NCBI GenBank assembly: GCA_026982315.1
Contig: JALSHI010000025.1
Span: forward strand, 124,001-188,000
Direction: 5' to 3'
DNA from: Lysobacterales bacterium
GTDB taxonomy: Bacteria > Pseudomonadota > Gammaproteobacteria > Xanthomonadales > Marinicellaceae
DNA: 64,000 nucleotides
This document shows, piece by piece, positions 1 to 64,000 of the stretch. Position 1 is the first letter of the stretch; each line of letters starts with the position of its first letter. The notes under the pieces are model-generated. The model saw only the letters and a program-made list of their open reading frames with translations. It did not search any database and was not told the origin of the DNA. The position numbers and the translations under genes are program-made.

Positions 1-1027
1 CTTCTCCAATCACCCAATTTTTCTGCTGATGCTCGCTCAAGGCGTTCTGGACGGCTGTGGTTTTATTGGCAGGTACCACCAGCACCATACCAATACCGTT
101 GTTGAAGGTTCGTAGCATTTCCTCTGTGGCGATATTGCCAGCCTGTTGCAGCCAGCGAAACACAGCCGGTTGCGGCCAACTGGAGATATCAATGCTGATT
201 CCGCAGTCATCCGGGATCACCCGCAAGATGTTTTCGGATAAGCCGCCACCTGTGATATGGGCCATCCCGCGAATGACACCCGGCAAGGATTGCATCACAT
301 TCAGAATCGGCTTGACGTAAATCCGTGTGGGCGCCAGCAGGGCTTGACCCAGTGTGACAGAGTCTTCACTGGCACCGGGGGTGGGCTGATTCAAATCAGC
401 GCCTGTGGTGTCCAGTATTTTTCGGATGAGTGAATAGCCGTTGGAATGCGGCCCGGAAGCGGCCAGTCCAATGAGAGCGTCCCCGGGACGAATGGCGCTG
501 CCGTCAATCATTTTGGGCTTGTCCACTGCACCCACCACAAATCCGGCCAGATCATAATCATCACCTGAATACATGCCGGGCATTTCGGCGGTCTCACCCC
601 CGATCAGGGCGCACCCACTCTGACGGCATCCTTCGGCGATACCGGCCACCACGGCGGCGGCCTGGTCCACATCAAGCTGCCCACAGGCGTAATAGTCCAG
701 AAAGAACAGGGGCTCGGCTCCCAGAACAAGAATATCATTCACGCACATGGCCACCAAATCGATACCAATGGTGCTGTGGTCGTCCAGGGCGTGCGCCAGC
801 TTCAGTTTTGTGCCAACACCGTCAGTGCCGGAAACCAGTACTGGCTGCTGATATTTTTTGATGTTCGAGAGGTCAAACAACCCGCCAAAGCCACCGATGT
901 TTCCCATCACACCCGGGCGCAGGGTCGAACGAACCATGGGTTTGATGCGCTTGACCAGGGCATGGCCGGCGTCAATATCAACGCCAGCATCCTTGTAGTT
1001 CAGGCCGGTAGGTTTTTCAGTGCTCAT
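1..1027 (-). CDS. purM: Phosphoribosylformylglycinamidine cyclo-ligase (PurM), 3' end outside the window
   Basis: The complement reads [15 protein letters not shown] from an ATG at 1027-1025 and stays open to the window edge, about 342 codons, so only the last few residues are missing. PurM closes FGAM to aminoimidazole ribonucleotide using ATP in cytosolic purine synthesis. Family marks seen are [11 protein letters not shown], the segment [27 protein letters not shown], the [11 protein letters not shown] loop, and [11 protein letters not shown]. It is transcribed away from the DUF2066 gene across a 204-bp gap, an arrangement common in gammaproteobacteria. In many relatives purN follows, which would lie outside this window. 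No strong ribosome binding site is visible before the ATG. Confidence 0.95.
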
Positions 1028-1119
1028 AGGAGACTCGTCACAAAGGAAGGAGCCGGGATTTTAACCCGTGCCAGAAGGCTTGTGAACCAAACCTGACTGC
1101 AAACGCTGGCTTTTTGTGT

Positions 1120-1147
1120 TTGAATCGCGCCGGTGAACCGCTAGAAT
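1120..1147 (+). promoter_or_regulatory. Candidate sigma-70 promoter for the DUF2066-hda run
   Basis: TTGAAT at 1120-1125 and TAGAAT at 1142-1147 are separated by 16 bp, upstream of the GTG start at 1232. It would drive the tightly spaced genes up to hda. This is a sequence match only. Confidence 0.4.
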
Positions 1148-1231
1148 AGCCGGTAATATCACAATCACCAGAATGGTGACAGGTGAGATTAACCGGCAGA
1201 CGACAGTCAAGCCGTTATCAGGGAGTGAAAT

Positions 1232-2353
1232 GTGCGGATATTCGTGATCAGCATAACTATTGTGCTGAGTCTTTGGATGCAACCTTTACCTGTGCGGGCC
1301 GAGCAAGTGCCGGTATATGCAGGCAGTACCTTGGTCAATTCCAGCAAGATTGATTTTTCCAGCCCGGCCTTTGCGGCAGCCTGGGTGAATGCTCTCGCCC
1401 GTTACACGGGTAAAACCGAAGCCCAACTACGCCACATTCCCGGCTTGGTGCCTGCGGACTTGGCTAAGGCCATAGAACGCTATTACTTTGAGGCTGTGCC
1501 CCCGGAATTTTGGCCAGGCACAGAGCCGGTCTACTGGCTACATGTATTCGCCAATAAGAGGCGTTTGCGGCAGTTGACCAGAGATGCCAATTTGCCCATT
1601 TGGCCTGCGGAGCGGGAGACGACAATCGTTTGGTTGCTGGATGAAACCGGTGGCATGCCTCAGCTGGCAGCTAATAGCCGTGATACGGCCGCTGCGTACT
1701 GGTTGCAAAAACGCGCCGAGCAGGCGGGGCTGCCACTGCGTTGGGCGAACAATGCGGCCACCATGCCTGAATCTGTGTCGCTTGATGCATTGCGACGGCT
1801 GTCATCCTCCGTCGTGGACTATGCTCATGACGCATTTGGCTTCAAGCCGGTTTTATTGCTCAGCCTGTCACCCTTGGCGGTCTCAGCGCACACAGCGTTA
1901 GGAAAAAAAGCGGTGGGCTCGACAAGTGACGAGAATCTCCAGCGCTCTGCAGCCCGGCCATTGCAATGGCGAATGGCCTTTGCCATGCCAGATGAAACCC
2001 TCACCCGGTATCATGGCACTGCGGCCACACCTGACATCGCCGCACGTCAGGTGATAGCCAAATTACGACAGTGGCAAAGCGCCCGCGAGAGGCTCTATCC
2101 AGAAGAGCGGAAATCGCATGAGATTTCACTTCAAATCAATGGGTTGCGTGAATATAGTGAAGTTGATTCTACCCTTAAGGCGCTCAGTCGCCTGTCTGTG
2201 GTTGAGGACTATCTGATTGAGCGGTTTCGCCCCGGACAGATTCAGTTAAAGTTACACCTGGGGGTGACCACCGAGGCTTTTCTGCGCTATCTGCAGCAGG
2301 CCGGCCGCTTCCGAATCATCCAGCGTGAACCGCTGGTACTGGAGAAACTCTGA
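1232..2353 (+). CDS. DUF2066 domain protein, predicted secreted
   Basis: This 373-residue protein has a signal peptide (about residues 1-24, ending PVRA before EQ) and then matches the DUF2066 family, whose members sit beside purM and the perM/hda genes in many gammaproteobacteria. Its function is unknown. I chose the GTG at 1232 because it is in frame with the signal peptide and lies 6 bases after GGGAG; the ATG two bases earlier is in another frame. The next gene starts 3 bases after its stop, and the whole set to hda appears to be one operon. The family assignment rests on context and overall character more than on a catalytic motif, as none is known. Confidence 0.75.
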   Translation: MRIFVISITIVLSLWMQPLPVRAEQVPVYAGSTLVNSSKIDFSSPAFAAAWVNALARYTGKTEAQLRHIPGLVPADLAKAIERYYFEAVPPEFWPGTEPVYWLHVFANKRRLRQLTRDANLPIWPAERETTIVWLLDETGGMPQLAANSRDTAAAYWLQKRAEQAGLPLRWANNAATMPESVSLDALRRLSSSVVDYAHDAFGFKPVLLLSLSPLAVSAHTALGKKAVGSTSDENLQRSAARPLQWRMAFAMPDETLTRYHGTAATPDIAARQVIAKLRQWQSARERLYPEERKSHEISLQINGLREYSEVDSTLKALSRLSVVEDYLIERFRPGQIQLKLHLGVTTEAFLRYLQQAGRFRIIQREPLVLEKL

Positions 2354-2356
2354 ATC

Positions 2357-2944
2357 GTGTACGGACTTCGTTATTTACCCAATATCATTACCATTATGCG
2401 CTTTTTGGCCATGGGGCCACTGGTTTATTTTATGCTTGAAAAGCGCTATGACGATGCTTTGCTGGTGGCCTTGCTGGCGGCCATTTCAGATGGTCTCGAC
2501 GGCTTTCTGGCCAAGCGGTTCGGATGGGCAGGTTGGTTGGGGAGCATTCTCGATCCGCTGGCTGACAAGTTTATGATTTTGTGTTGTTATGCCGTATTGA
2601 GCTGGCAAGGATACATTCCTGTCTGGCTGGCGGTTCTGGTAGTTTTTCGGGATATTATCATTATTGCCGGAGCCACCTTGTACCATTTTGCCATTGGTCG
2701 AATGAAGCAGGCGCAACCAACGGTTCTCAGCAAAATAAACACCACAATGCAATTCCTTTTTGTGCTTGCATTGTTGCTGGATCTGGCCGGTTTGCTTGAT
2801 CTGTCAGAAAGCTGGATTCGTTTATTGATGTGGACTGTGGCCTTGACCACCGTGTTATCTGGTGTTCAGTACGTCTGGACCTGGACCCGTAAGGCCATGC
2901 AGGCAAAAAACGCCAAAATGATTTCAGGAGCCATTAATGAGTGA
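2357..2944 (+). CDS. CDP-alcohol phosphatidyltransferase family membrane protein
   Basis: This 195-residue integral membrane protein carries the family signature DxxDGxxA(R)x8Gx3Dx3D near residues 45-75: SDGLDGFLAKRFG followed by LGSILDPLADK. All acidic metal ligands are present; the usual Arg after DGxxA is Lys here. Family members swap CMP on a CDP-linked lipid for an alcohol such as glycerol phosphate or inositol phosphate, so a phospholipid headgroup role is likely, but the acceptor cannot be read from sequence. It is a pgsA-type relative; whether it is the housekeeping PgsA is uncertain. The start is a GTG, 3 bases after the upstream stop, and its end overlaps the next gene by 8 bases, so translation is probably coupled. 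Confidence 0.8.
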   Translation: MYGLRYLPNIITIMRFLAMGPLVYFMLEKRYDDALLVALLAAISDGLDGFLAKRFGWAGWLGSILDPLADKFMILCCYAVLSWQGYIPVWLAVLVVFRDIIIIAGATLYHFAIGRMKQAQPTVLSKINTTMQFLFVLALLLDLAGLLDLSESWIRLLMWTVALTTVLSGVQYVWTWTRKAMQAKNAKMISGAINE

Positions 2945-4106
2945 TTTGTCTCGACGCTGCTTTGCCTTGGCCAGCCTGATTTTGGCCGGTTATCTGATTT
3001 ACCTGCTCAAGCCTGTTCTGACACCATTTGCCATTGGCGCTTTGCTGGCTTACTTGTTCGATCCCCTGGCGGATCGCCTGGAAGCCTGGGGGCTGAGCCG
3101 GACTTTGGCAGTGGTGATCGTGTTTACTTTTATTGTGGTGCTGCTGGTTTTGATTTTGCTGGTGTTTGTGCCGTTACTGGAAAGTCAGATCAGCCGTCTG
3201 ATTCATAATCTGCCGGTTTACCTGGAGTGGTTGAGCAGCAAAGTATCGCCCTGGCTGAGGAAAAATTTTGATATTGAAGCTGACCTTTTTGATACCCAGG
3301 CACTGGCTCAACTGTTAAAAGCGCATTGGGACAAAGCGGGTGGTTTGGCAGCAACCGTGCTAAGGGCGCTCTCTCAAAGCTCAGCGGTGATTCTGAACTG
3401 GTTTGCTAACCTGTTTTTGATTCCGGTTATTACCTTCTACCTTTTGCGTGACTGGGATATTTTAACCGCGCGGGTAGGTGAGCTGATACCACGCACTGTT
3501 TATCCCACTGTCAGCCGACTGGCTCGTGAAGCGAATGATGTGTTGAGCGCTTTCTTGCGTGGGCAGCTGACTGTTATGCTGGTCTTGGGACTGATTTATG
3601 CCATTGGACTGAAACTGGCGGGCATCGACTTGGCTTTTCTGATTGGCATGACAGCAGGCATTCTGTCTTTTGTGCCCTACCTGGGAACCATTACCGGTTT
3701 GCTTATGGCGCTTTTTGCGGCCGCCACCCAATATGGTGATTTGCAACATTTTCTTTATGTGCTAGCGGTTTTTGGTGTTGGCCAGGCCCTGGAAGGCATG
3801 GTGCTAACACCGTTGCTGGTGGGAGATCGCATTGGCTTGCATCCGGTGGCTGTGATTTTTGCAGTTCTGGCTGGTGGGCAACTGTTCGGCTTTGTGGGTG
3901 TTTTGCTGGGTTTGCCGGTGGCGGCCGTGATTATGGTGTTATTGCGTCATGCACACGAACGCTATTTGGACAGCAAGCTGTATGGGCAACCCGTGGAAGA
4001 AGACATTACACTTTCTGCGGAAACTCCCGCAGGCTCGCAATCGGCCCAGATCAGTCAGGCGGCGACTCGCTCACAACCACCGGTGGACTCGGATAAAGAA
4101 GCATGA
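2937..4106 (+). CDS. AI-2E family transporter, PerM type
   Basis: This 389-residue multi-pass membrane protein belongs to the UPF0118/AI-2E exporter family (PerM/YhhT/TqsA type). About eight hydrophobic segments are visible, with a soluble stretch in the middle (residues about 80-140), and the conserved FVPYLGTITGL segment lies in the second half. The last 40 residues are polar and low-complexity, likely a cytosolic tail. An AGGAG at 2926-2930 sits 6 bases before the ATG. It overlaps the previous gene by 8 bases and hda by 4 bases (ATGA). PerM-hda adjacency is typical in gammaproteobacteria. The family includes exporters of small signals and sodium/proton antiporters; the substrate here is unknown. 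Confidence 0.85.
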   Translation: MSDLSRRCFALASLILAGYLIYLLKPVLTPFAIGALLAYLFDPLADRLEAWGLSRTLAVVIVFTFIVVLLVLILLVFVPLLESQISRLIHNLPVYLEWLSSKVSPWLRKNFDIEADLFDTQALAQLLKAHWDKAGGLAATVLRALSQSSAVILNWFANLFLIPVITFYLLRDWDILTARVGELIPRTVYPTVSRLAREANDVLSAFLRGQLTVMLVLGLIYAIGLKLAGIDLAFLIGMTAGILSFVPYLGTITGLLMALFAAATQYGDLQHFLYVLAVFGVGQALEGMVLTPLLVGDRIGLHPVAVIFAVLAGGQLFGFVGVLLGLPVAAVIMVLLRHAHERYLDSKLYGQPVEEDITLSAETPAGSQSAQISQAATRSQPPVDSDKEA

Positions 4107-4822
4107 GCCCATCCATACGGCAACTGCCGTTGAAATTCCACCCCCAGCCTCAATATACTTTTGAGGGTTTTAATCCGGCAGGTAATCAGGCGGCTGTCGG
4201 GGCAATACAGGAATTGTGTCGCCTTGACCAGGAAATGCCCGCATCGCCTGCGCCTGTTTTTTTATGGGGCGAGACGTATTGCGGCAAAAGTCACCTGTTA
4301 CATGCGGGCTGCCAACAGATTTCACAAAGTGGGGGACATGCGGCGGTCATCCCCGCGGAAATGTTGCTGGACACCCCAAGTTTCGCGCTGATCGATGCCT
4401 TTGATGTGATATGCCTGGACGATATTCACCGACTGGCGGGGCAGGCGCGCGCTGAGGAGCATTTGTTTGCCTGGGTTAATCAGTTACGGCGTGCCAATAA
4501 ACCCTTCGCCATGGCTTCACAAATAGCACCGGGCGATCCGCACTGGCAATTGCCGGACCTGGTGTCGCGTCTGCACTGGGGAAAAGCCTGGCAGCTCTTT
4601 CCCTTACATCGGGAAGAAGCGTTATCGGTTTTTTACGCGCGGGCTGCGGAGCGAGGAATTAAGCTGGACGAGACGGTTTTGAACTGGCTACGCAGAAACC
4701 AGTCAAATGACTTGAAGTTTTTTCTTCAACTTCTTGATTTAATTGATGAATTAACCATGGAAACGCGCCGAAAAATCACCATTCCGCTGCTTAAGCAAAT
4801 CATTGGAAAAATGTTGCATTGA
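4103..4822 (+). CDS. hda: DnaA regulatory inactivator Hda
   Basis: Hda binds the sliding clamp on DNA and triggers ATP hydrolysis by DnaA, so preventing re-initiation. The 239-residue protein begins with a clamp-binding motif, QLPLKF at residues 7-12, followed by a DnaA-like AAA+ domain: Walker A GETYCGKS (56-63) and Walker B VICLDDIH (102-109). It lacks the DnaA DNA-binding domain, as expected for Hda, and its length matches the family. It overlaps perM by 4 bases. A 134-bp gap with the 4.5S RNA promoter follows. Confidence 0.93.
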   Translation: MSPSIRQLPLKFHPQPQYTFEGFNPAGNQAAVGAIQELCRLDQEMPASPAPVFLWGETYCGKSHLLHAGCQQISQSGGHAAVIPAEMLLDTPSFALIDAFDVICLDDIHRLAGQARAEEHLFAWVNQLRRANKPFAMASQIAPGDPHWQLPDLVSRLHWGKAWQLFPLHREEALSVFYARAAERGIKLDETVLNWLRRNQSNDLKFFLQLLDLIDELTMETRRKITIPLLKQIIGKMLH

Positions 4823-4921
4823 CCGCTGCAATACGGCGTTCGGCACAAGATGCCTGGTACACCAGTAGCTTCCGCCTGTGTTGCGTTGAATGAATTTAGT
4901 GGGGTAATACCCGCTATGTGC

Positions 4922-4950
4922 TTGCCTTGTCTGTGCGGATCACCGATAAT
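4922..4950 (+). promoter_or_regulatory. Promoter of the 4.5S RNA gene
   Basis: TTGCCT at 4922-4927 and GATAAT at 4945-4950 are separated by 17 bp. Transcription would start near 4957, which is where base pairing independently places the 5' end of the RNA. Confidence 0.65.
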
Positions 4951-4956
4951 ATCGAC

Positions 4957-5067
4957 GGTGATCTTCACTGGTCACCGGGCAACGGTTAGCCGAAAACCCC
5001 GCCAGGCCCGGAAGGGAGCAACGGTATCGGTGAATCCGTGTGCCCGGCATGGCTGGTGAGGGTCACT
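4957..5067 (+). ncRNA. ffs: Signal recognition particle 4.5S RNA
   Basis: The segment contains the SRP RNA apical loop signature CCAGGCCCGGAAGGGAGCA (about 5010-5028), close to the E. coli CAGGTCCGGAAGGAAGCAGC. The ends pair: GTGATC (4958-4963) with GGTCAC (5061-5066), and the inner TCACCGGGC side with GCCCGG. The length of about 110 nt fits the 114-nt E. coli RNA, and a run of T (5067-5071) follows as terminator. The RNA binds Ffh to target membrane proteins to SecYEG. Location upstream of dnaX is seen in other gammaproteobacteria. The exact ends are inferred from pairing. Confidence 0.93.
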
Positions 5068-5232
5068 TTTTGTTTCTGCCGGATTTTTTGGCCATCACCA
5101 GAGATATGCACCAGGACATTGTTTACGGCCTGAGAAACAATGACCTGACCGGCCTTCTCAAAACCTTTCAGGCTTGCCAAATGCTGTCGCTGGCGTCATA
5201 CTTTGGGCTTTCTGATTATCCCCTGAATAGCC

Positions 5233-6987
5233 ATGTCATACCAAGTGCTCGCCCGCAAATACCGGCCCCAGAATTTTACTGAACTGGTGGGGCAGGAACA
5301 TGTGACCCAGGCCTTGGTCAATGGCTTGGAGCAAGGTCGGTTGCATCACGCGTTTCTTTTTACCGGCACCCGCGGAGTGGGGAAAACGACTCTGGCGCGC
5401 ATTATTGCCAAAGCATTGAACTGCGCAAAAGGGGTAACAGGCCACCCCTGTGGTGAATGTGAAGCGTGCCGGGAAATCGCCGAAGGCCGGTTTGTGGATC
5501 TGGTAGAAGTAGATGCCGCTTCCCGCACCGGTGTGGACGATACCCGCGAACTGCTGGAGAATGTTCAATATGCTCCCAGCAAAGGGCGTTATAAAATCTA
5601 TTTGATTGACGAAGTTCACATGTTTTCCAACAGCAGTTTTAATGCGTTGCTGAAAACACTGGAAGAACCGCCGCCCCATGTCAAGTTTTTGCTGGCAACC
5701 ACAGAGCCGGCGAAGCTACCCATTACTGTTTTGTCGCGTTGCTTGCAGTTTAATCTTAAACGACTGGATATCGATCAGATCAGCCAGCATCTGGCTACGC
5801 TGCTACAAAAAGAAGGTGTGGAGTTTGAAGCGCCGGCCCTGGAATTGCTGGCCCGGGCGGCAGATGGCTCCATGCGCGACGCTTTAAGCCTGCTGGATCA
5901 GGCCCTGGCTTTTGGCGCTGGCCGTATTACCCGGGAAGATGTTAGCCTGATGTTGGGCGTGATTGAACAGCGCCATATTGTCGATTTATTGGACGCCATT
6001 ATTGCTGAAGACAGCGATCGACTGGAGCAGGTCATGCAGCGCCTGTTTGAACAGTCGCCGGATTACGGCCGGGTGTTACAGGATCTGGCTTTGCTCCTGC
6101 ATGAAATTTCCTTGCAACAGATATTGGCTAAAGCACCACCGAACGCCCTGTTTGATCGCACGGTAGTGGTTGAGTTTGGTAAACAGTTGTCACCGGAAAT
6201 CACCCAGCTTTACTACCAGATTTGCATTATCGGTCACCAGGAGCTGACCATGGCGCCGGATGCAAAAACCGGCTTTGAGGCCACCGTTTTGCGGTTGTTT
6301 GGATTCACACTGCCGGAGCAGAATGCCGCTGCCCAGCCGGCCGGTGACCAGAATGGTACCCAGCGCGTACCAGGAGTGCCGACATCATCCACACCAGCGC
6401 CTCCGGACAGGCAGCCATCGCCCCATTCCGGGTTACACAGCCCGCCCACAACAGCGTCTTCTTCCCGCGCCACAACAAAAAACGAAGAACCAACCCGACA
6501 GCCTTTAACATCGCCTGGGCAAAAAAATGACGCAACATCTGCACGCCCGGGCCAGCAGCGGGCAGGAGACAACCTCCCTGTGCTGGCAACAGAAAACTGG
6601 GGCGCTATTTTTCAGTCATTGGGTCTGAAAGGCTCAGCCCGTGAACTGGCGCGTCACTGCCGCATTGAGCAGGTGGACGAACCCCATTTGAAACTGGCTG
6701 TGGATGAAAATTATAAAGTGATGTTACGCGATCGTCCCCGCCATGCGCTCATTGAAGCCCTGCAGCAGGCTTATGGCTCGCATTGGCGTATCCAGTTCAG
6801 TATCGATACCGGAACACAGGAACAAGCGCCTTTGGAGGTAGATACCAAACCAACCGTTGCCAGAAGCGATCAGGGGGTTAAGGACCCTGTTATCCAGTCG
6901 GTGCAGCAGGACCCTTTGGTAAAGTCATTGAAAGAACAATTCGACGCTGAAATCATTGACGTTCAACCTAATCGGAAACGAGGTTAA
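5233..6987 (+). CDS. dnaX: DNA polymerase III subunit tau/gamma (DnaX)
   Basis: DnaX is the ATPase of the clamp loader. Seen here: Walker A GTRGVGKT (residues 45-52), the zinc module with C64, C73, C76 and C79, Walker B LIDEVH (124-129), the SRC motif in TVLSRCLQF, a linker rich in Pro, Ser and Thr (about 370-445), and a C-terminal tau domain ending RKRG. Full length is 584 residues. At 6521-6527, around codon 431, there is a run of seven A residues immediately followed by TGA in the -1 frame, with a GC-rich hairpin downstream; slippage would give a gamma form of about 432 residues, matching the length of E. coli gamma (431). It is followed after 2 bases by ybaB and then recR, a classic recombination/replication operon. 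The start MSYQVLARKYRP is typical of the family. Confidence 0.96.
   Translation: MSYQVLARKYRPQNFTELVGQEHVTQALVNGLEQGRLHHAFLFTGTRGVGKTTLARIIAKALNCAKGVTGHPCGECEACREIAEGRFVDLVEVDAASRTGVDDTRELLENVQYAPSKGRYKIYLIDEVHMFSNSSFNALLKTLEEPPPHVKFLLATTEPAKLPITVLSRCLQFNLKRLDIDQISQHLATLLQKEGVEFEAPALELLARAADGSMRDALSLLDQALAFGAGRITREDVSLMLGVIEQRHIVDLLDAIIAEDSDRLEQVMQRLFEQSPDYGRVLQDLALLLHEISLQQILAKAPPNALFDRTVVVEFGKQLSPEITQLYYQICIIGHQELTMAPDAKTGFEATVLRLFGFTLPEQNAAAQPAGDQNGTQRVPGVPTSSTPAPPDRQPSPHSGLHSPPTTASSSRATTKNEEPTRQPLTSPGQKNDATSARPGQQRAGDNLPVLATENWGAIFQSLGLKGSARELARHCRIEQVDEPHLKLAVDENYKVMLRDRPRHALIEALQQAYGSHWRIQFSIDTGTQEQAPLEVDTKPTVARSDQGVKDPVIQSVQQDPLVKSLKEQFDAEIIDVQPNRKRG
6520..6570 (+). promoter_or_regulatory. 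Possible programmed slippage site in dnaX
   Basis: The zero frame reads CAA AAA AAT GAC. A shift of -1, or insertion of one A by RNA polymerase, reads into TGA at once. About 15 bases downstream lies a hairpin with GCCCG (about 6544-6548) pairing with CGGGC (about 6558-6562). E. coli makes gamma by -1 shifting on A AAA AAG, and Thermus by transcript slippage on a longer A run. The heptamer here (A AAA AAT) is less ideal for ribosomal slipping, so transcript slippage is at least as plausible. Confidence 0.5.
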
Positions 6988-6989
6988 AA

Positions 6990-7313
6990 ATGAAAGGACC
7001 ACTCGCAAAATTAATGCAACAAGCCCAGGAAATGCAGGAAAAAATGCAGCAAGCGCAAGCCCAACTGGCCCAGGCTGAAGTCACCGGTCAGGCCGGTGGC
7101 GGCCTGGTGTCTGTGACCCTCAACGGTCAACATCAGGCAAAAAAAATAAGCATTGACCATGACACCATTGGCGATGATCACGAAATGCTTGAGGATTTGT
7201 TGATTGCCGCATTTAACGACGCCAGTAACAAAATTGCTCAACTTCAACAGGAAAACATGGCCAGTATGGCCGGTGGCATGGGGCTTCCGGCGGGTTTTAA
7301 ACTGCCATTCTGA
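6990..7313 (+). CDS. ybaB: Nucleoid-associated protein YbaB/EbfC
   Basis: This 107-residue protein has the YbaB form: an N-terminal helix rich in Gln, Met and Ala (MKGPLAKLMQQAQEMQ), a beta core with VTLNGQHQAKKISID, a DLLIAAFNDA helix and a glycine/methionine-rich tail ending GLPAGFKLPF. Family members are small DNA-binding dimers that coat the nucleoid. It sits between dnaX (2-base gap) and recR (1-base overlap, TGATG), the standard order. Confidence 0.95.
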   Translation: MKGPLAKLMQQAQEMQEKMQQAQAQLAQAEVTGQAGGGLVSVTLNGQHQAKKISIDHDTIGDDHEMLEDLLIAAFNDASNKIAQLQQENMASMAGGMGLPAGFKLPF

Positions 7314-7903
7314 TGAGTGCGCTTGGAAAACTGATGAACGCCTTGCAAATATTGCCAGGTGTGGGGCCGAAAACGGCCCAGCGCATGACTTTTTACCTGC
7401 TGCAAAAAAACCGTGAGGGGGCAGAACAACTGGCGCAGGTCTTGAAACAGGCTTGTGAAACTATCCGTCAGTGCAGCCGCTGCCGCACATTGACTGAAAA
7501 CGAGTTATGCCGGATTTGCGCCAACAACCAGCGGGATGAAAGCCTGTTGTGTGTGGTGGAAACACCCGCGGAAATGATGCAAATTGAGCAGGCAACAGGC
7601 TTTAACGGCAAATATTTTGTCTTGCATGGCCGCCTTTCGCCCTTGGACGGTCTGGGGCCTGCCGAGCTGGGTTTTTCCCAGCTTGTGGACATTATGTCTC
7701 GGGAAAACACCCGTGAACTGATTATTGCCACCAATGCCACGGTTGAAGGAGAAACCACGGCCCGGTACCTGGCCCAAATGGCAACGCAAGCCGGTATCAA
7801 AACCACCCGACTGGCCCACGGCGTGCCTTTGGGTGGAGAACTGGAATACACGGATGCCAACACGCTGGCTCACGCATTTCGGCACCGGGAACCGGTTGAA
7901 TAA
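7313..7903 (+). CDS. recR: Recombination mediator RecR
   Basis: RecR, with RecO and RecF, loads RecA on gapped DNA. The 196-residue protein has an N-terminal helix-hairpin-helix (LQILPGVGPKTAQRM), a zinc finger formed by C54, C57, C66 and C69, and a Toprim domain starting LLCVVETPAEMM, with the conserved HGRLSPLDGLGP segment and a C-terminal THGVP-like stretch (AHGVPLGGELEY). It begins on the stop codon of ybaB, so translation is coupled. Together with the recCBD operon downstream, both major RecA-loading routes are present. Confidence 0.96.
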   Translation: MSALGKLMNALQILPGVGPKTAQRMTFYLLQKNREGAEQLAQVLKQACETIRQCSRCRTLTENELCRICANNQRDESLLCVVETPAEMMQIEQATGFNGKYFVLHGRLSPLDGLGPAELGFSQLVDIMSRENTRELIIATNATVEGETTARYLAQMATQAGIKTTRLAHGVPLGGELEYTDANTLAHAFRHREPVE

Positions 7904-7985
7904 GCCGGCATGTGGCCAGTGCTGAAAGGCCAGACCAATGCAGCACAGATATCAATGAAAAACCACCAATGGAAGTGAATTCCTT

Positions 7986-8339
7986 ATGACAGAAGAAACA
8001 GAAACCATTTTTGATAAAATCATTCGGCGCGAAATACCGGCGGAAATCGTCTACGAAACAGAAGACACGCTCGGGTTTAAGGACATTAACCCCCAAGCGC
8101 CCGTTCATGTGTTGTTTATTCCCAAAAAGCACATTCCAACGGTTAATGACTTACAGGACGAAGACGCCCAGCAGGTCGGCAAGTTATTCCTGGCAGCGCG
8201 GGATTACGCCCGGCAGATTGGCGTGGCTGAGGATGGCTATCGGTTAGTGATGAACTGCAATCAGCATGGGCAGCAAACGGTGCCGCATATCCATTTGCAC
8301 TTTTTGGCCGGGCGGCAAATGCAATGGCCCCCGGGGTGA
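7986..8339 (+). CDS. hinT: HIT-family purine nucleoside phosphoramidase (HinT-like)
   Basis: The 117-residue protein carries the histidine triad HIHLH at residues 101-105 inside PHIHLHFLAGRQM, and the HinT start TIFDKIIRREIPAEIVYE. HinT enzymes hydrolyse AMP-lysine and other adenosine phosphoramidates in the cytosol. Length fits the family. GGAAGTG precedes the ATG by about 9 bases. The gene is 82 bp downstream of recR and may be cotranscribed with it; a strong terminator lies 58 bp after its stop. Confidence 0.92.
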   Translation: MTEETETIFDKIIRREIPAEIVYETEDTLGFKDINPQAPVHVLFIPKKHIPTVNDLQDEDAQQVGKLFLAARDYARQIGVAEDGYRLVMNCNQHGQQTVPHIHLHFLAGRQMQWPPG

Positions 8340-8397
8340 CAGCTTCGTTACTTAATTGTTAGTGAATCAGGAAAAGGCGCTGCCTGCTGACTTCAGC

Positions 8398-8432
8398 CAC
8401 ACAAAAAGCCGCGTTACGCGGCTTTTTGTGTG
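8398..8432. terminator. Bidirectional intrinsic terminator
   Basis: A perfect 16-bp inverted repeat with a TTA loop, with A and T runs on both sides of the CGCGGC stem core. It lies between hinT (plus) and the outer-membrane barrel gene (minus), which converge on it, and can end transcription in both directions. Confidence 0.92.
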
Positions 8433-8450
8433 CTATTGAAGCAACTGGAC

Positions 8451-9020
8451 TTAAAAATTGTAGCGGAAACCGATATCGCCACCCAGGTCGCCTTCGGTGA
8501 GGCTCAGGCCCACACGAACACCCTGGCTCTGGTTGAATTTGTACAGGCCGGAAACGCCGAAGGTAAAGGCGCTATCGACAGCGCTGTCAAAACCATCCAG
8601 ATAGCCCAGGTTGGTAATCAACTCAATGTTGTCAGAAAAAATGCTGCGCGTACCGACTTGCACGTCATAAGTGGTTTGGCCATCACCCACTTTTGGGTTG
8701 ATATATCCCAGACCCAGCTCGGCATAAAAGTCAGTGGCGCCGGTGAGCGGGGCGTGGTAACCCAGGTTGGCGCCAAATGCGGTGGCTTTGATCGGATCCA
8801 AAGAAGTGTGTGTGCTCCGGCCAATACCGCCTGCCACATAAATGGTATCGGACAGCGCGTAGCTGCCTTGCAGACCGAGGTTGGTGAATCCGCCAAAGTC
8901 CGCATCCTGGTATCCGGCTGCCAGTTCAAACCAGTTATAGGAAATATCATCATTGGCAATGACCGGCAGAGACAAAGATGATGCCAGTACGATGCTGGCG
9001 GCAAGATTTTTCAGTTTCAT
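8451..9020 (-). CDS. Predicted outer-membrane beta-barrel protein
   Basis: A 189-residue protein with a signal peptide (MKLKNLAASIVLASS, cleavage after VIA before NDD) and alternating hydrophobic/polar strands rich in Gly, Tyr and Phe, for example YNWFELAAGYQDADFGG. It ends in RYNF: a C-terminal aromatic residue is the usual signal for BAM-dependent insertion of barrels. Size suggests an eight-strand barrel. I cannot assign it to OmpW, OmpA or another named family. It stands alone on the minus strand, converging on the shared terminator. Confidence 0.7.
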   Translation of the reverse strand: MKLKNLAASIVLASSLSLPVIANDDISYNWFELAAGYQDADFGGFTNLGLQGSYALSDTIYVAGGIGRSTHTSLDPIKATAFGANLGYHAPLTGATDFYAELGLGYINPKVGDGQTTYDVQVGTRSIFSDNIELITNLGYLDGFDSAVDSAFTFGVSGLYKFNQSQGVRVGLSLTEGDLGGDIGFRYNF

Positions 9021-9208
9021 GGCTTAGTCCTTTTGAAAAAAGTGGTTTATTTTGCCTGTTTGTCAGGCGGTTGAAAATGTGAGCTCCCAATATGGAGTCT
9101 GTCGCGGGGAACACAAGGGTATTTCAGCTTTTTTTTCCTGAACCGGGTCTGAACACGGTGGGTTGTCGACAAATGCCATGTCGTCGGGATCCTGTTGTTT
9201 AAACATTC

Positions 9209-10870
9209 TCAGGGTGTTTCCGCCAGAAACTCACGGGCCTGGGCCAAGGTGGCTTCAGTAATGGTTTCACCCCCTGTCATGCGCGCCAGTTCCTGTATGC
9301 GGGCATTTGTATCCAGAGTCCGCCAGTGGCTGTGGGTGCGTTCTCCATCCGTGGTTTTGTCAATTTTAATGTGGTGATGCGCCTGACCGGCCACCTGGGG
9401 CAAATGCGTCACAGCCAATACCTGATGTTGGCCAGCCAGTGCGCGCAATAACTGGCCGATTTTTTCCGCCACAGCGCCGCCCACGCCACTGTCGACTTCG
9501 TCAAAAACGAAAGTCACTGCTTCATCCCGGTGACGGCGCTGCACTTCAATGGCCAGGGCGATTCGGGATAGTTCGCCGCCAGAGGCGGTTTCTTTCAAAG
9601 GCATTGGCGGTTGCCCGGGGTTGGTAGTGATACAAAATTCAACCCGATCGAGGCCTTCTGGCCGGGGAATATCCGCTTCTGTCACTTCTATCTGAATGGC
9701 CACCCTGGCATGTAGGCCCAGTTTGCGAACTTCTTCCTGAATGGCCGCGGCCAGCTTTTCAGCGGCTTTTTTTCGTGCCCGGGTTAATTCAGCCGCAACT
9801 TGGGCATAGACTTTTTGTTGTTTTTCCAGGTCTTCCTGCAGCGCCTGGCGTTTTTCATCCAGTTGGGCATACTGTTGCAATTTTTCGGCGATCTCCGCAT
9901 GATGCTGCGGCAATAACTCCGCAGCCACCTTGTGTTTTCTGGCCATATGGTGAATGCGGTCCAGTCGCTGCTCGATATCCTGCAAACGCTGGGGGTCGGT
10001 TTTCAGCTGGCCTTGTATCCGCCGCAGGTCGGCGGCTGCCTCCTCAACATTGATAACGGCTTCCTCAAGGGTTTGGCTAATGGCGGAAAAGTCCATTCCC
10101 ACGGCCTGATTCAGGCGGCCGATTACTTGGGTCAGGTGGCCATCAATGGCGTGATCGCCTTCAACCAGGGCATCCATTGTCTGGTTGACAGTCTGAATTA
10201 AATCCACGGCATGGCTTAATTGCTGATGTTCTTGGTGCAAGGCATCCAGTTCTCCGGCCTCCAGGGCCAATTCATCCAGCTCGGCCAACTGATAGCGCAA
10301 GAGCTGGGCCTGTTCCTCGGTCAATGCGCCGGCTGATTGCAGTTTGCGCCATTGTTCCTCGGTGTGCTTCCACTGTTCAGCTGCGGTCGCCGTGGCCGCC
10401 AAGACCGTGTTGTAGTCGCCATATTCATCCAGAATGCGCCGTTGCTCCCGGGTGTCCGTCAATCGCATGTGGTCATGCTGGCCATGAATTTGCACCAACT
10501 GCCGGGCCAGTTCGCGCACGGCTGCAACGGTAGCGGGAGTGTGGTTGATCCACAGGCGGGATTTGCCATCCCTGCGAATCACGCGGCGAATGACCAATTC
10601 ATTGTCTTCTGTGGTGATCTCCTGGGCTTGTAACCATTTTCTGGCGCTGTTGTGCTGGCGGATGTCAAAGGCCGCCACGATTTCGGCCATGTCTGCACCA
10701 TGCCGGATGTTTTTGACCGCCGCGCGATCACCCAGAACTTGTGAAAGTGCACCCACAAGAATGGATTTGCCCGCACCGGTTTCTCCGGTAAAAACGGTGA
10801 AGCCCGGTTCCAGATCAATTTCCGCCTGGCTCAGGAGGGCGAAGTTCCGAATAAAAATTGATTTAAGCAT
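9209..10870 (-). CDS. recN: DNA repair protein RecN
   Basis: RecN is an SMC-like ATPase acting in double-strand break repair. The 553-residue protein starts MLKSIFIRNFALLSQAEIDL, has Walker A GETGAGKS at residues 29-36, long coiled-coil segments rich in Gln, Glu and Leu (about 160-360), the signature TASGGELSRIALA and Walker B VTFVFDEVDSGVGG, in the order expected for RecN. It diverges from grpE across a 73-bp gap, a common arrangement. I saw no clear LexA box in that gap, which is where SOS control would be expected. Confidence 0.96.
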   Translation of the reverse strand: MLKSIFIRNFALLSQAEIDLEPGFTVFTGETGAGKSILVGALSQVLGDRAAVKNIRHGADMAEIVAAFDIRQHNSARKWLQAQEITTEDNELVIRRVIRRDGKSRLWINHTPATVAAVRELARQLVQIHGQHDHMRLTDTREQRRILDEYGDYNTVLAATATAAEQWKHTEEQWRKLQSAGALTEEQAQLLRYQLAELDELALEAGELDALHQEHQQLSHAVDLIQTVNQTMDALVEGDHAIDGHLTQVIGRLNQAVGMDFSAISQTLEEAVINVEEAAADLRRIQGQLKTDPQRLQDIEQRLDRIHHMARKHKVAAELLPQHHAEIAEKLQQYAQLDEKRQALQEDLEKQQKVYAQVAAELTRARKKAAEKLAAAIQEEVRKLGLHARVAIQIEVTEADIPRPEGLDRVEFCITTNPGQPPMPLKETASGGELSRIALAIEVQRRHRDEAVTFVFDEVDSGVGGAVAEKIGQLLRALAGQHQVLAVTHLPQVAGQAHHHIKIDKTTDGERTHSHWRTLDTNARIQELARMTGGETITEATLAQAREFLAETP

Positions 10871-10874
10871 AGGA

Positions 10875-10902
10875 CTTGAAAACCCAGGCGTCGCCCTTAT
10901 TT
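10875..10902 (+). promoter_or_regulatory. Candidate heat-shock (sigma-32) promoter for grpE
   Basis: CTTGAAA at 10875-10881 and CCCTTATTT at 10894-10902, 12 bp apart, resemble the sigma-32 consensus (CTTGAAA, CCCCATNT). It lies 42 bp before the grpE ATG. Confidence 0.55.
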
Positions 10903-10943
10903 AGCAGTCATCATTTTATGCTGAATCAGGAGAAAGAGACAAC

Positions 10944-11588
10944 ATGAAGAAACCATCTGACGCGCATGACTCTCAAGAGCTCAAGCGCAATAACCTACAC
11001 AATGCCCCGCACGGGCAAAACACAACGGACACTGCCAAACCCGGTGATGGGGCATCTCAGCATGCGCATAAAAAGCGGCCTGATGCGCCGGAAAACTCCG
11101 AAACAGAAACCAGGGACGCTGCCGAGCAGGGCACAGATGCGGTTTCTGTGGAGCAATTGCAGGAAGAAATCCAGCGCAAGGACGACGAAATTATTCGCCT
11201 GAATGCGGAAATGGACAATATCCGCAAGCGCAATATGCGGGAAATGGAAAACCTGCGGAAATATGCCCTGGACAAGTTCACCAAAGAGCTGTTGCCCGTG
11301 GTGGACAGCATGGAGAAAGCCATGCAGGTCGACCGCGAAACAACAACCGTGGACCAGGTTCTGGAGGGCACGGAACTGACGCAGAAAATTCTCCACAAGA
11401 TTTTGCAAAATCACGGTCTGGAAGTCATTGATCCTTTGGGTGAAAAATTCGACCCGGAGCAGCATGAGGCGGTTTCCGCTGTGGAAAATACCGATGCCCA
11501 GCCCAACACGGTGCTGGATGTCTTCCAGAAAGGCTATAAGCTCAATGGCCGTGTCGTGCGGCCGGCCATGGTGGTGGTGGCGAAATAA
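10944..11588 (+). CDS. grpE: Nucleotide exchange factor GrpE
   Basis: GrpE releases ADP from DnaK. The 214-residue protein has an unstructured polar N-terminus (1-65), a long coiled coil (about 68-135, including DNIRKRNMREMENLRK), and a C-terminal beta domain with FDPEQHEAVSAVE and GRVVRPAMVVVAK, both typical. AGGAG lies 10 bases upstream of the ATG. It leads the grpE-dnaK-dnaJ heat-shock set. Confidence 0.95.
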   Translation: MKKPSDAHDSQELKRNNLHNAPHGQNTTDTAKPGDGASQHAHKKRPDAPENSETETRDAAEQGTDAVSVEQLQEEIQRKDDEIIRLNAEMDNIRKRNMREMENLRKYALDKFTKELLPVVDSMEKAMQVDRETTTVDQVLEGTELTQKILHKILQNHGLEVIDPLGEKFDPEQHEAVSAVENTDAQPNTVLDVFQKGYKLNGRVVRPAMVVVAK

Positions 11589-11612
11589 ATATACAGAAAA
11601 TTTATGGGGTGG

Positions 11613-11640
11613 CTTGAAAAGACAAACCCCCGCCCCATAT
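11613..11640 (+). promoter_or_regulatory. Heat-shock (sigma-32) promoter for dnaK
   Basis: CTTGAAA at 11613-11619 and CCCCATAT at 11633-11640, separated by 13 bp, match the sigma-32 consensus almost perfectly. The dnaK ATG is 61 bp further on, so dnaK can be induced independently of grpE. Confidence 0.85.
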
Positions 11641-11701
11641 TCAAGACAAGCAAAACCAAACCGAACAACTCAACAACGAATAAACAACCAAGAGGTCAAC
11701 C

Positions 11702-13618
11702 ATGTCTAATATTATCGGAATCGATTTAGGAACAACCAACTCTGTGGTTTCCGTCATGGACGGAAAAAATGTCAAGGTTATTGAAAATGCCGAAGGCGAT
11801 CGCACCACGCCTTCTGTCGTGGCCTTTACCGACGAAGGAGAAGTGTTGGTGGGCAAGCCAGCCAAACGGCAGGCTGTTACCAACCCGGAAAACACCATTT
11901 TTGCCATTAAGCGCCTGATTGGCCGCAAGTTTGACGATCCGGTGGTCAAGAAGGATATTGATCTGGTGCCATATAAAATTGTCCCGGCGGACAATGGCGA
12001 TGCCTGGGTGGAAGTTCGCGGTAAAAAAATGTCACCCCAGGAAATTTCCGCCAAAATCCTGCAAAAGCTGAAAAAAGACGCCGAGGCTTATCTGGGTCAT
12101 CCGGTCACTGAAGCGGTGATTACCGTTCCGGCTTACTTTAATGACTCCCAGCGTCAGGCCACCAAGGATGCAGGCCGTATTGCCGGGCTGAATGTCAAAC
12201 GCATCATCAACGAGCCCACTGCGGCTTCACTGGCCTATGGCGTGGACAAAAAAGGTGATGACACCGTGGCCGTTTATGACCTGGGCGGCGGTACTTTTGA
12301 TATCTCCATGATCGAACTGGCGGATATCGACGGCGAACGCCAGTTTGAAGTACTGTCCACTTCAGGGGATACCTTCCTGGGCGGCGAAGACTTTGACAAG
12401 CGCTTGATCGATTACATTGTCGATGAATTCAAGAAGAGTTCCGGTGTCGATCTGCGCAATGATCCGTTGGCGTTGCAGCGCCTGAAAGAAGCGGCTGAAC
12501 AGGCCAAGATCGAACTGTCAAGCACCGAGCAGACAGAAATCAATCTGCCCTATATCACAGCGGATGCCAGCGGACCGAAACACCTGAACATCAAGATTAC
12601 CCGCTCCAAGCTGGAGTCACTGGTGGATGATCTCATCAAGAAAACCTTGAAGCCGGTGGAAACTGCGCTTAAGGACGCCAAACTCAGCAAGAGCGATGTG
12701 GATGACGTGATTCTGGTGGGTGGTCAAACCCGCATGCCCAAAGTCCAGAAGGAAGTGGGTGAATTCTTTGGCAAAGAGCCTCGCAAAGACGTCAATCCCG
12801 ATGAAGCGGTGGCCATGGGCGCGGCCATTCAGGCCGGTGTATTGTCCGGTGATGTTAAAGACGTTCTGTTATTGGATGTGACACCGCTGTCATTGGGTAT
12901 TGAAACCATGGGCGGGGTGATGACCAAACTGATTGAAAAGAACACCACGATTCCTACCAAGGCGTCACAGATTTTTTCTACCGCTGAAGACAACCAGCAA
13001 GCGGTAACGGTGCACGTGCTTCAAGGTGAGCGGGAAATGGCTTCCGCCAACAAGTCGCTGGGTCGATTTGACCTGACCGGCATTGAACCTGCGCCGCGTG
13101 GTGTGCCACAAATTGAAGTGGAATTTGACATCGATGCCAACGGCATTCTGCATGTGTCTGCCAAGGACAAGAAAACCGGCAAGGAGCAGCGCATTGAAAT
13201 CAAGGCGGGTTCCGGCCTGACGGAAGATGAAATTCAGCGCATGATTAAAGATGCCGAGGCCCATGCCGAGGAAGACAAGAAGTTTCATGAGCTGGTGACT
13301 GCCAGAAACACAGCGGATGCCTTGGCGCACACGGCCAGAAAAACGCTGGACGAGCAAAAAGATAAAATCGAAGAAGGCGACAAAAACGCCATTGAAGCGG
13401 CGATCAAGGACGTTGAGGAAGCCAACAAGGGCAATGACAAGTCTGTGATCGAGGCGGCGATGGAAAAACTGCAAAAACTGCTGGAAAGCGTGTTGCAAAA
13501 AATTGCAGCGGCCACCCAGCAGCAAAGCGCTGGCGCAAGCGAGCAGCCCACAGGCAACGCCGCCGGTGGTGATGACGTGGTTGACGCCGAGTTTGAAGAG
13601 GTCGACGACAAAAAGTAA
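11702..13618 (+). CDS. dnaK: Chaperone DnaK (Hsp70)
   Basis: DnaK is the ATP-driven Hsp70 chaperone. At 638 residues it is standard length. Seen: phosphate-binding GIDLGTTNS (residues 5-13), [28 protein letters not shown], the linker [16 protein letters not shown], a substrate-binding domain, and a lid ending in an acidic tail EFEEVDDKK that replaces the usual EEVKDKK. An AGAGGT precedes the ATG. A near-consensus heat-shock promoter lies just upstream, and an imperfect hairpin separates it from dnaJ. Confidence 0.98.
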
Positions 13619-13646
13619 AATCGCATCCATTGTGATGTAATTGTGA

Positions 13647-13690
13647 CAACAGGGAGTGGTGTTTAGGCGCCATTCCCTTTGTTGTTTTGT
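13647..13690 (+). terminator. Hairpin between dnaK and dnaJ, possible attenuator
   Basis: CAACAGGGAGTGGTG (13647-13661) pairs with CGCCATTCCCTTTGTTG (13668-13684), with a two-base bulge and some G-U pairs, followed by TTTTGT. It may partly terminate or process the dnaK message so that less DnaJ is made than DnaK. Confidence 0.5.
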
Positions 13691-13732
13691 GCCGAATCAA
13701 ATGTGAACAACTGTCAACTGTCATAAACAACC

Positions 13733-14851
13733 ATGAATTACTATCAAATCCTTGGGGTGAGCGAGAACGCCACCCAGGTTGAAATCAAAAAAGCCTACAA
13801 GCGCCTGGCAATGAAATACCATCCCGACAGGGTTGGAGACGACAGGGAAAAACACGAGAAATTCAAGGAAATCCAAAAAGCCTATTCCGTACTCAGCGAT
13901 GAAACCAAGCGCGCTCAATATGATCGCTTTGGCGAAGCCGGTGTGCATGGCGGTGGTTTCGGCAGTGGTTTTCAGGGCGGCTTCAATGGCGATTTCAGTG
14001 ATATTTTTGGCGATATTTTTAACGATGTATTTGGTGGCGGCGCGCGCGGTCAACCACAGCGCGGACGCGATATTAAAATCCAGGTTGGGTTGACGCTGGA
14101 AGAAGCCGTGAATGGCACCAGCAAGCAAGTCCACATCACCACTTTTGTGCCCTGCAGCTACTGTGAAGGCAGCGGATCGGCCGATGGCAATATGCAAATG
14201 TGCGAGACCTGCGGCGGTCATGGCCGGGTGCGGTTGCAGCAAGGCATGTTTTCCGTGCAACAAACATGTCCGCGGTGTCAGGGCAGTGGTCGCATGTACA
14301 TCAACCCTTGCGAGCACTGCGGGGGACAAGGGCGTCGCCAGGAAACCAGAAAACTGGTTATCAAAGTGCCTCCGGGGGTCGATACAGGCGATCGCATTCG
14401 CCTGTCTGGAGAAGGCGAAGCCGGTCCGCTGGGCGCGCCTGCCGGGGACTTGTTTGTGGATGTACAGGTCAAACCACACCCCATTTTTCAGCGCCACGGG
14501 GATGACCTGTATTGTGAGGTGCCACTGCGGTTTGCCACGGCCTGCCTGGGTGGAGAAATCAAAGTTCCGACCCTGGAGCAGCCGGTGAATCTGAAAGTGC
14601 CTGAAGGCACGCAGACCGGCAAGGTATTCCGTCTGCGTGGCAAGGGCGTCAAATCCGTCCGCAGCCATCGCACTGGAGACCTGTTATGCAAAGTAGTGAT
14701 CGAAACTCCGGTTAATTTAACCCCTGAACAGAAAGCGCTGATTCGCCAACTGGACGAAAATCTGGGCAAAAAATCCCAAAAACACAGCCCCAAAAACAGC
14801 TCCTGGCTGGACACGGTAAAAGGCTTTTTCGATAAGGTAAAAGCGAAGTGA
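13733..14851 (+). CDS. dnaJ: Co-chaperone DnaJ (Hsp40)
   Basis: DnaJ delivers substrates to DnaK and stimulates its ATPase. The 372-residue protein has the J domain with HPD at residues 30-32, a glycine/phenylalanine region (about 70-110), and four CxxCxGxG zinc motifs: [24 protein letters not shown] and CEHCGGQG, then the C-terminal beta domains. The C-terminus is Lys-rich. Its stop overlaps the dapB start (GTGA). Confidence 0.97.
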
Positions 14852-15696
14852 ACGCGCTATCTGGACAGGTCGGGGACGCGCTGCCGCTTCGCATTGGGGT
14901 TTGTGGCGCCAGCGGGCGAATGGGCCAGGCGCTGCTGAAAGCCATTGACAAGCAATCACAATGGATGCTGGCCGCGGCCTGGGTGTCCCCGGATGATCCG
15001 GTGCTGCAGACCGCAACCGGAATCAACGGGGTCTATTATTCCCGTATCGGCGATAACCAGGGGACAGATGACTTCCGTCTGGATGTGGTCGTGGATTTTT
15101 CCTCGCCCCAGGCGCTGGAGGCGCTGCTGGCTGAATTACAAAAACATAGGGTGCCACTGGTCATCGGGACCACCGGTTTGTCTGCTGAGGGCAAAAAAGC
15201 GTTGCAGACAGCCGCTGAAACGATCCCCGTGCTATGGGCGCCGAATTTCAGCTTGACGGTATGGCTCCTGCAGGATTTTCTTAACCGGCTGGCGCGAATT
15301 CATGCTGGCCGCTGGCAAGCACGGATTCGAGAAACGCACCGGGCCGGCAAGAAAGACGCGCCTTCAGGCACGGCTCTGGCTCTGGCTGAAGCCTTGGTAA
15401 CCGGTCATACGCAAGATAACATGAAGCCAGATCCTGCCACACTGGAGCAGATAGCGCCCTTGGCTTTCCGGCTGGGACCGGTTGCTCTCGAAAGCTTCCG
15501 GCGGGGTCAGGTGGCGGGGGTGCATGAGGTGGAATGGCGCGGGCCAGGCGAGCGGCTACAGATTTGCCATACAGCCGATAGCCCGGAATTATTTGCCCAC
15601 GGCGCCTTGCAGGCGGCAGCCTGGCTTGCACAACAACGCCCCGGAAGCTATTCCCTGGATAATTACTTGCAAACGATTTCCATTGATGATGCCTAG
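14848..15696 (+). CDS. dapB: 4-hydroxy-tetrahydrodipicolinate reductase (DapB), diverged
   Basis: DapB makes tetrahydrodipicolinate in lysine and peptidoglycan synthesis. The 282-residue protein has the nucleotide-binding GASGRMG (20-26), [17 protein letters not shown] and the substrate-binding [12 protein letters not shown]. The catalytic region reads [13 protein letters not shown]: by alignment H164 and K168 match E. coli H159 and K163, but the second His (H160 in E. coli, which contacts substrate) is Arg. The usual SVGVN after PNF is SLTVW. It is therefore a divergent but probably active DapB. The GTG start overlaps the dnaJ stop by 4 bases; dnaJ-dapB adjacency is common in gammaproteobacteria. 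Confidence 0.88.
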
Positions 15697-16179
15697 TGTT
15701 GTTCGGGGAAAAAAGCCGGATCGGTAAAAACCCAATCCCGGTTTTTAACGGGCGTATGGCAACTGATGCAGACTTGCTGGCCTTTCTCAAATGGTGTTTG
15801 TTCAGGGCCAACCCAGCGGGGCCAACCCCAACCATACGTATCGGCAAAGCGTTGACTGTCCTTGAACATAAATTCCGCATGCACAAACTTTTTCGGTGCA
15901 CGAGCAGCAGGCCAGGTTTCATGCGGGCCTTGTTTCTAAACCACCTTTCCCAAAATAGCGCCATCTGACCACGGGTTGGTTTGACCATGACGGGCGGCGG
16001 AGACGGCGATGGGGTTGCCCACAATCAGACGCAGGGTTTGATTGTCAGTGCGTTGGGAAACGCCAATCGCCGCCCAGTTTTGCCAACCGGCCGGATAGGC
16101 AATGCCATGAGATTTTGCGGGCAAATGCGATGCTGAAATGTTTTTTTGATACCCGGGTGAGCGCATGGCGAATGGACAT
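15693..16179 (-). pseudogene. Decayed cytochrome P460 gene
   Basis: Cytochrome P460 proteins are periplasmic c-type haem proteins that oxidise hydroxylamine or NO-related species. Read on the complement, the mature region is recognisable: GIAYPAGWQNWAAIGVSQR, then NPWSDGAILGKVV, an in-frame TAG, then KQGPHETWPAARAPKKFVH, AEFMFKDSQ, and the haem motif CISCH near the end. The TAG stands where relatives have Trp (KLVWKQ-like), a one-base change from TGG. The 5' end is also damaged: the ATG with a good GGAG (16188-16191) opens MSIRHALTRVSKKHFS in a different frame from the mature part, and no hydrophobic signal core remains. The last 4 bases overlap the dapB stop, convergently. Confidence 0.82.
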
Positions 16180-16306
16180 GGCGTGTTCTCCAGAATTAAA
16201 ATTAACAGCAAGAGAAGCCCTATCTTGTCATAAAAAAACAGTGCTGTGGCGCGACGGAAGGCAATTCAATAAAATTGGGTTGGGGCCATCCGGGCTAGAA
16301 TCATGG

Positions 16307-17215
16307 TTAGTCAGTGATATCCGGTTCAAAAAATGACCAGCGGATTTCCGGGAACGTGGTTTTCATTTCACGTTCAACCTGGTTAATGGCCTGAATCAGT
16401 GAAACGGCATCCTTGAACTCATCCTGCATCTGTGCCTTGACTGCCACCATCACCTGGTCGCCCATTTGCAGGGTAATCACATGAAACAGTTTCTTGATTT
16501 CCGGGCGGCGCCGGAGAAAATCTTCCAGTGCCTGCCGCTGGTGAGGCACCATGCTTTCGCCAATTAGCAGCGACTTCACCTCAATACCTACCACCAGAGC
16601 AATCACAATCAGCAGTGCGCCAATGGCCAGGGTGCCAATGGCGTCATAAACCGGGTTTCCTGTGACCATGGCCAGGAAGATAAAGCTCAGAGCAAGAACA
16701 AGCCCGAAAAGTGCCGCCAGATCTTCCCCGAACACCACCAGTAATGCACTTTGACGCGATTCCCGGAACCACCGCCAAAAACTGCGGCCACGCCGCACTT
16801 TGTTAATTTCCCGCACCGCACCCCACAGGGAGATACCTTCGGCCACAATCGCAAAAACCAGCACGCCAATGGCCACCCAAGGTGTTTCCAGTTGTTGCGG
16901 ATGTTGCAATTTATGCCAGCCTTCATAGAGCGAAAATATGCCGCCCATGGTGAACAAAAAAATGGCGACAATGAACGACCAGAAATAAATTTCATTGCCA
17001 TAGCCCAGTGGGTATTTCTGATCTGGCTGCCGCTTGGATTTATTCAGGCCGTACAATAACAGGCCCTGATTGGCGGTATCAGCCAATGAATGAATGGCTT
17101 CGGCAAACATGGCGCTGGAACCGGTGACTTTGGCGGCAACAAACTTTGCCACAGCAATGGACGCGTTGGCGCCCAGGGCAAAAAGGACCGATTTGGTAGA
17201 ATTGGCTGTATCCAT
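16307..17215 (-). CDS. Cation diffusion facilitator (CDF) family transporter
   Basis: A 302-residue inner-membrane transporter that would export divalent metal ions such as zinc, iron or manganese in exchange for protons. Six hydrophobic segments are visible; the metal site of the second TM segment is present as FAEAIHSLADTANQ (HxxxD), and the C-terminal cytosolic domain ends KTTFPEIRWSFFEPDITD. It belongs to the branch with the YGYGNEIYFWSF-like motif (here YPLGYGNEIYFWSF). Metal specificity cannot be read. It starts 4 bases after the stop of the upstream peptidase gene, so they are probably cotranscribed. Confidence 0.88.
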   Translation of the reverse strand: MDTANSTKSVLFALGANASIAVAKFVAAKVTGSSAMFAEAIHSLADTANQGLLLYGLNKSKRQPDQKYPLGYGNEIYFWSFIVAIFLFTMGGIFSLYEGWHKLQHPQQLETPWVAIGVLVFAIVAEGISLWGAVREINKVRRGRSFWRWFRESRQSALLVVFGEDLAALFGLVLALSFIFLAMVTGNPVYDAIGTLAIGALLIVIALVVGIEVKSLLIGESMVPHQRQALEDFLRRRPEIKKLFHVITLQMGDQVMVAVKAQMQDEFKDAVSLIQAINQVEREMKTTFPEIRWSFFEPDITD

Positions 17216-17219
17216 AAAC

Positions 17220-18968
17220 TTATTCCTGATGATTCGTTGATGAAGAGACAGCCGGTGCGGTCTCGCTGTTTAGTCTCAGCACGTCCTTTCCCTGGCGGAA
17301 AACAATATCCACCGGGATTTTGGCGGCCTGAATGCGATTAAGAGCTTCCTGCAGGGCGGGGGATATCTGTCCCTTTTCTTCGAACCATTGTTTTGTCGCC
17401 GCATAGTCGCCATCGCCTTGCAAGGTCAGTATTTTTTGACTTAAGCCCGCGATGGCCCGATGCATGGCTTCCGGGTTAACGCGGTAGGTTTTGGTTTCCG
17501 GATCAAAAGTAAAGGCGCCGTGTTTGGCAAAATAGTTGAATCTTAGCCGGTTGGCCACGCCGTGGGCGGAACTGGAGCCAAAACGAATGGAGCGAAAAAT
17601 GCCCGCCAGGAAAGTGGTGTAGTAATCCATCAGTTCGCCATCGGTGATTTCTCCTTTTTCCAAAAGCTTTTCCACCATGTACAAACCGAGAATATCGGCC
17701 TTACCTTCTTCTGTGGCCGAAGCCAGTTCTTTCAGGGACTGGCGCACTGTGCCTTGACCGTTAATGGTGTTTTTTATTCCCAAGCCATGGGCCACTTCGT
17801 GAAACATGGTGTTGGCAAAAAAAGCATCAAAGGTTACATGCTTGCGTTGATCCGGGGCAATCACAATATCGGCAATGGGCTGTAAAATTTTGTCAAACTT
17901 GGCGCGCATGGCATTTTTCAATTGCAGCCGCCGGGTCCCTTTTTCCAGTTGCACCTGTTCATCGTTGGGCAAATTGATGGCTATGGTTTTGGAACCGGCA
18001 TTGCTGTGACCGGCGTAGTACACCACATCGTAAGCATTCAGGTCTGAATCAGTGCCAGGTTTTTCGGCTTTATATCGGGGCGCGACCGGGAGAGATTTTT
18101 GCAGGTCAGGCAACAAGGCGGAAAAACGCGCCAGTTTTCGACTCCATTCCTTGTCTTTGAGCAATACATAGGCCTCATAGGCCGCCTTGTAGCCAAACAG
18201 TTGGTCTTCATAGGTTTCAATGGGGCCGATGACAATGTCAATGGGATTATCCTTGGTGTCCAGCCATTGCCTGTCACTGTCACGAAAGTCATCAGACAGG
18301 AGTGCGGCGGCGCGCATGCGCAGATACCTGGCAAAACTCGGGTTTTGTGCCAAATCTGCGGCCTGGCGAAGCAATTTGGCTGCCTGTTCCAGTTGCGTAG
18401 CATAGGCCTGGTGATAAGGCACGGTCACCAGTTGTCCCCGGGCATTGCGCCGGAGCAGGGTATACAGGCTGGTTTTTTCAGGCAATTGAGCACGCTTGAA
18501 TTCTTCTTTGCTCATGTCTTCAGGGTAAAAGCGGGCGCCAGGGGGTTTTTGGCCGTATTGGGGCAGAAAGGGCTTGTCTCCATTGAGCCGGTCCCATGGG
18601 CCATAATTGATTTCCACCAGCCTTGCCAGGTTGGCGTTGTCATACTGGCTAATCTCGGCCAGCAGGCTTTCTTTATCGCCCCAGGCCTGTTTCCAGAATA
18701 AATCATCCATGATGGCGGCAGCATCGATCAGCAGGGCAATCATTTTCTTCTGATTTTGCGAGTAACCCGAAGTGTCTGCATCCAGGGTAAATTCCGCGTA
18801 AATGTCTTTCACCCGCGGCAAGGATTTCAATGCTGTTTGGGTGGTTTTGTTATTGTTTGGGTGACCGCTTTTTGCTGGATTGGAGTCCCTGTTGGGATAA
18901 GTGGAATTCTGGCAAGCCATAAAGGAAAAAAGTGCCAGCATGGTGATGATAACAGTGCGCAAAAACAT
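17220..18968 (-). CDS. M49-like zinc metallopeptidase, predicted lipoprotein
   Basis: The 582-residue protein has a lipoprotein signal with lipobox FMAC (Cys19), so it is probably anchored in the envelope. The zinc site is HEVAH at residues 390-394, followed by EEGKAD at 420-425. This resembles dipeptidyl-peptidase III (M49), but M49 proper has HELLGH with one extra residue, whereas this has a regular HEXXH. Bacterial relatives are annotated as Zn-dependent hydrolases. Substrate is unknown; peptides or cell-wall fragments are possible. It is the first gene before the CDF transporter and diverges from the FkbM gene, with an extended -10 element on each strand of the gap. Confidence 0.72.
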   Translation of the reverse strand: MFLRTVIITMLALFSFMACQNSTYPNRDSNPAKSGHPNNNKTTQTALKSLPRVKDIYAEFTLDADTSGYSQNQKKMIALLIDAAAIMDDLFWKQAWGDKESLLAEISQYDNANLARLVEINYGPWDRLNGDKPFLPQYGQKPPGARFYPEDMSKEEFKRAQLPEKTSLYTLLRRNARGQLVTVPYHQAYATQLEQAAKLLRQAADLAQNPSFARYLRMRAAALLSDDFRDSDRQWLDTKDNPIDIVIGPIETYEDQLFGYKAAYEAYVLLKDKEWSRKLARFSALLPDLQKSLPVAPRYKAEKPGTDSDLNAYDVVYYAGHSNAGSKTIAINLPNDEQVQLEKGTRRLQLKNAMRAKFDKILQPIADIVIAPDQRKHVTFDAFFANTMFHEVAHGLGIKNTINGQGTVRQSLKELASATEEGKADILGLYMVEKLLEKGEITDGELMDYYTTFLAGIFRSIRFGSSSAHGVANRLRFNYFAKHGAFTFDPETKTYRVNPEAMHRAIAGLSQKILTLQGDGDYAATKQWFEEKGQISPALQEALNRIQAAKIPVDIVFRQGKDVLRLNSETAPAVSSSTNHQE

Positions 18969-19005
18969 GAAATACCCTCAGGCGAAAGTGATAACAAACC
19001 TTGCC

Positions 19006-19014
19006 ATTTTAGCA
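19006..19014 (-). promoter_or_regulatory. Extended -10 element for the M49-like gene
   Basis: The complement reads TGCTAAAAT, 38 bp before the start codon at 18968. The same nine bases occur on the plus strand at 19066-19074, so the two divergent genes have mirror-image elements. No clear -35 box. Confidence 0.45.
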
Positions 19015-19065
19015 CGCAAACCGTGAGACTTAGCCGCTATTGGCCACGGTCCGGAGTGGTGATTG

Positions 19066-19074
19066 TGCTAAAAT
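19066..19074 (+). promoter_or_regulatory. Extended -10 element for the FkbM-led cluster
   Basis: TGCTAAAAT, 54 bp before the ATG at 19128. A convincing -35 box is absent, as is usual with TGN-type -10 elements. Confidence 0.45.
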
Positions 19075-19127
19075 CCGGCCTTTGTCAGGCGCGCTGTGTC
19101 ATTTGACTTTTCCCATTGAGTACATTT

Positions 19128-19934
19128 ATGTTTAAACACATCAAGAACTTTTTTTCTGCCAGAGCGCCGAAAAAAAAACAGCCTGGCCATCAGCGACGGT
19201 CAGAACAAACCACTGCCGATGCTTTGCCCGCAGAAATGCCAGAATGGCTATCGGCACAAAACCGCTATGGGCATTACTGTGTCCCCAAATCCTCGGCTCA
19301 CCGGCCCGCAGCGCGGCGCATTCTGAATGGCATGGTGCATGAGCCCAGAACCATCCGCTTTATCCGCCAACATTGCGGCACAGGCGATGTTGTTCACGCA
19401 GGCACCTATTTTGGTGATTTTATTCCCGGCATCGCCAGCGGCTTAGGCCCGCAGGCCCTGCTGTGGGCGTTTGAGCCGGTGAAGGAAAACTACCTGTGTG
19501 CGCAAGGGACAGTTAACCTGAATAAACTGGACAATGTGCATTTGCATCATGCCGGTTTGGGCAGTAAAAAAGGTGTTTTGGCCATGGTGACCACAGATAA
19601 ACAGGGCGCGGCCCTGGGCGGAGGCAGCCGAATCGCCGTGGGAAACCGGCAAAACACCGTGCCAGTGAATATTTTGTGCATCGACGATGTCATCCCCGAA
19701 AACCGCCAGGTTTCAGTGATTCAACTGGATGTGGAAGGCCAGGAATTGCCTGCCTTGCAAGGGGCGATAAAAACCATTGCGCGCTGCCGTCCCATTCTTG
19801 TTTTGGAGGTGCTGGAAAAAAATACGGTACTGGAATCTGCCTGGGTGCGTCAACATCTGCTTGAACAGGGTTATCAAATTCGTGGCAAGGTCCATGAAAA
19901 CGCGGTGCTTTCTGTAGAACCTGTACATCTCTAG
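19128..19934 (+). CDS. FkbM family methyltransferase
   Basis: FkbM-type enzymes use S-adenosylmethionine to methylate hydroxyl groups, often on sugars of surface glycans or on polyketides. Seen here: DVVHAGTYFGDFIPGIASG (SAM-binding glycine-rich region), LLWAFEPVKENYLCAQ (acidic residue for SAM ribose and the EP motif), and the family hallmark IQLDVEGQELPALQGA. From the ATG it is 268 residues with a basic N-terminus. A TTG at 19116 could add four residues; neither has a strong ribosome binding site, and I prefer the ATG. First gene of the 19-24 kb accessory cluster. Confidence 0.82.
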   Translation: MFKHIKNFFSARAPKKKQPGHQRRSEQTTADALPAEMPEWLSAQNRYGHYCVPKSSAHRPAARRILNGMVHEPRTIRFIRQHCGTGDVVHAGTYFGDFIPGIASGLGPQALLWAFEPVKENYLCAQGTVNLNKLDNVHLHHAGLGSKKGVLAMVTTDKQGAALGGGSRIAVGNRQNTVPVNILCIDDVIPENRQVSVIQLDVEGQELPALQGAIKTIARCRPILVLEVLEKNTVLESAWVRQHLLEQGYQIRGKVHENAVLSVEPVHL

Positions 19935-19947
19935 AGTATTTATAGCT

Positions 19948-21858
19948 TTGATAAAACAGTATCGTGCAAGCAAAAATATCCACTCATTCTGGCTCTGGCT
20001 TTGTTTGTCATGGATGTTGCCGGTTTCCGTTTTGGCCGCGCCTGACGCCGCGCCGCCAACCGGAAAGTCGGACAGGTTTTTATTCCTGATTAACTCAGAC
20101 CCGCAAATGGGTGAGCAGGTCGCTCACAACAGGGGCCTGCGCATTCTCAACGAGCTACTTCAGCAATTTGTGGATGAGACCAATGCCCGCAAAGGCGCTC
20201 AGCGATCGGCGTTTGTGGTCTGGAATGGGGATCTTGTCTGGGCGGCATTGCCCGATGCCTTTGCCAACTTTGTGCGTATCGTTCGCGAGCTGACTGTGCC
20301 TTCCGTGCTGGTTCATGGTAACCATGACGGCAAGAAAACCGACTCCCAGTTTTTGCAGGTTCAACAACAACTGTCCGGTTATCAGCGACTGAATTATTCC
20401 TTCGATTATGGCCGCTGGCACTTTATTGTTATTGCCTCGCAACCCAAATATCCCGATCAGGCAGACAAGGCGCGGTTGTTGCAATGGCTGGAACACGAAC
20501 TCAAAACCCATCGCGACCAGCCTGTCATGCTGTTTATGCATTACCATTTGCTGCCAGTGGGCCTGTCGCAAATGGAGTACTACACCTATACGCCCGCCAA
20601 ATTCCGGCAGCAAATGCTTGACCTGGTGACACGCTATGGCAATGTCCGTTATGTTTTTTCCGGCCATGTGCATTCCGGCATCAAATCCTCAATTAAAGCC
20701 AGCAAAGAATACAAAGGAACCAAGTTTGTGGTGGTGCCCACGCCGGTTTTTCAGCGCCCATTTGGGGAGGAATATCCCGAATTTGCCGACCCGGGCCGTT
20801 ACGACAAGCGTGGATTTTATCTGGAAGTGCATGTTGACGGGGAGCATGTACGACTGGTGGGGCGTAAAATTGGCCGCCCGGTGACAAAAGAATTTCCTAA
20901 ACATTTCCCGCATTACACGCCAGAGATGGATCCCCGCCATCTGGTCCCTGAGTCCCGTTTGCCGGCCAATACTGAATTATTGAATGGCGGATTTACACAA
21001 GGGATGGCTGGTTGGCACACCAGCTGGCGCTACCAGCGTGATCAGAGCCCCATGTTTATCAACCGGAGCATGGCTGGCAAAAATCTCCTGCAACAAACCG
21101 CAGGCTATGGCGCCTGGAATTTCGACGAATACCAAGAGAGTTTTCAACTGGTTACATGGAAGGCAGGCCAGCCCCATAATCTGGATTATTTTTTGACGCC
21201 AAAGCGTTTCAGTAAACAGGGCGCAGGCGGTTATGTACGCGTTTTCAGTTATCTCAAAAGTGGCGATTTGGGCCCCTTGCTGCTTGTGCACTGGGGAGAG
21301 CGGGAAAACAGCGCCAAGGATATGATACGCTCCTGGGCCTATAACGCCACAGGTAGACGGCATGGCCCGCTGTGGCTGGACAAGAAACTGAAACAAGGCA
21401 CACTGGCCAGTTATCGTTTGCCTGTGCGGATAAAAAAAGAAAACCACATCGCTATTGCCCTAAACCAGCTTTTTGCCCAGGTACTGGGCGAGTCGGGTCT
21501 GGACCAGATTGACCACATCGGCATTGCGCATGGGGTGTGGACCCGGATAACGCCGCAAGGTACGCCGATACGGGCTGTTATGGCCGTTGATGCGGTGCGT
21601 TTGTCACATGAGCCGGCAGATAAGCCTGCCTATCCCTTGATGCTGAATAACCAGCCTGTTAAAACTGAATGGCGGGATCAGGAATCCGTGCCATATAGCG
21701 AGCACTACCGGAAGCTCATCCAGAAACGCAGAAAAAAACGCCTTCAGTCCGATATCAAACCCAGACAGAAAAAAGCGCCGCAACTGCCTTTGCGGCAGCC
21801 ACCCCAGAGCAAAGAAAAGCCGGTTATCTGTTCCCGAAATATGGAATGTGACATATGA
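19948..21858 (+). CDS. Secreted calcineurin-like metallophosphoesterase
   Basis: A 636-residue protein with an N-terminal signal segment (hydrophobic SFWLWLCLSWMLPVSVLA) and a full set of metallophosphoesterase metal motifs: NSDPQMG, WNGDLVW, GNHDGK, MHYHLLP and SGHVHSG. The first motif has D-P-Q where many have D-x-H. Beyond about residue 330 lies a 250-residue domain rich in aromatics and Gly, possibly a beta-sandwich, then a Lys/Arg/Gln-rich tail. It would act outside the inner membrane on phosphomono- or diesters. The start is a TTG 13 bases after the FkbM stop; the ribosome binding site is weak, so the start is uncertain. It overlaps the sulfotransferase by 4 bases. Confidence 0.78.
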   Translation: MIKQYRASKNIHSFWLWLCLSWMLPVSVLAAPDAAPPTGKSDRFLFLINSDPQMGEQVAHNRGLRILNELLQQFVDETNARKGAQRSAFVVWNGDLVWAALPDAFANFVRIVRELTVPSVLVHGNHDGKKTDSQFLQVQQQLSGYQRLNYSFDYGRWHFIVIASQPKYPDQADKARLLQWLEHELKTHRDQPVMLFMHYHLLPVGLSQMEYYTYTPAKFRQQMLDLVTRYGNVRYVFSGHVHSGIKSSIKASKEYKGTKFVVVPTPVFQRPFGEEYPEFADPGRYDKRGFYLEVHVDGEHVRLVGRKIGRPVTKEFPKHFPHYTPEMDPRHLVPESRLPANTELLNGGFTQGMAGWHTSWRYQRDQSPMFINRSMAGKNLLQQTAGYGAWNFDEYQESFQLVTWKAGQPHNLDYFLTPKRFSKQGAGGYVRVFSYLKSGDLGPLLLVHWGERENSAKDMIRSWAYNATGRRHGPLWLDKKLKQGTLASYRLPVRIKKENHIAIALNQLFAQVLGESGLDQIDHIGIAHGVWTRITPQGTPIRAVMAVDAVRLSHEPADKPAYPLMLNNQPVKTEWRDQESVPYSEHYRKLIQKRRKKRLQSDIKPRQKKAPQLPLRQPPQSKEKPVICSRNMECDI

Positions 21859-22961
21859 AAAAAGCCGCTTACCAGTTACTTGAGTCAACGGTTGGGCAGG
21901 CGGCCAATGGCGTTTTGGGAAAACAGGTCTGGCTACGCAGTCATATACGGAGAATTCTCTTGAAACAGCAATTCACCCTCGACAAAGATCGTCTTGACCG
22001 CTGGTATCGCTTGCCGGTGGAAGAACGCAATCAGCAAAACAATGCGCTCATTGACGAGCGACTTTTGCCCTGGCGCGTGATGGTGCGCCGCAGTCAAAAG
22101 AAACCCTTGCCCGGGCTGGCGGGTTTCCATGTCATTTTTTTTCATATCCCCAAAACCGGCGGCACCACGCTGGATTATCTGACTGCAAAAAACTATCGCA
22201 TCGATTTCGTCCAGCAAGTCAACGCGCCAGCGCTGGATGAACATGTGGCCGGAGCCTTCAAGAACAAACGGGCTTATCGGGCCTATTTGGGGCATTACGA
22301 ATTAAATGATGTGGTCTATCAGTTGCTGGACCGGCCCAAACTGGTACAGTTCACCATGCTGCGGGAGCCTGTGTCGCGCGTGGTCTCATATTACGATTAT
22401 CTGCGCAGCAGTCCCAACCACCCGAAATATCCTATTGCCAAGGATTTGACCCTGGCAGAGTTTGTTCAGCATCCGGAGATTGACGAAGTCGAAAACGGCC
22501 AGTCTTACCGGATTCTGGGGTTACTCAAACATGGCTTGCACCACCGCTGTCAGCAATCGGAAAAAGCCTTGATTGACGCTGTCACGCATCAGCTTGAACA
22601 CCGTTTTTCCCTGTTTGGGTTAACCGAGCGCTTTGACGATTTTCTGATTATGGCGCAAAGAACCCTGGGCTGGCCGGATATTTTCTACAAACGCCTGAAC
22701 GAATCCCGGGTCAAAACAGACAAGCGCACGATACCGGCGGAAACGCTGGAGATTATCCGCCAGCGAAACCGCATTGACAGTGCGTTGTATGAATTTGCAA
22801 CCCGGCTGTTTGACCAGCGCTTTAAACGCCTGGGACTTGACAGTGAAGACACACAGCGTTTCCAGGCAGCCAACCAGTCATTTGTGGACCTGTTGCAATG
22901 GCACCAATGGCGGGATACCGATAATTGCGACTCCAGGCAGGACACTCGCTACAGCGCGTGA
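21855..22961 (+). CDS. Sulfotransferase family protein
   Basis: The 368-residue protein carries the 5'-phosphosulfate-binding loop FHIPKTGGTTLDYL (PKTGGTT at residues 99-105) and a 3'-phosphate motif LREPVSRVVSYYDYL, as in the carbohydrate (heparan-type, sulfotransfer_2) class that moves sulfate from PAPS onto sugars. A basic N-terminal stretch precedes the domain; no membrane anchor is evident. Its ATG overlaps the phosphoesterase stop (ATGA), and the next gene starts 8 bases after its end, so the three are surely one transcription unit. A glycan or glycolipid acceptor is inferred from family and context. Confidence 0.82.
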   Translation: MKKAAYQLLESTVGQAANGVLGKQVWLRSHIRRILLKQQFTLDKDRLDRWYRLPVEERNQQNNALIDERLLPWRVMVRRSQKKPLPGLAGFHVIFFHIPKTGGTTLDYLTAKNYRIDFVQQVNAPALDEHVAGAFKNKRAYRAYLGHYELNDVVYQLLDRPKLVQFTMLREPVSRVVSYYDYLRSSPNHPKYPIAKDLTLAEFVQHPEIDEVENGQSYRILGLLKHGLHHRCQQSEKALIDAVTHQLEHRFSLFGLTERFDDFLIMAQRTLGWPDIFYKRLNESRVKTDKRTIPAETLEIIRQRNRIDSALYEFATRLFDQRFKRLGLDSEDTQRFQAANQSFVDLLQWHQWRDTDNCDSRQDTRYSA

Positions 22962-22969
22962 GTCCCAAC

Positions 22970-24043
22970 ATGCAAAAAATTCGTAACCAGTGGCGTAATT
23001 ACAGTACATTATTTCGCTGGTTGATGGGCACCTATTACCAACAGGAAAAGTGGGCTTTCTGGTTCGTACAAGCTTTAATGGGAGCCGCAACAGTACTGGG
23101 GTTTATCTGGATGACCGGCGTAGTGCTGGGGTTTGCCCATGAACAAGGTGCCGTGCCCGAGCGATATCGGTTGTTTGCGCCATTGTTTCAGCAACCTTTA
23201 TGGGTCTGGTTAGGCTTGTTATCTGTGGCCGGTTTATTGTCGGCAGTGGCCTTTTACTTGTCCTTTCGCGTCGGCGTTGAGTCCGCCTTGCGATTCCAAG
23301 GCCGCCTTTTTCAGGATGTGCTGCAGGCATATTGGCGCACCTTCACTCTACAGCCCCGTAATGATCAGGTATCACGTGAGCTGCTGCGTATCCTGCGTTT
23401 GAACACCCATTTGGCCGGACAGGTATGCAGACGATTGACACGGGCTTTCATTCCTGCACTAACCGCCATTGTCGGGAGTTTTGGGCTTTTTTATCTGAAC
23501 TTTGACTTGACACTCATGCTGTTGCCGCTGTTTATCCTCTATGCGGCGGCTTTGTATCGCGTTAACATCCTGGCTGCTGAAACATCCAACAAGTTACAGC
23601 AAGTCTTTCAACACAGCCAGGAAAGCCTGAAAGCAGCGTTGCGAAACAGGCATCCAGAGAATGGTACGGCTGCCGTCAACGAATCAGCTAAAAAAATCCT
23701 GCTGGAAAGTGAATACCTGCCACTATCGCGCCTAAAATACCAGCGACGCCTGGTGGAGATTCATGTGACCTGGATAAAAACCGTGTTATTGGTTATGGCC
23801 ATTATCCTGCTGGTCTTTGGATTTGGCTGGAACCAGCACAAAGGCGGCGTTGACTGGGCAGCTTTGTTGATCTATCTGGTCTTATTGCGATTTACCGCCA
23901 CCGGCTGGCAACTGTTGGGCATGTCCACCGTGGCTTTCAGCCGCTTTTTGCCGGAAATCAAAGAGCTAAATGCGTTTTTGCAGCACCCTGAAAACCTTTC
24001 GGCACGCGCTTCCGAAAGTTTGGAAGATCTGGAAGAATACTAG
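22970..24043 (+). CDS. ABC-exporter-like transmembrane protein without ATPase domain
   Basis: This 357-residue protein has about six hydrophobic segments arranged as in type IV ABC exporters: two early helices (about 35-55 and 70-95), a long cytosolic loop containing VGVESALRFQGRLFQDVL (coupling-helix-like), a central pair (about 145-190), and a last pair (about 268-320). It ends at ELNAFLQHPENLSARASE, the point where the nucleotide-binding domain would begin in a full exporter, and no Walker motif is present here or in neighbours. I start it at the ATG at 22970; an upstream TTG at 22925 would overlap the sulfotransferase. Function unknown: it may pair with an ATPase encoded elsewhere, or act without one. 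Confidence 0.68.
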   Translation: MQKIRNQWRNYSTLFRWLMGTYYQQEKWAFWFVQALMGAATVLGFIWMTGVVLGFAHEQGAVPERYRLFAPLFQQPLWVWLGLLSVAGLLSAVAFYLSFRVGVESALRFQGRLFQDVLQAYWRTFTLQPRNDQVSRELLRILRLNTHLAGQVCRRLTRAFIPALTAIVGSFGLFYLNFDLTLMLLPLFILYAAALYRVNILAAETSNKLQQVFQHSQESLKAALRNRHPENGTAAVNESAKKILLESEYLPLSRLKYQRRLVEIHVTWIKTVLLVMAIILLVFGFGWNQHKGGVDWAALLIYLVLLRFTATGWQLLGMSTVAFSRFLPEIKELNAFLQHPENLSARASESLEDLEEY

Positions 24044-24097
24044 CGTGGACATCAATCCCCAGTCACGGTAAACTGCTTCTTTTCAGCCTAGAGACTG

Positions 24098-24940
24098 ATG
24101 GAAAAAGACAAACAACAAATGGAAGATGACTCCCGATCGTGGTGGGAGAAACTGGGACAGGTGATTTCCGGCGAGCCGAAAAACCGGCAGGAACTCCTCG
24201 ACATTCTGCGCGAAGCGCGGGCCAACGGGCTGCTGGATGCCGACGTGTTGGGTATGATAGAAGGGGCGCTCAAGGTCAGCGAACTGCAAGTACGTCAGGT
24301 CATGATTCCACGGGCACAAATGGTGGCGATACCCCAGCAGGCCAGTCTGGATGAAATTCTACATATCATCGTGGATTCAGGCCACTCCCGCTTTCCTGTC
24401 ACCGGCGAAGACAAGGACGAGATTGAAGGCATTTTGCTGGCCAAGGATTTGCTCAAGCATTTTATCAGCCCCCAGAATGCTTTTGATATTAATCAATATA
24501 TCCGGCCTGCGGTTTTTATCCCTGAATCCAAACGGGTGAATGTGCTGTTGAAAGAGTTTCGCACAAACCGGAATCACATGGCCATTGTGCTGGATGAGTA
24601 TGGTGGGGTGGCCGGTCTGGTGACCATTGAAGATTTGCTGGAAGAAATTGTTGGCGATATCGATGACGAATATGATGAAGAGGAGGACCCCTTTATTCTT
24701 GAAGTCAAACCGGGGCAATTCCGTATCAACGCCTTAACCACCATCGAAGATTTTAACGCCCGCTTCAACAGTAACTTTAGCGATGATGAAGTGGACACCA
24801 TTGGTGGACTCATTATTTCCGAGCTTGGCCGTTTGCCAGAAACCGGCGAAAAGGTTCGTGTTGGCGATTATCATTTTCATATTGCCAAAACGGATAATCG
24901 GCGTTTACAAACCGTGGAGTTGGACTTGCCTGCCGCCTGA
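24098..24940 (+). CDS. corC: CorC/HlyC family CBS-domain protein
   Basis: CorC-type proteins are linked to magnesium and cobalt efflux. The 280-residue cytosolic protein has an acidic N-terminus, two CBS domains (about 67-125 and 132-190, with MIPRAQMVAIP, SRFPVTGEDKD and HMAIVLDEYGGVAGLVTIEDLLEEIVG), and a C-terminal CorC_HlyC domain (about 205-278, with DDEVDTIGGLIISELGRLPETGE). In E. coli and relatives corC lies in ybeZ-ybeY-corC-lnt; here the upstream partners are missing from the window and the gene overlaps a DUF4105 gene by one base (TGATG). Confidence 0.92.
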   Translation: MEKDKQQMEDDSRSWWEKLGQVISGEPKNRQELLDILREARANGLLDADVLGMIEGALKVSELQVRQVMIPRAQMVAIPQQASLDEILHIIVDSGHSRFPVTGEDKDEIEGILLAKDLLKHFISPQNAFDINQYIRPAVFIPESKRVNVLLKEFRTNRNHMAIVLDEYGGVAGLVTIEDLLEEIVGDIDDEYDEEEDPFILEVKPGQFRINALTTIEDFNARFNSNFSDDEVDTIGGLIISELGRLPETGEKVRVGDYHFHIAKTDNRRLQTVELDLPAA

Positions 24941-26124
24941 TGCCCGTCCTGTTTTTGTCTCAACACACCCACGATAAAAAAACATATCCTGGATTTTTAC
25001 TGCTGTTTTTTGGTCTGGCCATGGTCATAGTCACGACGGTATGGGCAACCCCGTCGGAAAATACACCAGCCTCGGAAACTGATTCCCCGCGCTTTTTTCT
25101 GGTGACCATTGGCCCGGGAAAGGCTTATTGGTCCGCCTGGGGGCACACGGAATTATTGGTGCAGCAGCCTGGGCAAGAAGGCATTATCTACAGTTATGGC
25201 TATTTTGACTTTGCTGATGAGGACTTTTTCAGCAATTTCCTCACAGGCCGTATGCGCTATTTCCTGGATCATGAGCCGGCTGCCAGGGAGCTGAATCGCT
25301 TTGCCGCCGAAGGCCGTGACATTTGGTTACAACCTCTGGACATTCCCGCTGAAAAATCCTGGCAGCTCTTGCAGGCCTTGCAGCAACAGGATACAGACGC
25401 CAACCGCTACTACGACTATGATTATTTTCAGGCCAATTGCACTTCGCGCATTCGGGACCTGATTAATCAGGCGGTGTCCCGGCCATTGCAACCCTGGCTT
25501 TCTCGCCAGCCAGGGCCAAGCTGGGCCGAGCTGACATTGCCAGTAGACAATCAGGGCTGGCTCAATCTGGCCTTGTCCTTGGCCTATGGACAGCCCGCAT
25601 GGGAAAAGCGCAATCGCTGGGAAAACGCTGTCTTCCCCTTGCGACTCAAAAACACCCTGGAGCAACTACCCGTCGCGTTGCGCCCGGTTGAAAACAGCCA
25701 GCAGGTCTTCCAGGGACGGCCAGCAACAGTGAGTTTCTGGGCCACTCACGGCCCCCTTGCAGGCATCTCACTGCTGTTTTTACTGGCCATGCTATGGCCA
25801 CGCAGCCGATTCTGGGGCATAAAAATCTGGCTGATTGTGCAAACGCTGACAGGCTGGGTTTTACTGGGTTTATGGTTATTGACCAACCATTATATTGCCG
25901 CCAAAAACCCGAATATCCTCCTGATGTGGCCGTGGGCACTGGCATTGCTGAAATGCCAGGGACAGCACAAACGTTATTGTGATAAATGGCTGATGCTGTC
26001 CCTGGCGGCCACTGGGCTCTGGCTGCTCTGGGCGTTTAATGCCGGGGCTTTGTACCTGCTGCCATTTGCACTGTTGGACCTGCTGCTTGTCTTTTTGCTT
26101 TTCCGGGCAAAAAATCACAACTAA
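24940..26124 (+). CDS. DUF4105 / Lnb-type membrane protein, possible lipoprotein N-acyltransferase
   Basis: The 394-residue protein has an N-terminal hydrophobic anchor (about 17-36), a periplasmic domain of DUF4105 type (about 50-240), and three to four hydrophobic segments in the last 150 residues. Conserved-looking catalytic candidates are H69 in SAWGHTELLV and C167 in YFQANCTSRIRDLI, resembling papain-like thiol enzymes. DUF4105 is the N-terminal domain of Lnb, described as the lipoprotein N-acyltransferase of Bacteroides. The gene starts on the corC stop codon, exactly where lnt (the usual N-acyltransferase) lies in many gammaproteobacteria. Family membership is fairly secure; the acyltransferase role is inference from family plus position. 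Confidence 0.7.
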   Translation: MPVLFLSQHTHDKKTYPGFLLLFFGLAMVIVTTVWATPSENTPASETDSPRFFLVTIGPGKAYWSAWGHTELLVQQPGQEGIIYSYGYFDFADEDFFSNFLTGRMRYFLDHEPAARELNRFAAEGRDIWLQPLDIPAEKSWQLLQALQQQDTDANRYYDYDYFQANCTSRIRDLINQAVSRPLQPWLSRQPGPSWAELTLPVDNQGWLNLALSLAYGQPAWEKRNRWENAVFPLRLKNTLEQLPVALRPVENSQQVFQGRPATVSFWATHGPLAGISLLFLLAMLWPRSRFWGIKIWLIVQTLTGWVLLGLWLLTNHYIAAKNPNILLMWPWALALLKCQGQHKRYCDKWLMLSLAATGLWLLWAFNAGALYLLPFALLDLLLVFLLFRAKNHN

Positions 26125-26218
26125 ATAACGCCGCGTCTCACATTTTGAGACAGCAATAGTTATCATTGCTGGCTAAAGCGCATTTAATGGCGCCTTTTAG
26201 TAAACTCAGGATCTCTCT

Positions 26219-29200
26219 ATGCTGCACTTGCTAACCGCCTCCGATGAAAAACAGCTTGGCCAACAGCTGGTCAGTGATATCCGCGACACCGAAAGCACGC
26301 CTCTGGATCGGCATTGGCTGGTAGTGGAGAATCATGCCAGTAAGTCGTGGTTGCAACAGTCGTTGGCTCGTGAGTTGGGCATTTGCGCTGGCTTTGACTT
26401 CTTGCAACCTGGCTCGCTCATCTGGCGTACGTTGGAGGAGGCTGGCGTGGATATTCCGGCCACCCCCCAGTTTGATGCCCGCGTATTGCGCTGGCGCGTG
26501 GCCGCATGCCTGTACGAGAAGGAATCGCCTCTGGACTTGTCGGCGCTGATGCAGGCGGAGGAATTTGCCCGGGTGATGGATCGTTATTTGCATTATCGTC
26601 CAAAACTCATGCAACACTGGGCGCAGCGCAAGCAGACTGGTGACCCAGTGGCCGAACTTTGGCATGCCGTGGCCAACCAGTTTGGCCAACAGCATCCGCA
26701 TGTCTTGCTCGACAAGATCCAGCCCGGTACTGCCCATGCTCGCCAGCTTGAACAGCAGCTACCGGCAAGTATTCGCATCTTTAACCCCCGGCAGTTATCG
26801 CCCGTGCAATTACAGGCGGCACTGGTGTTGGCTCGATTTCGCCCGGTCTCCATTTATATCACCAACCCGTCACCAGACAATTTCTGGTTTGATATCAAAG
26901 ACAAACAGCAACAACTTTATGAAAAACTGAACAATCCTGCGCTGTTTGAGTATTACGATGGCGATAACCTTTCACCTTTGCTTGAGCAGCTAGGACGGCA
27001 AAAAGCCGGCCTGTTAAGTGCCTTGCTGGAACTGGAGGGCATGGATGGTTTCCGGCACACTGTTATTGAAAACGTGCCACAAAACACCAGTGCAAGCCTC
27101 CAGGCGAACGATACCTTGCTGACCAGCCTGCGCCACGATCTTTTAAGCAACCAGCCCAGCCCCAAACCGCATCCGGTGGATGCCTCCATACGCATACATG
27201 CTTGTCACAGTCGCCGTCGTGAACTGGAAGTGGCGCGGGATGATATCCTCGATGCCATTGAAAACCAGGGGCTGAAACCAGCTAAAATTCTGGTGTTGGC
27301 GCCGGATATCAACGATTATAGCCAGTGGATTGAAGGCGTTTTTGGCCAAGCCATGGCAAGGGAATATCACGACCCTGCTTCTGCTACCCCTCCAAGCACG
27401 CTATCGATCCGGATTCCCTGGCATATTGACCGCATGCATATCAAGGACGCGCCAGCGCCAGCTGCCTTGCTGGCGCTGTTAAACGCACTGGATGGCCGCC
27501 TGAGCGCGCCTGATGTAATTGATTTATTGCTGCATGAGCCGTTACGCGCCCGTTTTGGCATTGAGTTGTCTGATCTGCCCCGATTGGAAACGTGGATTCA
27601 GCAATCGGGGGTTTGCTGGGGACAGGATGCTGCGCACCGACGTCAACTGGGCTTTTATCCAAGCCAAACCAACACCTGGGCTTTTGGTTGTGACCGGTGG
27701 GTGGCGGGATTACTGCTAGGCGAGCATGATATTTCTCTGGATGTTCTGGAAACCTATGGCGCTCTGGAAGGTGACGAAGCGGTTTTTGCGGGCTTTTTTG
27801 ATTTTCTTGTCCGTTTGCAACAGGCTCACCAATGGTGGCAAGGCCAAAAGAATACAGGGTTGTCGTCAACCGAGTGGCTACAGGGATTGCAGGGCCTGAT
27901 TCGTGATTTTATGGCTGATTGCGATGTTCGGGGGCTGGAAAAAATCCAGGCTGAATTGCATAAAACGCTGCTCACAGAAACGCAAAAAACCCAGCCACAG
28001 CTTTTCCCGGAAACCGTATTAACACTGGTGGAAAAAGCCTTGGATAAAGGCGAGTACCATTCGGTTGGGGAAATTGGCGTGCGTTTTCAGAGTTGGGATA
28101 ACGCCTGCCTGGGCCCGGCAAAAATGGTTTTTGTGATGGGCATGAATGCCGGCGAATTCCCCAGAAATGAACCATTTTCTGATATGGACATCACCCGCAT
28201 ACAACCGGCGCCATTGGACAAAAACCGGCGTCTGAATGATAAAGATCTGTTGCTTGAGCTATTGGCCGAGCCACTGGATCGAGTGGCTTTTTCCTATCAG
28301 GGCTTTAGCCCCGCCGATAACATGGAACTGGCCCCATCCAATCTGCTGGAAACCTTGCTGGAATACCTGCAGGAAAAAACCCAAAAAAACGCTGAAAAGC
28401 CCTTCACAATCATCAAGCACAAGATGCATGGTTTTCACCCTGATTATTTCAGACAGGCAGAGAACAACAAGACACCAGATTTGTTCAGCTATCAGGGTTC
28501 CGCCTGCGAGCAAGCCAGGCAAATATGTCACCGTGTTGATCCGTCACCCGCATCGACGGCCATTTCAGCACGCCTCCCGCTGCAGGAAATCTCTTTGATC
28601 TCGCTCGAAGAGCTGGCGGCTTTTTTTGCTGATCCTGTTAAATACTTTCTCCGGCATTGTTTGCCGGTCAGGCTGGGAATTGCCGATGACACGCTGCCGG
28701 ATACAGAAAACTGGGATTTGCAGGGATTAAACAAATACCGGGCTGAAAAACTGGTGATGGATTTTCCCCTGACCCAGGCGCAGGACATTCAAAAATTACT
28801 GCACCTGGACGGCCTGTTGCCCGACACACCCACCGGACAACTGGCAGCCTCCACATTTGCCAGCTCCATGGCTGACATGCTGGCCATTCGCTCGCAGTTG
28901 CGCCTGCGACCGCAAGCCTTTGAATGGCGTGCCGATGATAATCAACCAGGTGTGGTGAGACAAGTCACCGGAGAACTCAGCATAACGGCTGACGGGACGC
29001 TGGTCAGTGTCGTGCCTGAAGCCGGGCAAAAAGGTGTGACGCCCAAAGCGGTGATAAGCCACTGGCTTGGCCATGTGTTTTTTTCTCCCGGGAGCGAATC
29101 CTGGCTGGTTTCTTCCGGCCAGTGTTTTCGCTTTGCGGCAATTTCCCGGCCCGATTGTGTTCAACAAAAAATGCTGGAGCAGTTTGCGCAGGGCAACCAG

Positions 29201-29485
29201 TCCCCATGGTTTGTGCTGCCCCGGCTGTGCCTCCGTGTGAATAAAAGCGGCCTTAACATTCTCGATAAGACGCATTACCTGAACGCCATTCATCAGGAAG
29301 CCGAAAAAGGCTATCACTGGCATCTGCGCCATTTTATGGACAATTACCAGGCCGTTGATTCGGCGCAATTGTCAGCCCTTCATGATATTTTCTTCCAGCC
29401 CCTGAACGAGTGCATAGCGGCGAGTTCATGGCCTGAGGCTGAACAGAATATTGTCAACGACTTAGCAAAGGGAACAGCCAGGTAA
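26219..29485 (+). CDS. recC: Exodeoxyribonuclease V subunit gamma (RecC)
   Basis: RecC holds the split DNA strands and recognises Chi in the RecBCD nuclease-helicase. The 1088-residue protein starts MLHLLTASDEKQLGQQL, contains HACHSRRRELEVARDDIL (a conserved RecC stretch), LRIPWHIDR-like sequence (here IRIPWHIDR), VGVRFQSWDN-like and FVMGMNAGEFPRNE. It is the first gene of recC-recB-recD with one-base and four-base overlaps between genes. An AGGA lies 9 bases upstream of the ATG. Somewhat shorter than E. coli RecC (1122), as expected across genera. Confidence 0.94.
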   Translation: MLHLLTASDEKQLGQQLVSDIRDTESTPLDRHWLVVENHASKSWLQQSLARELGICAGFDFLQPGSLIWRTLEEAGVDIPATPQFDARVLRWRVAACLYEKESPLDLSALMQAEEFARVMDRYLHYRPKLMQHWAQRKQTGDPVAELWHAVANQFGQQHPHVLLDKIQPGTAHARQLEQQLPASIRIFNPRQLSPVQLQAALVLARFRPVSIYITNPSPDNFWFDIKDKQQQLYEKLNNPALFEYYDGDNLSPLLEQLGRQKAGLLSALLELEGMDGFRHTVIENVPQNTSASLQANDTLLTSLRHDLLSNQPSPKPHPVDASIRIHACHSRRRELEVARDDILDAIENQGLKPAKILVLAPDINDYSQWIEGVFGQAMAREYHDPASATPPSTLSIRIPWHIDRMHIKDAPAPAALLALLNALDGRLSAPDVIDLLLHEPLRARFGIELSDLPRLETWIQQSGVCWGQDAAHRRQLGFYPSQTNTWAFGCDRWVAGLLLGEHDISLDVLETYGALEGDEAVFAGFFDFLVRLQQAHQWWQGQKNTGLSSTEWLQGLQGLIRDFMADCDVRGLEKIQAELHKTLLTETQKTQPQLFPETVLTLVEKALDKGEYHSVGEIGVRFQSWDNACLGPAKMVFVMGMNAGEFPRNEPFSDMDITRIQPAPLDKNRRLNDKDLLLELLAEPLDRVAFSYQGFSPADNMELAPSNLLETLLEYLQEKTQKNAEKPFTIIKHKMHGFHPDYFRQAENNKTPDLFSYQGSACEQARQICHRVDPSPASTAISARLPLQEISLISLEELAAFFADPVKYFLRHCLPVRLGIADDTLPDTENWDLQGLNKYRAEKLVMDFPLTQAQDIQKLLHLDGLLPDTPTGQLAASTFASSMADMLAIRSQLRLRPQAFEWRADDNQPGVVRQVTGELSITADGTLVSVVPEAGQKGVTPKAVISHWLGHVFFSPGSESWLVSSGQCFRFAAISRPDCVQQKMLEQFAQGNQSPWFVLPRLCLRVNKSGLNILDKTHYLNAIHQEAEKGYHWHLRHFMDNYQAVDSAQLSALHDIFFQPLNECIAASSWPEAEQNIVNDLAKGTAR

Positions 29486-32400
29486 TGAATGCACCTGATC
29501 TTCACAACCCGCCCCAAACACACATTCTGGATATTCCTGCCACCGGACCGGTGCTGATTGAAGCCAATGCAGGGACTGGAAAAACCTACACCCTGGTACA
29601 TTTGTACCTGCGTTTACTGCTGGAAAAGCAACTATTACCGTCGCAAATTCTGTTGCTGACATTCACCAATGCCGCTACGGATGAATTGCGCGTGCGTTTG
29701 CGCGAACTGCTTCGCACCGCCCATGCCGCCATGCATTCGGCGAACCCGGCCCAGGACATGGATCCCACCCTCCATGCCATCATCAGCCGTTTTCACAGTG
29801 AGCATCACCGCGATTGGCTCAAGTGGTGCCTGGTCAGCTTCGATCAGGCCGCGATTTTCACCATCAATGGTTTTTGCCAGCGCATCCTGGAGGATTACAA
29901 CCATCTTTGCGGCTCACCCGCGTTAGCGGAACTGGACGAGGACAACGGCGAGCAATTGCAAAATATTCTGGCCGATTACTGGCGTTTGCAAGAAGCCGAG
30001 ATTGATCCGAGTTTGCTGCGATTTGTCCACCAGGCGGGTATTCGGATCAGGCATGTGGGCAAAACAGCTTCCGATAAAGGGTTGCAGAAACTGGTTAGCG
30101 GCAAACAAAACAAGGGTGGGTTTAGCGATATTAATGTCCCCAAAGCGCCGGACAGCAAGGACTTGGCTCAGCGTTTTCACAGCCTCGAAAGCCGCTGGCA
30201 GACCGACAAAGAGAATCTGATACAGAAACTGGTAGATTCTCCCATCAGTCGCCTGACCAAAACAAAGTGGCAGAGTATGCACAGGGATATGGAAGCATTT
30301 TTTTCTTCAGGCGCCCTTGGCGGAACGTATCTCAAATACTTTAACGGCCTGGAAAAAGATAAACTGCCTTACAAGAAAGGGCACGATGCCAGCGACTATC
30401 CTGACGACGATTTTTTTACCGGGTTTGGCGCCCTTTATCAGGGCATGCTCTTGTTTGTTCAGGCCTTTCGCTATAACGCCTGGACCTATGCCTCCGAGCA
30501 ATTCCGGCAGCGACTGAAAACCCACGGGCATTATCGCTATCAGGATCAAATCGCACTGGTTCACCAGGCTGTCACCGCAACCGGTAGTCACTCGGCCCGG
30601 AAATTGCGGCAAAAAATCACACAGCAATGGCCGGTGGCCTTCCTGGACGAATTTCAGGACACCGATCAACAGCAGTTTGAAATTTTTTCCAGTTGCTACT
30701 TGGCCGATGACGTGCCGTCAGACCAGTTGAATCTGGTGATGGTTGGCGATCCGAAGCAGGCCATTTACGGCTTTCGCGGCGCCGATGTGTTTGTCTACGA
30801 AGAAGCCAAAAACCGTATGCGCCAATGGCAGGGCGAAAATCATCAATCGGCTTCAGAACAGGGCAAAACACCACGCATTCTGGCCTTGACCACCAATTGG
30901 CGTTCAACCCCGATGCTTATCGATTTTGTTAATGCGTGCTTTTCTGCGGACTTGCCGCTTAATCAGAACAGCGAAGAAACCGCCCCGCCGTTTGTTCTGC
31001 CGCATATCGGCTATCAGGCTTCTTGTGCGCCGGATGCCCATCAGACGCCACAGCCATTGCCGGATCCGCTTCTCAGCCAGCCTGTTGTTTTGCTTCATCA
31101 AAAGCCCGACGCATCCAGTAGTACTGAAAACAGCGACCTTCAAGTGCCCGCGATACCCCCGGAAACATGGGTGATTGATGAGATTCGCCGCTTGCTGGCC
31201 CTGGCCGATCAATCGGATGCGGAAAGTGGCAGCCAAGACCATGTTCTTGGCCCCCAAAGCATCGCCATTTTACTTCCCAAAAACGACCTGTGCCTGCAGT
31301 GGTACGAACGTTTGCTTCAGGCTGGTTTCCCCGCCACCTTGTGGAGTGAGCAAAAGGTTTTTGAGACCCAAATGGCCCAGGATGTTTTTTATCTTATGCG
31401 GGCCATTTTGCGCCCCACGGAAGAAAATATCCGTGCCGTTTTGCTTTCCTCGTTTTGTGATTTTTCTATGGATGAACTGTTGCGTGACACTGAAACCTTG
31501 CAGTCATGGCATGCGTATCTGCTGTCACTGGACAGCCTGTGGCGCAGCCAGGGTTTGACCTCGGTGCTCGATGCTGTGCAGAACCACCGGCAACTGCCAC
31601 GGGGAAACGCGTTTGTGCCATGGTTGAAGCGGATAGACGGAGAGCGCCGGGTCACGGATTTTAACCATCTGCTGGAATTACTGGCCGAGGAAGAAACTCA
31701 AGGGCGAAGCGGGGAAAAACTGCTGCAATGGCTGGCGGAAAATATCCAGGCTGTACAAAGCGATAACCATGAAGCCGCCAAGCGCCGTCTGGAAAGCGAC
31801 AAGCCGGGGATCAGTATCATGACATTGCACAAGTCCAAGGGCTTGCAATTCCCGGTGGTGTTTATGCCAAACCTGGAGGATTGCAAGAGCACGCCACCAA
31901 ACACAGACAAGCCACCTGTTCTCTGGCCGGTTTGTCACTATCACCGGTCCGAACCACAAACAGACGATTCCCGCTGGCAGGCGGTCACTGACTGGCAGAC
32001 CGGTGCCGAGGGTCGCATCAGCAGCTACCGGGAAGACCTGTCTGAACGCCGCCGTTTGTTGTATGTCGGCATGACCCGGGCCGAACAGCGTCTATATTTG
32101 ATTTACCAACAACCCGACTCAGGACTCGCTTCCTGTGTTTTTGCCCCTTATGCACAATTGTTACAAACAGATGATTTTTCTGCCTGGGTCTGTACTGGCA
32201 ACCAATTGATGCAGCAGACAGGGCAGGGGGCTGTCACCCGGCAGATCACGCCTTTTGACACGTCACAAGCTGATGACGTGCCGTTGGCGCCAAAAAGGTT
32301 TACCGCCTTCAAGCGACTCCAGGAGGTTGTTCAAGTCGGCAGCTTTAGCCGCTTGGTGAGTGATCTGGGACACGAAGCCAAAGACTTTTTTCACGAGCCC

Positions 32401-33201
32401 ATGCTTGAATCGCCAGAACTGGACCCAAACCCTGTTACAAGGCAAACAGCGCCTGTTTCTGTCGCAGAGCAGTTTCTGCATTTTCCCAAAGGCCCGGTTG
32501 CAGGCACTTGTTTTCATGAAATAATGGAGCATTGCCCATTAAAAAATCCCCATCAGTTGTCAGAAAACAGCGTCGTCCAGGCGCTGGAAAAGTTCGGGTT
32601 TCCGGTGACAGGTATCATTGGCCCTGACAATCAGCCCATCGACTGGTCGCAATGCTTGCGTAAACACGCCATCACGGTGTGTGAAACACCTCTGAATGAT
32701 ACCGGCCTGCGACTGGATAGCGGCGACGAATACTGGCCGGAAATGGAATTTTTGTTGCCAGCCACCCGCCTGCAGGCGGCACAGGTTAATGACTGGCTGG
32801 GCATCCACAGAAAGCAGCCTGTACAGGTGCTTTCCAAGGAACAGATAACCGGATTCCTGGGTGGGTTCATTGACCTAATTTTTAGCCATGACGGCCGCTT
32901 TTATGTGGTGGATTACAAGACCAATCACCTGGGCTACAGTGTCGAAAATTACTTGCCTGAGTCCCTGCAGACTGCCATTGAGGCGCATCACTATGACTTG
33001 CAGTATTTGCTTTACTCGGCAGCAGTGGTTCGCCTGTTACGCCAGCATGTTCAGGATTTTGACTATGAGCGCCATTTTGGTGGTGTCTATTATCTGTTTG
33101 TGCGCGGTATGGGACTGGACGCAACCTATCCACAGGCCGGAGTGTATTTTAATCGTCCTGAAAAGTCCCTGATTGAAGCGATTTTAGAGGTGATGGCATG
33201 A
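29485..33201 (+). CDS. recB: Exodeoxyribonuclease V subunit beta (RecB)
   Basis: RecB is the 3'-5' helicase and nuclease of RecBCD. The 1238-residue protein has Walker A IEANAGTGKTYTL (about 25-37), helicase motifs FLDEFQDTDQQQF, MVGDPKQAIYGFRGAD, IMTLHKSKGLQFPVVF and LLYVGMTRAEQRLYL, and a C-terminal nuclease domain with GFIDLIF and VVDYKTNHLG near residues 1125-1147 (the D...D...K active site). Its ATG overlaps the recC stop by one base. Confidence 0.97.
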   Translation: MNAPDLHNPPQTHILDIPATGPVLIEANAGTGKTYTLVHLYLRLLLEKQLLPSQILLLTFTNAATDELRVRLRELLRTAHAAMHSANPAQDMDPTLHAIISRFHSEHHRDWLKWCLVSFDQAAIFTINGFCQRILEDYNHLCGSPALAELDEDNGEQLQNILADYWRLQEAEIDPSLLRFVHQAGIRIRHVGKTASDKGLQKLVSGKQNKGGFSDINVPKAPDSKDLAQRFHSLESRWQTDKENLIQKLVDSPISRLTKTKWQSMHRDMEAFFSSGALGGTYLKYFNGLEKDKLPYKKGHDASDYPDDDFFTGFGALYQGMLLFVQAFRYNAWTYASEQFRQRLKTHGHYRYQDQIALVHQAVTATGSHSARKLRQKITQQWPVAFLDEFQDTDQQQFEIFSSCYLADDVPSDQLNLVMVGDPKQAIYGFRGADVFVYEEAKNRMRQWQGENHQSASEQGKTPRILALTTNWRSTPMLIDFVNACFSADLPLNQNSEETAPPFVLPHIGYQASCAPDAHQTPQPLPDPLLSQPVVLLHQKPDASSSTENSDLQVPAIPPETWVIDEIRRLLALADQSDAESGSQDHVLGPQSIAILLPKNDLCLQWYERLLQAGFPATLWSEQKVFETQMAQDVFYLMRAILRPTEENIRAVLLSSFCDFSMDELLRDTETLQSWHAYLLSLDSLWRSQGLTSVLDAVQNHRQLPRGNAFVPWLKRIDGERRVTDFNHLLELLAEEETQGRSGEKLLQWLAENIQAVQSDNHEAAKRRLESDKPGISIMTLHKSKGLQFPVVFMPNLEDCKSTPPNTDKPPVLWPVCHYHRSEPQTDDSRWQAVTDWQTGAEGRISSYREDLSERRRLLYVGMTRAEQRLYLIYQQPDSGLASCVFAPYAQLLQTDDFSAWVCTGNQLMQQTGQGAVTRQITPFDTSQADDVPLAPKRFTAFKRLQEVVQVGSFSRLVSDLGHEAKDFFHEPMLESPELDPNPVTRQTAPVSVAEQFLHFPKGPVAGTCFHEIMEHCPLKNPHQLSENSVVQALEKFGFPVTGIIGPDNQPIDWSQCLRKHAITVCETPLNDTGLRLDSGDEYWPEMEFLLPATRLQAAQVNDWLGIHRKQPVQVLSKEQITGFLGGFIDLIFSHDGRFYVVDYKTNHLGYSVENYLPESLQTAIEAHHYDLQYLLYSAAVVRLLRQHVQDFDYERHFGGVYYLFVRGMGLDATYPQAGVYFNRPEKSLIEAILEVMA

Positions 33202-34922
33202 ACGCCACGCAGCCGTTGACCGCACAAAACCCGGCCAGCCACGCCATTGATGGACAATGGGAAGTTGTCAAGGGTTTTTTGCAGCGCCGCCAGGCCAGTG
33301 AAGCGGTCAAGGCAACTTGTCGGCTTCTTTTGGAAAACACCCGCGCCAGCGGCTCGACCACCATGAGCATGCGATCCTTACAAGCCAGCGGCATCGACCT
33401 GCAAGCCAGTGATCCCCAGGTCAGTCCAGACGGACACAGCGGCGTACTGGTGGCTCACCAGAGCCAGGTCGGTTTTCGCCGCCACTGGAACCAGGAAAGC
33501 GCCATAGTCAGGGACTTTTTTGCCCAGCCAGATCCGCATGAACACTTTATTCCCACTGGCGCCAGCCAAAACCCGGCCCTGTTAGACGCTATGGCCGCCA
33601 GTTTGCCACAGGTCCGCATAAGCGATAGCCATAAACAAGCCCTGAAAACGCTGGAACAGGGGCGGCATCTTCTTATCAGCGGTGGCCCGGGAACGGGAAA
33701 AACCACCGCGTTAACATACCTGCTCCTGTTTATTCTGGCTCATCATCCAGGCGCTTCCATTGGATTGTGCGCGCCCACCGGAAAAGCCGCGCAGCGCATG
33801 AGTGAGAGCCTGGCCCAGGGGCTGAGCAACATTCACTGGCAAGCGCTTGAGCAAACCGGGCAGGGCAGTAAGCCAAGCATTTCGGATGCACTCAAAAATG
33901 TCTCTGGGCAAACCATACACCGCCTGCTGGGCTATCGGCCCGAGCATAACCAATTACGCTACCATGCCAAAAAACCAGCGCCTTATGACGTATTGATTGT
34001 GGACGAAGCCTCCATGCTGGATCTGTCTCTGATGCAGGCAATCATGACGGCCTTGAAGCCCGGGGCGGAGTTGATTTTATTGGGAGACGCCAACCAATTG
34101 CCACCGGTAGGTTGCGGCGCGCCTTTCGCTGACCTGTGTCATCTGGCGCAGATGTCAGGCAGCGAACAATGGATCCAATTGGATACCAATTATCGGTTTG
34201 CCCCACAATCCGGCATCGCCACTGCAGCCAGAGCAGCGCTGGATAATGATGCGGAAACCCTGCTGGCAGTCAGTCATGTCAATAAGCCATCCTCCGGAGG
34301 ATTTTCCTTTATACCGGCGCAAACAGCGAGTGAGCGCAAAGCGGCTTTAGCCCACTGGTTGAAAACCATTCCGGCGGAGATGATCGCCAATCAGCAATTC
34401 AAGGTTTTGTGCGCCACGAATCATGGGCCCGGCGGCGTTTTGGAGGCCAATGCCATGGTGGCGGAAATTCTCGGAAAAAAAACCGGCCCCGACCCTTTGC
34501 ACAATCCCCATGAGGGCCTGCCAATCATGGTGCTGAGTAACGACTACTATCGACAAGTCTTTAATGGCGATATCGGCATCGTCCACTGGCGCGATGGACA
34601 ATGGATGGTCAAGTTTGATCGACAGGAGGCCGGATTGCCTCGATGGTTGCCGTTGAATGCCCTGCGACATTGGCAAAGTGCCTATGCCATCACCATACAC
34701 AAAAGCCAGGGCTCGGAGTATCCGTGGGTACTGGCCCTGATAGAAGATGCGCAAAACACCGAACTGGCGGACGCGAAATTGCTTTACACCGCCATCACCC
34801 GCGCCAGCCACCACTTTACCCTTGTCAGCTCACCGGGCGTCATCAAGCAGGTTTTGACCCGCAATGGCAGACGAAACACCTTTATGCGCAGCATGGCCGC
34901 CAGTGGTCAAAGCTCAACTTAG
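33198..34922 (+). CDS. recD: Exodeoxyribonuclease V subunit alpha (RecD)
   Basis: RecD is the 5'-3' helicase of RecBCD. The 574-residue protein has Walker A SGGPGTGKTTAL (about 158-169), LCAPTGKAAQRMSESL, VDEASMLDLSLM, LLGDANQLPPVGCGA, and the late motif AYAITIHKSQGSEYPWV with LYTAITRAS. It overlaps recB by 4 bases (ATGA), completing recCBD. In E. coli ptrA (an M16 peptidase) lies inside this operon; here no gene intervenes, although an M16 gene lies about 1 kb downstream past two tRNAs. Confidence 0.96.
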   Translation: MNATQPLTAQNPASHAIDGQWEVVKGFLQRRQASEAVKATCRLLLENTRASGSTTMSMRSLQASGIDLQASDPQVSPDGHSGVLVAHQSQVGFRRHWNQESAIVRDFFAQPDPHEHFIPTGASQNPALLDAMAASLPQVRISDSHKQALKTLEQGRHLLISGGPGTGKTTALTYLLLFILAHHPGASIGLCAPTGKAAQRMSESLAQGLSNIHWQALEQTGQGSKPSISDALKNVSGQTIHRLLGYRPEHNQLRYHAKKPAPYDVLIVDEASMLDLSLMQAIMTALKPGAELILLGDANQLPPVGCGAPFADLCHLAQMSGSEQWIQLDTNYRFAPQSGIATAARAALDNDAETLLAVSHVNKPSSGGFSFIPAQTASERKAALAHWLKTIPAEMIANQQFKVLCATNHGPGGVLEANAMVAEILGKKTGPDPLHNPHEGLPIMVLSNDYYRQVFNGDIGIVHWRDGQWMVKFDRQEAGLPRWLPLNALRHWQSAYAITIHKSQGSEYPWVLALIEDAQNTELADAKLLYTAITRASHHFTLVSSPGVIKQVLTRNGRRNTFMRSMAASGQSST

Positions 34923-35050
34923 GCATGGCAATGAGCGCACACTTCGTGATGTGGTCAATCGATCATTCTCTGTGATCGGGCGCATTTTGTCTGTGGCTTT
35001 TTTAGCCATATCCGGGTAAAATACCGGCCAGATTTACAGCTGAATGTAGG

Positions 35051-35077
35051 TTTGAAAAAAGCCATTATTTTTTCAAA
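35051..35077 (+). terminator. Possible weak terminator after recD
   Basis: TTTGAAAAAA (35051-35060) and TTTTTTCAAA (35068-35077) form a 10-bp AT-rich hairpin. It lies between recD and the tRNA promoter. The stem has little GC, so strength is doubtful. Confidence 0.3.
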
Positions 35078-35083
35078 AAGTGG

Positions 35084-35112
35084 TTGACCTAAAAGCCGTA
35101 AATCAGCATAAT
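35084..35112 (+). promoter_or_regulatory. tRNA operon promoter
   Basis: TTGACC at 35084-35089, 17-bp spacer, CATAAT at 35107-35112, then ACCCGCT, a GC-rich discriminator typical of stable-RNA promoters under stringent control. The first tRNA begins at 35125. Confidence 0.75.
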
Positions 35113-35124
35113 ACCCGCTCTTTC

Positions 35125-35200
35125 GGGGCTATAGCTCAGCTGGGAGAGCGCTACACTGGCAGTGTAGAGGTCGGCGGTTCGATCCCGCCTAGCTCCACCA
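35125..35200 (+). tRNA. tRNA-Ala (anticodon GGC)
   Basis: 76 nt with encoded CCA. Acceptor GGGGCTA pairs with TAGCTCC, the anticodon stem CTACA/TGTAG encloses CTGGCAG (anticodon GGC), and the T arm GCGGTTCGATCCCGC is intact. Very close to E. coli tRNA-Ala(GGC). Confidence 0.97.
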
Positions 35201-35238
35201 AAAAAATTTGATCCTGGGCACAGAGCAAACACATGTGC

Positions 35239-35314
35239 GTCCCCTTCGTCTAGAGGCCTAGGACTCCGCCCTTTCACGGCGGCAACAGGGGTTCGAATCC
35301 CCTAGGGGACGCCA
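35239..35314 (+). tRNA. tRNA-Glu (anticodon TTC)
   Basis: 76 nt with encoded CCA. It starts GTCCCCTTCGTCTAG, has anticodon loop CTTTCAC with TTC, and a T arm AGGGGTTCGAATCCCCT. It follows tRNA-Ala by 38 bp and shares its promoter. Confidence 0.97.
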
Positions 35315-35325
35315 CTTTTACAGCT

Positions 35326-35352
35326 AAAAACCGGCATTATGCCGGTTTTTTT
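35326..35352 (+). terminator. Intrinsic terminator of the tRNA operon
   Basis: AAAAACCGGCA (35326-35336), TTA loop, TGCCGGTTTTT (35340-35350), then further T residues. Confidence 0.9.
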
Positions 35353-35445
35353 ATGCCCTGTCACTTCTGCTTCCCGGCTCGTGGCTGGCAGACTGAAATT
35401 GACGAAAATAATAGCAGGGTGGGTAGCGCGATGCCAGGGGAGTGG

Positions 35446-35465
35446 ATTCCCGCTTTCGCGGGAAT
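35446..35465. repeat. Palindromic repeat type A
   Basis: ATTCCCGCTTTCGCGGGAAT, an almost perfect 20-bp palindrome flanked by GG and GACGG. Copies recur near 41.36, 41.46 and 41.93 kb. REP-like intergenic element. Confidence 0.8.
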
Positions 35466-35507
35466 GACGGTGAGTACCATCATCCCAGGCGAGGCACTCT
35501 CTTTCTT

Positions 35508-35546
35508 CGTCATTCCGGGCGAGCACAAGCGAGACCCGGAATCCAT
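35508..35546. repeat. Palindromic repeat type B
   Basis: Outer arms CATTCCGGG and CCCGGAATC enclose GCGAGCACAAGCGAGA. An identical core recurs at 35781-35820 and a near copy at 41519-41556. Confidence 0.8.
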
Positions 35547-35780
35547 TCTTCAGTGTCACGCAGTTCCCAATTAGGCATAAAACCACAGGTTTCTCGAGTG
35601 TCATCAACGGGTGCCTACCTCGGTAAGCCCTGTGGTTGCGGGTACTCCTTTTTCGCGGGAATGACGGCGAGGGGGGCGAGAATGACGAAAAGTCCTGCCA
35701 TTGCGGCTGTTTTCCTTTCCCGATCATTGCGGGTGAGTCTCCTTATTCTTTACCATTCCAGGCGATTCCCCTTATTTCTC

Positions 35781-35820
35781 CGTCATTCCGGGCGAGCACA
35801 AGCGAGACCCGGAATCCATT
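35781..35820. repeat. Palindromic repeat type B, second copy
   Basis: Same arms and inner CGAGCACAAGCGAG as the copy at 35508-35546, in the same orientation. Confidence 0.8.
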
Positions 35821-35988
35821 ATCACAGCTAACAATACTGACAACATTGCTGATAACCCGCCTGTATGACACACAACCAGAAACCGAATGACTCCTGACAG
35901 CGAATCAACCATGACCAATGGACTATAGGCAAAGGTTGGATTGCTGTTAGAATTGATGAGTTATTCAACCCCATCAGGAGATTTTTTC

Positions 35989-38748
35989 ATGAAATTCAAA
36001 CAATGGCTCCTGGCCGTCTGCGTGACGATACTGGCACTGGCTGGTGTGAGCCAGGCCAAAGACAAGGCCGAAGCCGATTTGCAAGACATCACCATTCCCT
36101 ACACCAAGTATGTGTTACCCAATGGGTTGACGCTATTGGTTCACGAAGATCACAAAGCGCCCATTGCCGCTGTCAATGTCTGGTATCACGTCGGCTCCAA
36201 GGATGAAAAAGAAGGCCGGACCGGCTTCGCCCACTTGTTTGAACACTTGATGTTCAATGGCAGTGAAAACTATAACGACGACTGGTTCAAACCTTTTGAC
36301 AGGGTGGGCGCCACTGGTATGAACGGCACCACCAACCAGGACCGCACCAATTACTTTGAAGTGGTGCCAAAAAATGCCCTGGACATGGCTTTATGGATGG
36401 AATCTGATCGCATGGGACATTTGCTGGGCGCGATTGATCAGGCCAAGCTGGATGAGCAGCGGGGCGTGGTGCAGAATGAAAAGCGCCAAGGCGAGAACCA
36501 GCCTTATGGCAAGGTTTTCTACACCATTTTCCAGAATGTGTACCCCAAGGGCCACCCGTATGCACATTCGGTTATTGGCTCTATGGAAGACCTGAATGCG
36601 GCCACTTTGGACGATGTTCGGGAGTGGTTCAAAACCAACTATGGCGCCGCCAACGCCACACTGGTGGTCGCCGGTGACGTGAACCCTGAGGAAGTCCATA
36701 AAAAGGTGCTGAAATACTTCGGTGATATCCAGTCTGGCCCACCTTTGAATAAGCAAAAAGTTTGGCCAGCCAAACGCACAGGAAAACATGAGCAGGTTAT
36801 GTACGATCGGGTGCCACAAGCCCGTGTGTACAAAATCTGGAATGTGCCGGAGTGGGGCAGTGCTGAGGCGGATTATCTTGATTTGGTTTCCTCCGTACTG
36901 TCCGGCGACAAAAAATCACGGCTGTATAAGCGACTGGTTTATGACGAAAAGGTCGCCTCGGATGTAGAAAGTTTTTCTTTCAATTCAGAGTTGGGTGGGC
37001 TGTTCGGCATTATCGCAACCGCTTTGCCCGGCAAAGACCTGAAATATATCGAAAAGGCCATTGATGAAGAAGTTGATAAATTTGTCAAGAAAGGCCCCAC
37101 AAAAGAGGAAATGAAACGAATCAAAACCGCTTATCGCGCCGATTTTATCAAGGGCATGGAGCGAGTCGGGGGCTTTGGCGGCAAATCGGATATCCTGGCG
37201 CGCAACCAGGTTTTTGCCAATGATCCGCATCATTACCTGAAGAGCTTCGCGCGTATTGACAAAGCTCAAGGCAAAGATCTCACCAAAGTGGCCCAAGAAT
37301 ATCTGACCGATGGCGAATATCAGCTTGAAGTTCTGCCTTTCCCGGATTACAAGCCAGTGGCGACAACAGTCGACCGGAGCAAAATTCCCGACGCCGGAGA
37401 GCCGCCAGTGGCGAAATTCGACAAGCTCCAAAAAACCACTTTATCCAATGGATTGAAGGTTATTTTGGCGCAGCGCGATGCTGTTCCGGTGGTTAATTTC
37501 AATCTGTTGGTGGATTCCGGATATGCCGCAGACCAAATGCTCAAACCTGGCACAGCCAATCTGACCATGAACATGCTGGATGAAGGCACCAAAAAGCGCG
37601 ATGCTTTGAAAATTTCTGGAGATTTGGCGCAACTGGGTTCCGACCTGCGCACCAGTGCCGGCCTGGATAATTCCTCTGTCTCCCTGACAACATTAAAGGA
37701 AAACCTGGATCCATCCCTGGACATTTACAGTGATGTCATTCTTCACCCGGCTTTCCCGGAGCAAGAGTTCAAGCGCCTGAAAAACCAGCAAATAGCCGCC
37801 ATTCGGCAAGAAAAATCGTCCCCTCAAGGGGTGGCATTCCGTGTACTGCCACAATTGTTGTACGGAAAAGGTCATGCCTATTCCTTACCGTTTTCCGGCT
37901 CAGGTGATGAACAGTCTGTGGCCTCCATGAGCCGTGAGGACCTGAAAAAATATTATCAGGACTGGTTCAAACCCAATAACGCCACTTTGATTGTGACCGG
38001 CGATATCAGCATGGAAGAGCTCAAACCCAAGCTGGAAAAAGCCTTACAGGACTGGAAACCGGGGCCAGTGCCAGCAAAAAAACTGGCTACGGTCAACAAC
38101 CCGCAAGAATCGATAATTTACGTGATTGATCGCCCGAACTCCCAACAATCCATGATTCTGGCGGCTGAATTGTTGCCTCAATATGGCCAGGATGATGAAG
38201 TCGCCCTGGATCTGATGAATGAGGTATTGGGTGGCAGCTTTAATTCGCGCATCAATATGAACTTGCGCGAAGACAAGCATTGGGCCTACGGTGCACGGAC
38301 AATGATTTTGGACACCCAGGCGCAACGGCCGTATCTGGTCTGGGCGCCGGTTCAAACGGATAAAACCGCTGAGGCCATGGCGGAAATCCATAAAGAACTG
38401 ACCGGCATCATCAGTGACAAGCCAGTCACTGAATCTGAATTCAGCCGGGCCAAAGACAAAAAGGTGCTTACCTTGCCCGGCCGATGGGAAACCGCCAAAG
38501 CCGTTGGCCGCGATATCGCCAAGATGGTGAAAAACAAGCTACCGGATGACTATTGGGACAAATACCCGCAGGCTGTGCGCGCGGTTAAACTGGAAGAAGT
38601 CAATACGGCGGCCAAAAAACACGTCAAGCCCGGCCAATTAACCTGGGTCGTGGTAGGGGATATGGCCAAAGTCGAAGACAAGATTCGGCAACTTGGTTAT
38701 GGCAAGGTCATCAAGCTGGACAAAGATGGAAACCCGGTTAACCCCTGA
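35989..38748 (+). CDS. M16 family zinc peptidase, secreted
   Basis: The 920-residue protein has a signal peptide (MKFKQWLLAVCVTILALAG, cut after SQA) and two tandem M16 halves. The first half has the inverted zinc motif HLFEH at residues 82-86, with the second Glu region DEQRGVVQNEKRQ; the second half lacks the motif, as is usual. M16 enzymes of this type degrade peptides in the periplasm. I start at the ATG at 35989, which follows AGGAG (35976-35980) by 8 bases; an upstream in-frame TTG would spoil the signal peptide. It is followed by a terminator shared with the converging FHA gene. A second, only distantly similar M16 gene lies at 51.6-54.5 kb. Confidence 0.93.
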   Translation: MKFKQWLLAVCVTILALAGVSQAKDKAEADLQDITIPYTKYVLPNGLTLLVHEDHKAPIAAVNVWYHVGSKDEKEGRTGFAHLFEHLMFNGSENYNDDWFKPFDRVGATGMNGTTNQDRTNYFEVVPKNALDMALWMESDRMGHLLGAIDQAKLDEQRGVVQNEKRQGENQPYGKVFYTIFQNVYPKGHPYAHSVIGSMEDLNAATLDDVREWFKTNYGAANATLVVAGDVNPEEVHKKVLKYFGDIQSGPPLNKQKVWPAKRTGKHEQVMYDRVPQARVYKIWNVPEWGSAEADYLDLVSSVLSGDKKSRLYKRLVYDEKVASDVESFSFNSELGGLFGIIATALPGKDLKYIEKAIDEEVDKFVKKGPTKEEMKRIKTAYRADFIKGMERVGGFGGKSDILARNQVFANDPHHYLKSFARIDKAQGKDLTKVAQEYLTDGEYQLEVLPFPDYKPVATTVDRSKIPDAGEPPVAKFDKLQKTTLSNGLKVILAQRDAVPVVNFNLLVDSGYAADQMLKPGTANLTMNMLDEGTKKRDALKISGDLAQLGSDLRTSAGLDNSSVSLTTLKENLDPSLDIYSDVILHPAFPEQEFKRLKNQQIAAIRQEKSSPQGVAFRVLPQLLYGKGHAYSLPFSGSGDEQSVASMSREDLKKYYQDWFKPNNATLIVTGDISMEELKPKLEKALQDWKPGPVPAKKLATVNNPQESIIYVIDRPNSQQSMILAAELLPQYGQDDEVALDLMNEVLGGSFNSRINMNLREDKHWAYGARTMILDTQAQRPYLVWAPVQTDKTAEAMAEIHKELTGIISDKPVTESEFSRAKDKKVLTLPGRWETAKAVGRDIAKMVKNKLPDDYWDKYPQAVRAVKLEEVNTAAKKHVKPGQLTWVVVGDMAKVEDKIRQLGYGKVIKLDKDGNPVNP

Positions 38749-38773
38749 CCTCATTGCCGTACGGAAGAAAACA

Positions 38774-38798
38774 AAAAGGGCGCTTATTGCGCCCTTTT
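38774..38798. terminator. Bidirectional intrinsic terminator
   Basis: AAAAGGGCGC, TTATT loop, GCGCCCTTTT. Perfect 10-bp stem with A and T arms, between the converging M16 and FHA-type genes. Confidence 0.9.
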
Positions 38799-38835
38799 CC
38801 GTATCCAGTCAAAAGACAGTGTTTATGTGCTAAGC

Positions 38836-39633
38836 CTATTGTTTTAACCACACAGTAACTGCCAGCACCAAAGCCAAACCAGCGACCATCACCCATAACC
38901 ACTGACGCGTCTCTTGCGAGCGCTGGCTGGATGTGACGTTCTCGGGAAGATATTCTTCTGATAGCTGAATATTATGCGGATGCGAAGGACTAAACGCCGA
39001 CATACCGGCGGATCCGGGAATTTCCGCACGAAAGCGCCATTGACCGGATTGCACCACGTCACCGTGGCGCAGGGTGATTGGCGCATTATTGGCCTTGAAA
39101 ACCGTGTAGCCATTAACCCGAACAGGACTGTTCAGCTGAGAAGCCTGCCTGCTTTTTTCCGGATATAACACCAGACCATCGACAACCCCTTGAACCAGAA
39201 CACCATCACAAGCAATGGCCATGCCGGACTCAACGGCCTGAAAGTGGCCACCGAGCGTTCCACCCAGCCAACGTAAGCCGATGATTTTATTGGCGCTTCC
39301 ATGCTGTGGAGTCATGTATTCACCGGGGCGAGCAGTGTTTTCCGGCGTGCAGGCAGCCGAATATTGCACTGGCAAATCATCCTCACTGACCAATACAAAC
39401 CGCTTGCCCCCCACAGTCAGCAGATCACCCGGGGTTAGCAAAGCCATTTCTTGCACAGGTCTGTCATTAACGTACACAGTTCCGGCATTCACCTGTAATA
39501 GCGGCCCGAATGATCTGCGCTGGATGCTGATACGAGTATTCGCTGTACCATTTTCAGACTGAACGGAATAATCCATTACCCCATTGGCGGGCAGGGTCGT
39601 GGACTCACCACTGGTGATATCGTGAAGAATCAT
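38836..39633 (-). CDS. FHA-like, tail-anchored membrane protein
   Basis: The 265-residue protein has two segments resembling FHA-type beta sandwiches: residues about 30-85 (ISIQRRSFGPLLQVN, VYVNDRPVQEMALLTPGDLLTVGG) and about 125-210 (VRVNGYTVFKANNAPITLRHGDVVQ). Both show the FHA-type pattern of a named element, then a turn and a limit (LTPGDLLTVG, LRHGDVVQSG). It has no signal peptide and ends in one hydrophobic helix (LWVMVAGLALVLAVTVWL) plus KQ, so it is likely anchored with its bulk in the cytoplasm. Phosphopeptide binding is not certain: the canonical Ser/His residues are not evident. Partners unknown. Confidence 0.6.
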   Translation of the reverse strand: MILHDITSGESTTLPANGVMDYSVQSENGTANTRISIQRRSFGPLLQVNAGTVYVNDRPVQEMALLTPGDLLTVGGKRFVLVSEDDLPVQYSAACTPENTARPGEYMTPQHGSANKIIGLRWLGGTLGGHFQAVESGMAIACDGVLVQGVVDGLVLYPEKSRQASQLNSPVRVNGYTVFKANNAPITLRHGDVVQSGQWRFRAEIPGSAGMSAFSPSHPHNIQLSEEYLPENVTSSQRSQETRQWLWVMVAGLALVLAVTVWLKQ

Positions 39634-39866
39634 ATGGGCATTGTATCGATAAAATAGAACCAGTGCACGGCTTGCACTAATACTGTTGGGGGATTAGTGA
39701 CTCGTATCACAACTGATTTATTGAGATGACCACCACTCCTCACAAAATCGGTCAAATGTTCGAATTTGCGATAAAATGCTTGCGTCCATGATAAACAACG
39801 CCCGCCTTGGCTCTTTTATCCGCGGGCATGGCACGTTTTGAACTGCATTACGCCACAGGAGGCCTT

Positions 39867-41114
39867 ATGAATTTTCAACACATCAAGTATCCGGAAACCG
39901 GAGAAAAAATCCGCATCGAAAACAATCAACTGGTGGTACCGGATAACCCCATTTTAGGGTTTATCGAGGGGGATGGCATTGGCCCCGATATTACTGGCGC
40001 CAGTTTGCGTGTCTGGGATGCGGCCGTAGAAAAGGCCTATGGCAACAAACGAAAAATTCACTGGGCCGAGCTGTTTTTGGGAGAGAAAGCCAGCAAAATT
40101 TACGATGGAGATTATTTCCCGGCCGAAACCCTGGAGGCCATCAAAGACTTGATTGTTTCCATTAAAGGGCCGTTGACAACGCCGGTTGGGGGCGGTTTTC
40201 GCTCTCTGAATGTATCCTTGCGCCAAGAACTGGATCTTTACGCCTGTGTGCGGCCTGTGCGTTACTACGATGGCGTGCCTTCACCCCTGAAACATCCGGA
40301 AGATGTGGACATTGTGATTTTCCGCGAGAATACCGAGGACGTCTATGCCGGTATTGAATATGAGGCGGGCACGCCGGAAAACGAAAAACTGGCACGTTTT
40401 CTGCGCGAAGAGATGGGGGCTGAATTTTTTGAAGGTGCCGGACTGGGCGTTAAGCCCATTAGCGAGTTTGGCACCAAACGCCTGGTGCGCAAAGCCATTC
40501 AATATGCCATCGGCAATGGCCGTGATAGCGTCACCCTGGTGCACAAAGGCAATATCATGAAGTTCACCGAAGGGGCATTCCGCAAATGGGGTTATGAAGT
40601 GGCCGCCGAGGAATTTGGCGACCAAACCATCACCGAACAAGAGTTGTGGGACAAATACGATGGTAAAAAGCCCGAAGGCAAAGTGGTTATCAAAGACCGC
40701 ATAGCGGATATTATGTTTCAACTGTTGATGCTGCGCCCGGCAGAGTTCGATGTGCTGGCTTCGCCAAATCTGAACGGCGATTACTTGTCGGATGCGGCCG
40801 CCGCGGAAGTAGGGGGCATGGGTATCGCCCCTGGCGCCAATATGGCGGATTTTATTGCTGTTTTCGAAGCCACCCACGGCACAGCGCCCAAATACACTAA
40901 CCTGAACAAGGTGAACCCCAGCTCGTTGATGTTTTCCGGTGCCATGATGCTGGAGTATATTGGTTGGAACGAAGCCGCGGATAAAATTTATCAGGCCTTT
41001 CCAAAAGTGATTGCTGACAAGACAGTCACCTATGATTTTGCCCGCTTGATGGATGGCGCCACCAAAGTTGGCACGCGTGAATTCGCTGATGCCATCATTG
41101 CGAAAATGGACTAA
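39867..41114 (+). CDS. icd: NADP-dependent isocitrate dehydrogenase
   Basis: Icd converts isocitrate to 2-oxoglutarate in the TCA cycle. The 415-residue protein is of E. coli type: [19 protein letters not shown], the phosphorylation/substrate loop [36 protein letters not shown], and [15 protein letters not shown] with Lys-Tyr that specify NADP. I start at the ATG at 39867, which lies 4 bases after AGGAGG; an in-frame ATG at 39807 would add 20 residues with no family match. Control by an IDH kinase acting on the Ser of RSLNVS is possible. Confidence 0.97.
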
Positions 41115-41353
41115 TCAACAAAGTCATCTGTCAAAGACCCTGGCCCTGACATGCTATCAGGGCCAGATCTCGTCTCTTGACAAGCCGTCAGCAGCATTAA
41201 AAAATCCAGACTGGGTTTTTGGCGCAATGCTGTTTGTTTTTTGTCGGTACTACTCACATCAAACAGGCCAGCACACCATTGAGCCATGGATTCCGAGTTT
41301 CGGGCTTAGCTCACACTCGACTGGAATGAGAAGGAAAAGGGCAGCCCGGAATA

Positions 41354-41373
41354 GATTCCCGCTTTCGTGGGAA
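41354..41373. repeat. Palindromic repeat type A, variant
   Basis: ATTCCCGCTTTCGTGGGAAT, one base different from the 35446 copy. Confidence 0.75.
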
Positions 41374-41460
41374 TGACGAATAGGTGCAGAAATGACCATG
41401 TGAGGACAAGGATGACGGTATGGGGTAGGAATGACGGCAATAATGGAGTCACCGGCCTGG

Positions 41461-41480
41461 ATTCCCGCGTTCGCGGGAAT
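41461..41480. repeat. Palindromic repeat type A
   Basis: ATTCCCGCGTTCGCGGGAAT followed by GACGG, same orientation as at 35446. Confidence 0.8.
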
Positions 41481-41518
41481 GACGGGGGTGCTGTTATTCT
41501 GGGCGGCTTCCCCTTTCT

Positions 41519-41556
41519 CGTCATTCCGGGCGAGCGGAGCGAGACCCGGAATCCAT
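41519..41556. repeat. Palindromic repeat type B
   Basis: CATTCCGGGCGAGCGGAGCG followed by AGACCCGGAATCC. The inner GAGCGGAGCGAG differs from GAGCACAAGCGAG at 35.5 and 35.8 kb. Confidence 0.8.
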
Positions 41557-41755
41557 TTCCCCAGGCGGTACGACCCAGCCAACAGGCACATAACCACCAC
41601 TTCGCTAAATGTCACCCGCCCGGAATAACGAAGGAGTCGGCTGCCTGCAATGACTGAAAAAGAGGCGAGTCGTCATTTGCGATTTTCCCGAAAAAGCAGG
41701 AATCCATACAGCCTCTTTTCATATTTCACTGTTATTGACCGCAAACGGTGGGGTA

Positions 41756-41797
41756 ACGGGCCTTTTAGCCCGTCCATAGTCCTGATGACCATCAGGA
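41756..41797. other. Two adjacent perfect hairpins
   Basis: ACGGGC (41756-41761) pairs with GCCCGT (41768-41773); TCCTGATG (41780-41787) pairs with CATCAGGA (41790-41797), followed by TTT. Not part of repeat types A or B. May be a structured RNA, a remnant or a terminator. Confidence 0.35.
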
Positions 41798-41919
41798 TTT
41801 ACGGGTCACGGAGCTTGTGCGGTACTTGTCTGGAAATGAACAAAAACCAAATCCTGACAATGACACGTCAAGGGAATCTTGATCTTGTAGTTGAGAGTTG
41901 TAACAGCGACCCATTTCCG

Positions 41920-41944
41920 TCATTCTCGCGGAAGCGGGAATCCA
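41920..41944. repeat. Palindromic repeat type A, inverted and degenerate
   Basis: GTCATTCTCGCGGAAGCGGG followed by AATCC: type A read on the other strand, with two changes in the arms. Confidence 0.65.
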
Positions 41945-42119
41945 GAATGAGGAACCAGCGGTTTTCATACCCGAAGAGCCCTTGGATACTGCTTAAATCC
42001 CCCTAGACCTTAACCGCGTATAATATATATTATGTTAAATCAGGAATGCCGCGATGCTAACAACAAGGCGCACACTCCTCAGGGAGTACACCGCACAGAA
42101 ACCTTTTGCAGGTGTTATC

Positions 42120-43607
42120 TCACTTATTAGGCGTATTTTCAGCATTTGTCCTGTTCAGGTTGTCAATTATCGCCCAAAACATGGTCGTTACCACCAAAGG
42201 ATACACTGGCAATAGCAAACGGTTGGATGAGGTAAAGCTTTGGGCAAACTGGTGAAAACTGGTCAGGCTATACAGGGAAATCACGACCAGTAAATAGCTG
42301 CCACTCAATAACACCATAAAGGTAAAAGCCGGCACTTGCTGGCGCAGGCGATACGCATAAATAAACAAAACGGGTAAAGCCAGCCAAACCAAAAGCCAGT
42401 TGCGACTGAACAGCAAGCCTTCAAGCCAGGGGCTGATATCACCGAAGCGGCCAATTTGTATGATGCCGAACCCTGGCAACTGCCACTGCTGCCGGGTAAA
42501 ATGCCAAGTGCCCACAGCACTGTCAATGGAAATCGGAAAACTCAACCAGAACGTGATTGATAACAGCGTAATACCGGCCAGAACCCACAAGGCGTAGCGA
42601 CGCTTTTGGCGTTGTATCCCATAGAAAACCAGTACACACAGCAGCATATCAAACCAGCCAAACAGTTTGATAAACGGCAGTGCGCAAAGAAACCCAAAAG
42701 CCATGTAGCGGTACGCAACATGCCGTGTTTGTTGCCATAATGCAAAGCACGCCACAGCTAGCCACAAATAGACCGCCAGCAGAATATCCGCATACCCGGC
42801 AAAAAACATATGCTGCCACCATAAGGGCGATCCCAACAAGAGTAATACAGCTAATGCCGCAATCAGCCGGCATTCTGAGTGGTTTTGTCTACATTGAAAT
42901 ATCAAAAAGCCATAAATGCCCATGGCCAAAAAACCACCGCTTAATGGCCAGATTATTCCGCTTCCCTGCTCCACACCATCACTGAAATGCGAAAAGAACG
43001 CATAAATAAGCCCGACAGCATCGGGATAATGCCACATATGTGAGGCATATACCGATGCAGAACCTGTTGCTTCAATCCATTCGTCAGGCGAAACAATGGA
43101 CGCACCCAGTCCGGCATGGCGCCAGATTTTCGCTTTGGCCACCCAGCCAGACCAGGCATCCCAGGCTAGTAAAGGCAGCCCATTGGCTTGTAGCGCAGTC
43201 ACAAGAACCCATGTCGTGGCCACTAATAGCAGCAATCCAGTGATCCAGGTGGAACCGCGCGGTGAACGACCGAGTGCGGCAAGAGCAGCCTGCCCGGGCA
43301 TCCCTGACCACTGCTTGGCACTGCCCTGCCCTTGGGGTCGCCCAGACCACCACAACCAGAAAATCACCACAGTAGCCATAACATGGAGTCCTGTTATCAG
43401 CCAGACAGCCATTACCATGGCATTCTCGGCAGGCAGCCATTGCAAAAGATTCAGCAGCAGGATATCCAGGAAAAGCCCTGAAAAATAAGCCATGCTAAAG
43501 GCCAATGCCTTGTTGCCGGGCGGAACCTGAAACAGGCACCGTAACAAGCAATATCCGCCTGGCAGGGTAACAAATAACGCAAAGAAAAGCTGTGTCAGCA
43601 GATTCAT
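42120..43607 (-). CDS. Multi-pass membrane protein, GT-C glycosyltransferase-like
   Basis: About 495 residues with some 12 hydrophobic helices. Between the early helices and the core lies LLAWDAWSGWVAKAKIW followed by HYPDAVGLIYAF, a pattern seen in GT-C type transferases, where an acidic residue in the first large periplasmic loop is catalytic. These enzymes use lipid-linked sugars at the outer face of the inner membrane. No specific family is certain. The ATG at 43607 overlaps the stop of the upstream gene (ATGA), so the two are translationally coupled and probably functional partners. Its 3' end faces the non-coding repeat region. Confidence 0.6.
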   Translation of the reverse strand: MNLLTQLFFALFVTLPGGYCLLRCLFQVPPGNKALAFSMAYFSGLFLDILLLNLLQWLPAENAMVMAVWLITGLHVMATVVIFWLWWSGRPQGQGSAKQWSGMPGQAALAALGRSPRGSTWITGLLLLVATTWVLVTALQANGLPLLAWDAWSGWVAKAKIWRHAGLGASIVSPDEWIEATGSASVYASHMWHYPDAVGLIYAFFSHFSDGVEQGSGIIWPLSGGFLAMGIYGFLIFQCRQNHSECRLIAALAVLLLLGSPLWWQHMFFAGYADILLAVYLWLAVACFALWQQTRHVAYRYMAFGFLCALPFIKLFGWFDMLLCVLVFYGIQRQKRRYALWVLAGITLLSITFWLSFPISIDSAVGTWHFTRQQWQLPGFGIIQIGRFGDISPWLEGLLFSRNWLLVWLALPVLFIYAYRLRQQVPAFTFMVLLSGSYLLVVISLYSLTSFHQFAQSFTSSNRLLLPVYPLVVTTMFWAIIDNLNRTNAENTPNK

Positions 43608-44851
43608 TGTGCTGTCTCTTTTGCCGTCTTGATTGTCACCAGCCACCAGTCTGCGCTAGCGCGCGTCACGTTGGCACCCAAACCTTTTTTCTGCGCTTGA
43701 TGCAATAATTCATTGAATTCGGATTTTTTGCGGGAAGGAGTCAGATAGACCTGTCCGGGAGCCAAGTGCTCAGCCATTTCCGTTGTCCATCCGGGAAACC
43801 ACATGCTGTTACGGGGTAACAAATACCAGTACAGCCGCAGTGCCTCATAGTCATTATCCAGGATATAGATCTTTTCATTTCCAGGCGGTTGGCCTTTTTC
43901 CTGGGACAAGAGCGTCTGTATCACGATGCCAAGAGACTGGTCGCTGGTAAGCATTGGTTCGCCAGCGATCGTGCGACTTTTGGGGCTCTCTGTGGCCCAT
44001 TGGCTGGTGTGATACCACTGTGGCATGCTCAGAATGATCAGGGCCAGACTTCCGCCTGCCACGGCTGAAAAAAAATCGGGAAAATGCCACTGATGGCGAA
44101 ACCAACGCCACATTATCAGCACAACCAATGTCAAAAAAACCACTGCGGTGGGTGTGGCATAAGATGGAATCTGTGTGGAATACGGCAAGTGATTGATATC
44201 CCCGTAGCGTGGCGGCTGCCAGGCCAACCACGCATGCCATTGATGCCGAATGGCCTGCCACAGATCCGGTGCAGGAAAACGAATGTCTTTAATGGTGATA
44301 CCTTCTTCCGGGGTCCCCGACCAACCCAGAGGAAATAGTGGCTCAACCACAAGCCCCAGCCGGATGATCCTTCCTTGCCAGCCATCGACTAGTGATAAAT
44401 CTGTTAAAGAAACCCCGTTAACCGGCTGATTAATAACAAAAAAATGAGGGCTTTTTCTGTCCGATGAATACCAGGCCAGTCGATATTGCCAATGCTCGCT
44501 GGCGTTGGGCAGTTCAACTTCCAATAAAGGATGGAGACTGGCGTCAAAGTCCGGTAAAGGAATGGCCAAGGCCACTGTCTGGGATGCGTCAGGCAGATAA
44601 GTGTCCGCCTTATCGGCCAGTAAATAGCCACTCACCAGTTGAACCGGTACAGGACCCAGCTCTTCTTTTTCCAGTTTTCCGCTCTGCCACCAATGCCGAT
44701 GGGAAAAAAAAGCAACGGCCACAAAAATGATTAAAAAACTGACAGTCGCCACCAGCAGGATTTCACCGGGTCGACGACCACGGGAAACCGGAGGCATCGT
44801 GTCATTTTTCTCGGATTTTGAAGCACTCCGATTCATCACAGAGTCAGTCAC
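43604..44851 (-). CDS. Hypothetical membrane protein, partner of the GT-C-like gene
   Basis: A 415-residue protein I do not recognise. It has a basic, polar N-terminus, a hydrophobic helix (about 30-50, ILLVATVSFLIIFVAVAFF), a periplasmic beta-rich domain (about 60-215), and one or two further helices (about 230-250 and 265-285), then a soluble C-terminal part with YILDNDYEALRLYWYLLPR and a segment on Trp-rich sequence. The GTG start follows AGGCGATC; an ATG five codons later is possible. Position between slyX and the GT-C-like gene, with a 4-base overlap to the latter, suggests a shared role in surface polysaccharide or glycolipid assembly. Confidence 0.6.
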   Translation of the reverse strand: MTDSVMNRSASKSEKNDTMPPVSRGRRPGEILLVATVSFLIIFVAVAFFSHRHWWQSGKLEKEELGPVPVQLVSGYLLADKADTYLPDASQTVALAIPLPDFDASLHPLLEVELPNASEHWQYRLAWYSSDRKSPHFFVINQPVNGVSLTDLSLVDGWQGRIIRLGLVVEPLFPLGWSGTPEEGITIKDIRFPAPDLWQAIRHQWHAWLAWQPPRYGDINHLPYSTQIPSYATPTAVVFLTLVVLIMWRWFRHQWHFPDFFSAVAGGSLALIILSMPQWYHTSQWATESPKSRTIAGEPMLTSDQSLGIVIQTLLSQEKGQPPGNEKIYILDNDYEALRLYWYLLPRNSMWFPGWTTEMAEHLAPGQVYLTPSRKKSEFNELLHQAQKKGLGANVTRASADWWLVTIKTAKETAQ

Positions 44852-44909
44852 AAGCGATCGCCTATTGTTTTACACCTTTCCAACCACGGACTTTACCCGG
44901 CATCGGATT

Positions 44910-45134
44910 TCAGTAATGCGGGGGGATTTCCTTGTTTGGGTCAAAGGGAGAGATGCCGCTATCGTCATCTTCGGCATGTGCCTTTTGCGCCAGAAGTTGC
45001 CGAACCTGACGCTTCAGTGTATCCAGTTGTTTGTGCTGGTGAGCCACATATTGCTCCAGGCGTTCCATATTTTGTTCCAGATAGGCCTGATGGATTTCCA
45101 GGGTTTCCAGATGCTGTTGCAGTTCCTTGTTCAT
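44910..45134 (-). CDS. slyX: SlyX family protein
   Basis: A 74-residue protein with an N-terminal coiled coil (LQQHLETLEIHQAYLEQNMERL) and the typical C-terminal PPHY. Its role is unknown across the family. It overlaps galU by 4 bases (ATGA). Confidence 0.88.
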   Translation of the reverse strand: MNKELQQHLETLEIHQAYLEQNMERLEQYVAHQHKQLDTLKRQVRQLLAQKAHAEDDDSGISPFDPNKEIPPHY

Positions 45135-46000
45135 GCGCTTTTTTCCCTGAGAAGCACCGCCAGTTCATCCAGGGTCAGCGTGCCATCAGCCAGCGCTGTG
45201 GCCACCGTGGCTTGCACATAGCCTTTTTTATGGCCGCAGTCATAACGTTCTCCTTGCAATTGACGCGCAATCAAGCCCTTATCAGTCAACAGTTTTTTCA
45301 ATGCATCGGTCAGCTGAATTTCGCCGCCATCATCAATGGCTGTTTCGGCCAGAAAAGGAAAAATCGCATCACTTAGAACATATCGCCCAATAACGCCGTA
45401 ACAGGATGGGGCGTCATGCGGCTGGGGTTTTTCCACAATTTCATTGACTTGTGCGCAGTCATGACGCCATTCATCTATACCGACAACGCCGTAGCGGCTC
45501 AGATGTTGTTGGGGAACCACTTCCACACTGACCGTACTGCAGCCACTGCTTTGGGCGGTTTCAATCAAGGCGGCGGTGGTGTTAACCGTTGAGCGGATAT
45601 AGTCATCGGCCAAAATAACCGCAAAAAACTCGTCCTGGATAATCGGCCGAGCCTGTAAAACCGCGTGCCCCAACCCCAATGGCTCTCCCTGAGGGATAAA
45701 AATGCGGGTCACACGATCCGGCAGGGTATCCAGCTTTTCCACCAATTCGTGCTTGTTCTGTTGCAGAAATTTCTGCCGCAGCATGGGACGCGGATCAAAA
45801 TGATCGCTAATGGCATGCTTGCTGGCGCTGGTAATAAAAATCAGGGTATCAATGCCCGCTGCCACGGCCTCTTCTACCGCATGTTGTATTAGGGGTTTAT
45901 CCACAATGGGCAGCATTTCCTTGGGGATTGACTTGGTGGCCGGGAGAAAGCGGGTTCCCATGCCTCCAACGGGAAAAACAGCTTTAGTGATGGGTTTCAT
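45131..46000 (-). CDS. galU: UTP-glucose-1-phosphate uridylyltransferase (GalU)
   Basis: GalU makes UDP-glucose for LPS, capsule and osmolyte synthesis. The 289-residue protein has the nucleotide-binding loop PVGGMGTRFLPATKSIPKEM (most relatives read GLGTRFLPATKAIPKEMLP), LPIVDKPLIQHAVEEA, FAVILADDYI, IVEKPQPHDAPS and YDCGHKKGYVQA. Lys in IPKEM and the Asp of ADD are the expected catalytic and metal residues. It overlaps the WbpM-type gene by 17 bases at its start and slyX at its end, in a polysaccharide operon. Confidence 0.96.
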   Translation of the reverse strand: MKPITKAVFPVGGMGTRFLPATKSIPKEMLPIVDKPLIQHAVEEAVAAGIDTLIFITSASKHAISDHFDPRPMLRQKFLQQNKHELVEKLDTLPDRVTRIFIPQGEPLGLGHAVLQARPIIQDEFFAVILADDYIRSTVNTTAALIETAQSSGCSTVSVEVVPQQHLSRYGVVGIDEWRHDCAQVNEIVEKPQPHDAPSCYGVIGRYVLSDAIFPFLAETAIDDGGEIQLTDALKKLLTDKGLIARQLQGERYDCGHKKGYVQATVATALADGTLTLDELAVLLREKSA

Positions 46001-47855
46001 GGGGTGCTACCGTTGAAAGATGCGGAAAGGTGTCGGGCCGGTACTCAGGCACCAGGCGCTGCATCTGGCGTTTCAGACGCGCAGCATCGAATTGCCGGGC
46101 CAGTTGCAGGGCTCTTTCCAGTTGTTGGATAAAATCTGAACCGACCTGGGTGGACGACTTGATGCCATGTAATTTCCCATGGACCACACTGGCAAGCTGC
46201 TCCACATCGTAAAACAGCTGCTCGGTGAGTTTTTCACCGGCGCGCAAGCCGGTAAAGTGAATGGCAATATCCTGATGTGGAACTTTCCCTGCCAGTCGGA
46301 TCATCAGTTCCGCCAGCTCAAGAATATTGATGGGATCGCCCATATCCAGCAGCACCGTATCGTAATCGCCGGTCAGTATGGCGCTATGCAGGATAAGCTG
46401 GGCGGCCTCCTCGATGGTCATAAAATAACGCGTCATTTCCGGGTGCGTTACTGTCACCGGGCCACCGGCGGCAATCTGCTCATGGAAAAGCGGCACCACA
46501 GAGCCGGCAGAACCCAGCACATTGCCAAAGCGCACCACGCGATAGCGGGTATCGGAGCGTGCATTTTTCCACTGGCAGTATTTTTCTGCAATCCGCTTGG
46601 TGGCACCCATGACGTTATGGGGGTGCACCGCCTTGTCGGTGGAAATCAAGATCATATCAGACACACCAAACTGGTGGCATAAATCCGCGACCACACAAGT
46701 CCCCTGCACATTATTGATAAAGGCTTCACATGGCATGTCTTCCAGCAGAGGCACATGCTTGTAAGCGGCGGCATGAAACACCACATCCGGTCGCCCAAGC
46801 TGGAAAATATGCTGCATATGGGCCCGGTCAGTGACATCTGCCAGTACGGGCTTCAGTAAAGACTCGGAAAAATGTCGCCTGAGCTCGCGTTCAATACAAT
46901 AAAGATTGAATTCCGACTGATCCACCACTGTCAACTGTGCGACATTCAAAGCCGCCAATTGCCGGCAGAGTTCAGAACCAATGGATCCGCCACCGCCTGT
47001 GACCAGCACAGACCGCCCCTGCAACTGTTCGGATACAGCTTGCCATTCCAGCGATACCGGATCGCGGCCCAGCAAATCCTCAATCGTCAAAGGCTGTAGC
47101 TGGCTAAAAACATCACCGGCATCAAGGCGGTCCGGATTGGGCAGAACATGGATCCGGCATGGCTGGTCCTTGAGTTGGCTTACCAGAGATTGCAAGACCT
47201 TGGGGGCAGAAACATCCAGCGCCAGAATCAACGCTTCTGCGCCGGTTTTTTTGACCAGATCGCCCACATCGTCAAGACTGCCCAGAATTTTTATGCCACG
47301 CAAACGGGCGCCAGCCAAGTGCGGATTTTCCGCCACAACACCCCGTACATCAAATTGACCGCTGGCTGTTGCATGGCGAATGAATAAGTCTGCCAGACGC
47401 CCTGCTCCAACCACCAGTACTGGCGTGCGCTTGCGCGTGGATAATTGTCCCTGGCGCTTGTCCTTCCAGATGCGATAAAGCAAACGCGGTGCGCCCCACA
47501 GCACCATTAAAATGAAAGGATAAAGCAGCAGAACCGACCGGGGAACACCCTCCAGCCGGTTAAACAGAAACAGACCAACGGCAATGGCCAAAGTCCCAAA
47601 AACAGCGGATTTGGTGATATTGATGAGATCCGGAATACTCGCAAAGCGCCATAATCCCCGATAAAGGTTAAAGTACCAGGCCACCACACCCTGAATCGCG
47701 ATCACCAGGATAATTTCCGGTGAAAACAAATCCACTTGCGGGGCTTGGGGCCATATGCTGTAGCGAATGCCATAGGCAATCACCCAGGCAAGCCAGGCCA
47801 TAAAAAGGTCATGCAGCACAATAGCCAGCCGTGGATGAAGAATCTTTTTGAGCAT
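45984..47855 (-). CDS. WbpM/PglF-type nucleotide-sugar 4,6-dehydratase
   Basis: The 623-residue protein has four N-terminal membrane helices (about 10-120), a Rossmann-like linker domain (about 130-260), and a C-terminal SDR domain starting VLVTGGGGSIGSELCRQL. The catalytic region reads ISTDKAVHPHNVMGATKRIAE, with Met instead of Tyr before the Lys, the mark of the UDP-GlcNAc C6-dehydratase group (WbpM, PglF, CapD). These enzymes make precursors of UDP-QuiNAc, FucNAc or bacillosamine for O-antigen, capsule or protein glycosylation. Next to it lies the transferase that starts lipid-linked glycans. Confidence 0.93.
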   Translation of the reverse strand: MLKKILHPRLAIVLHDLFMAWLAWVIAYGIRYSIWPQAPQVDLFSPEIILVIAIQGVVAWYFNLYRGLWRFASIPDLINITKSAVFGTLAIAVGLFLFNRLEGVPRSVLLLYPFILMVLWGAPRLLYRIWKDKRQGQLSTRKRTPVLVVGAGRLADLFIRHATASGQFDVRGVVAENPHLAGARLRGIKILGSLDDVGDLVKKTGAEALILALDVSAPKVLQSLVSQLKDQPCRIHVLPNPDRLDAGDVFSQLQPLTIEDLLGRDPVSLEWQAVSEQLQGRSVLVTGGGGSIGSELCRQLAALNVAQLTVVDQSEFNLYCIERELRRHFSESLLKPVLADVTDRAHMQHIFQLGRPDVVFHAAAYKHVPLLEDMPCEAFINNVQGTCVVADLCHQFGVSDMILISTDKAVHPHNVMGATKRIAEKYCQWKNARSDTRYRVVRFGNVLGSAGSVVPLFHEQIAAGGPVTVTHPEMTRYFMTIEEAAQLILHSAILTGDYDTVLLDMGDPINILELAELMIRLAGKVPHQDIAIHFTGLRAGEKLTEQLFYDVEQLASVVHGKLHGIKSSTQVGSDFIQQLERALQLARQFDAARLKRQMQRLVPEYRPDTFPHLSTVAPHETHH

Positions 47856-47867
47856 GCGGTTATTGTA

Positions 47868-48917
47868 CTATGCAGCAGGTTTGTTTTTCGTTGTCTGGTT
47901 CAAGAAAATGCCGACAAGGCCAAGACAGGCCAACCAGCTCAGTAACAATCCCCAACGGGCATTCGCAGGCCAGGAAAGTGAAAGCATGGCTAACAAACCA
48001 CCGACCGCGGTGACCAGCGCATAGAGCAGCGATACCCGGGCATGCGACCGGCCTGTGGCCACCAGCCGTTGATACAAATGCTCGCGATGCGCCTGGGTCA
48101 GTGGTTTTCCCGCTCGCCAACGGGAAAACAAAGTGATGCTGGCGTCAAGAATAAAGGCTGCATGCAAGAAAATCACAAAAGTCGCGCCAAAAATTCCGCT
48201 GGCCACGCCCACCAACGCCATTGCCGCAATCAGCCAGGCCAGGCCAAGGCTGCCGGTGTCTCCCATAAACAAGAGCGCCTGAGGAAAATTCCAGAATAAA
48301 AACAGCATGCTGGCTAATAAGGTGCTTGCTGCCACAAAAGCCAATGCCGGATCATGCTCGCGAAAAAATATGAGTGCGTAAAAAAACAAGGCGACACTGG
48401 CGTGAAGCACCGCCATGCCATTGATTCCATCCATAAAATTAAACAAATTCAGCCACCACAAGGCGCCGATAAAAAATATCACAAGCCATCCCCAGGAAAG
48501 GTGGGCACCCTGCCATAAGGGCCACAATACGGTCATCAGAATAAAAACCGCAAGCGCTTGCGCCAGCAAGCGCCAGGTCACAGGCGCATGACGACGGTCA
48601 TCAATATGGCCGATGGCCAGCATTATCAACAAACCCAAAGCCATTGCCCTCCAAATGGCAGCCGTCGGTATTTCAAGGGAGAACGCCACACACCGCTGGA
48701 AACCAGGCCAGGAAAACACCAACAGTGTTAACAGGATTGGCCACAAAAAGGCAAGTCCGGCCCCTGTGGGTATTCGCCCCTGATGCAGATGGCGCTCACT
48801 GTCGGCCACGGCCATCAACTGCCACTGCCTGGCGAATCGCTCATAAAGCCAGAGGCTGATAATCACCAGCCACCCAATACAGCCCAACAAAGTGGTCACA
48901 GCCAACGCTTTCATCAT
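47868..48917 (-). CDS. Lipid-carrier sugar-1-phosphate transferase (WecA/WbpL-like, MraY superfamily)
   Basis: The 349-residue membrane protein has about ten hydrophobic helices and the superfamily marks DSERHLHQGRIPTGAGLAF, NLFNFMDGINGMAVLHA (the metal site) and FMGDTGSLGLAWL. It would transfer a sugar phosphate from UDP-sugar to undecaprenyl phosphate, starting O-antigen or similar glycan synthesis; the neighbouring dehydratase suggests a QuiNAc/FucNAc-type first sugar, as in WbpL of Pseudomonas. Two ATG codons lie in tandem (48917 and 48914) after GGGGG; the second has the better spacing. It follows lapB after 33 bases. Confidence 0.9.
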   Translation of the reverse strand: MMKALAVTTLLGCIGWLVIISLWLYERFARQWQLMAVADSERHLHQGRIPTGAGLAFLWPILLTLLVFSWPGFQRCVAFSLEIPTAAIWRAMALGLLIMLAIGHIDDRRHAPVTWRLLAQALAVFILMTVLWPLWQGAHLSWGWLVIFFIGALWWLNLFNFMDGINGMAVLHASVALFFYALIFFREHDPALAFVAASTLLASMLFLFWNFPQALLFMGDTGSLGLAWLIAAMALVGVASGIFGATFVIFLHAAFILDASITLFSRWRAGKPLTQAHREHLYQRLVATGRSHARVSLLYALVTAVGGLLAMLSLSWPANARWGLLLSWLACLGLVGIFLNQTTKNKPAA

Positions 48918-48950
48918 GCCCCCTATGCGTGCCGAGTGAGCCAGCCAGGG

Positions 48951-50129
48951 TTATTCATGGCCGATACCATAAATGGGTTTAACAGCGCCCCAGGATTTGC
49001 AACTGGGACACTGCCAATGCAGATGACGCGCAGAAAAGCCACAATGGCGGCATTGGTGGCGAGCCTTTTTGGCCAGCAGTTTGTGAACCAGGTGATGCAA
49101 AACATCCAGATGCTGGCTGGATTTTGTCGTTTTTTCGCTGGCCTGCTTACTTAACCGGATTAAGGCCTCAAGTCCACGTACGGAGTCACGTTCCTGCAGG
49201 GCTTTGGCAATAAAATCCGCCGCCGCGGCTTGGCCGTTATCTTTTTCAATTATCTCAGCCAGCGCCAGCACCGGAGAAATCCCCGGGTATGTTTCCATTA
49301 GAGATTCCAGCCAGGTGCGCAGCTCGTCTTCCCGACCAGCCTGTCGATAGCACTCGACGGCATCGGGCAAAAACTCCGGCAAATAGTCAATATCCCGTCG
49401 GGTGGCTGCCTGAAAAGCATTGATGGCCTCATCCCATTGCGCCGCATCTTGATACATGCGTGCCCGAATCAACTCGGCCCGGACACTGCCAGGGTCGGCC
49501 CGAACAGCCTGGCGAATGTTTTTTTTCGCTTCTGGAAAGTCCCCCTCCAGTAATGCTTTTTCAGCCAGTTCACAATAAAAATGGCCGATTTCTGTTTTCA
49601 TGTCGCGGCCAGAAACAACTTCATACCGGCGGGCTGTGCGAATGGCGTCACTCCAATCTTGTTCCTGCTGATAAATATCACACAGGAACTTCAGCGCCGC
49701 CGGGGAATGGGCTTCCATTTCCACCAATTCAGCAAATAAAATCTCGGCCCGGTCCAGCAGCCCTGCACTCATGTAGTCTTGCCCCAACGCCAGCAGCGCG
49801 CGCGTGCGATAAGGTTCCGGCAAATCCGGTTTGGAAATCAGCGACTGGTGCAGGCGAATGGCTTTTTCCACTTCGCCTTTACGCCGATAGAGATTACCCA
49901 GGGCCAGTTGCGGTTCGAAAGTCTCATCACTGGTTTCAGCCAATTTGATAAAAACGTCAATGGCCCGGTCCGATTCATCGTTCAGCAGGTAATTCAGCCC
50001 TTGAAAATACCGGTGGTTTAGGTGCCCCACCAGTTTTTCATGACGGCGTTTGCCCTTCCGGTAGACCGAAATCCAAAGCCCCGCACTGACCACCAGCGCC
50101 ACGATCAGAAAAACCGTCAGCTCGCTCAT
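48951..50129 (-). CDS. lapB: LPS assembly regulator LapB
   Basis: LapB (YciM) guides FtsH to LpxC and so sets LPS output. The 392-residue protein has one N-terminal helix (ELTVFLIVALVVSAGLWI), TPR repeats over most of its length (e.g. EPQLALGNLYRRKGEVEKA), and a C-terminal rubredoxin-like metal site with CRHCGFSARHLHWQCPSCKSW. Length agrees with E. coli (389). It overlaps lapA by 4 bases (ATGA). Confidence 0.96.
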   Translation of the reverse strand: MSELTVFLIVALVVSAGLWISVYRKGKRRHEKLVGHLNHRYFQGLNYLLNDESDRAIDVFIKLAETSDETFEPQLALGNLYRRKGEVEKAIRLHQSLISKPDLPEPYRTRALLALGQDYMSAGLLDRAEILFAELVEMEAHSPAALKFLCDIYQQEQDWSDAIRTARRYEVVSGRDMKTEIGHFYCELAEKALLEGDFPEAKKNIRQAVRADPGSVRAELIRARMYQDAAQWDEAINAFQAATRRDIDYLPEFLPDAVECYRQAGREDELRTWLESLMETYPGISPVLALAEIIEKDNGQAAAADFIAKALQERDSVRGLEALIRLSKQASEKTTKSSQHLDVLHHLVHKLLAKKARHQCRHCGFSARHLHWQCPSCKSWGAVKPIYGIGHE

Positions 50130-50458
50130 GCAGCCGATTCAGTGTGTGTGCCGTGCCGGTTTCTCACAGCCTGGGAAGACGTAGATTGTGCCGATAAGGT
50201 TTGCGCGTGGTTGAGTTGCCGCTGCAAGCGCCGATTCCTGGCTTTCAGCGGCAACACATAAGCTACGCCGGCAATGAACAAACCCAGTAGCAGCCCTGCC
50301 AACAGGCTCAAGAACATGGTCACGCCCAGCGGCAAATCAAGCTGGACAAAGGATAAATTGATATGAACTGTGTCGGTATTCAGGGCGCTGATAAGCACAG
50401 CCAGCGCACTGGCCACGATAACAATTAGCAACCAGAGAAGTCGTTTTATCCAAAGCAT
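50126..50458 (-). CDS. lapA: LapA family membrane protein (DUF1049)
   Basis: The 110-residue protein has two hydrophobic helices (LLWLLIVIVASALAVLIS and VTMFLSLLAGLLLGLFIAG) joined by NTDTVHINLSFVQLDLPLG, the classic LapA pattern, then a basic helix. LapA partners LapB in LPS control. Translationally coupled to lapB. Confidence 0.93.
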   Translation of the reverse strand: MLWIKRLLWLLIVIVASALAVLISALNTDTVHINLSFVQLDLPLGVTMFLSLLAGLLLGLFIAGVAYVLPLKARNRRLQRQLNHAQTLSAQSTSSQAVRNRHGTHTESAA

Positions 50459-50553
50459 AATGGTTGTCCCCTGTTCTGCGAACGGCCCATGGCCGCCAGG
50501 TTTTAATATTTTCCCCTCAAATGGTCTCCGCTGACCAAACTGCTGTTGAGCTT

Positions 50554-50943
50554 TTACTGCCCGTCTTGCTCATGGTCCGGGCCGGGCTGCGGTTTCTCCG
50601 AAGTATTGACTGGTTTTTCGGGAGGCTCTTCCAGACGCAAAATCCGGTATCCCTTGTGTTGCCGTTGCTGGGCCAGATGTTGTAACTGTTCCTCACTCAA
50701 GAGCGATTGTGCTGTGTGGTTCAGGTGATCATGCACTTTCTTGTAACTGGCGGTCAACTCATCCAGCAATTCGGCGGTCTGAACCAAATGCTGCTCAACA
50801 TTCTGCTGGTAATGGTTCATTTCTTCTTTCAGCTGTTGCGCCGTGGCGTTTTTCTTCTGTCGCCGCGGCGCCAGCAACCATGCCAGGCCAAAACCCAGCA
50901 CGAAAGTGATTAAACTGATTGCGATGGCTTGTGTTGGTGTCAT
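50554..50943 (-). CDS. zapG: YhcB/ZapG family protein
   Basis: The 129-residue protein has a single N-terminal helix (IAISLITFVLGFGLAWLLAP) and a coiled coil (about 35-85, QQLKEEMNHYQQNVEQHL), followed by a disordered tail. It matches YhcB (DUF1043), which takes part in cell division and envelope growth in gammaproteobacteria. A strong AAGGAG precedes the ATG by 7 bases. Confidence 0.85.
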   Translation of the reverse strand: MTPTQAIAISLITFVLGFGLAWLLAPRRQKKNATAQQLKEEMNHYQQNVEQHLVQTAELLDELTASYKKVHDHLNHTAQSLLSEEQLQHLAQQRQHKGYRILRLEEPPEKPVNTSEKPQPGPDHEQDGQ

Positions 50944-51002
50944 GGGTCTCTCCTTGAAGTGCGATCTGACAAACCGGGGATAAGCAGGCGAAACTGCATT
51001 GG

Positions 51003-51359
51003 CTATAGGTCCTGAACCAGAATCCAGGGCGTTACCGTGACCGCCACAAGGCGGGCATCGGCCTTTGTCCAGTTTCGAGCGTGCTCATCGTGGGCGCGCT
51101 GGACCAGGCCTGATTTTATCCAGTCTTGCAATTGCGCGGCGTCATCCATCGCCATGGCCACGGCCACATCGACCAAATCCAGCGACTGGTCCACATTCAC
51201 CAACATGCCTTTGGCAAAAAACTTTTGCAGCTCTGTATAAGGGATTACAGCCTTTTCAGCCGCCAGATTGTTTCGCACATCCACCTGGGGTTTGCGCTTT
51301 GTTCCTGTGGCGCCTGCCTGTTCATGAGGTTGGCGCGTCATTTGTGGGGAATGAGACAC
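51003..51359 (-). CDS. DUF2288 family protein
   Basis: The 118-residue protein matches DUF2288: IPYTELQKFFAKGMLVNVDQSLDLVDVAVAMA... and ends WILVQDL; motif pieces seen are ELQKFFAKG, LDLVDVAVAMAMDD and LVQRAHDEHARNW. Function is unknown; relatives are small cytosolic proteins. The start is a GTG, with an ATG six codons later as alternative; neither has a strong ribosome binding site. Confidence 0.75.
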   Translation of the reverse strand: MSHSPQMTRQPHEQAGATGTKRKPQVDVRNNLAAEKAVIPYTELQKFFAKGMLVNVDQSLDLVDVAVAMAMDDAAQLQDWIKSGLVQRAHDEHARNWTKADARLVAVTVTPWILVQDL

Positions 51360-51544
51360 TTGTCGTTATCCATTGCTCAGTTTCTTGCTGAATTATCGCA
51401 CAGGATGCATTTGGCCGAAAATGTTTTGTGAGTCCGGCCATGGCGCATCACATGGCCGGTATCACGAGGCTCACCGTGTTTGGCCACCTGGGTTTTCTCC
51501 CGTCTTTGAAAACCGGCTTAAGGAACTTCAGCGACTGCAGCCAA

Positions 51545-51576
51545 CAAAAGAAAGCCGACACAAGTGCCGGCTTTCT
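51545..51576 (-). terminator. Intrinsic terminator of the second M16 gene
   Basis: AGAAAGCCGACAC (51549-51561) and GTGCCGGCTTTCT (51564-51576) form a 13-bp stem with one mismatch; on the minus strand it is followed by TTTTGTTGG. It lies just after the M16 stop at 51602. Confidence 0.8.
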
Positions 51577-51601
51577 GAAGTGACAGTTTTAGCAAGAAGG
51601 C

Positions 51602-54496
51602 TTACTCAAACACTTTCTCCACCGGAACGATTTTTACCTGCTCTTTGGGAATGTTCAGAGGGTATGACTTGAATTTTTCGTCCTCTTTCAACACATCTTC
51701 AGGTTTGGGAGAGTTGTATTTCAGCACCGATTCCCGCTCATTGACCAAGCGGTCGGCCATGTCTTTCGCGTCTTTGGTAATAAACACATACTGGATATTG
51801 TCTTCCTGCAAGTGTTTTTTGATGGCGCGATTCACATCATCCACTGTCATGTTATTCAGTTCATCGCGCACATAATTGACAAAATCCTTGTCAATGCCGT
51901 AATAGGCCTGATCCAGTGCGTAGCCCAGCTGCCGATCCTGGGATTTCACCAGTAAACCGGCGTATTTGCTGAGGTAATTGCGCGTGCTTTCGAACTGTTC
52001 AGGTGTCAGGCCATGTTTGATAAGGTGATGCAATTCATACTGGGCCACACGGGTGGCGAAGTGGGCATCGTTATTATTCCGCAAAGGCCGCAGCCAGATT
52101 TGAAAAATTTGACTTGAACGGCCCAGATTGGCATCCGGTTGTGTCAGAAACATGCCCCGGGGGAAATACTCGATATAGGCATAGTCGCCATAATTCATGC
52201 CACGCGCCTCCCGGATACGCTGGTACAAATGACTGTTGGAACTGCGGTGCTCACCCAGATAGGAGCGCGCCAGCCACAGGGCCACCCAGTCTTTGTCGCC
52301 ACGTTTCACGTCGATGGGAAAACCGAAGGAAACCGCAGTAGGCTGGGTTTCTTTCTCGACAATGGTCACGTGACGACCTTTTAGCGCTGGCGCTGGCGGA
52401 ATCTCGACTTTGACCTTGTTGCCATAGGGCAAACCACGGGCCAGCTTGTCGATAAATGCCTGCTTTTGCTCGTCGGTCAAATGGCCTGTCAGGCCCACGG
52501 TCAGATTGCCCTGGGTGTACTGGTTGCGATAGAAGTTTTTGACATCATCCAAAGTCAGTTTTTTCAGATCAGAAACCGAGCCCAGATTCAGACTGCCATA
52601 AGAATGACCAGCATAGATTTCACTGTAAAGCACCTCTTTGCCCAGCTCTTCATCATTATTGCCTTTGAGATTGGTTTCAATGGCGTTGATCTGCTGCTGT
52701 TTAAGGCGCTTGAAGTCGTCTTCCCGAAAGCCGGGCTGGAGCAGGCTTTCCAGTATCAACTGGCTATATTCCGGCCATTTGTCCTGGTGCACGCGGCCGC
52801 GGAAAGAGGTCATTTCCTTGTCAACCTGGGCATCAAAAGACGCCGCCATGGGATACATGGCCTTTTGGATCTCACTGATAGAACGTTTTTGTGAACCGCC
52901 CTGAGTCAGCATAGCGGCTGTCAGCGCAGCCACGCCCCGTTGCCCTTCGGGTTCAAAGGCCGCGCCGGTATTAAACAACAGGTTAACATCCACAATGGGG
53001 CTGTTATTGCGCTTGTCCATCACGGAAAACTGAGCCTTGGGTGTTTCCATCTTGGCTTTGACGATATCGGCAATGGAGTAATCCGGATTGAAGCCCTGGG
53101 CCTTTTCGTCATCCGAAAGCGTAACAGTCACCCGCCCTTCATCCGTCAGCCATTTGCGTGCCGCGGCCTGAACATCCTTGACATTCACTTCGTTGATGCG
53201 GGCAAAGGCCCGGTTGATGTCTTCGGGGTCCCGATTGGCCTGAACCACGCTGGCGAGCATATCCGCAATGGCTGCGGTATTGTCCAAAGAGTTGGTAAAA
53301 CCGTAACGGGAGGCTGATTTCAGGTCATCCAGCCGTTTGGCATCCACGGTTTCCGTCTGCGCCTGGGCGATGGTGTCCAGAATGGCCTGTTTGACCGGTT
53401 CAAAGTTTTTCTTGTCAGTCAGCCGTGCTCCAATATAGATCAGGCTGGGATCCTTGCGATCAGGGGCGTAAAAAAACAGGTTATCGGCCAAACGGCGATT
53501 CAATACCACATCCTGATGCAATTTGGAGGTATCCCCAAAATACAGCTCGCCCATCATGTCCAAGGCGGCCTTGTCTTTCTTGTGGACATTGTTGGCCGGA
53601 CCGTGAAAAGCCATGACCAGCCATGGCTGGGTTGGCGCATTCCATTGAATATGCTCATAGACCTGGCCTGTGGCTGGCGGCTCCTGGGGAATATCCACCG
53701 TATAATTGCCACGCTGCCAACTACCCCAGTATTTTTCAGCCAGGGCGAAGGTTTCTTCCGGGTCCACATCTCCGGCCACGATCAGCACGGATTTTTCCGG
53801 ACGGTACCAGCGGTCAAAAAACTTCAGGGCATAATCCATCTGGTTGGGCATGTTCTCAATATCCCGGTAAAACCCCATGGTGGTGTGCTTGTAGGGATGC
53901 ACCTTGAACGCCTTGTCCCGCACCACTTCAAACATCTTGCTCACCGGATTTGCGCTGTTTTTCAAATATTCGCCTTTCACCGCCAGCGCTTCTGTCCGAA
54001 ATTGCGGCTCGGTAAAGGAAAGGTTTTGAAAACGATCCGCTTCAAGTTTCAGGATGGTTTCCAAATCCGCCTTGGTGGCGGTAATGTGGTAATTAGTGTA
54101 ATCATCCGTGGTATAGGCGTTTTGATCCGCCCCGGCGTTTTTCAGAATTTCGCCATAAACGTCGCTGGGGTATTTTTTTGTGCCCCGGAACATCATGTGT
54201 TCAAAGAAATGGGCAAAGCCGGATTTCCCCGGTTCGACCTCATTCCGCGAGCCGGTTTGCACGGGAATCTGGACGGAAATCACATCCGGGTATTCGGTAG
54301 GCACCACAATCACCCGCAGCCCGTTGGGCAAGTCGCGAATGTGATACTTTTGGGTGAAAACCTTCTGATCCGGATTCTCTGTGGTTTCACTCTGGGGCTT
54401 TTTATTGTTGGCGCAAGCCGTCAGGCTGGCACCAAGTATGGCCACACCTGCCAGTAAGTTAAGGGTGTGACGTAACAGATTTTTGCCTGTTTTCAT
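51602..54496 (-). CDS. M16 family zinc peptidase, lipoprotein
   Basis: From the ATG at 54496 the protein has 964 residues. It has a lipoprotein signal with lipobox LTAC (Cys at about residue 28), so it is expected to be envelope-anchored. The first M16 half contains HFFEH in GFAHFFEHMMFRG; the second half is a non-catalytic M16 fold (HSYGSLNLGSVSDL region). The ATG lies 7 bases after GGAG; a longer reading of 17 codons upstream would bury the signal. The paralogue at 36.0-38.7 kb shares the architecture but not the lipobox, so the cell has a soluble and a tethered version. Confidence 0.93.
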   Translation of the reverse strand: MKTGKNLLRHTLNLLAGVAILGASLTACANNKKPQSETTENPDQKVFTQKYHIRDLPNGLRVIVVPTEYPDVISVQIPVQTGSRNEVEPGKSGFAHFFEHMMFRGTKKYPSDVYGEILKNAGADQNAYTTDDYTNYHITATKADLETILKLEADRFQNLSFTEPQFRTEALAVKGEYLKNSANPVSKMFEVVRDKAFKVHPYKHTTMGFYRDIENMPNQMDYALKFFDRWYRPEKSVLIVAGDVDPEETFALAEKYWGSWQRGNYTVDIPQEPPATGQVYEHIQWNAPTQPWLVMAFHGPANNVHKKDKAALDMMGELYFGDTSKLHQDVVLNRRLADNLFFYAPDRKDPSLIYIGARLTDKKNFEPVKQAILDTIAQAQTETVDAKRLDDLKSASRYGFTNSLDNTAAIADMLASVVQANRDPEDINRAFARINEVNVKDVQAAARKWLTDEGRVTVTLSDDEKAQGFNPDYSIADIVKAKMETPKAQFSVMDKRNNSPIVDVNLLFNTGAAFEPEGQRGVAALTAAMLTQGGSQKRSISEIQKAMYPMAASFDAQVDKEMTSFRGRVHQDKWPEYSQLILESLLQPGFREDDFKRLKQQQINAIETNLKGNNDEELGKEVLYSEIYAGHSYGSLNLGSVSDLKKLTLDDVKNFYRNQYTQGNLTVGLTGHLTDEQKQAFIDKLARGLPYGNKVKVEIPPAPALKGRHVTIVEKETQPTAVSFGFPIDVKRGDKDWVALWLARSYLGEHRSSNSHLYQRIREARGMNYGDYAYIEYFPRGMFLTQPDANLGRSSQIFQIWLRPLRNNNDAHFATRVAQYELHHLIKHGLTPEQFESTRNYLSKYAGLLVKSQDRQLGYALDQAYYGIDKDFVNYVRDELNNMTVDDVNRAIKKHLQEDNIQYVFITKDAKDMADRLVNERESVLKYNSPKPEDVLKEDEKFKSYPLNIPKEQVKIVPVEKVFE

Positions 54497-54610
54497 GGCA
54501 GTCTCCAGTGGGATAATACAAGATATTGGCGCGGTGGCAACCCGCACAAGCGCAACGCAAGCTGCCCGGTTTTGGGCATATCAACCCAGCATGCTAACAG
54601 CTGCCGGGTC

Positions 54611-56044
54611 TCATGCAATAGGCCAAAGGTCATGGAATGCGGCAGCGACATTTTTATCGGTGAGGAAACAGCGGGTGAAACAGTCGTTTTCAGCCAGTTG
54701 CTTCAGGCTGAGACGGGGAAACAGTGACTCTGCCGCGTGCACAGCCTTGAGCAGACGAAAGGCATCCAGCCATTCGTCAAACTGGCGCAAGCGCTGCGTA
54801 GCAGCAATGTTCTGGGCGTGCAGTCTTGTTACAAACTGTTTGACTGGCAAGGCCGAACACAGCGCGGCATTCAAACCGTGTAACTTTCCGGTCAACACAT
54901 CATCCGGCAGGCTCGGCGAGCGGCTGTATTGCTTCGATGCCAGCCATTGCCTCATCCGCGTGCGCCACAATGAAAGGGTTGGAAAAATATCCGGGTGATA
55001 AAAACCATAGGTTTCTTCGGGATGCTCCATGGCGGCAATGGCGCGCACGGCCGGGCCGGTGCCAAAAGGCACCCGATCAGAATCCCGGGTTTGTAACTGA
55101 ATACAGGGCCATGTCGCTTCCCTGATGTCGTTCCCTCCCCTTTTTTCCTCAGTAACCACATTGCCAATCTTGCTCAGCTTATTCAACAAATAAAAATCTT
55201 CACCAGCGGCCCGTTTGGGAAACCCACGCACCATGGCGTAGGCGTTGGCGGCAATAACCAGTGTACTACCCAGGGGAATCCAGGCATAGCGAGGATTGAT
55301 TTGTTCAAGACCTTTGCGGTAGAGATGCAAACGCAAGGTGTAATATTTTTGCGCCTGTATCAACTTCTGGCCCTGTTCACCCGCTTGTGTTTTACTCTGA
55401 ATATTGGCCTCATGGCAGAAAGACAAACTGGCCGCCACCGCCGGAGACAATGTGTTCAACACCTGAAAGTAGCCTTGTGGCAAACGGGCATCGGCGTCAG
55501 TGGAAAACAGCCAGGGCTCCTCAATAACCCGAGCCTGTATCAAGGCCAGCAGCGTGTCTGCGGCCAGTTTCCGGGCCAAACCCACAGCTTGTCTGCGAGG
55601 CAATGGCGCAGCCTGAGGGTTATTGGCTTCATTACGAATCACAACCAGCATATCCGGGCGGTTAGCAAACGCCAACCAGCACGCTGCGGATGATAGCGTC
55701 ACCGCGTGGACAGATTGGGTCTTCTGCGCGCGTAACCAGTGGCGATTTTGCTTTTCCAGCATATCAGCCCGTGGGTGCTCATCAGGCCGGTTCAAGCAGA
55801 TCACCACCAACACATCATGCCGCAAGCCCTTTTCAGTTTCTGAAAAACAATCTGCAAAAACGCGTTCCGGCACATCAACAGACTCGCCACAGATGGGAAT
55901 CAGCACCCCATAACGCCAACGTTTTTCCGGCAGTAGTTGCTGTAGCCGGTATGCCGTATCAATCGCGCCGGATTCAGCATATTTTTGTAAATACTTATTC
56001 ACAAGGGGGTGTGCGAACCGTGTGGAAGATTCGCGCCGTGGCAT
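54611..56044 (-). CDS. Glycosyltransferase-like protein (GT-A type)
   Basis: The 477-residue protein looks like a GT-A transferase: LIPICGESVDVPERVF at the start of the fold, a LLSTDADARL-like metal site (seen as LFSTDADARLPQGYF, about residue 200), and RGFPKRAAGEDFYLLNKL, the acid-rich region that follows. No membrane helices are evident, so it is cytosolic or peripheral. Donor and acceptor are unknown. It starts 26 bases after miaE on the same strand. I cannot name a closer family with confidence. Confidence 0.6.
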   Translation of the reverse strand: MPRRESSTRFAHPLVNKYLQKYAESGAIDTAYRLQQLLPEKRWRYGVLIPICGESVDVPERVFADCFSETEKGLRHDVLVVICLNRPDEHPRADMLEKQNRHWLRAQKTQSVHAVTLSSAACWLAFANRPDMLVVIRNEANNPQAAPLPRRQAVGLARKLAADTLLALIQARVIEEPWLFSTDADARLPQGYFQVLNTLSPAVAASLSFCHEANIQSKTQAGEQGQKLIQAQKYYTLRLHLYRKGLEQINPRYAWIPLGSTLVIAANAYAMVRGFPKRAAGEDFYLLNKLSKIGNVVTEEKRGGNDIREATWPCIQLQTRDSDRVPFGTGPAVRAIAAMEHPEETYGFYHPDIFPTLSLWRTRMRQWLASKQYSRSPSLPDDVLTGKLHGLNAALCSALPVKQFVTRLHAQNIAATQRLRQFDEWLDAFRLLKAVHAAESLFPRLSLKQLAENDCFTRCFLTDKNVAAAFHDLWPIA

Positions 56045-56070
56045 GGTTGTGCTTTCGCGCGCCGGAATGT

Positions 56071-56649
56071 TTAGTGCACCGCAGGCCGCAATGGCAAGCG
56101 ACGCACAATATCCGCCTCGGCATCCAGAAGTTCATCGAGTCTTGCGCTCACCATGGCCGAATCAAAATAACGGTGTGCCAATTGCATAAACAGCGTGTAA
56201 TGCCGGTGTTCGGCATTGGCCAATCGGACATAGAAGTCTTTCAGTTTTTCATCTTCCAGCGCCTGCCCCATGAGATAAAAGCGCTCGTGTCCGCGTCGTT
56301 CAACAATACTGAAAATCAACAACCGGTCCAATAGATATTCCGCATGCCCTTTGCGCACGTGCTTGAGCAAGGCATTAATATAGGGGTCTTTTTCGTCGTT
56401 GGATTGGCGCAACCCACGCTGCACCATGAGTTTCATGACTTCACGAAAATGCGCCAGTTCCTCAATCGCCAGATCAATCATGCCCTGAATCAATTCGGGC
56501 TTGTCAGGATAATGCTGCACCATAGACATGGCCAGGGCTGACGCCTTGCGCTCACAAGCTGCATGGTCAATCAGAAACCGGTCAAAATCCGACTTGACCA
56601 CTTCAACCCAAGCCGGGTCAGTGGCGCATCGCAGTTCATAAGTATGCAT
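56071..56649 (-). CDS. miaE: tRNA-(ms2io6A) hydroxylase MiaE
   Basis: MiaE is a non-haem di-iron enzyme that hydroxylates ms2i6A37 in tRNA. From the ATG at 56649 the protein has 192 residues, beginning MHTYELRCATDPAWVEVV. Ferritin-like helices hold the iron ligands, with EELAHFREVMKL, RGHERFYLMGQALED and NAEHRHYTLFMQLAHRYF. A start further upstream adds a poorly fitting tail. Length and motifs match the family. Confidence 0.88.
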   Translation of the reverse strand: MHTYELRCATDPAWVEVVKSDFDRFLIDHAACERKASALAMSMVQHYPDKPELIQGMIDLAIEELAHFREVMKLMVQRGLRQSNDEKDPYINALLKHVRKGHAEYLLDRLLIFSIVERRGHERFYLMGQALEDEKLKDFYVRLANAEHRHYTLFMQLAHRYFDSAMVSARLDELLDAEADIVRRLPLRPAVH

Positions 56650-56856
56650 AAGAATAATTGGCGAATGAAAAGCGCGTATTATCCTGTTTGACAGGCGGCA
56701 AGTCCAGCCGCTTGTTAGCACTCCCTGACCCCCTCACGATTTGCATAACACTGACCGGTTTAAGGGCGTTTGCAACAATTGTTAACTGGAATCCCTCACC
56801 ATGTGTCACCTTAACCATCGTAAGATATTGATTCTTCAACAAAAAAGAGGGATCTC

Positions 56857-57963
56857 ATGAAAAAAATTGTTATGACTGCCACTCTGCTTGCCGCTGTGGC
56901 TTTGACCGGTTGCACCAGTATGAAGCGTCACAGCACAAATGAAAAGCACCGCATCGCTGCGCTGGAATCCAGCCTGAGTGAAACAAAAAAACAACTCACA
57001 GCCGTCCAACGCGAGAATATGGCGCTTAAACAGCAGCAGGACAGCCATGCCATGGTCGTCGGCGACGCTGCCACTTCTCCCATGAATACCGCTGATTACA
57101 TGCTGCCACCCAATGCCAAGCCGGGAGAGTGTTACGCGCGGGTGCTCATTCCACCGACATATTCCACGGTAGAAAAGCAAGTCATTAAATCGCCAGCCAC
57201 GGAAAAAATTGAAGTGGTTCCCGCTCAGTACGAGTGGGTTGAAGAGCAGGTCATGGTGCGGGAACCAGGTGAAAAACTGGTGACTCAACCAGCCGTATAT
57301 GACTGGGTGGAAGAAAAAGTCTTGGTCGAGCCGGCCTCTGAAAAAATCATCACGCATCCGCCGGTTTATGACACCACCACAGAAAAAGTCCTGGTCAAAC
57401 CAGCTTATACCACCTGGAAGAAAGGCCGCGGCCCCATTGAAAAAGTCGACAATGCTACCGGCGAGATCATGTGTCTGGTAGAAGTGCCAGCTGAATACAA
57501 AACCGTTACCAAACGGGTACTGGTCGAGCCGGCTCGCACAGAGACCGTGCATATTCCAGCCAAATATAAAACCATCAAGAAAAAAGTGATGGTCCAACCA
57601 CCGAAAGTCATCAAACAGGAAATCCCGGCTGAATATAAAACCGTCAAAGTCAAGAAAATGGTGCACCCACCTGAAACCCGCCGTGTGCCAATTCCAGCCG
57701 AATATGAAACCGTGGTAGAACGGAAGAAAGTCGCCGATGCCCGCATGGAATGGCGTCCCATTTTATGCGAAACCAACACCACTCCCCAGGTGGTCCAGGA
57801 CATTCAGCGCGCTTTGAAAGCCGCCGGCTATAACCCTGGCCCCATTGACGGTGTCATTGGATCGGCCACCATGCAAGCCCTCAAGGCGTTTCAACGAGAC
57901 AAAAACCTGGCCGAAGGCCAAATTACACTGGAAACACTGAAAGCTTTGGGTATATCCAGCTAA
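56857..57963 (+). CDS. Repeat lipoprotein with peptidoglycan-binding domain
   Basis: The 368-residue protein has a lipobox LTGC (Cys19), a short coiled coil (HRIAALESSLSETKKQL), then a region of irregular 20-25 residue repeats built on Pro-Ala-x-Tyr-x-x-(V/I) and Val-Lys/Val-Glu: PAEYKTVTKRVLVEP, PAKYKTIKKKVMVQP, PAEYKTVKVKKMVHP, PAEYETVVERKKV (about 208-295), preceded by looser copies such as PAQYEWVEEQVMVREP. It ends with a PG_binding_1 domain (about 305-365, IQRALKAAGYNPGPIDGVIG). It would link the outer membrane to peptidoglycan. AGAGGGA lies 5 bases before the ATG. A strong terminator follows. Confidence 0.82.
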   Translation: MKKIVMTATLLAAVALTGCTSMKRHSTNEKHRIAALESSLSETKKQLTAVQRENMALKQQQDSHAMVVGDAATSPMNTADYMLPPNAKPGECYARVLIPPTYSTVEKQVIKSPATEKIEVVPAQYEWVEEQVMVREPGEKLVTQPAVYDWVEEKVLVEPASEKIITHPPVYDTTTEKVLVKPAYTTWKKGRGPIEKVDNATGEIMCLVEVPAEYKTVTKRVLVEPARTETVHIPAKYKTIKKKVMVQPPKVIKQEIPAEYKTVKVKKMVHPPETRRVPIPAEYETVVERKKVADARMEWRPILCETNTTPQVVQDIQRALKAAGYNPGPIDGVIGSATMQALKAFQRDKNLAEGQITLETLKALGISS

Positions 57964-57981
57964 AAACAAACAGCGGGACTC

Positions 57982-58023
57982 ATTATAAAGCCTGGCATTC
58001 TGCCGGGCTTTATAATGGTTTTT
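57982..58023 (+). terminator. Intrinsic terminator after the repeat lipoprotein
   Basis: ATTATAAAGCCTGGCA (57982-57997) pairs with TGCCGGGCTTTATAAT (58001-58016), one G-U pair, followed by GGTTTTTC. Confidence 0.88.
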
Positions 58024-58220
58024 CAAAACCTGGCGTAAGCACCCATCATGCAATGCGCATTAAAAGTGTTCGCCACAGACAACATCGAAACATTTGATGC
58101 CCGTGACACTTGGCAATAGTCTGCAGATAGCCAATGTGCAGGGCTGTTTAACGAATGTGACCCCAGCGGCACAACAGGGCGAGTCAAGCGGATAAACCAA
58201 TTCGCTGGCATGGTTCGTGT

Positions 58221-58931
58221 CTAGCGTTCGTGCAATACCACAATGGTGTGTCCCTTGACGCGAATGCTGCCCTCGGCTTCCAGTTCCTTGAGCACCCGCC
58301 CGGCCATTTCCCGCGAACAGCCAACGATGCGCGATAATTCCTGCCGGGAAATTTTTAACTGGGTGCCTTCCGGGTGTGACAAGGCATGGGGTTCCTGACA
58401 CAAATCCATCAGTGTCCGGGCAATGCGCCCAGTCACGTCCAAAAAAGCCAGGCGATGCGCCTTGCGGCTGGTTTGCAGCAAACGGTGGGTGAGCTGGGTG
58501 CCAATGGCGTACAACAAATGCACCGCTTCGTCTTTCAATTCGGTTTTAATCAGGTTGCCCAGGCGCTGATAGCCAACTTCCGCCACTTCAGTGTTTTCCC
58601 GGGTTTTGACCATGACTTCACGGATTTCCGTGCGCATGAACAGCCCCATTTCGCCGATAAAGTCACCAGCATTCAGGTAGGCCAGAATAAACTCCTTGCC
58701 ATCCTCGTTTTCCACAGAAATGGTGACGGATCCGGAAATAATGTAGTACAGCGTGTTGGCCGGGTCGCCCGGTCGGATAAGCACCGTTTTGGCCGGGAGC
58801 TTGCGCAAGTGACAGTGCCTCAGAAAGCGATTCATGGCTTCCCGGTCTAACTGGAAGAAATCGGTGTTTTTTACCCGGTCTTCAAGAAATAAATCGCTGA
58901 GTTCCTGCTCGTCATCCAGAATTTTCGACAT
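58221..58931 (-). CDS. CRP-family regulator, Clp-like
   Basis: The 236-residue protein has a cyclic-nucleotide-binding domain (about 40-135) and a winged-helix end with the CRP recognition pattern SRQELSRIVGCSREMAGRVLKELE. Its sequence follows Xanthomonas Clp closely (LLYAIGTQLTHRLLQTSRKA, then RLAFLDVTGRIARTL). In the ligand pocket E. coli CRP has R82-S83; here it is R104-E105. In Clp the matching Glu (E99) is important for c-di-GMP binding, so c-di-GMP rather than cAMP is a plausible ligand. I start at the ATG at 58931 behind GGAGGGG. It is transcribed in the same direction as the chorismatase gene, 63 bp away. Confidence 0.88.
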   Translation of the reverse strand: MSKILDDEQELSDLFLEDRVKNTDFFQLDREAMNRFLRHCHLRKLPAKTVLIRPGDPANTLYYIISGSVTISVENEDGKEFILAYLNAGDFIGEMGLFMRTEIREVMVKTRENTEVAEVGYQRLGNLIKTELKDEAVHLLYAIGTQLTHRLLQTSRKAHRLAFLDVTGRIARTLMDLCQEPHALSHPEGTQLKISRQELSRIVGCSREMAGRVLKELEAEGSIRVKGHTIVVLHER

Positions 58932-58994
58932 AACCCCTCCATCCTGCAACAACCTCAGTGGCTGGCTGATTATTAAAATAATATTGAACGCCGC

Positions 58995-60044
58995 TTAACT
59001 GTGTTCAAGTCCAAACACCGCCTCACATTCTACCAGCAAATCCGCCCGACAGATATCACCATGCAACAAGGCAAAATGTTTGATGCCATGCTGCTGCAAA
59101 ATACTGGCGACAATTGGCCCGTGAGTGGCATGGCGCACATAGACACGAAACAGGCCCTCGCGTAAATCGGGCGCCGAAAAATCCTTATTTTTTCGCACCA
59201 TATCAAGCAAAACAGCCATATTGCGTAACGACTCCTCACATTGCAAGCGAACATTGTCATGGTGCGAGGTGGCGTGTCCGAGCACGCTGGCGGTCCCGGA
59301 GCACAACAGGCTGGCGCCACTCAGCACCGCGCGCGCAAAGGCCGGCTTGCTGGGCGAATAGCACTCAGGATATTGCCAGGCAGGCATTTGTCGCGGGTTT
59401 TCCAGTGCGCGAAACGGGTGCTTTGGGGACAAAAACAGGAAAACAAACTGCCATTGCCCATGTGCTGTACCAATGGCGGTGGCGGCCGGGTGCGCGGCCT
59501 GGCTGAAAAGCCCCTGTACCCGAAGCCGCTGCAAGGCTTGCTCCCTGCCCCGGCAAAACAATTGATAACCATCCAGCGAACCGGAATGGCGGTTAATGCC
59601 AGGCAGATAATTCCAGGTGCGCAACAGGGTGTCAAAACCTAAATCCGCTGCCTGGCTGAGAGCCTGTTCATAAACAAGTCGGGTCACCGCAGTGCGCTGC
59701 TCGGCGGTTAACGGGGCAGAACCAGCCTGCTCATCCCAGTTCATGACCATCACCAGGCAGTCCCTGGACACGCTCTGACGCCAGGTAGCCGTGGGCATCA
59801 AGGTGTTTTGCCATTGAAAAGTGTCACTATGACAAGGCCCTTCAACCCACCATTGCTCCACCCCTGCTAAACTGCCGGGGAGAACGGCCAGGGGCGTGGC
59901 AAAGTGGCCCCGGTCAGAATGGCGAACCGGCACAGTGAATGGCACAGAAAACAGCCGGGAGGTTCGCGGCGGACGGGCATCACCGGCATGGACGGGTGTC
60001 ATGGAAGCCGTTGGCTGCAAATAAAAAACCAGTTGTTTGGACAA
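58995..60044 (-). CDS. Chorismatase (XanB2/FkbO/Hyg5-like)
   Basis: The 349-residue protein matches the chorismatase family: RTWNYLPGINRHSGSLDGYQ, QLFCRGREQALQ, AATAIGTAHGQ, ENPRQMPAWQYPECYSPSKP, FARAVLSG and CSGTASVLGHATSHHDNVRLQ. These enzymes split chorismate to hydroxybenzoate or dihydroxycyclohexadiene-carboxylate; XanB2 of Xanthomonas yields 3- and 4-hydroxybenzoate, precursors of aryl polyene pigment and ubiquinone. The product here cannot be read. The start is a TTG at 60044; an ATG 14 codons later would cut conserved sequence. Next to a Clp-like regulator. Confidence 0.82.
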   Translation of the reverse strand: MSKQLVFYLQPTASMTPVHAGDARPPRTSRLFSVPFTVPVRHSDRGHFATPLAVLPGSLAGVEQWWVEGPCHSDTFQWQNTLMPTATWRQSVSRDCLVMVMNWDEQAGSAPLTAEQRTAVTRLVYEQALSQAADLGFDTLLRTWNYLPGINRHSGSLDGYQLFCRGREQALQRLRVQGLFSQAAHPAATAIGTAHGQWQFVFLFLSPKHPFRALENPRQMPAWQYPECYSPSKPAFARAVLSGASLLCSGTASVLGHATSHHDNVRLQCEESLRNMAVLLDMVRKNKDFSAPDLREGLFRVYVRHATHGPIVASILQQHGIKHFALLHGDICRADLLVECEAVFGLEHS

Positions 60045-60138
60045 AAGCGGTTAATCCTGTCAACAAACGGGGAATTATCCCGGATATTTCCTGTTTCAAC
60101 AAGAAATTTACTGCTGTTAATCAATCCTGTTGGTCAAA

Positions 60139-60159
60139 GGTTCGTGGTTCGTGGTTCGA
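60139..60159. repeat. Three tandem 7-bp units
   Basis: GGTTCGT, GGTTCGT, GGTTCGA in a row between the chorismatase and cysS genes. Small direct repeat; no known role. Confidence 0.6.
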
Positions 60160-60294
60160 GCTTGTCACTGTGCAAGCGTTTTAGCGCAGAACAACGCAAG
60201 TCCGCAAGCGATCAATTGCGGATGCTTTTTCTGTGATTTGGCGCCATTGGGCAGCGTTTCAGCATAAAATAAGCTCTTTTTAGGAAAAGAAGGC

Positions 60295-61686
60295 ATGAAG
60301 CTGGTATTACATAACACCAAAAGCGGCCGCAAGGAGGTTTTTACCCCCCTCAACCCCGACCACATTACCATGTATGTGTGCGGCCCTACAGTCTACAATC
60401 CGCCGCATATTGGCAACGCCCGACCAGCGGTGGTTTTCGACTTGTTGTACCGCTTGCTGCAAAAACTTTATCCCCGGGTAACCTATGTGCGGAACATCAC
60501 CGATATCGATGACAAAATCAACAAACAGGCGCACGAACAAGGGGTGCCCTTTCATGTCATCGCCAGCAAATTCGCCCAGGTTTATCGGGAGGACATGGCG
60601 GCTTTGGGCGTATTGCCGCCGGATATCGAACCTTACGCCACCGAACATGTGCCGCAAATTATCGCCATGATTGAGCAATTGATTGCCAAGGGCCATGCCT
60701 ATGCGGCTGAAGGCCATGTGTTGTTCGATGTCACCAGTTATCCGGATTACGGCGCATTATCACATCGCAAGCTCGAAGATATGCTGGAAGGCGCCCGTGT
60801 GGAAGTGGCCCCCTACAAAAGAAACCCGGGTGATTTTGTGCTTTGGAAACCGTCAGACGACACCGTGCCAGGCTGGGATAGCCCCTGGGGCTATGGTCGC
60901 CCCGGCTGGCACATTGAGTGCTCGGCCATGTGCCGGGAGTACCTGGGTGATACCATCGACATTCACGGCGGCGGGCGTGATCTGGTGTTTCCACATCATG
61001 AAAATGAATGCGCGCAAAGTTGCTGTGCCAGCGGTAAGGACACTTTTGCCCGTTACTGGCTGCACAATGGCATGTTGAATCTTGGCACACAGAAAATGTC
61101 AAAGTCCCTGGGGAATGTGCTGCAAATCCGCGAACTGACCCGGCAATATCCCCCGGAAGCGCTGCGCTGGTTACTGCTATCCGGCCATTACCGGCAAAAC
61201 CTGGAATGGAGCGAGGACAACCTGACAAAGAGCATTCGCACGCTGGATCGCATTTATGCTACTGTGCGTGATGCCGGGGACATTGATGTGGGCGATGAGC
61301 TGCCAGTGGACGAAGCTGTCATGCGCGCCTTGTGCGATGATTTGAATACGCCCAAAGCGCTGGCGGAAATCAACCGTTTGGCCAAGAAGCTGGCGCGGGC
61401 CGAATATCCAAAAGAACAGCGCCAGGCCAAGGCCCTGCTGCTGGGATCGGGGCAATTGCTGGGCCTGCTGCAACAAACGCCCGAAGACTGGTTTGCCTTT
61501 GGTCAGGAACATACCCAGGACCCTGCCCTGCTGGCAAAGATTGAAGCCATGATAACGGCGCGGGAAGCAGCTCGGGCCGCCAAAAACTGGGCCGAGTCCG
61601 ACCGCTTGCGGGACGAATTACAGAATCTGGGCGTCTTGATTGAAGACTCGGAGACCGGCACCCGCTGGCGCTGGAAAAATACCTGA
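60295..61686 (+). CDS. cysS: Cysteine-tRNA ligase (CysRS)
   Basis: CysRS charges tRNA-Cys. The 463-residue protein has the class I HIGN at residues 38-41 (PHIGNARPAVVFD), zinc Cys29 in MYVCGPTVYN, further zinc ligands in the GRPGWHIECSAM region and FPHHENECAQS, and KMSKSLGN (267-274). Length equals that of E. coli (461). AGAAGG precedes the ATG. A good promoter was not found in the 250-bp gap upstream. Confidence 0.97.
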   Translation: MKLVLHNTKSGRKEVFTPLNPDHITMYVCGPTVYNPPHIGNARPAVVFDLLYRLLQKLYPRVTYVRNITDIDDKINKQAHEQGVPFHVIASKFAQVYREDMAALGVLPPDIEPYATEHVPQIIAMIEQLIAKGHAYAAEGHVLFDVTSYPDYGALSHRKLEDMLEGARVEVAPYKRNPGDFVLWKPSDDTVPGWDSPWGYGRPGWHIECSAMCREYLGDTIDIHGGGRDLVFPHHENECAQSCCASGKDTFARYWLHNGMLNLGTQKMSKSLGNVLQIRELTRQYPPEALRWLLLSGHYRQNLEWSEDNLTKSIRTLDRIYATVRDAGDIDVGDELPVDEAVMRALCDDLNTPKALAEINRLAKKLARAEYPKEQRQAKALLLGSGQLLGLLQQTPEDWFAFGQEHTQDPALLAKIEAMITAREAARAAKNWAESDRLRDELQNLGVLIEDSETGTRWRWKNT

Positions 61687-61757
61687 GACGCCCATGGCCA
61701 CAAATGCGTTTGATGGCTTTTGACTCACAATCAATAAACAACAAGCTGGAAATAACG

Positions 61758-62180
61758 ATGGACAAGCGCCAACAGGAGATACTGGAACAGTTTGACCTGT
61801 TTGATGACTGGATGGAAAAATACCAGTATATCATAGACTTAGGAAAGAAACTTGAACCATTAAGTGATGAAGAAAAAAGCGAAGAAAACCGTTTACACGG
61901 ATGCCAGTCACAAGTCTGGATGGTGCATGAGCGCACACCTGATGGCGCCCTGCACTTTCGTGCCAACAGCGATGCGGCCATTGTCTCCGGTTTGATTGCG
62001 CTGGCTCTGGCCATTTATAATGACCGGCATCCTCAGGAAATTCTACAGCTAAAACCGGACTTTATTGAGAAACTGGGCCTGCAATCCCACCTGTCCATGA
62101 CCCGCAGCAATGGCTTGAACGCCATGATTGAGCGGATTCAGTCCGTTGCTCGGGAAAGCCTGGAGCCATCGCCGCATTAG
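61758..62180 (+). CDS. sufE: Cysteine desulfuration protein SufE
   Basis: SufE takes sulfur from SufS for iron-sulfur cluster assembly. From the ATG at 61758 the protein has 140 residues, with the active-site Cys49 in HGCQSQVW, and LQLKPDFIEKLGLQSHLS plus RSNGLNAMIERI near the end. An upstream in-frame start would add 18 residues with no match. It lies 71 bp after cysS; no other suf gene is in the window. Confidence 0.93.
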   Translation: MDKRQQEILEQFDLFDDWMEKYQYIIDLGKKLEPLSDEEKSEENRLHGCQSQVWMVHERTPDGALHFRANSDAAIVSGLIALALAIYNDRHPQEILQLKPDFIEKLGLQSHLSMTRSNGLNAMIERIQSVARESLEPSPH

Positions 62181-62234
62181 AGCCGTCCATTGGCCGCTCC
62201 CTGCCCTGGTTTGGGCAAGAAACAGGAATGCACC

Positions 62235-62708
62235 TTAGCGACCGCAGCCACTCGCATCGGCCGCAGACCAGGTGGCGTGCTGATAGCCGGTGTTCAATAA
62301 AAAATCCAGCCATTTGAGTAAAAAGGCATTTTGGGCGCGCCGGGTTCCAGCCTGTAGCTGCGATGAGACAACAGGCCCCAAACGCCGCAGGGAGTAACCA
62401 ATGGCGTTATAATGATGCAATTCGGCCACCTTGGCGTCGTGATACAACCGCACCACCACCGGCTCCTCCTTTTCCGCGATCATGTATGACAAGGCGATTT
62501 CGTCAGTATAGGTGAAGCAGGCGCGAATCTGCAATTGCAGCGGTGGTTTACCTGGCAAATGCGCCTGCCACACGGGCTGTCTGCGCCAGTCCTTTGGCAG
62601 CAGTAGCACAAGCAAGCGGTAAATTTCCTCATGCAGCACCGTCAGGTTCTCGCCACCGTCCAAGCGATTGAGCAGTCGCTGGTGCGCCAGTTCCGGTAAC
62701 AGCTTCAT
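62235..62708 (-). CDS. DUF1249 family protein (YqiB-like)
   Basis: The 157-residue protein has the DUF1249 marks VVVRLYHDAKVAELHHYNA and LLKWLDFLLNTGYQHA, close to YqiB of E. coli. Function unknown. Its ATG overlaps the ppsR stop by one base, so the two are cotranscribed. Confidence 0.78.
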   Translation of the reverse strand: MKLLPELAHQRLLNRLDGGENLTVLHEEIYRLLVLLLPKDWRRQPVWQAHLPGKPPLQLQIRACFTYTDEIALSYMIAEKEEPVVVRLYHDAKVAELHHYNAIGYSLRRLGPVVSSQLQAGTRRAQNAFLLKWLDFLLNTGYQHATWSAADASGCGR

Positions 62709-63628
62709 CAGTAAAGCCGTTTGTTCAGGTTAAGCGCCATCAGAATCTTGCCAGAAATTTCTTCTATTGAAGTATGCGTGGTATTGAGAAAGTCGATTTG
62801 GTGGCGCTGAAACAAGGCTTCAGCATCAGACACTTCCCGCTGGCACTGGCGGATATTGGAATAACTGCTGTTGGGGCGGCGTTCCTGACGGATCTGGGAC
62901 AAGCGGAAAGGATCAATCGTGAGACCAAAAAGCTTGTCTTTGTGCTTTAGCAAGGTTTCCGGTAGCTGAAAACGTTCCAGATCTTCAGGGGTCAAGGGGT
63001 AATTGGCTGCCTTGACACCATATTGCAAAGCCAGATACAGGCAGGATGGCGTTTTTCCTGAGCGACTGACGCCCAGTAAAATCACGTCAGCGTCTTCAAA
63101 ATTCAGATTGCTGCCGTCGTCATGGGCCAAGGCGTAGTTGGTGGCGTTAATGCGGTTTTCATAGGACTGGTAATCCGACATGCCATGAGCCTGGCCCACC
63201 ACGGGTTTGCGCTGAATACCCAGGTAGTTTTCCATCTTGCTCAACAGGCCATTGAAGGGATCCAGTTTGAGCCCGCTGGCCTCGCGGATAATGCGGCGCA
63301 AATTTTCATCCACCACCGTGTTAATCACAATCGGGCGGCATTCGCCACCGGCATTCCGGATTTCGCGGGCAGCCGCTTCCGCTTTGCTGACAGAGTCGAT
63401 AAAAGGCAGTCTTTTTTGAATAAACTGAATATCGCCAAACTGGGTAATCAGGCTGTGGCCGACCGTTTCCGCGGTAATGGCGGTGCCATCAGACACATAA
63501 AAGATATGGCAACGACCGGGGGAGTTTTTGACACTGGAGCTTTCTGCTTCCGCAGCCGGATCCCGCACCGCTTGCGATGTCTCGACCGTTGGCTGTGCGG
63601 CGGTGTTTTTTTTGTTATTTGTCGCCAT
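62708..63628 (-). CDS. ppsR: Phosphoenolpyruvate synthase regulatory protein PpsR
   Basis: PpsR is the bifunctional kinase/phosphorylase of PEP synthase. The 306-residue protein has a disordered N-terminus (1-38), IFYVSDGTAITAETVGHSL, the P-loop GVSRSGKT at residues 186-193, and TTHTSIEEISGKILMAL near the end, all typical of the DUF299 family. The ATG follows GGGGGATAA. The target gene ppsA, often divergent nearby, is not in this window. Confidence 0.95.
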   Translation of the reverse strand: MATNNKKNTAAQPTVETSQAVRDPAAEAESSSVKNSPGRCHIFYVSDGTAITAETVGHSLITQFGDIQFIQKRLPFIDSVSKAEAAAREIRNAGGECRPIVINTVVDENLRRIIREASGLKLDPFNGLLSKMENYLGIQRKPVVGQAHGMSDYQSYENRINATNYALAHDDGSNLNFEDADVILLGVSRSGKTPSCLYLALQYGVKAANYPLTPEDLERFQLPETLLKHKDKLFGLTIDPFRLSQIRQERRPNSSYSNIRQCQREVSDAEALFQRHQIDFLNTTHTSIEEISGKILMALNLNKRLY

Positions 63629-63659
63629 TTATCCCCCGAAGAACAAAATCTTTATGATA

Positions 63660-63911
63660 TCAGCGATTATCATACCGCATGGAGTCTACAGCGGCCCGGG
63701 CGGCTTCAGCCCGTGAAATCCCCGGCTTTTTTCTCATTTCATACTGAATCAGCCGATCGACTTTGTTTTTATCGCCCAGGTTCATGCGTAAAAGTTCGCT
63801 TTCCGCTGCACTTTTACCACCTGTGCGGCCTCCGGTTTTGCCCCCCTGCTTCCAGAAGACAAAAGCAATGACCACAATAATCGCCACAATAATCAGTAAA
63901 CTGCTATCCAT
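63660..63911 (-). CDS. Small membrane protein, hypothetical
   Basis: An 83-residue protein with a single N-terminal helix (SLLIIVAIIVVIAFVFW), a Gly/Lys-rich linker and a C-terminal helical part with RLIQYEMRKKPGISRAEAARAAVDSM, which could be a small helical bundle. No family recognised. GGAGGAAACA precedes the ATG, an excellent ribosome binding site, so it is very likely real. It is 31 bp upstream of ppsR in the same direction and may share its transcript. Confidence 0.72.
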   Translation of the reverse strand: MDSSLLIIVAIIVVIAFVFWKQGGKTGGRTGGKSAAESELLRMNLGDKNKVDRLIQYEMRKKPGISRAEAARAAVDSMRYDNR

Positions 63912-64000
63912 TGTTTCCTCCGTTTTTTAATCAGCAAAGGCCAAAACTGGCCACTGCGATTGACCCTCAGAATATGGGGGCAATAACGGAAACCTCAAGC

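Follow-up and report, generated by a model that had tools for sequence, protein, structure and literature searches.

Gene organization at the corC locus

The window analyzed here is a 64,000-nucleotide stretch of DNA from a Lysobacterales bacterium. Its plus strand carries corC (24098–24940), which encodes a CBS/CorC_HlyC domain protein identified by matches to CorC_HlyC, CBS, and the CorC NCBIfam model. This gene is the upstream partner of an lnb-type gene (24940–26124, plus strand) encoding a predicted lipoprotein N-acyltransferase of 394 aa, assigned by NCBIfam Lnb, Pfam Lnb_N, and hhalign. The two reading frames meet in the sequence TGATG (24938–24942, plus strand), in which base 24940 is common to the TGA stop codon of corC and the ATG start codon of the lnb-type gene. 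The overlap of a DUF4105-type reading frame with the corC stop, as reported in the first-pass annotation, is therefore correct. The next gene on the 3' side begins only at 26219, so corC and the lnb-type gene appear to be a two-gene unit on their own. Immediately 5' of corC lies a gene for a 372-aa membrane protein (22925–24043), which by eye resembles the membrane half of an ABC transporter; it matched no Pfam family.

The window was also said to hold at least three predicted lipoproteins. Three lipoprotein-like N-termini were indeed seen, two in a motif scan (51602–54496, minus strand; 56857–57963, plus strand) and one by eye (17220–18968, minus strand, with the N-terminal stretch "...FSFMACQNS").

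Family assignment of the window protein

Homology was computed with domain profiles and profile–profile alignment. The window protein matched Pfam Lnb_N, formerly DUF4105, with 77 bits (cut-off 22.2). The C-terminal Lnb membrane domain, 5TMH_Lnb, scored slightly below its cut-off in the window protein (20.4 against 25.2 bits); relatives from the same order exceeded it (27.3 and 30.8 bits), and this region of the protein family was aligned with Bacteroidota Lnb in hhalign. The NCBIfam model NF051878, "lipoprotein N-acyltransferase Lnb", matched with an E-value of 5.4e-34 over model positions 8–381 of 394. As the score of 117.7 bits is far from the equivalog cut-off of 550 bits, which a Chitinophagaceae Lnb likewise fails to reach (261.7 bits), we class the window protein as a divergent Lnb homologue outside the NF051878 equivalog, predicted to work like Lnb.

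An hhalign comparison of a profile of 27 order members with one of five Bacteroidota Lnb proteins gave a probability of 100 and an E-value of 2.2e-61 over 347 columns, at approximately 24% identity to Bacteroidota Lnb. Neither LNT_N nor the nitrilase domain (TIGR00546/LNT_N) was found in the window protein. A sequence search of solved structures yielded no Lnb structure, only chance matches (E > 0.5).

Predicted fold and conserved residues

The AlphaFold2 model of the window protein is confident (mean pLDDT 90.9) and shows an N-terminal helix, a periplasmic α/β domain, and a C-terminal helical membrane domain, in this order. The hydrophobic N-terminal helix, defined by the model and by hydropathy, spans residues 18–35 (24991–25044, plus strand) and may be a signal anchor or a signal peptide. 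The periplasmic domain covers residues ≈46–260 (25075–25719, plus strand; pLDDT ≈95), and the membrane domain residues 266–392 (25735–26115, plus strand). This architecture agrees with the earlier description of a membrane protein, the membrane parts of the model being the single N-terminal helix and the C-terminal domain. In structural comparisons, the modeled periplasmic domain resembled TseH (Z = 12.2, rmsd 3.4, 152 residues) and YiiX (Z = 11.0, rmsd 3.6, 160 residues), and more weakly H-REV107 (Z = 6.1). The catalytic domain is thus predicted to adopt a permuted NlpC/P60 fold.

Two residues of this domain had been proposed as catalytic candidates, and both withstood comparison with relatives. 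His69 (codon 25144–25146, plus strand), the candidate catalytic histidine, lies in an FGH motif, and Cys167 (codon 25438–25440, plus strand), the candidate nucleophile, lies in an NC[ST]xxxRD motif. Both were invariant in 41/41 relatives retrieved by profile, a set for which the motif was not required and which therefore provides the unbiased figure for the pair. They were also invariant in 81/81 relatives of a wider set with Bacteroidota, Gemmatimonadota, and Myxococcota rows, which was partly fetched with motifs spanning the His and the Cys and is unbiased for the membrane domain only. Within that domain, G305, N323, N325, and P331 were invariant across the 81 relatives, from Bacteroidota to Xanthomonadales, and H317 was kept in 80 of them. 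The Bacteroidota Lnb sequences in these residue comparisons were others than the characterized Bacteroides protein.

Lipoprotein maturation genes in the host genome

Named relatives place the host in the Lysobacterales/Xanthomonadales, close to Marinicella. Its genome is a 2.24 Mb draft in 70 contigs, 99% complete. It encodes Lgt (251.6 bits) and Lsp (149.9 bits) and has exactly one Lnb_N gene. A normal lnt gene elsewhere in this genome had been named as the observation that would speak against a replacement. None was found: the LNT_N profile had no match, and TIGR00546, whose cut-off is 132.9 bits, matched with 54 bits at best and over the nitrilase part only.

Distribution and genomic position of lnb and lnt

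We surveyed 151 genomes of the order Xanthomonadales/Lysobacterales, some of them drafts, and detected Lnb_N in 144. Canonical Lnt (≈300 bits) was present in only three (G006, G017, and G019), all without Lnb_N, and lnt was not found in complete and near-complete order genomes. One further genome, G092 (96% complete), yielded neither Lnb_N nor Lnt; the genes may be truly lost or may fall in a gap of the assembly. Of 40 loci sampled across ten families of the order, 39 had corC directly or nearly directly upstream of lnb, and the corC–lnb arrangement was also seen at named loci of Xanthomonas, Stenotrophomonas, Dyella, Rhodanobacter, Luteibacter, Arenimonas, and Marinicella. Some members of the order carry further Lnb_N types, one of ≈350 aa (L003, 1330–2382) and one of ≈646 aa with a DUF7844 domain (L214, 1165–3105), neither of which matched the Lnb model.

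The Lnb form of the window (>380 bits) was specific to the order in two wider surveys. Among 321 gammaproteobacterial genomes, it occurred in 4/4 members of the order and in 0/317 of the remaining genomes, in which Lnb matches did not exceed 31 bits and mostly came from a long paralogue; among 398 Pseudomonadota, it occurred in 10/10 order members and 0/388 others. Conversely, 289 of the 317 gammaproteobacteria outside the order, and none of the four within it, had an lnt match above the cut-off (Fisher p ≈8e-5, uncorrected for shared ancestry). The surveyed genomes share ancestry, so these counts do not represent independent events.

Outside the order, corC adjoined lnt in 18 of 20 gammaproteobacterial lnt loci. 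Together with the corC–lnb linkage inside the order, this adjacency indicates the same position with an exchanged gene: one chromosomal position is occupied by lnb in Xanthomonadales/Lysobacterales and by lnt elsewhere in the class. Because other gammaproteobacteria carry lnt directly behind corC, the replacement is strictly in place. Comparative genomics, through the missing lnt and the corC–lnb and corC–lnt positions, thus supports the first-pass proposal that an Lnb-type enzyme took the place of lnt. The proposal had confined the exchange to "this lineage"; the replacement itself is supported, but its extent was underestimated, as it covers nearly the whole order.

History of the proposed replacement

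G006 and G017, which belong to one family of the order, have kept corC–lnt and have no Lnb_N gene. In the CorC tree, they adjoin the lnb-bearing members with weak support, and a single clade of lnb-bearing CorC proteins is compatible with the tree (p-AU 0.47, not rejected). The tree and the retained corC–lnt arrangement therefore fit, and do not prove, one replacement after the family of G006 and G017 had branched off.

The third lnt-bearing genome, G019, was considered as a reversal within the order and set aside on the basis of its gene context and of a CorC-like neighbor scoring only 130 bits. Its lnt gene (L213) lies among a TsaD-family gene, miaB, phoH, a corC-like gene, an HTH gene, and fmt, in the order TsaD family, miaB, phoH, corC-like, lnt, HTH, and fmt. 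We take this gene order to recall Alphaproteobacteria, and the placement of G019 in the family of the host looks doubtful.

Bacteroidota form a separate clade in the Lnb tree, and the Gemmatimonadota rows fall inside those of the order. An import of lnb from Gemmatimonadota by horizontal transfer was considered, but since the nesting runs in this direction and not in the reverse, we favor vertical inheritance inside the order. Six Gemmatimonadota loci (L114, L129, L138, L155, L167, and L170) encode a form of Lnb that is related to the one in Xanthomonadales; no corC lies near them, and lnt is below the cut-off in those genomes.

Proposed function and alternative explanations

We consider it very probable, from sequence comparison, that the window gene encodes the lipoprotein N-acyltransferase of its host, and that this Lnb-type enzyme replaced the unrelated Lnt at corC early in Xanthomonadales. 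With almost the same assurance, we propose that the order, to which major plant pathogens and Stenotrophomonas belong, exchanged the near-universal Lnt at an early stage for Lnb, which has an unrelated fold and occupies the same place in the operon, and that the lipoproteins of these bacteria are triacylated by a different enzyme. Homology, predicted fold, the conserved residue pair, the missing lnt, the presence of lgt and lsp, and the exchange in position come from computation, whereas we infer what reaction is catalyzed, which acyl donor is used, and what the membrane-domain residues do. The permuted NlpC/P60 domain would be held at the periplasmic face of the inner membrane by the N-terminal helix and the C-terminal helical domain. 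The Cys167/His69 pair would remove an acyl chain from a phospholipid and bind it as a thioester, as the fold and the Bacteroides Lnb suggest, and the chain would then be passed to the free α-amine of the lipidated cysteine made by Lgt and Lsp.

An unlikely alternative is that the gene product, an Lnb-like acyltransferase or phospholipase, acts on a different substrate and that these bacteria have diacylated lipoproteins and no N-acyltransferase. Such a reading would accord with the missed equivalog cut-off, with a published genome analysis of Xanthomonas campestris B100 in which no Lnt was found and diacyl anchors were modeled for that reason (PMC10368991), and with the varied lipids on which relatives with the permuted NlpC/P60 fold act (PMC12994826). 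However, the Lnb match spans both domains of the window protein, a property that sets it apart from the ≈350-aa and ≈646-aa Lnb_N types, and the gene is near-universal in the order at the exact position of lnt in other gammaproteobacteria.

We regard it as still less probable that the third acylation falls to a different enzyme, for example a nitrilase-type Lnt that has diverged, and that the corC-linked gene is accessory. Candidates do exist in some members: an Lnt-like protein scoring 147–209 bits occurs in 17 order genomes, 16 of which also carry an Lnb_N gene; Arenimonas metalli has both genes. Most are reading frames of 820–940 aa, with one of 1079 aa (long forms at L086, 1306–3771, and at L087, L090, L091, L096, and L098–L101). 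Among the correctly aligned sequences, a set that leaves out several minus-strand loci, the long ones retain the Glu/Lys/Cys triad, but ICLD replaces ICYE and FPLTE mostly replaces LVPFGE. The 1.5 kb flanks of these genes gave no CorC match, and neither the host genome nor the sampled Xanthomonas and Stenotrophomonas genomes encode such a protein. The long Lnt-like proteins may act on another substrate. Separately, proteins of ≈470–540 aa in family f12 (G100:C1:1165144–1165920 and similar places) and at L225 scored ≈87–102 bits against the Lnt model, chiefly over its first two thirds.

That the host has an lnt gene which escaped detection through incomplete assembly or divergence, so that no replacement occurred, is scarcely credible: the genome is a 70-contig draft, but lnt is also missing from order genomes that are complete or nearly so, and the same search recovered it in most gammaproteobacteria outside the order.

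The replacement of Lnt by an Lnb-type enzyme, the reading we prefer, supplies a candidate for the missing N-acyltransferase of Xanthomonas and predicts triacyl rather than diacyl anchors. If correct, it would widen the range of Lnb beyond Bacteroidota to a well-studied gammaproteobacterial order and offer a clean case in which an unrelated enzyme, encoded at the same operon position, has taken over a single step. The diacyl anchors assumed in a structural study of lipoprotein transport in Xanthomonas (PMC10368991) would then need correction, and one would not expect Lnt inhibitors to act on Xanthomonas or Stenotrophomonas.

Comparison with known systems

Lnb was identified in Bacteroides by Armbruster et al. 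in 2024 (doi 10.1073/pnas.2410909121), according to the citing passage of PMC13251419. In the available portion of PMC12994826 (PLoS Biol 2026), DUF4105 proteins and Lnt are described as displacing each other, with Lnt repeatedly taking the place of DUF4105 proteins, in three genomic contexts. The swapping of Lnt and DUF4105 proteins is therefore already published as an idea; within that portion, the text on swapping does not name corC, Xanthomonadales, or an order-wide loss of lnt. The literature searched, with subscription papers and preprints outside its scope, contained no assignment of Lnb to Xanthomonadales/Lysobacterales, and nothing useful emerged when direct evidence was sought on how lipoproteins are acylated in Xanthomonas, Xylella, Stenotrophomonas, or Lysobacter. 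As Lnb itself is known, the novelty is limited, and the order-wide replacement in place is the interesting part.

The window protein shares with Bacteroides Lnb a two-domain layout of Lnb_N and, as predicted here, a membrane domain, the His/Cys pair, a full-length profile match, and a genome without lnt. It differs from Bacteroidota Lnb in its sequence, at the low identity given above, and in its gammaproteobacterial host; furthermore, lnb is fixed behind corC in the order, an arrangement not seen at the five Bacteroidota loci. The window protein resembles the permuted NlpC/P60 lipid enzymes (TseH, YiiX, LRAT/H-REV107, and Tox-Act1) in its His/Cys pair and in the fold predicted for its periplasmic domain, whereas those enzymes act on other substrates and are not known to possess the C-terminal Lnb membrane domain. 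Lnt, the apolipoprotein N-acyltransferase of the nitrilase superfamily (TIGR00546), resembles the window protein in the predicted reaction and in the position of its gene behind corC. The two are unrelated in fold and catalytic residues, which makes the exchange a non-homologous replacement.
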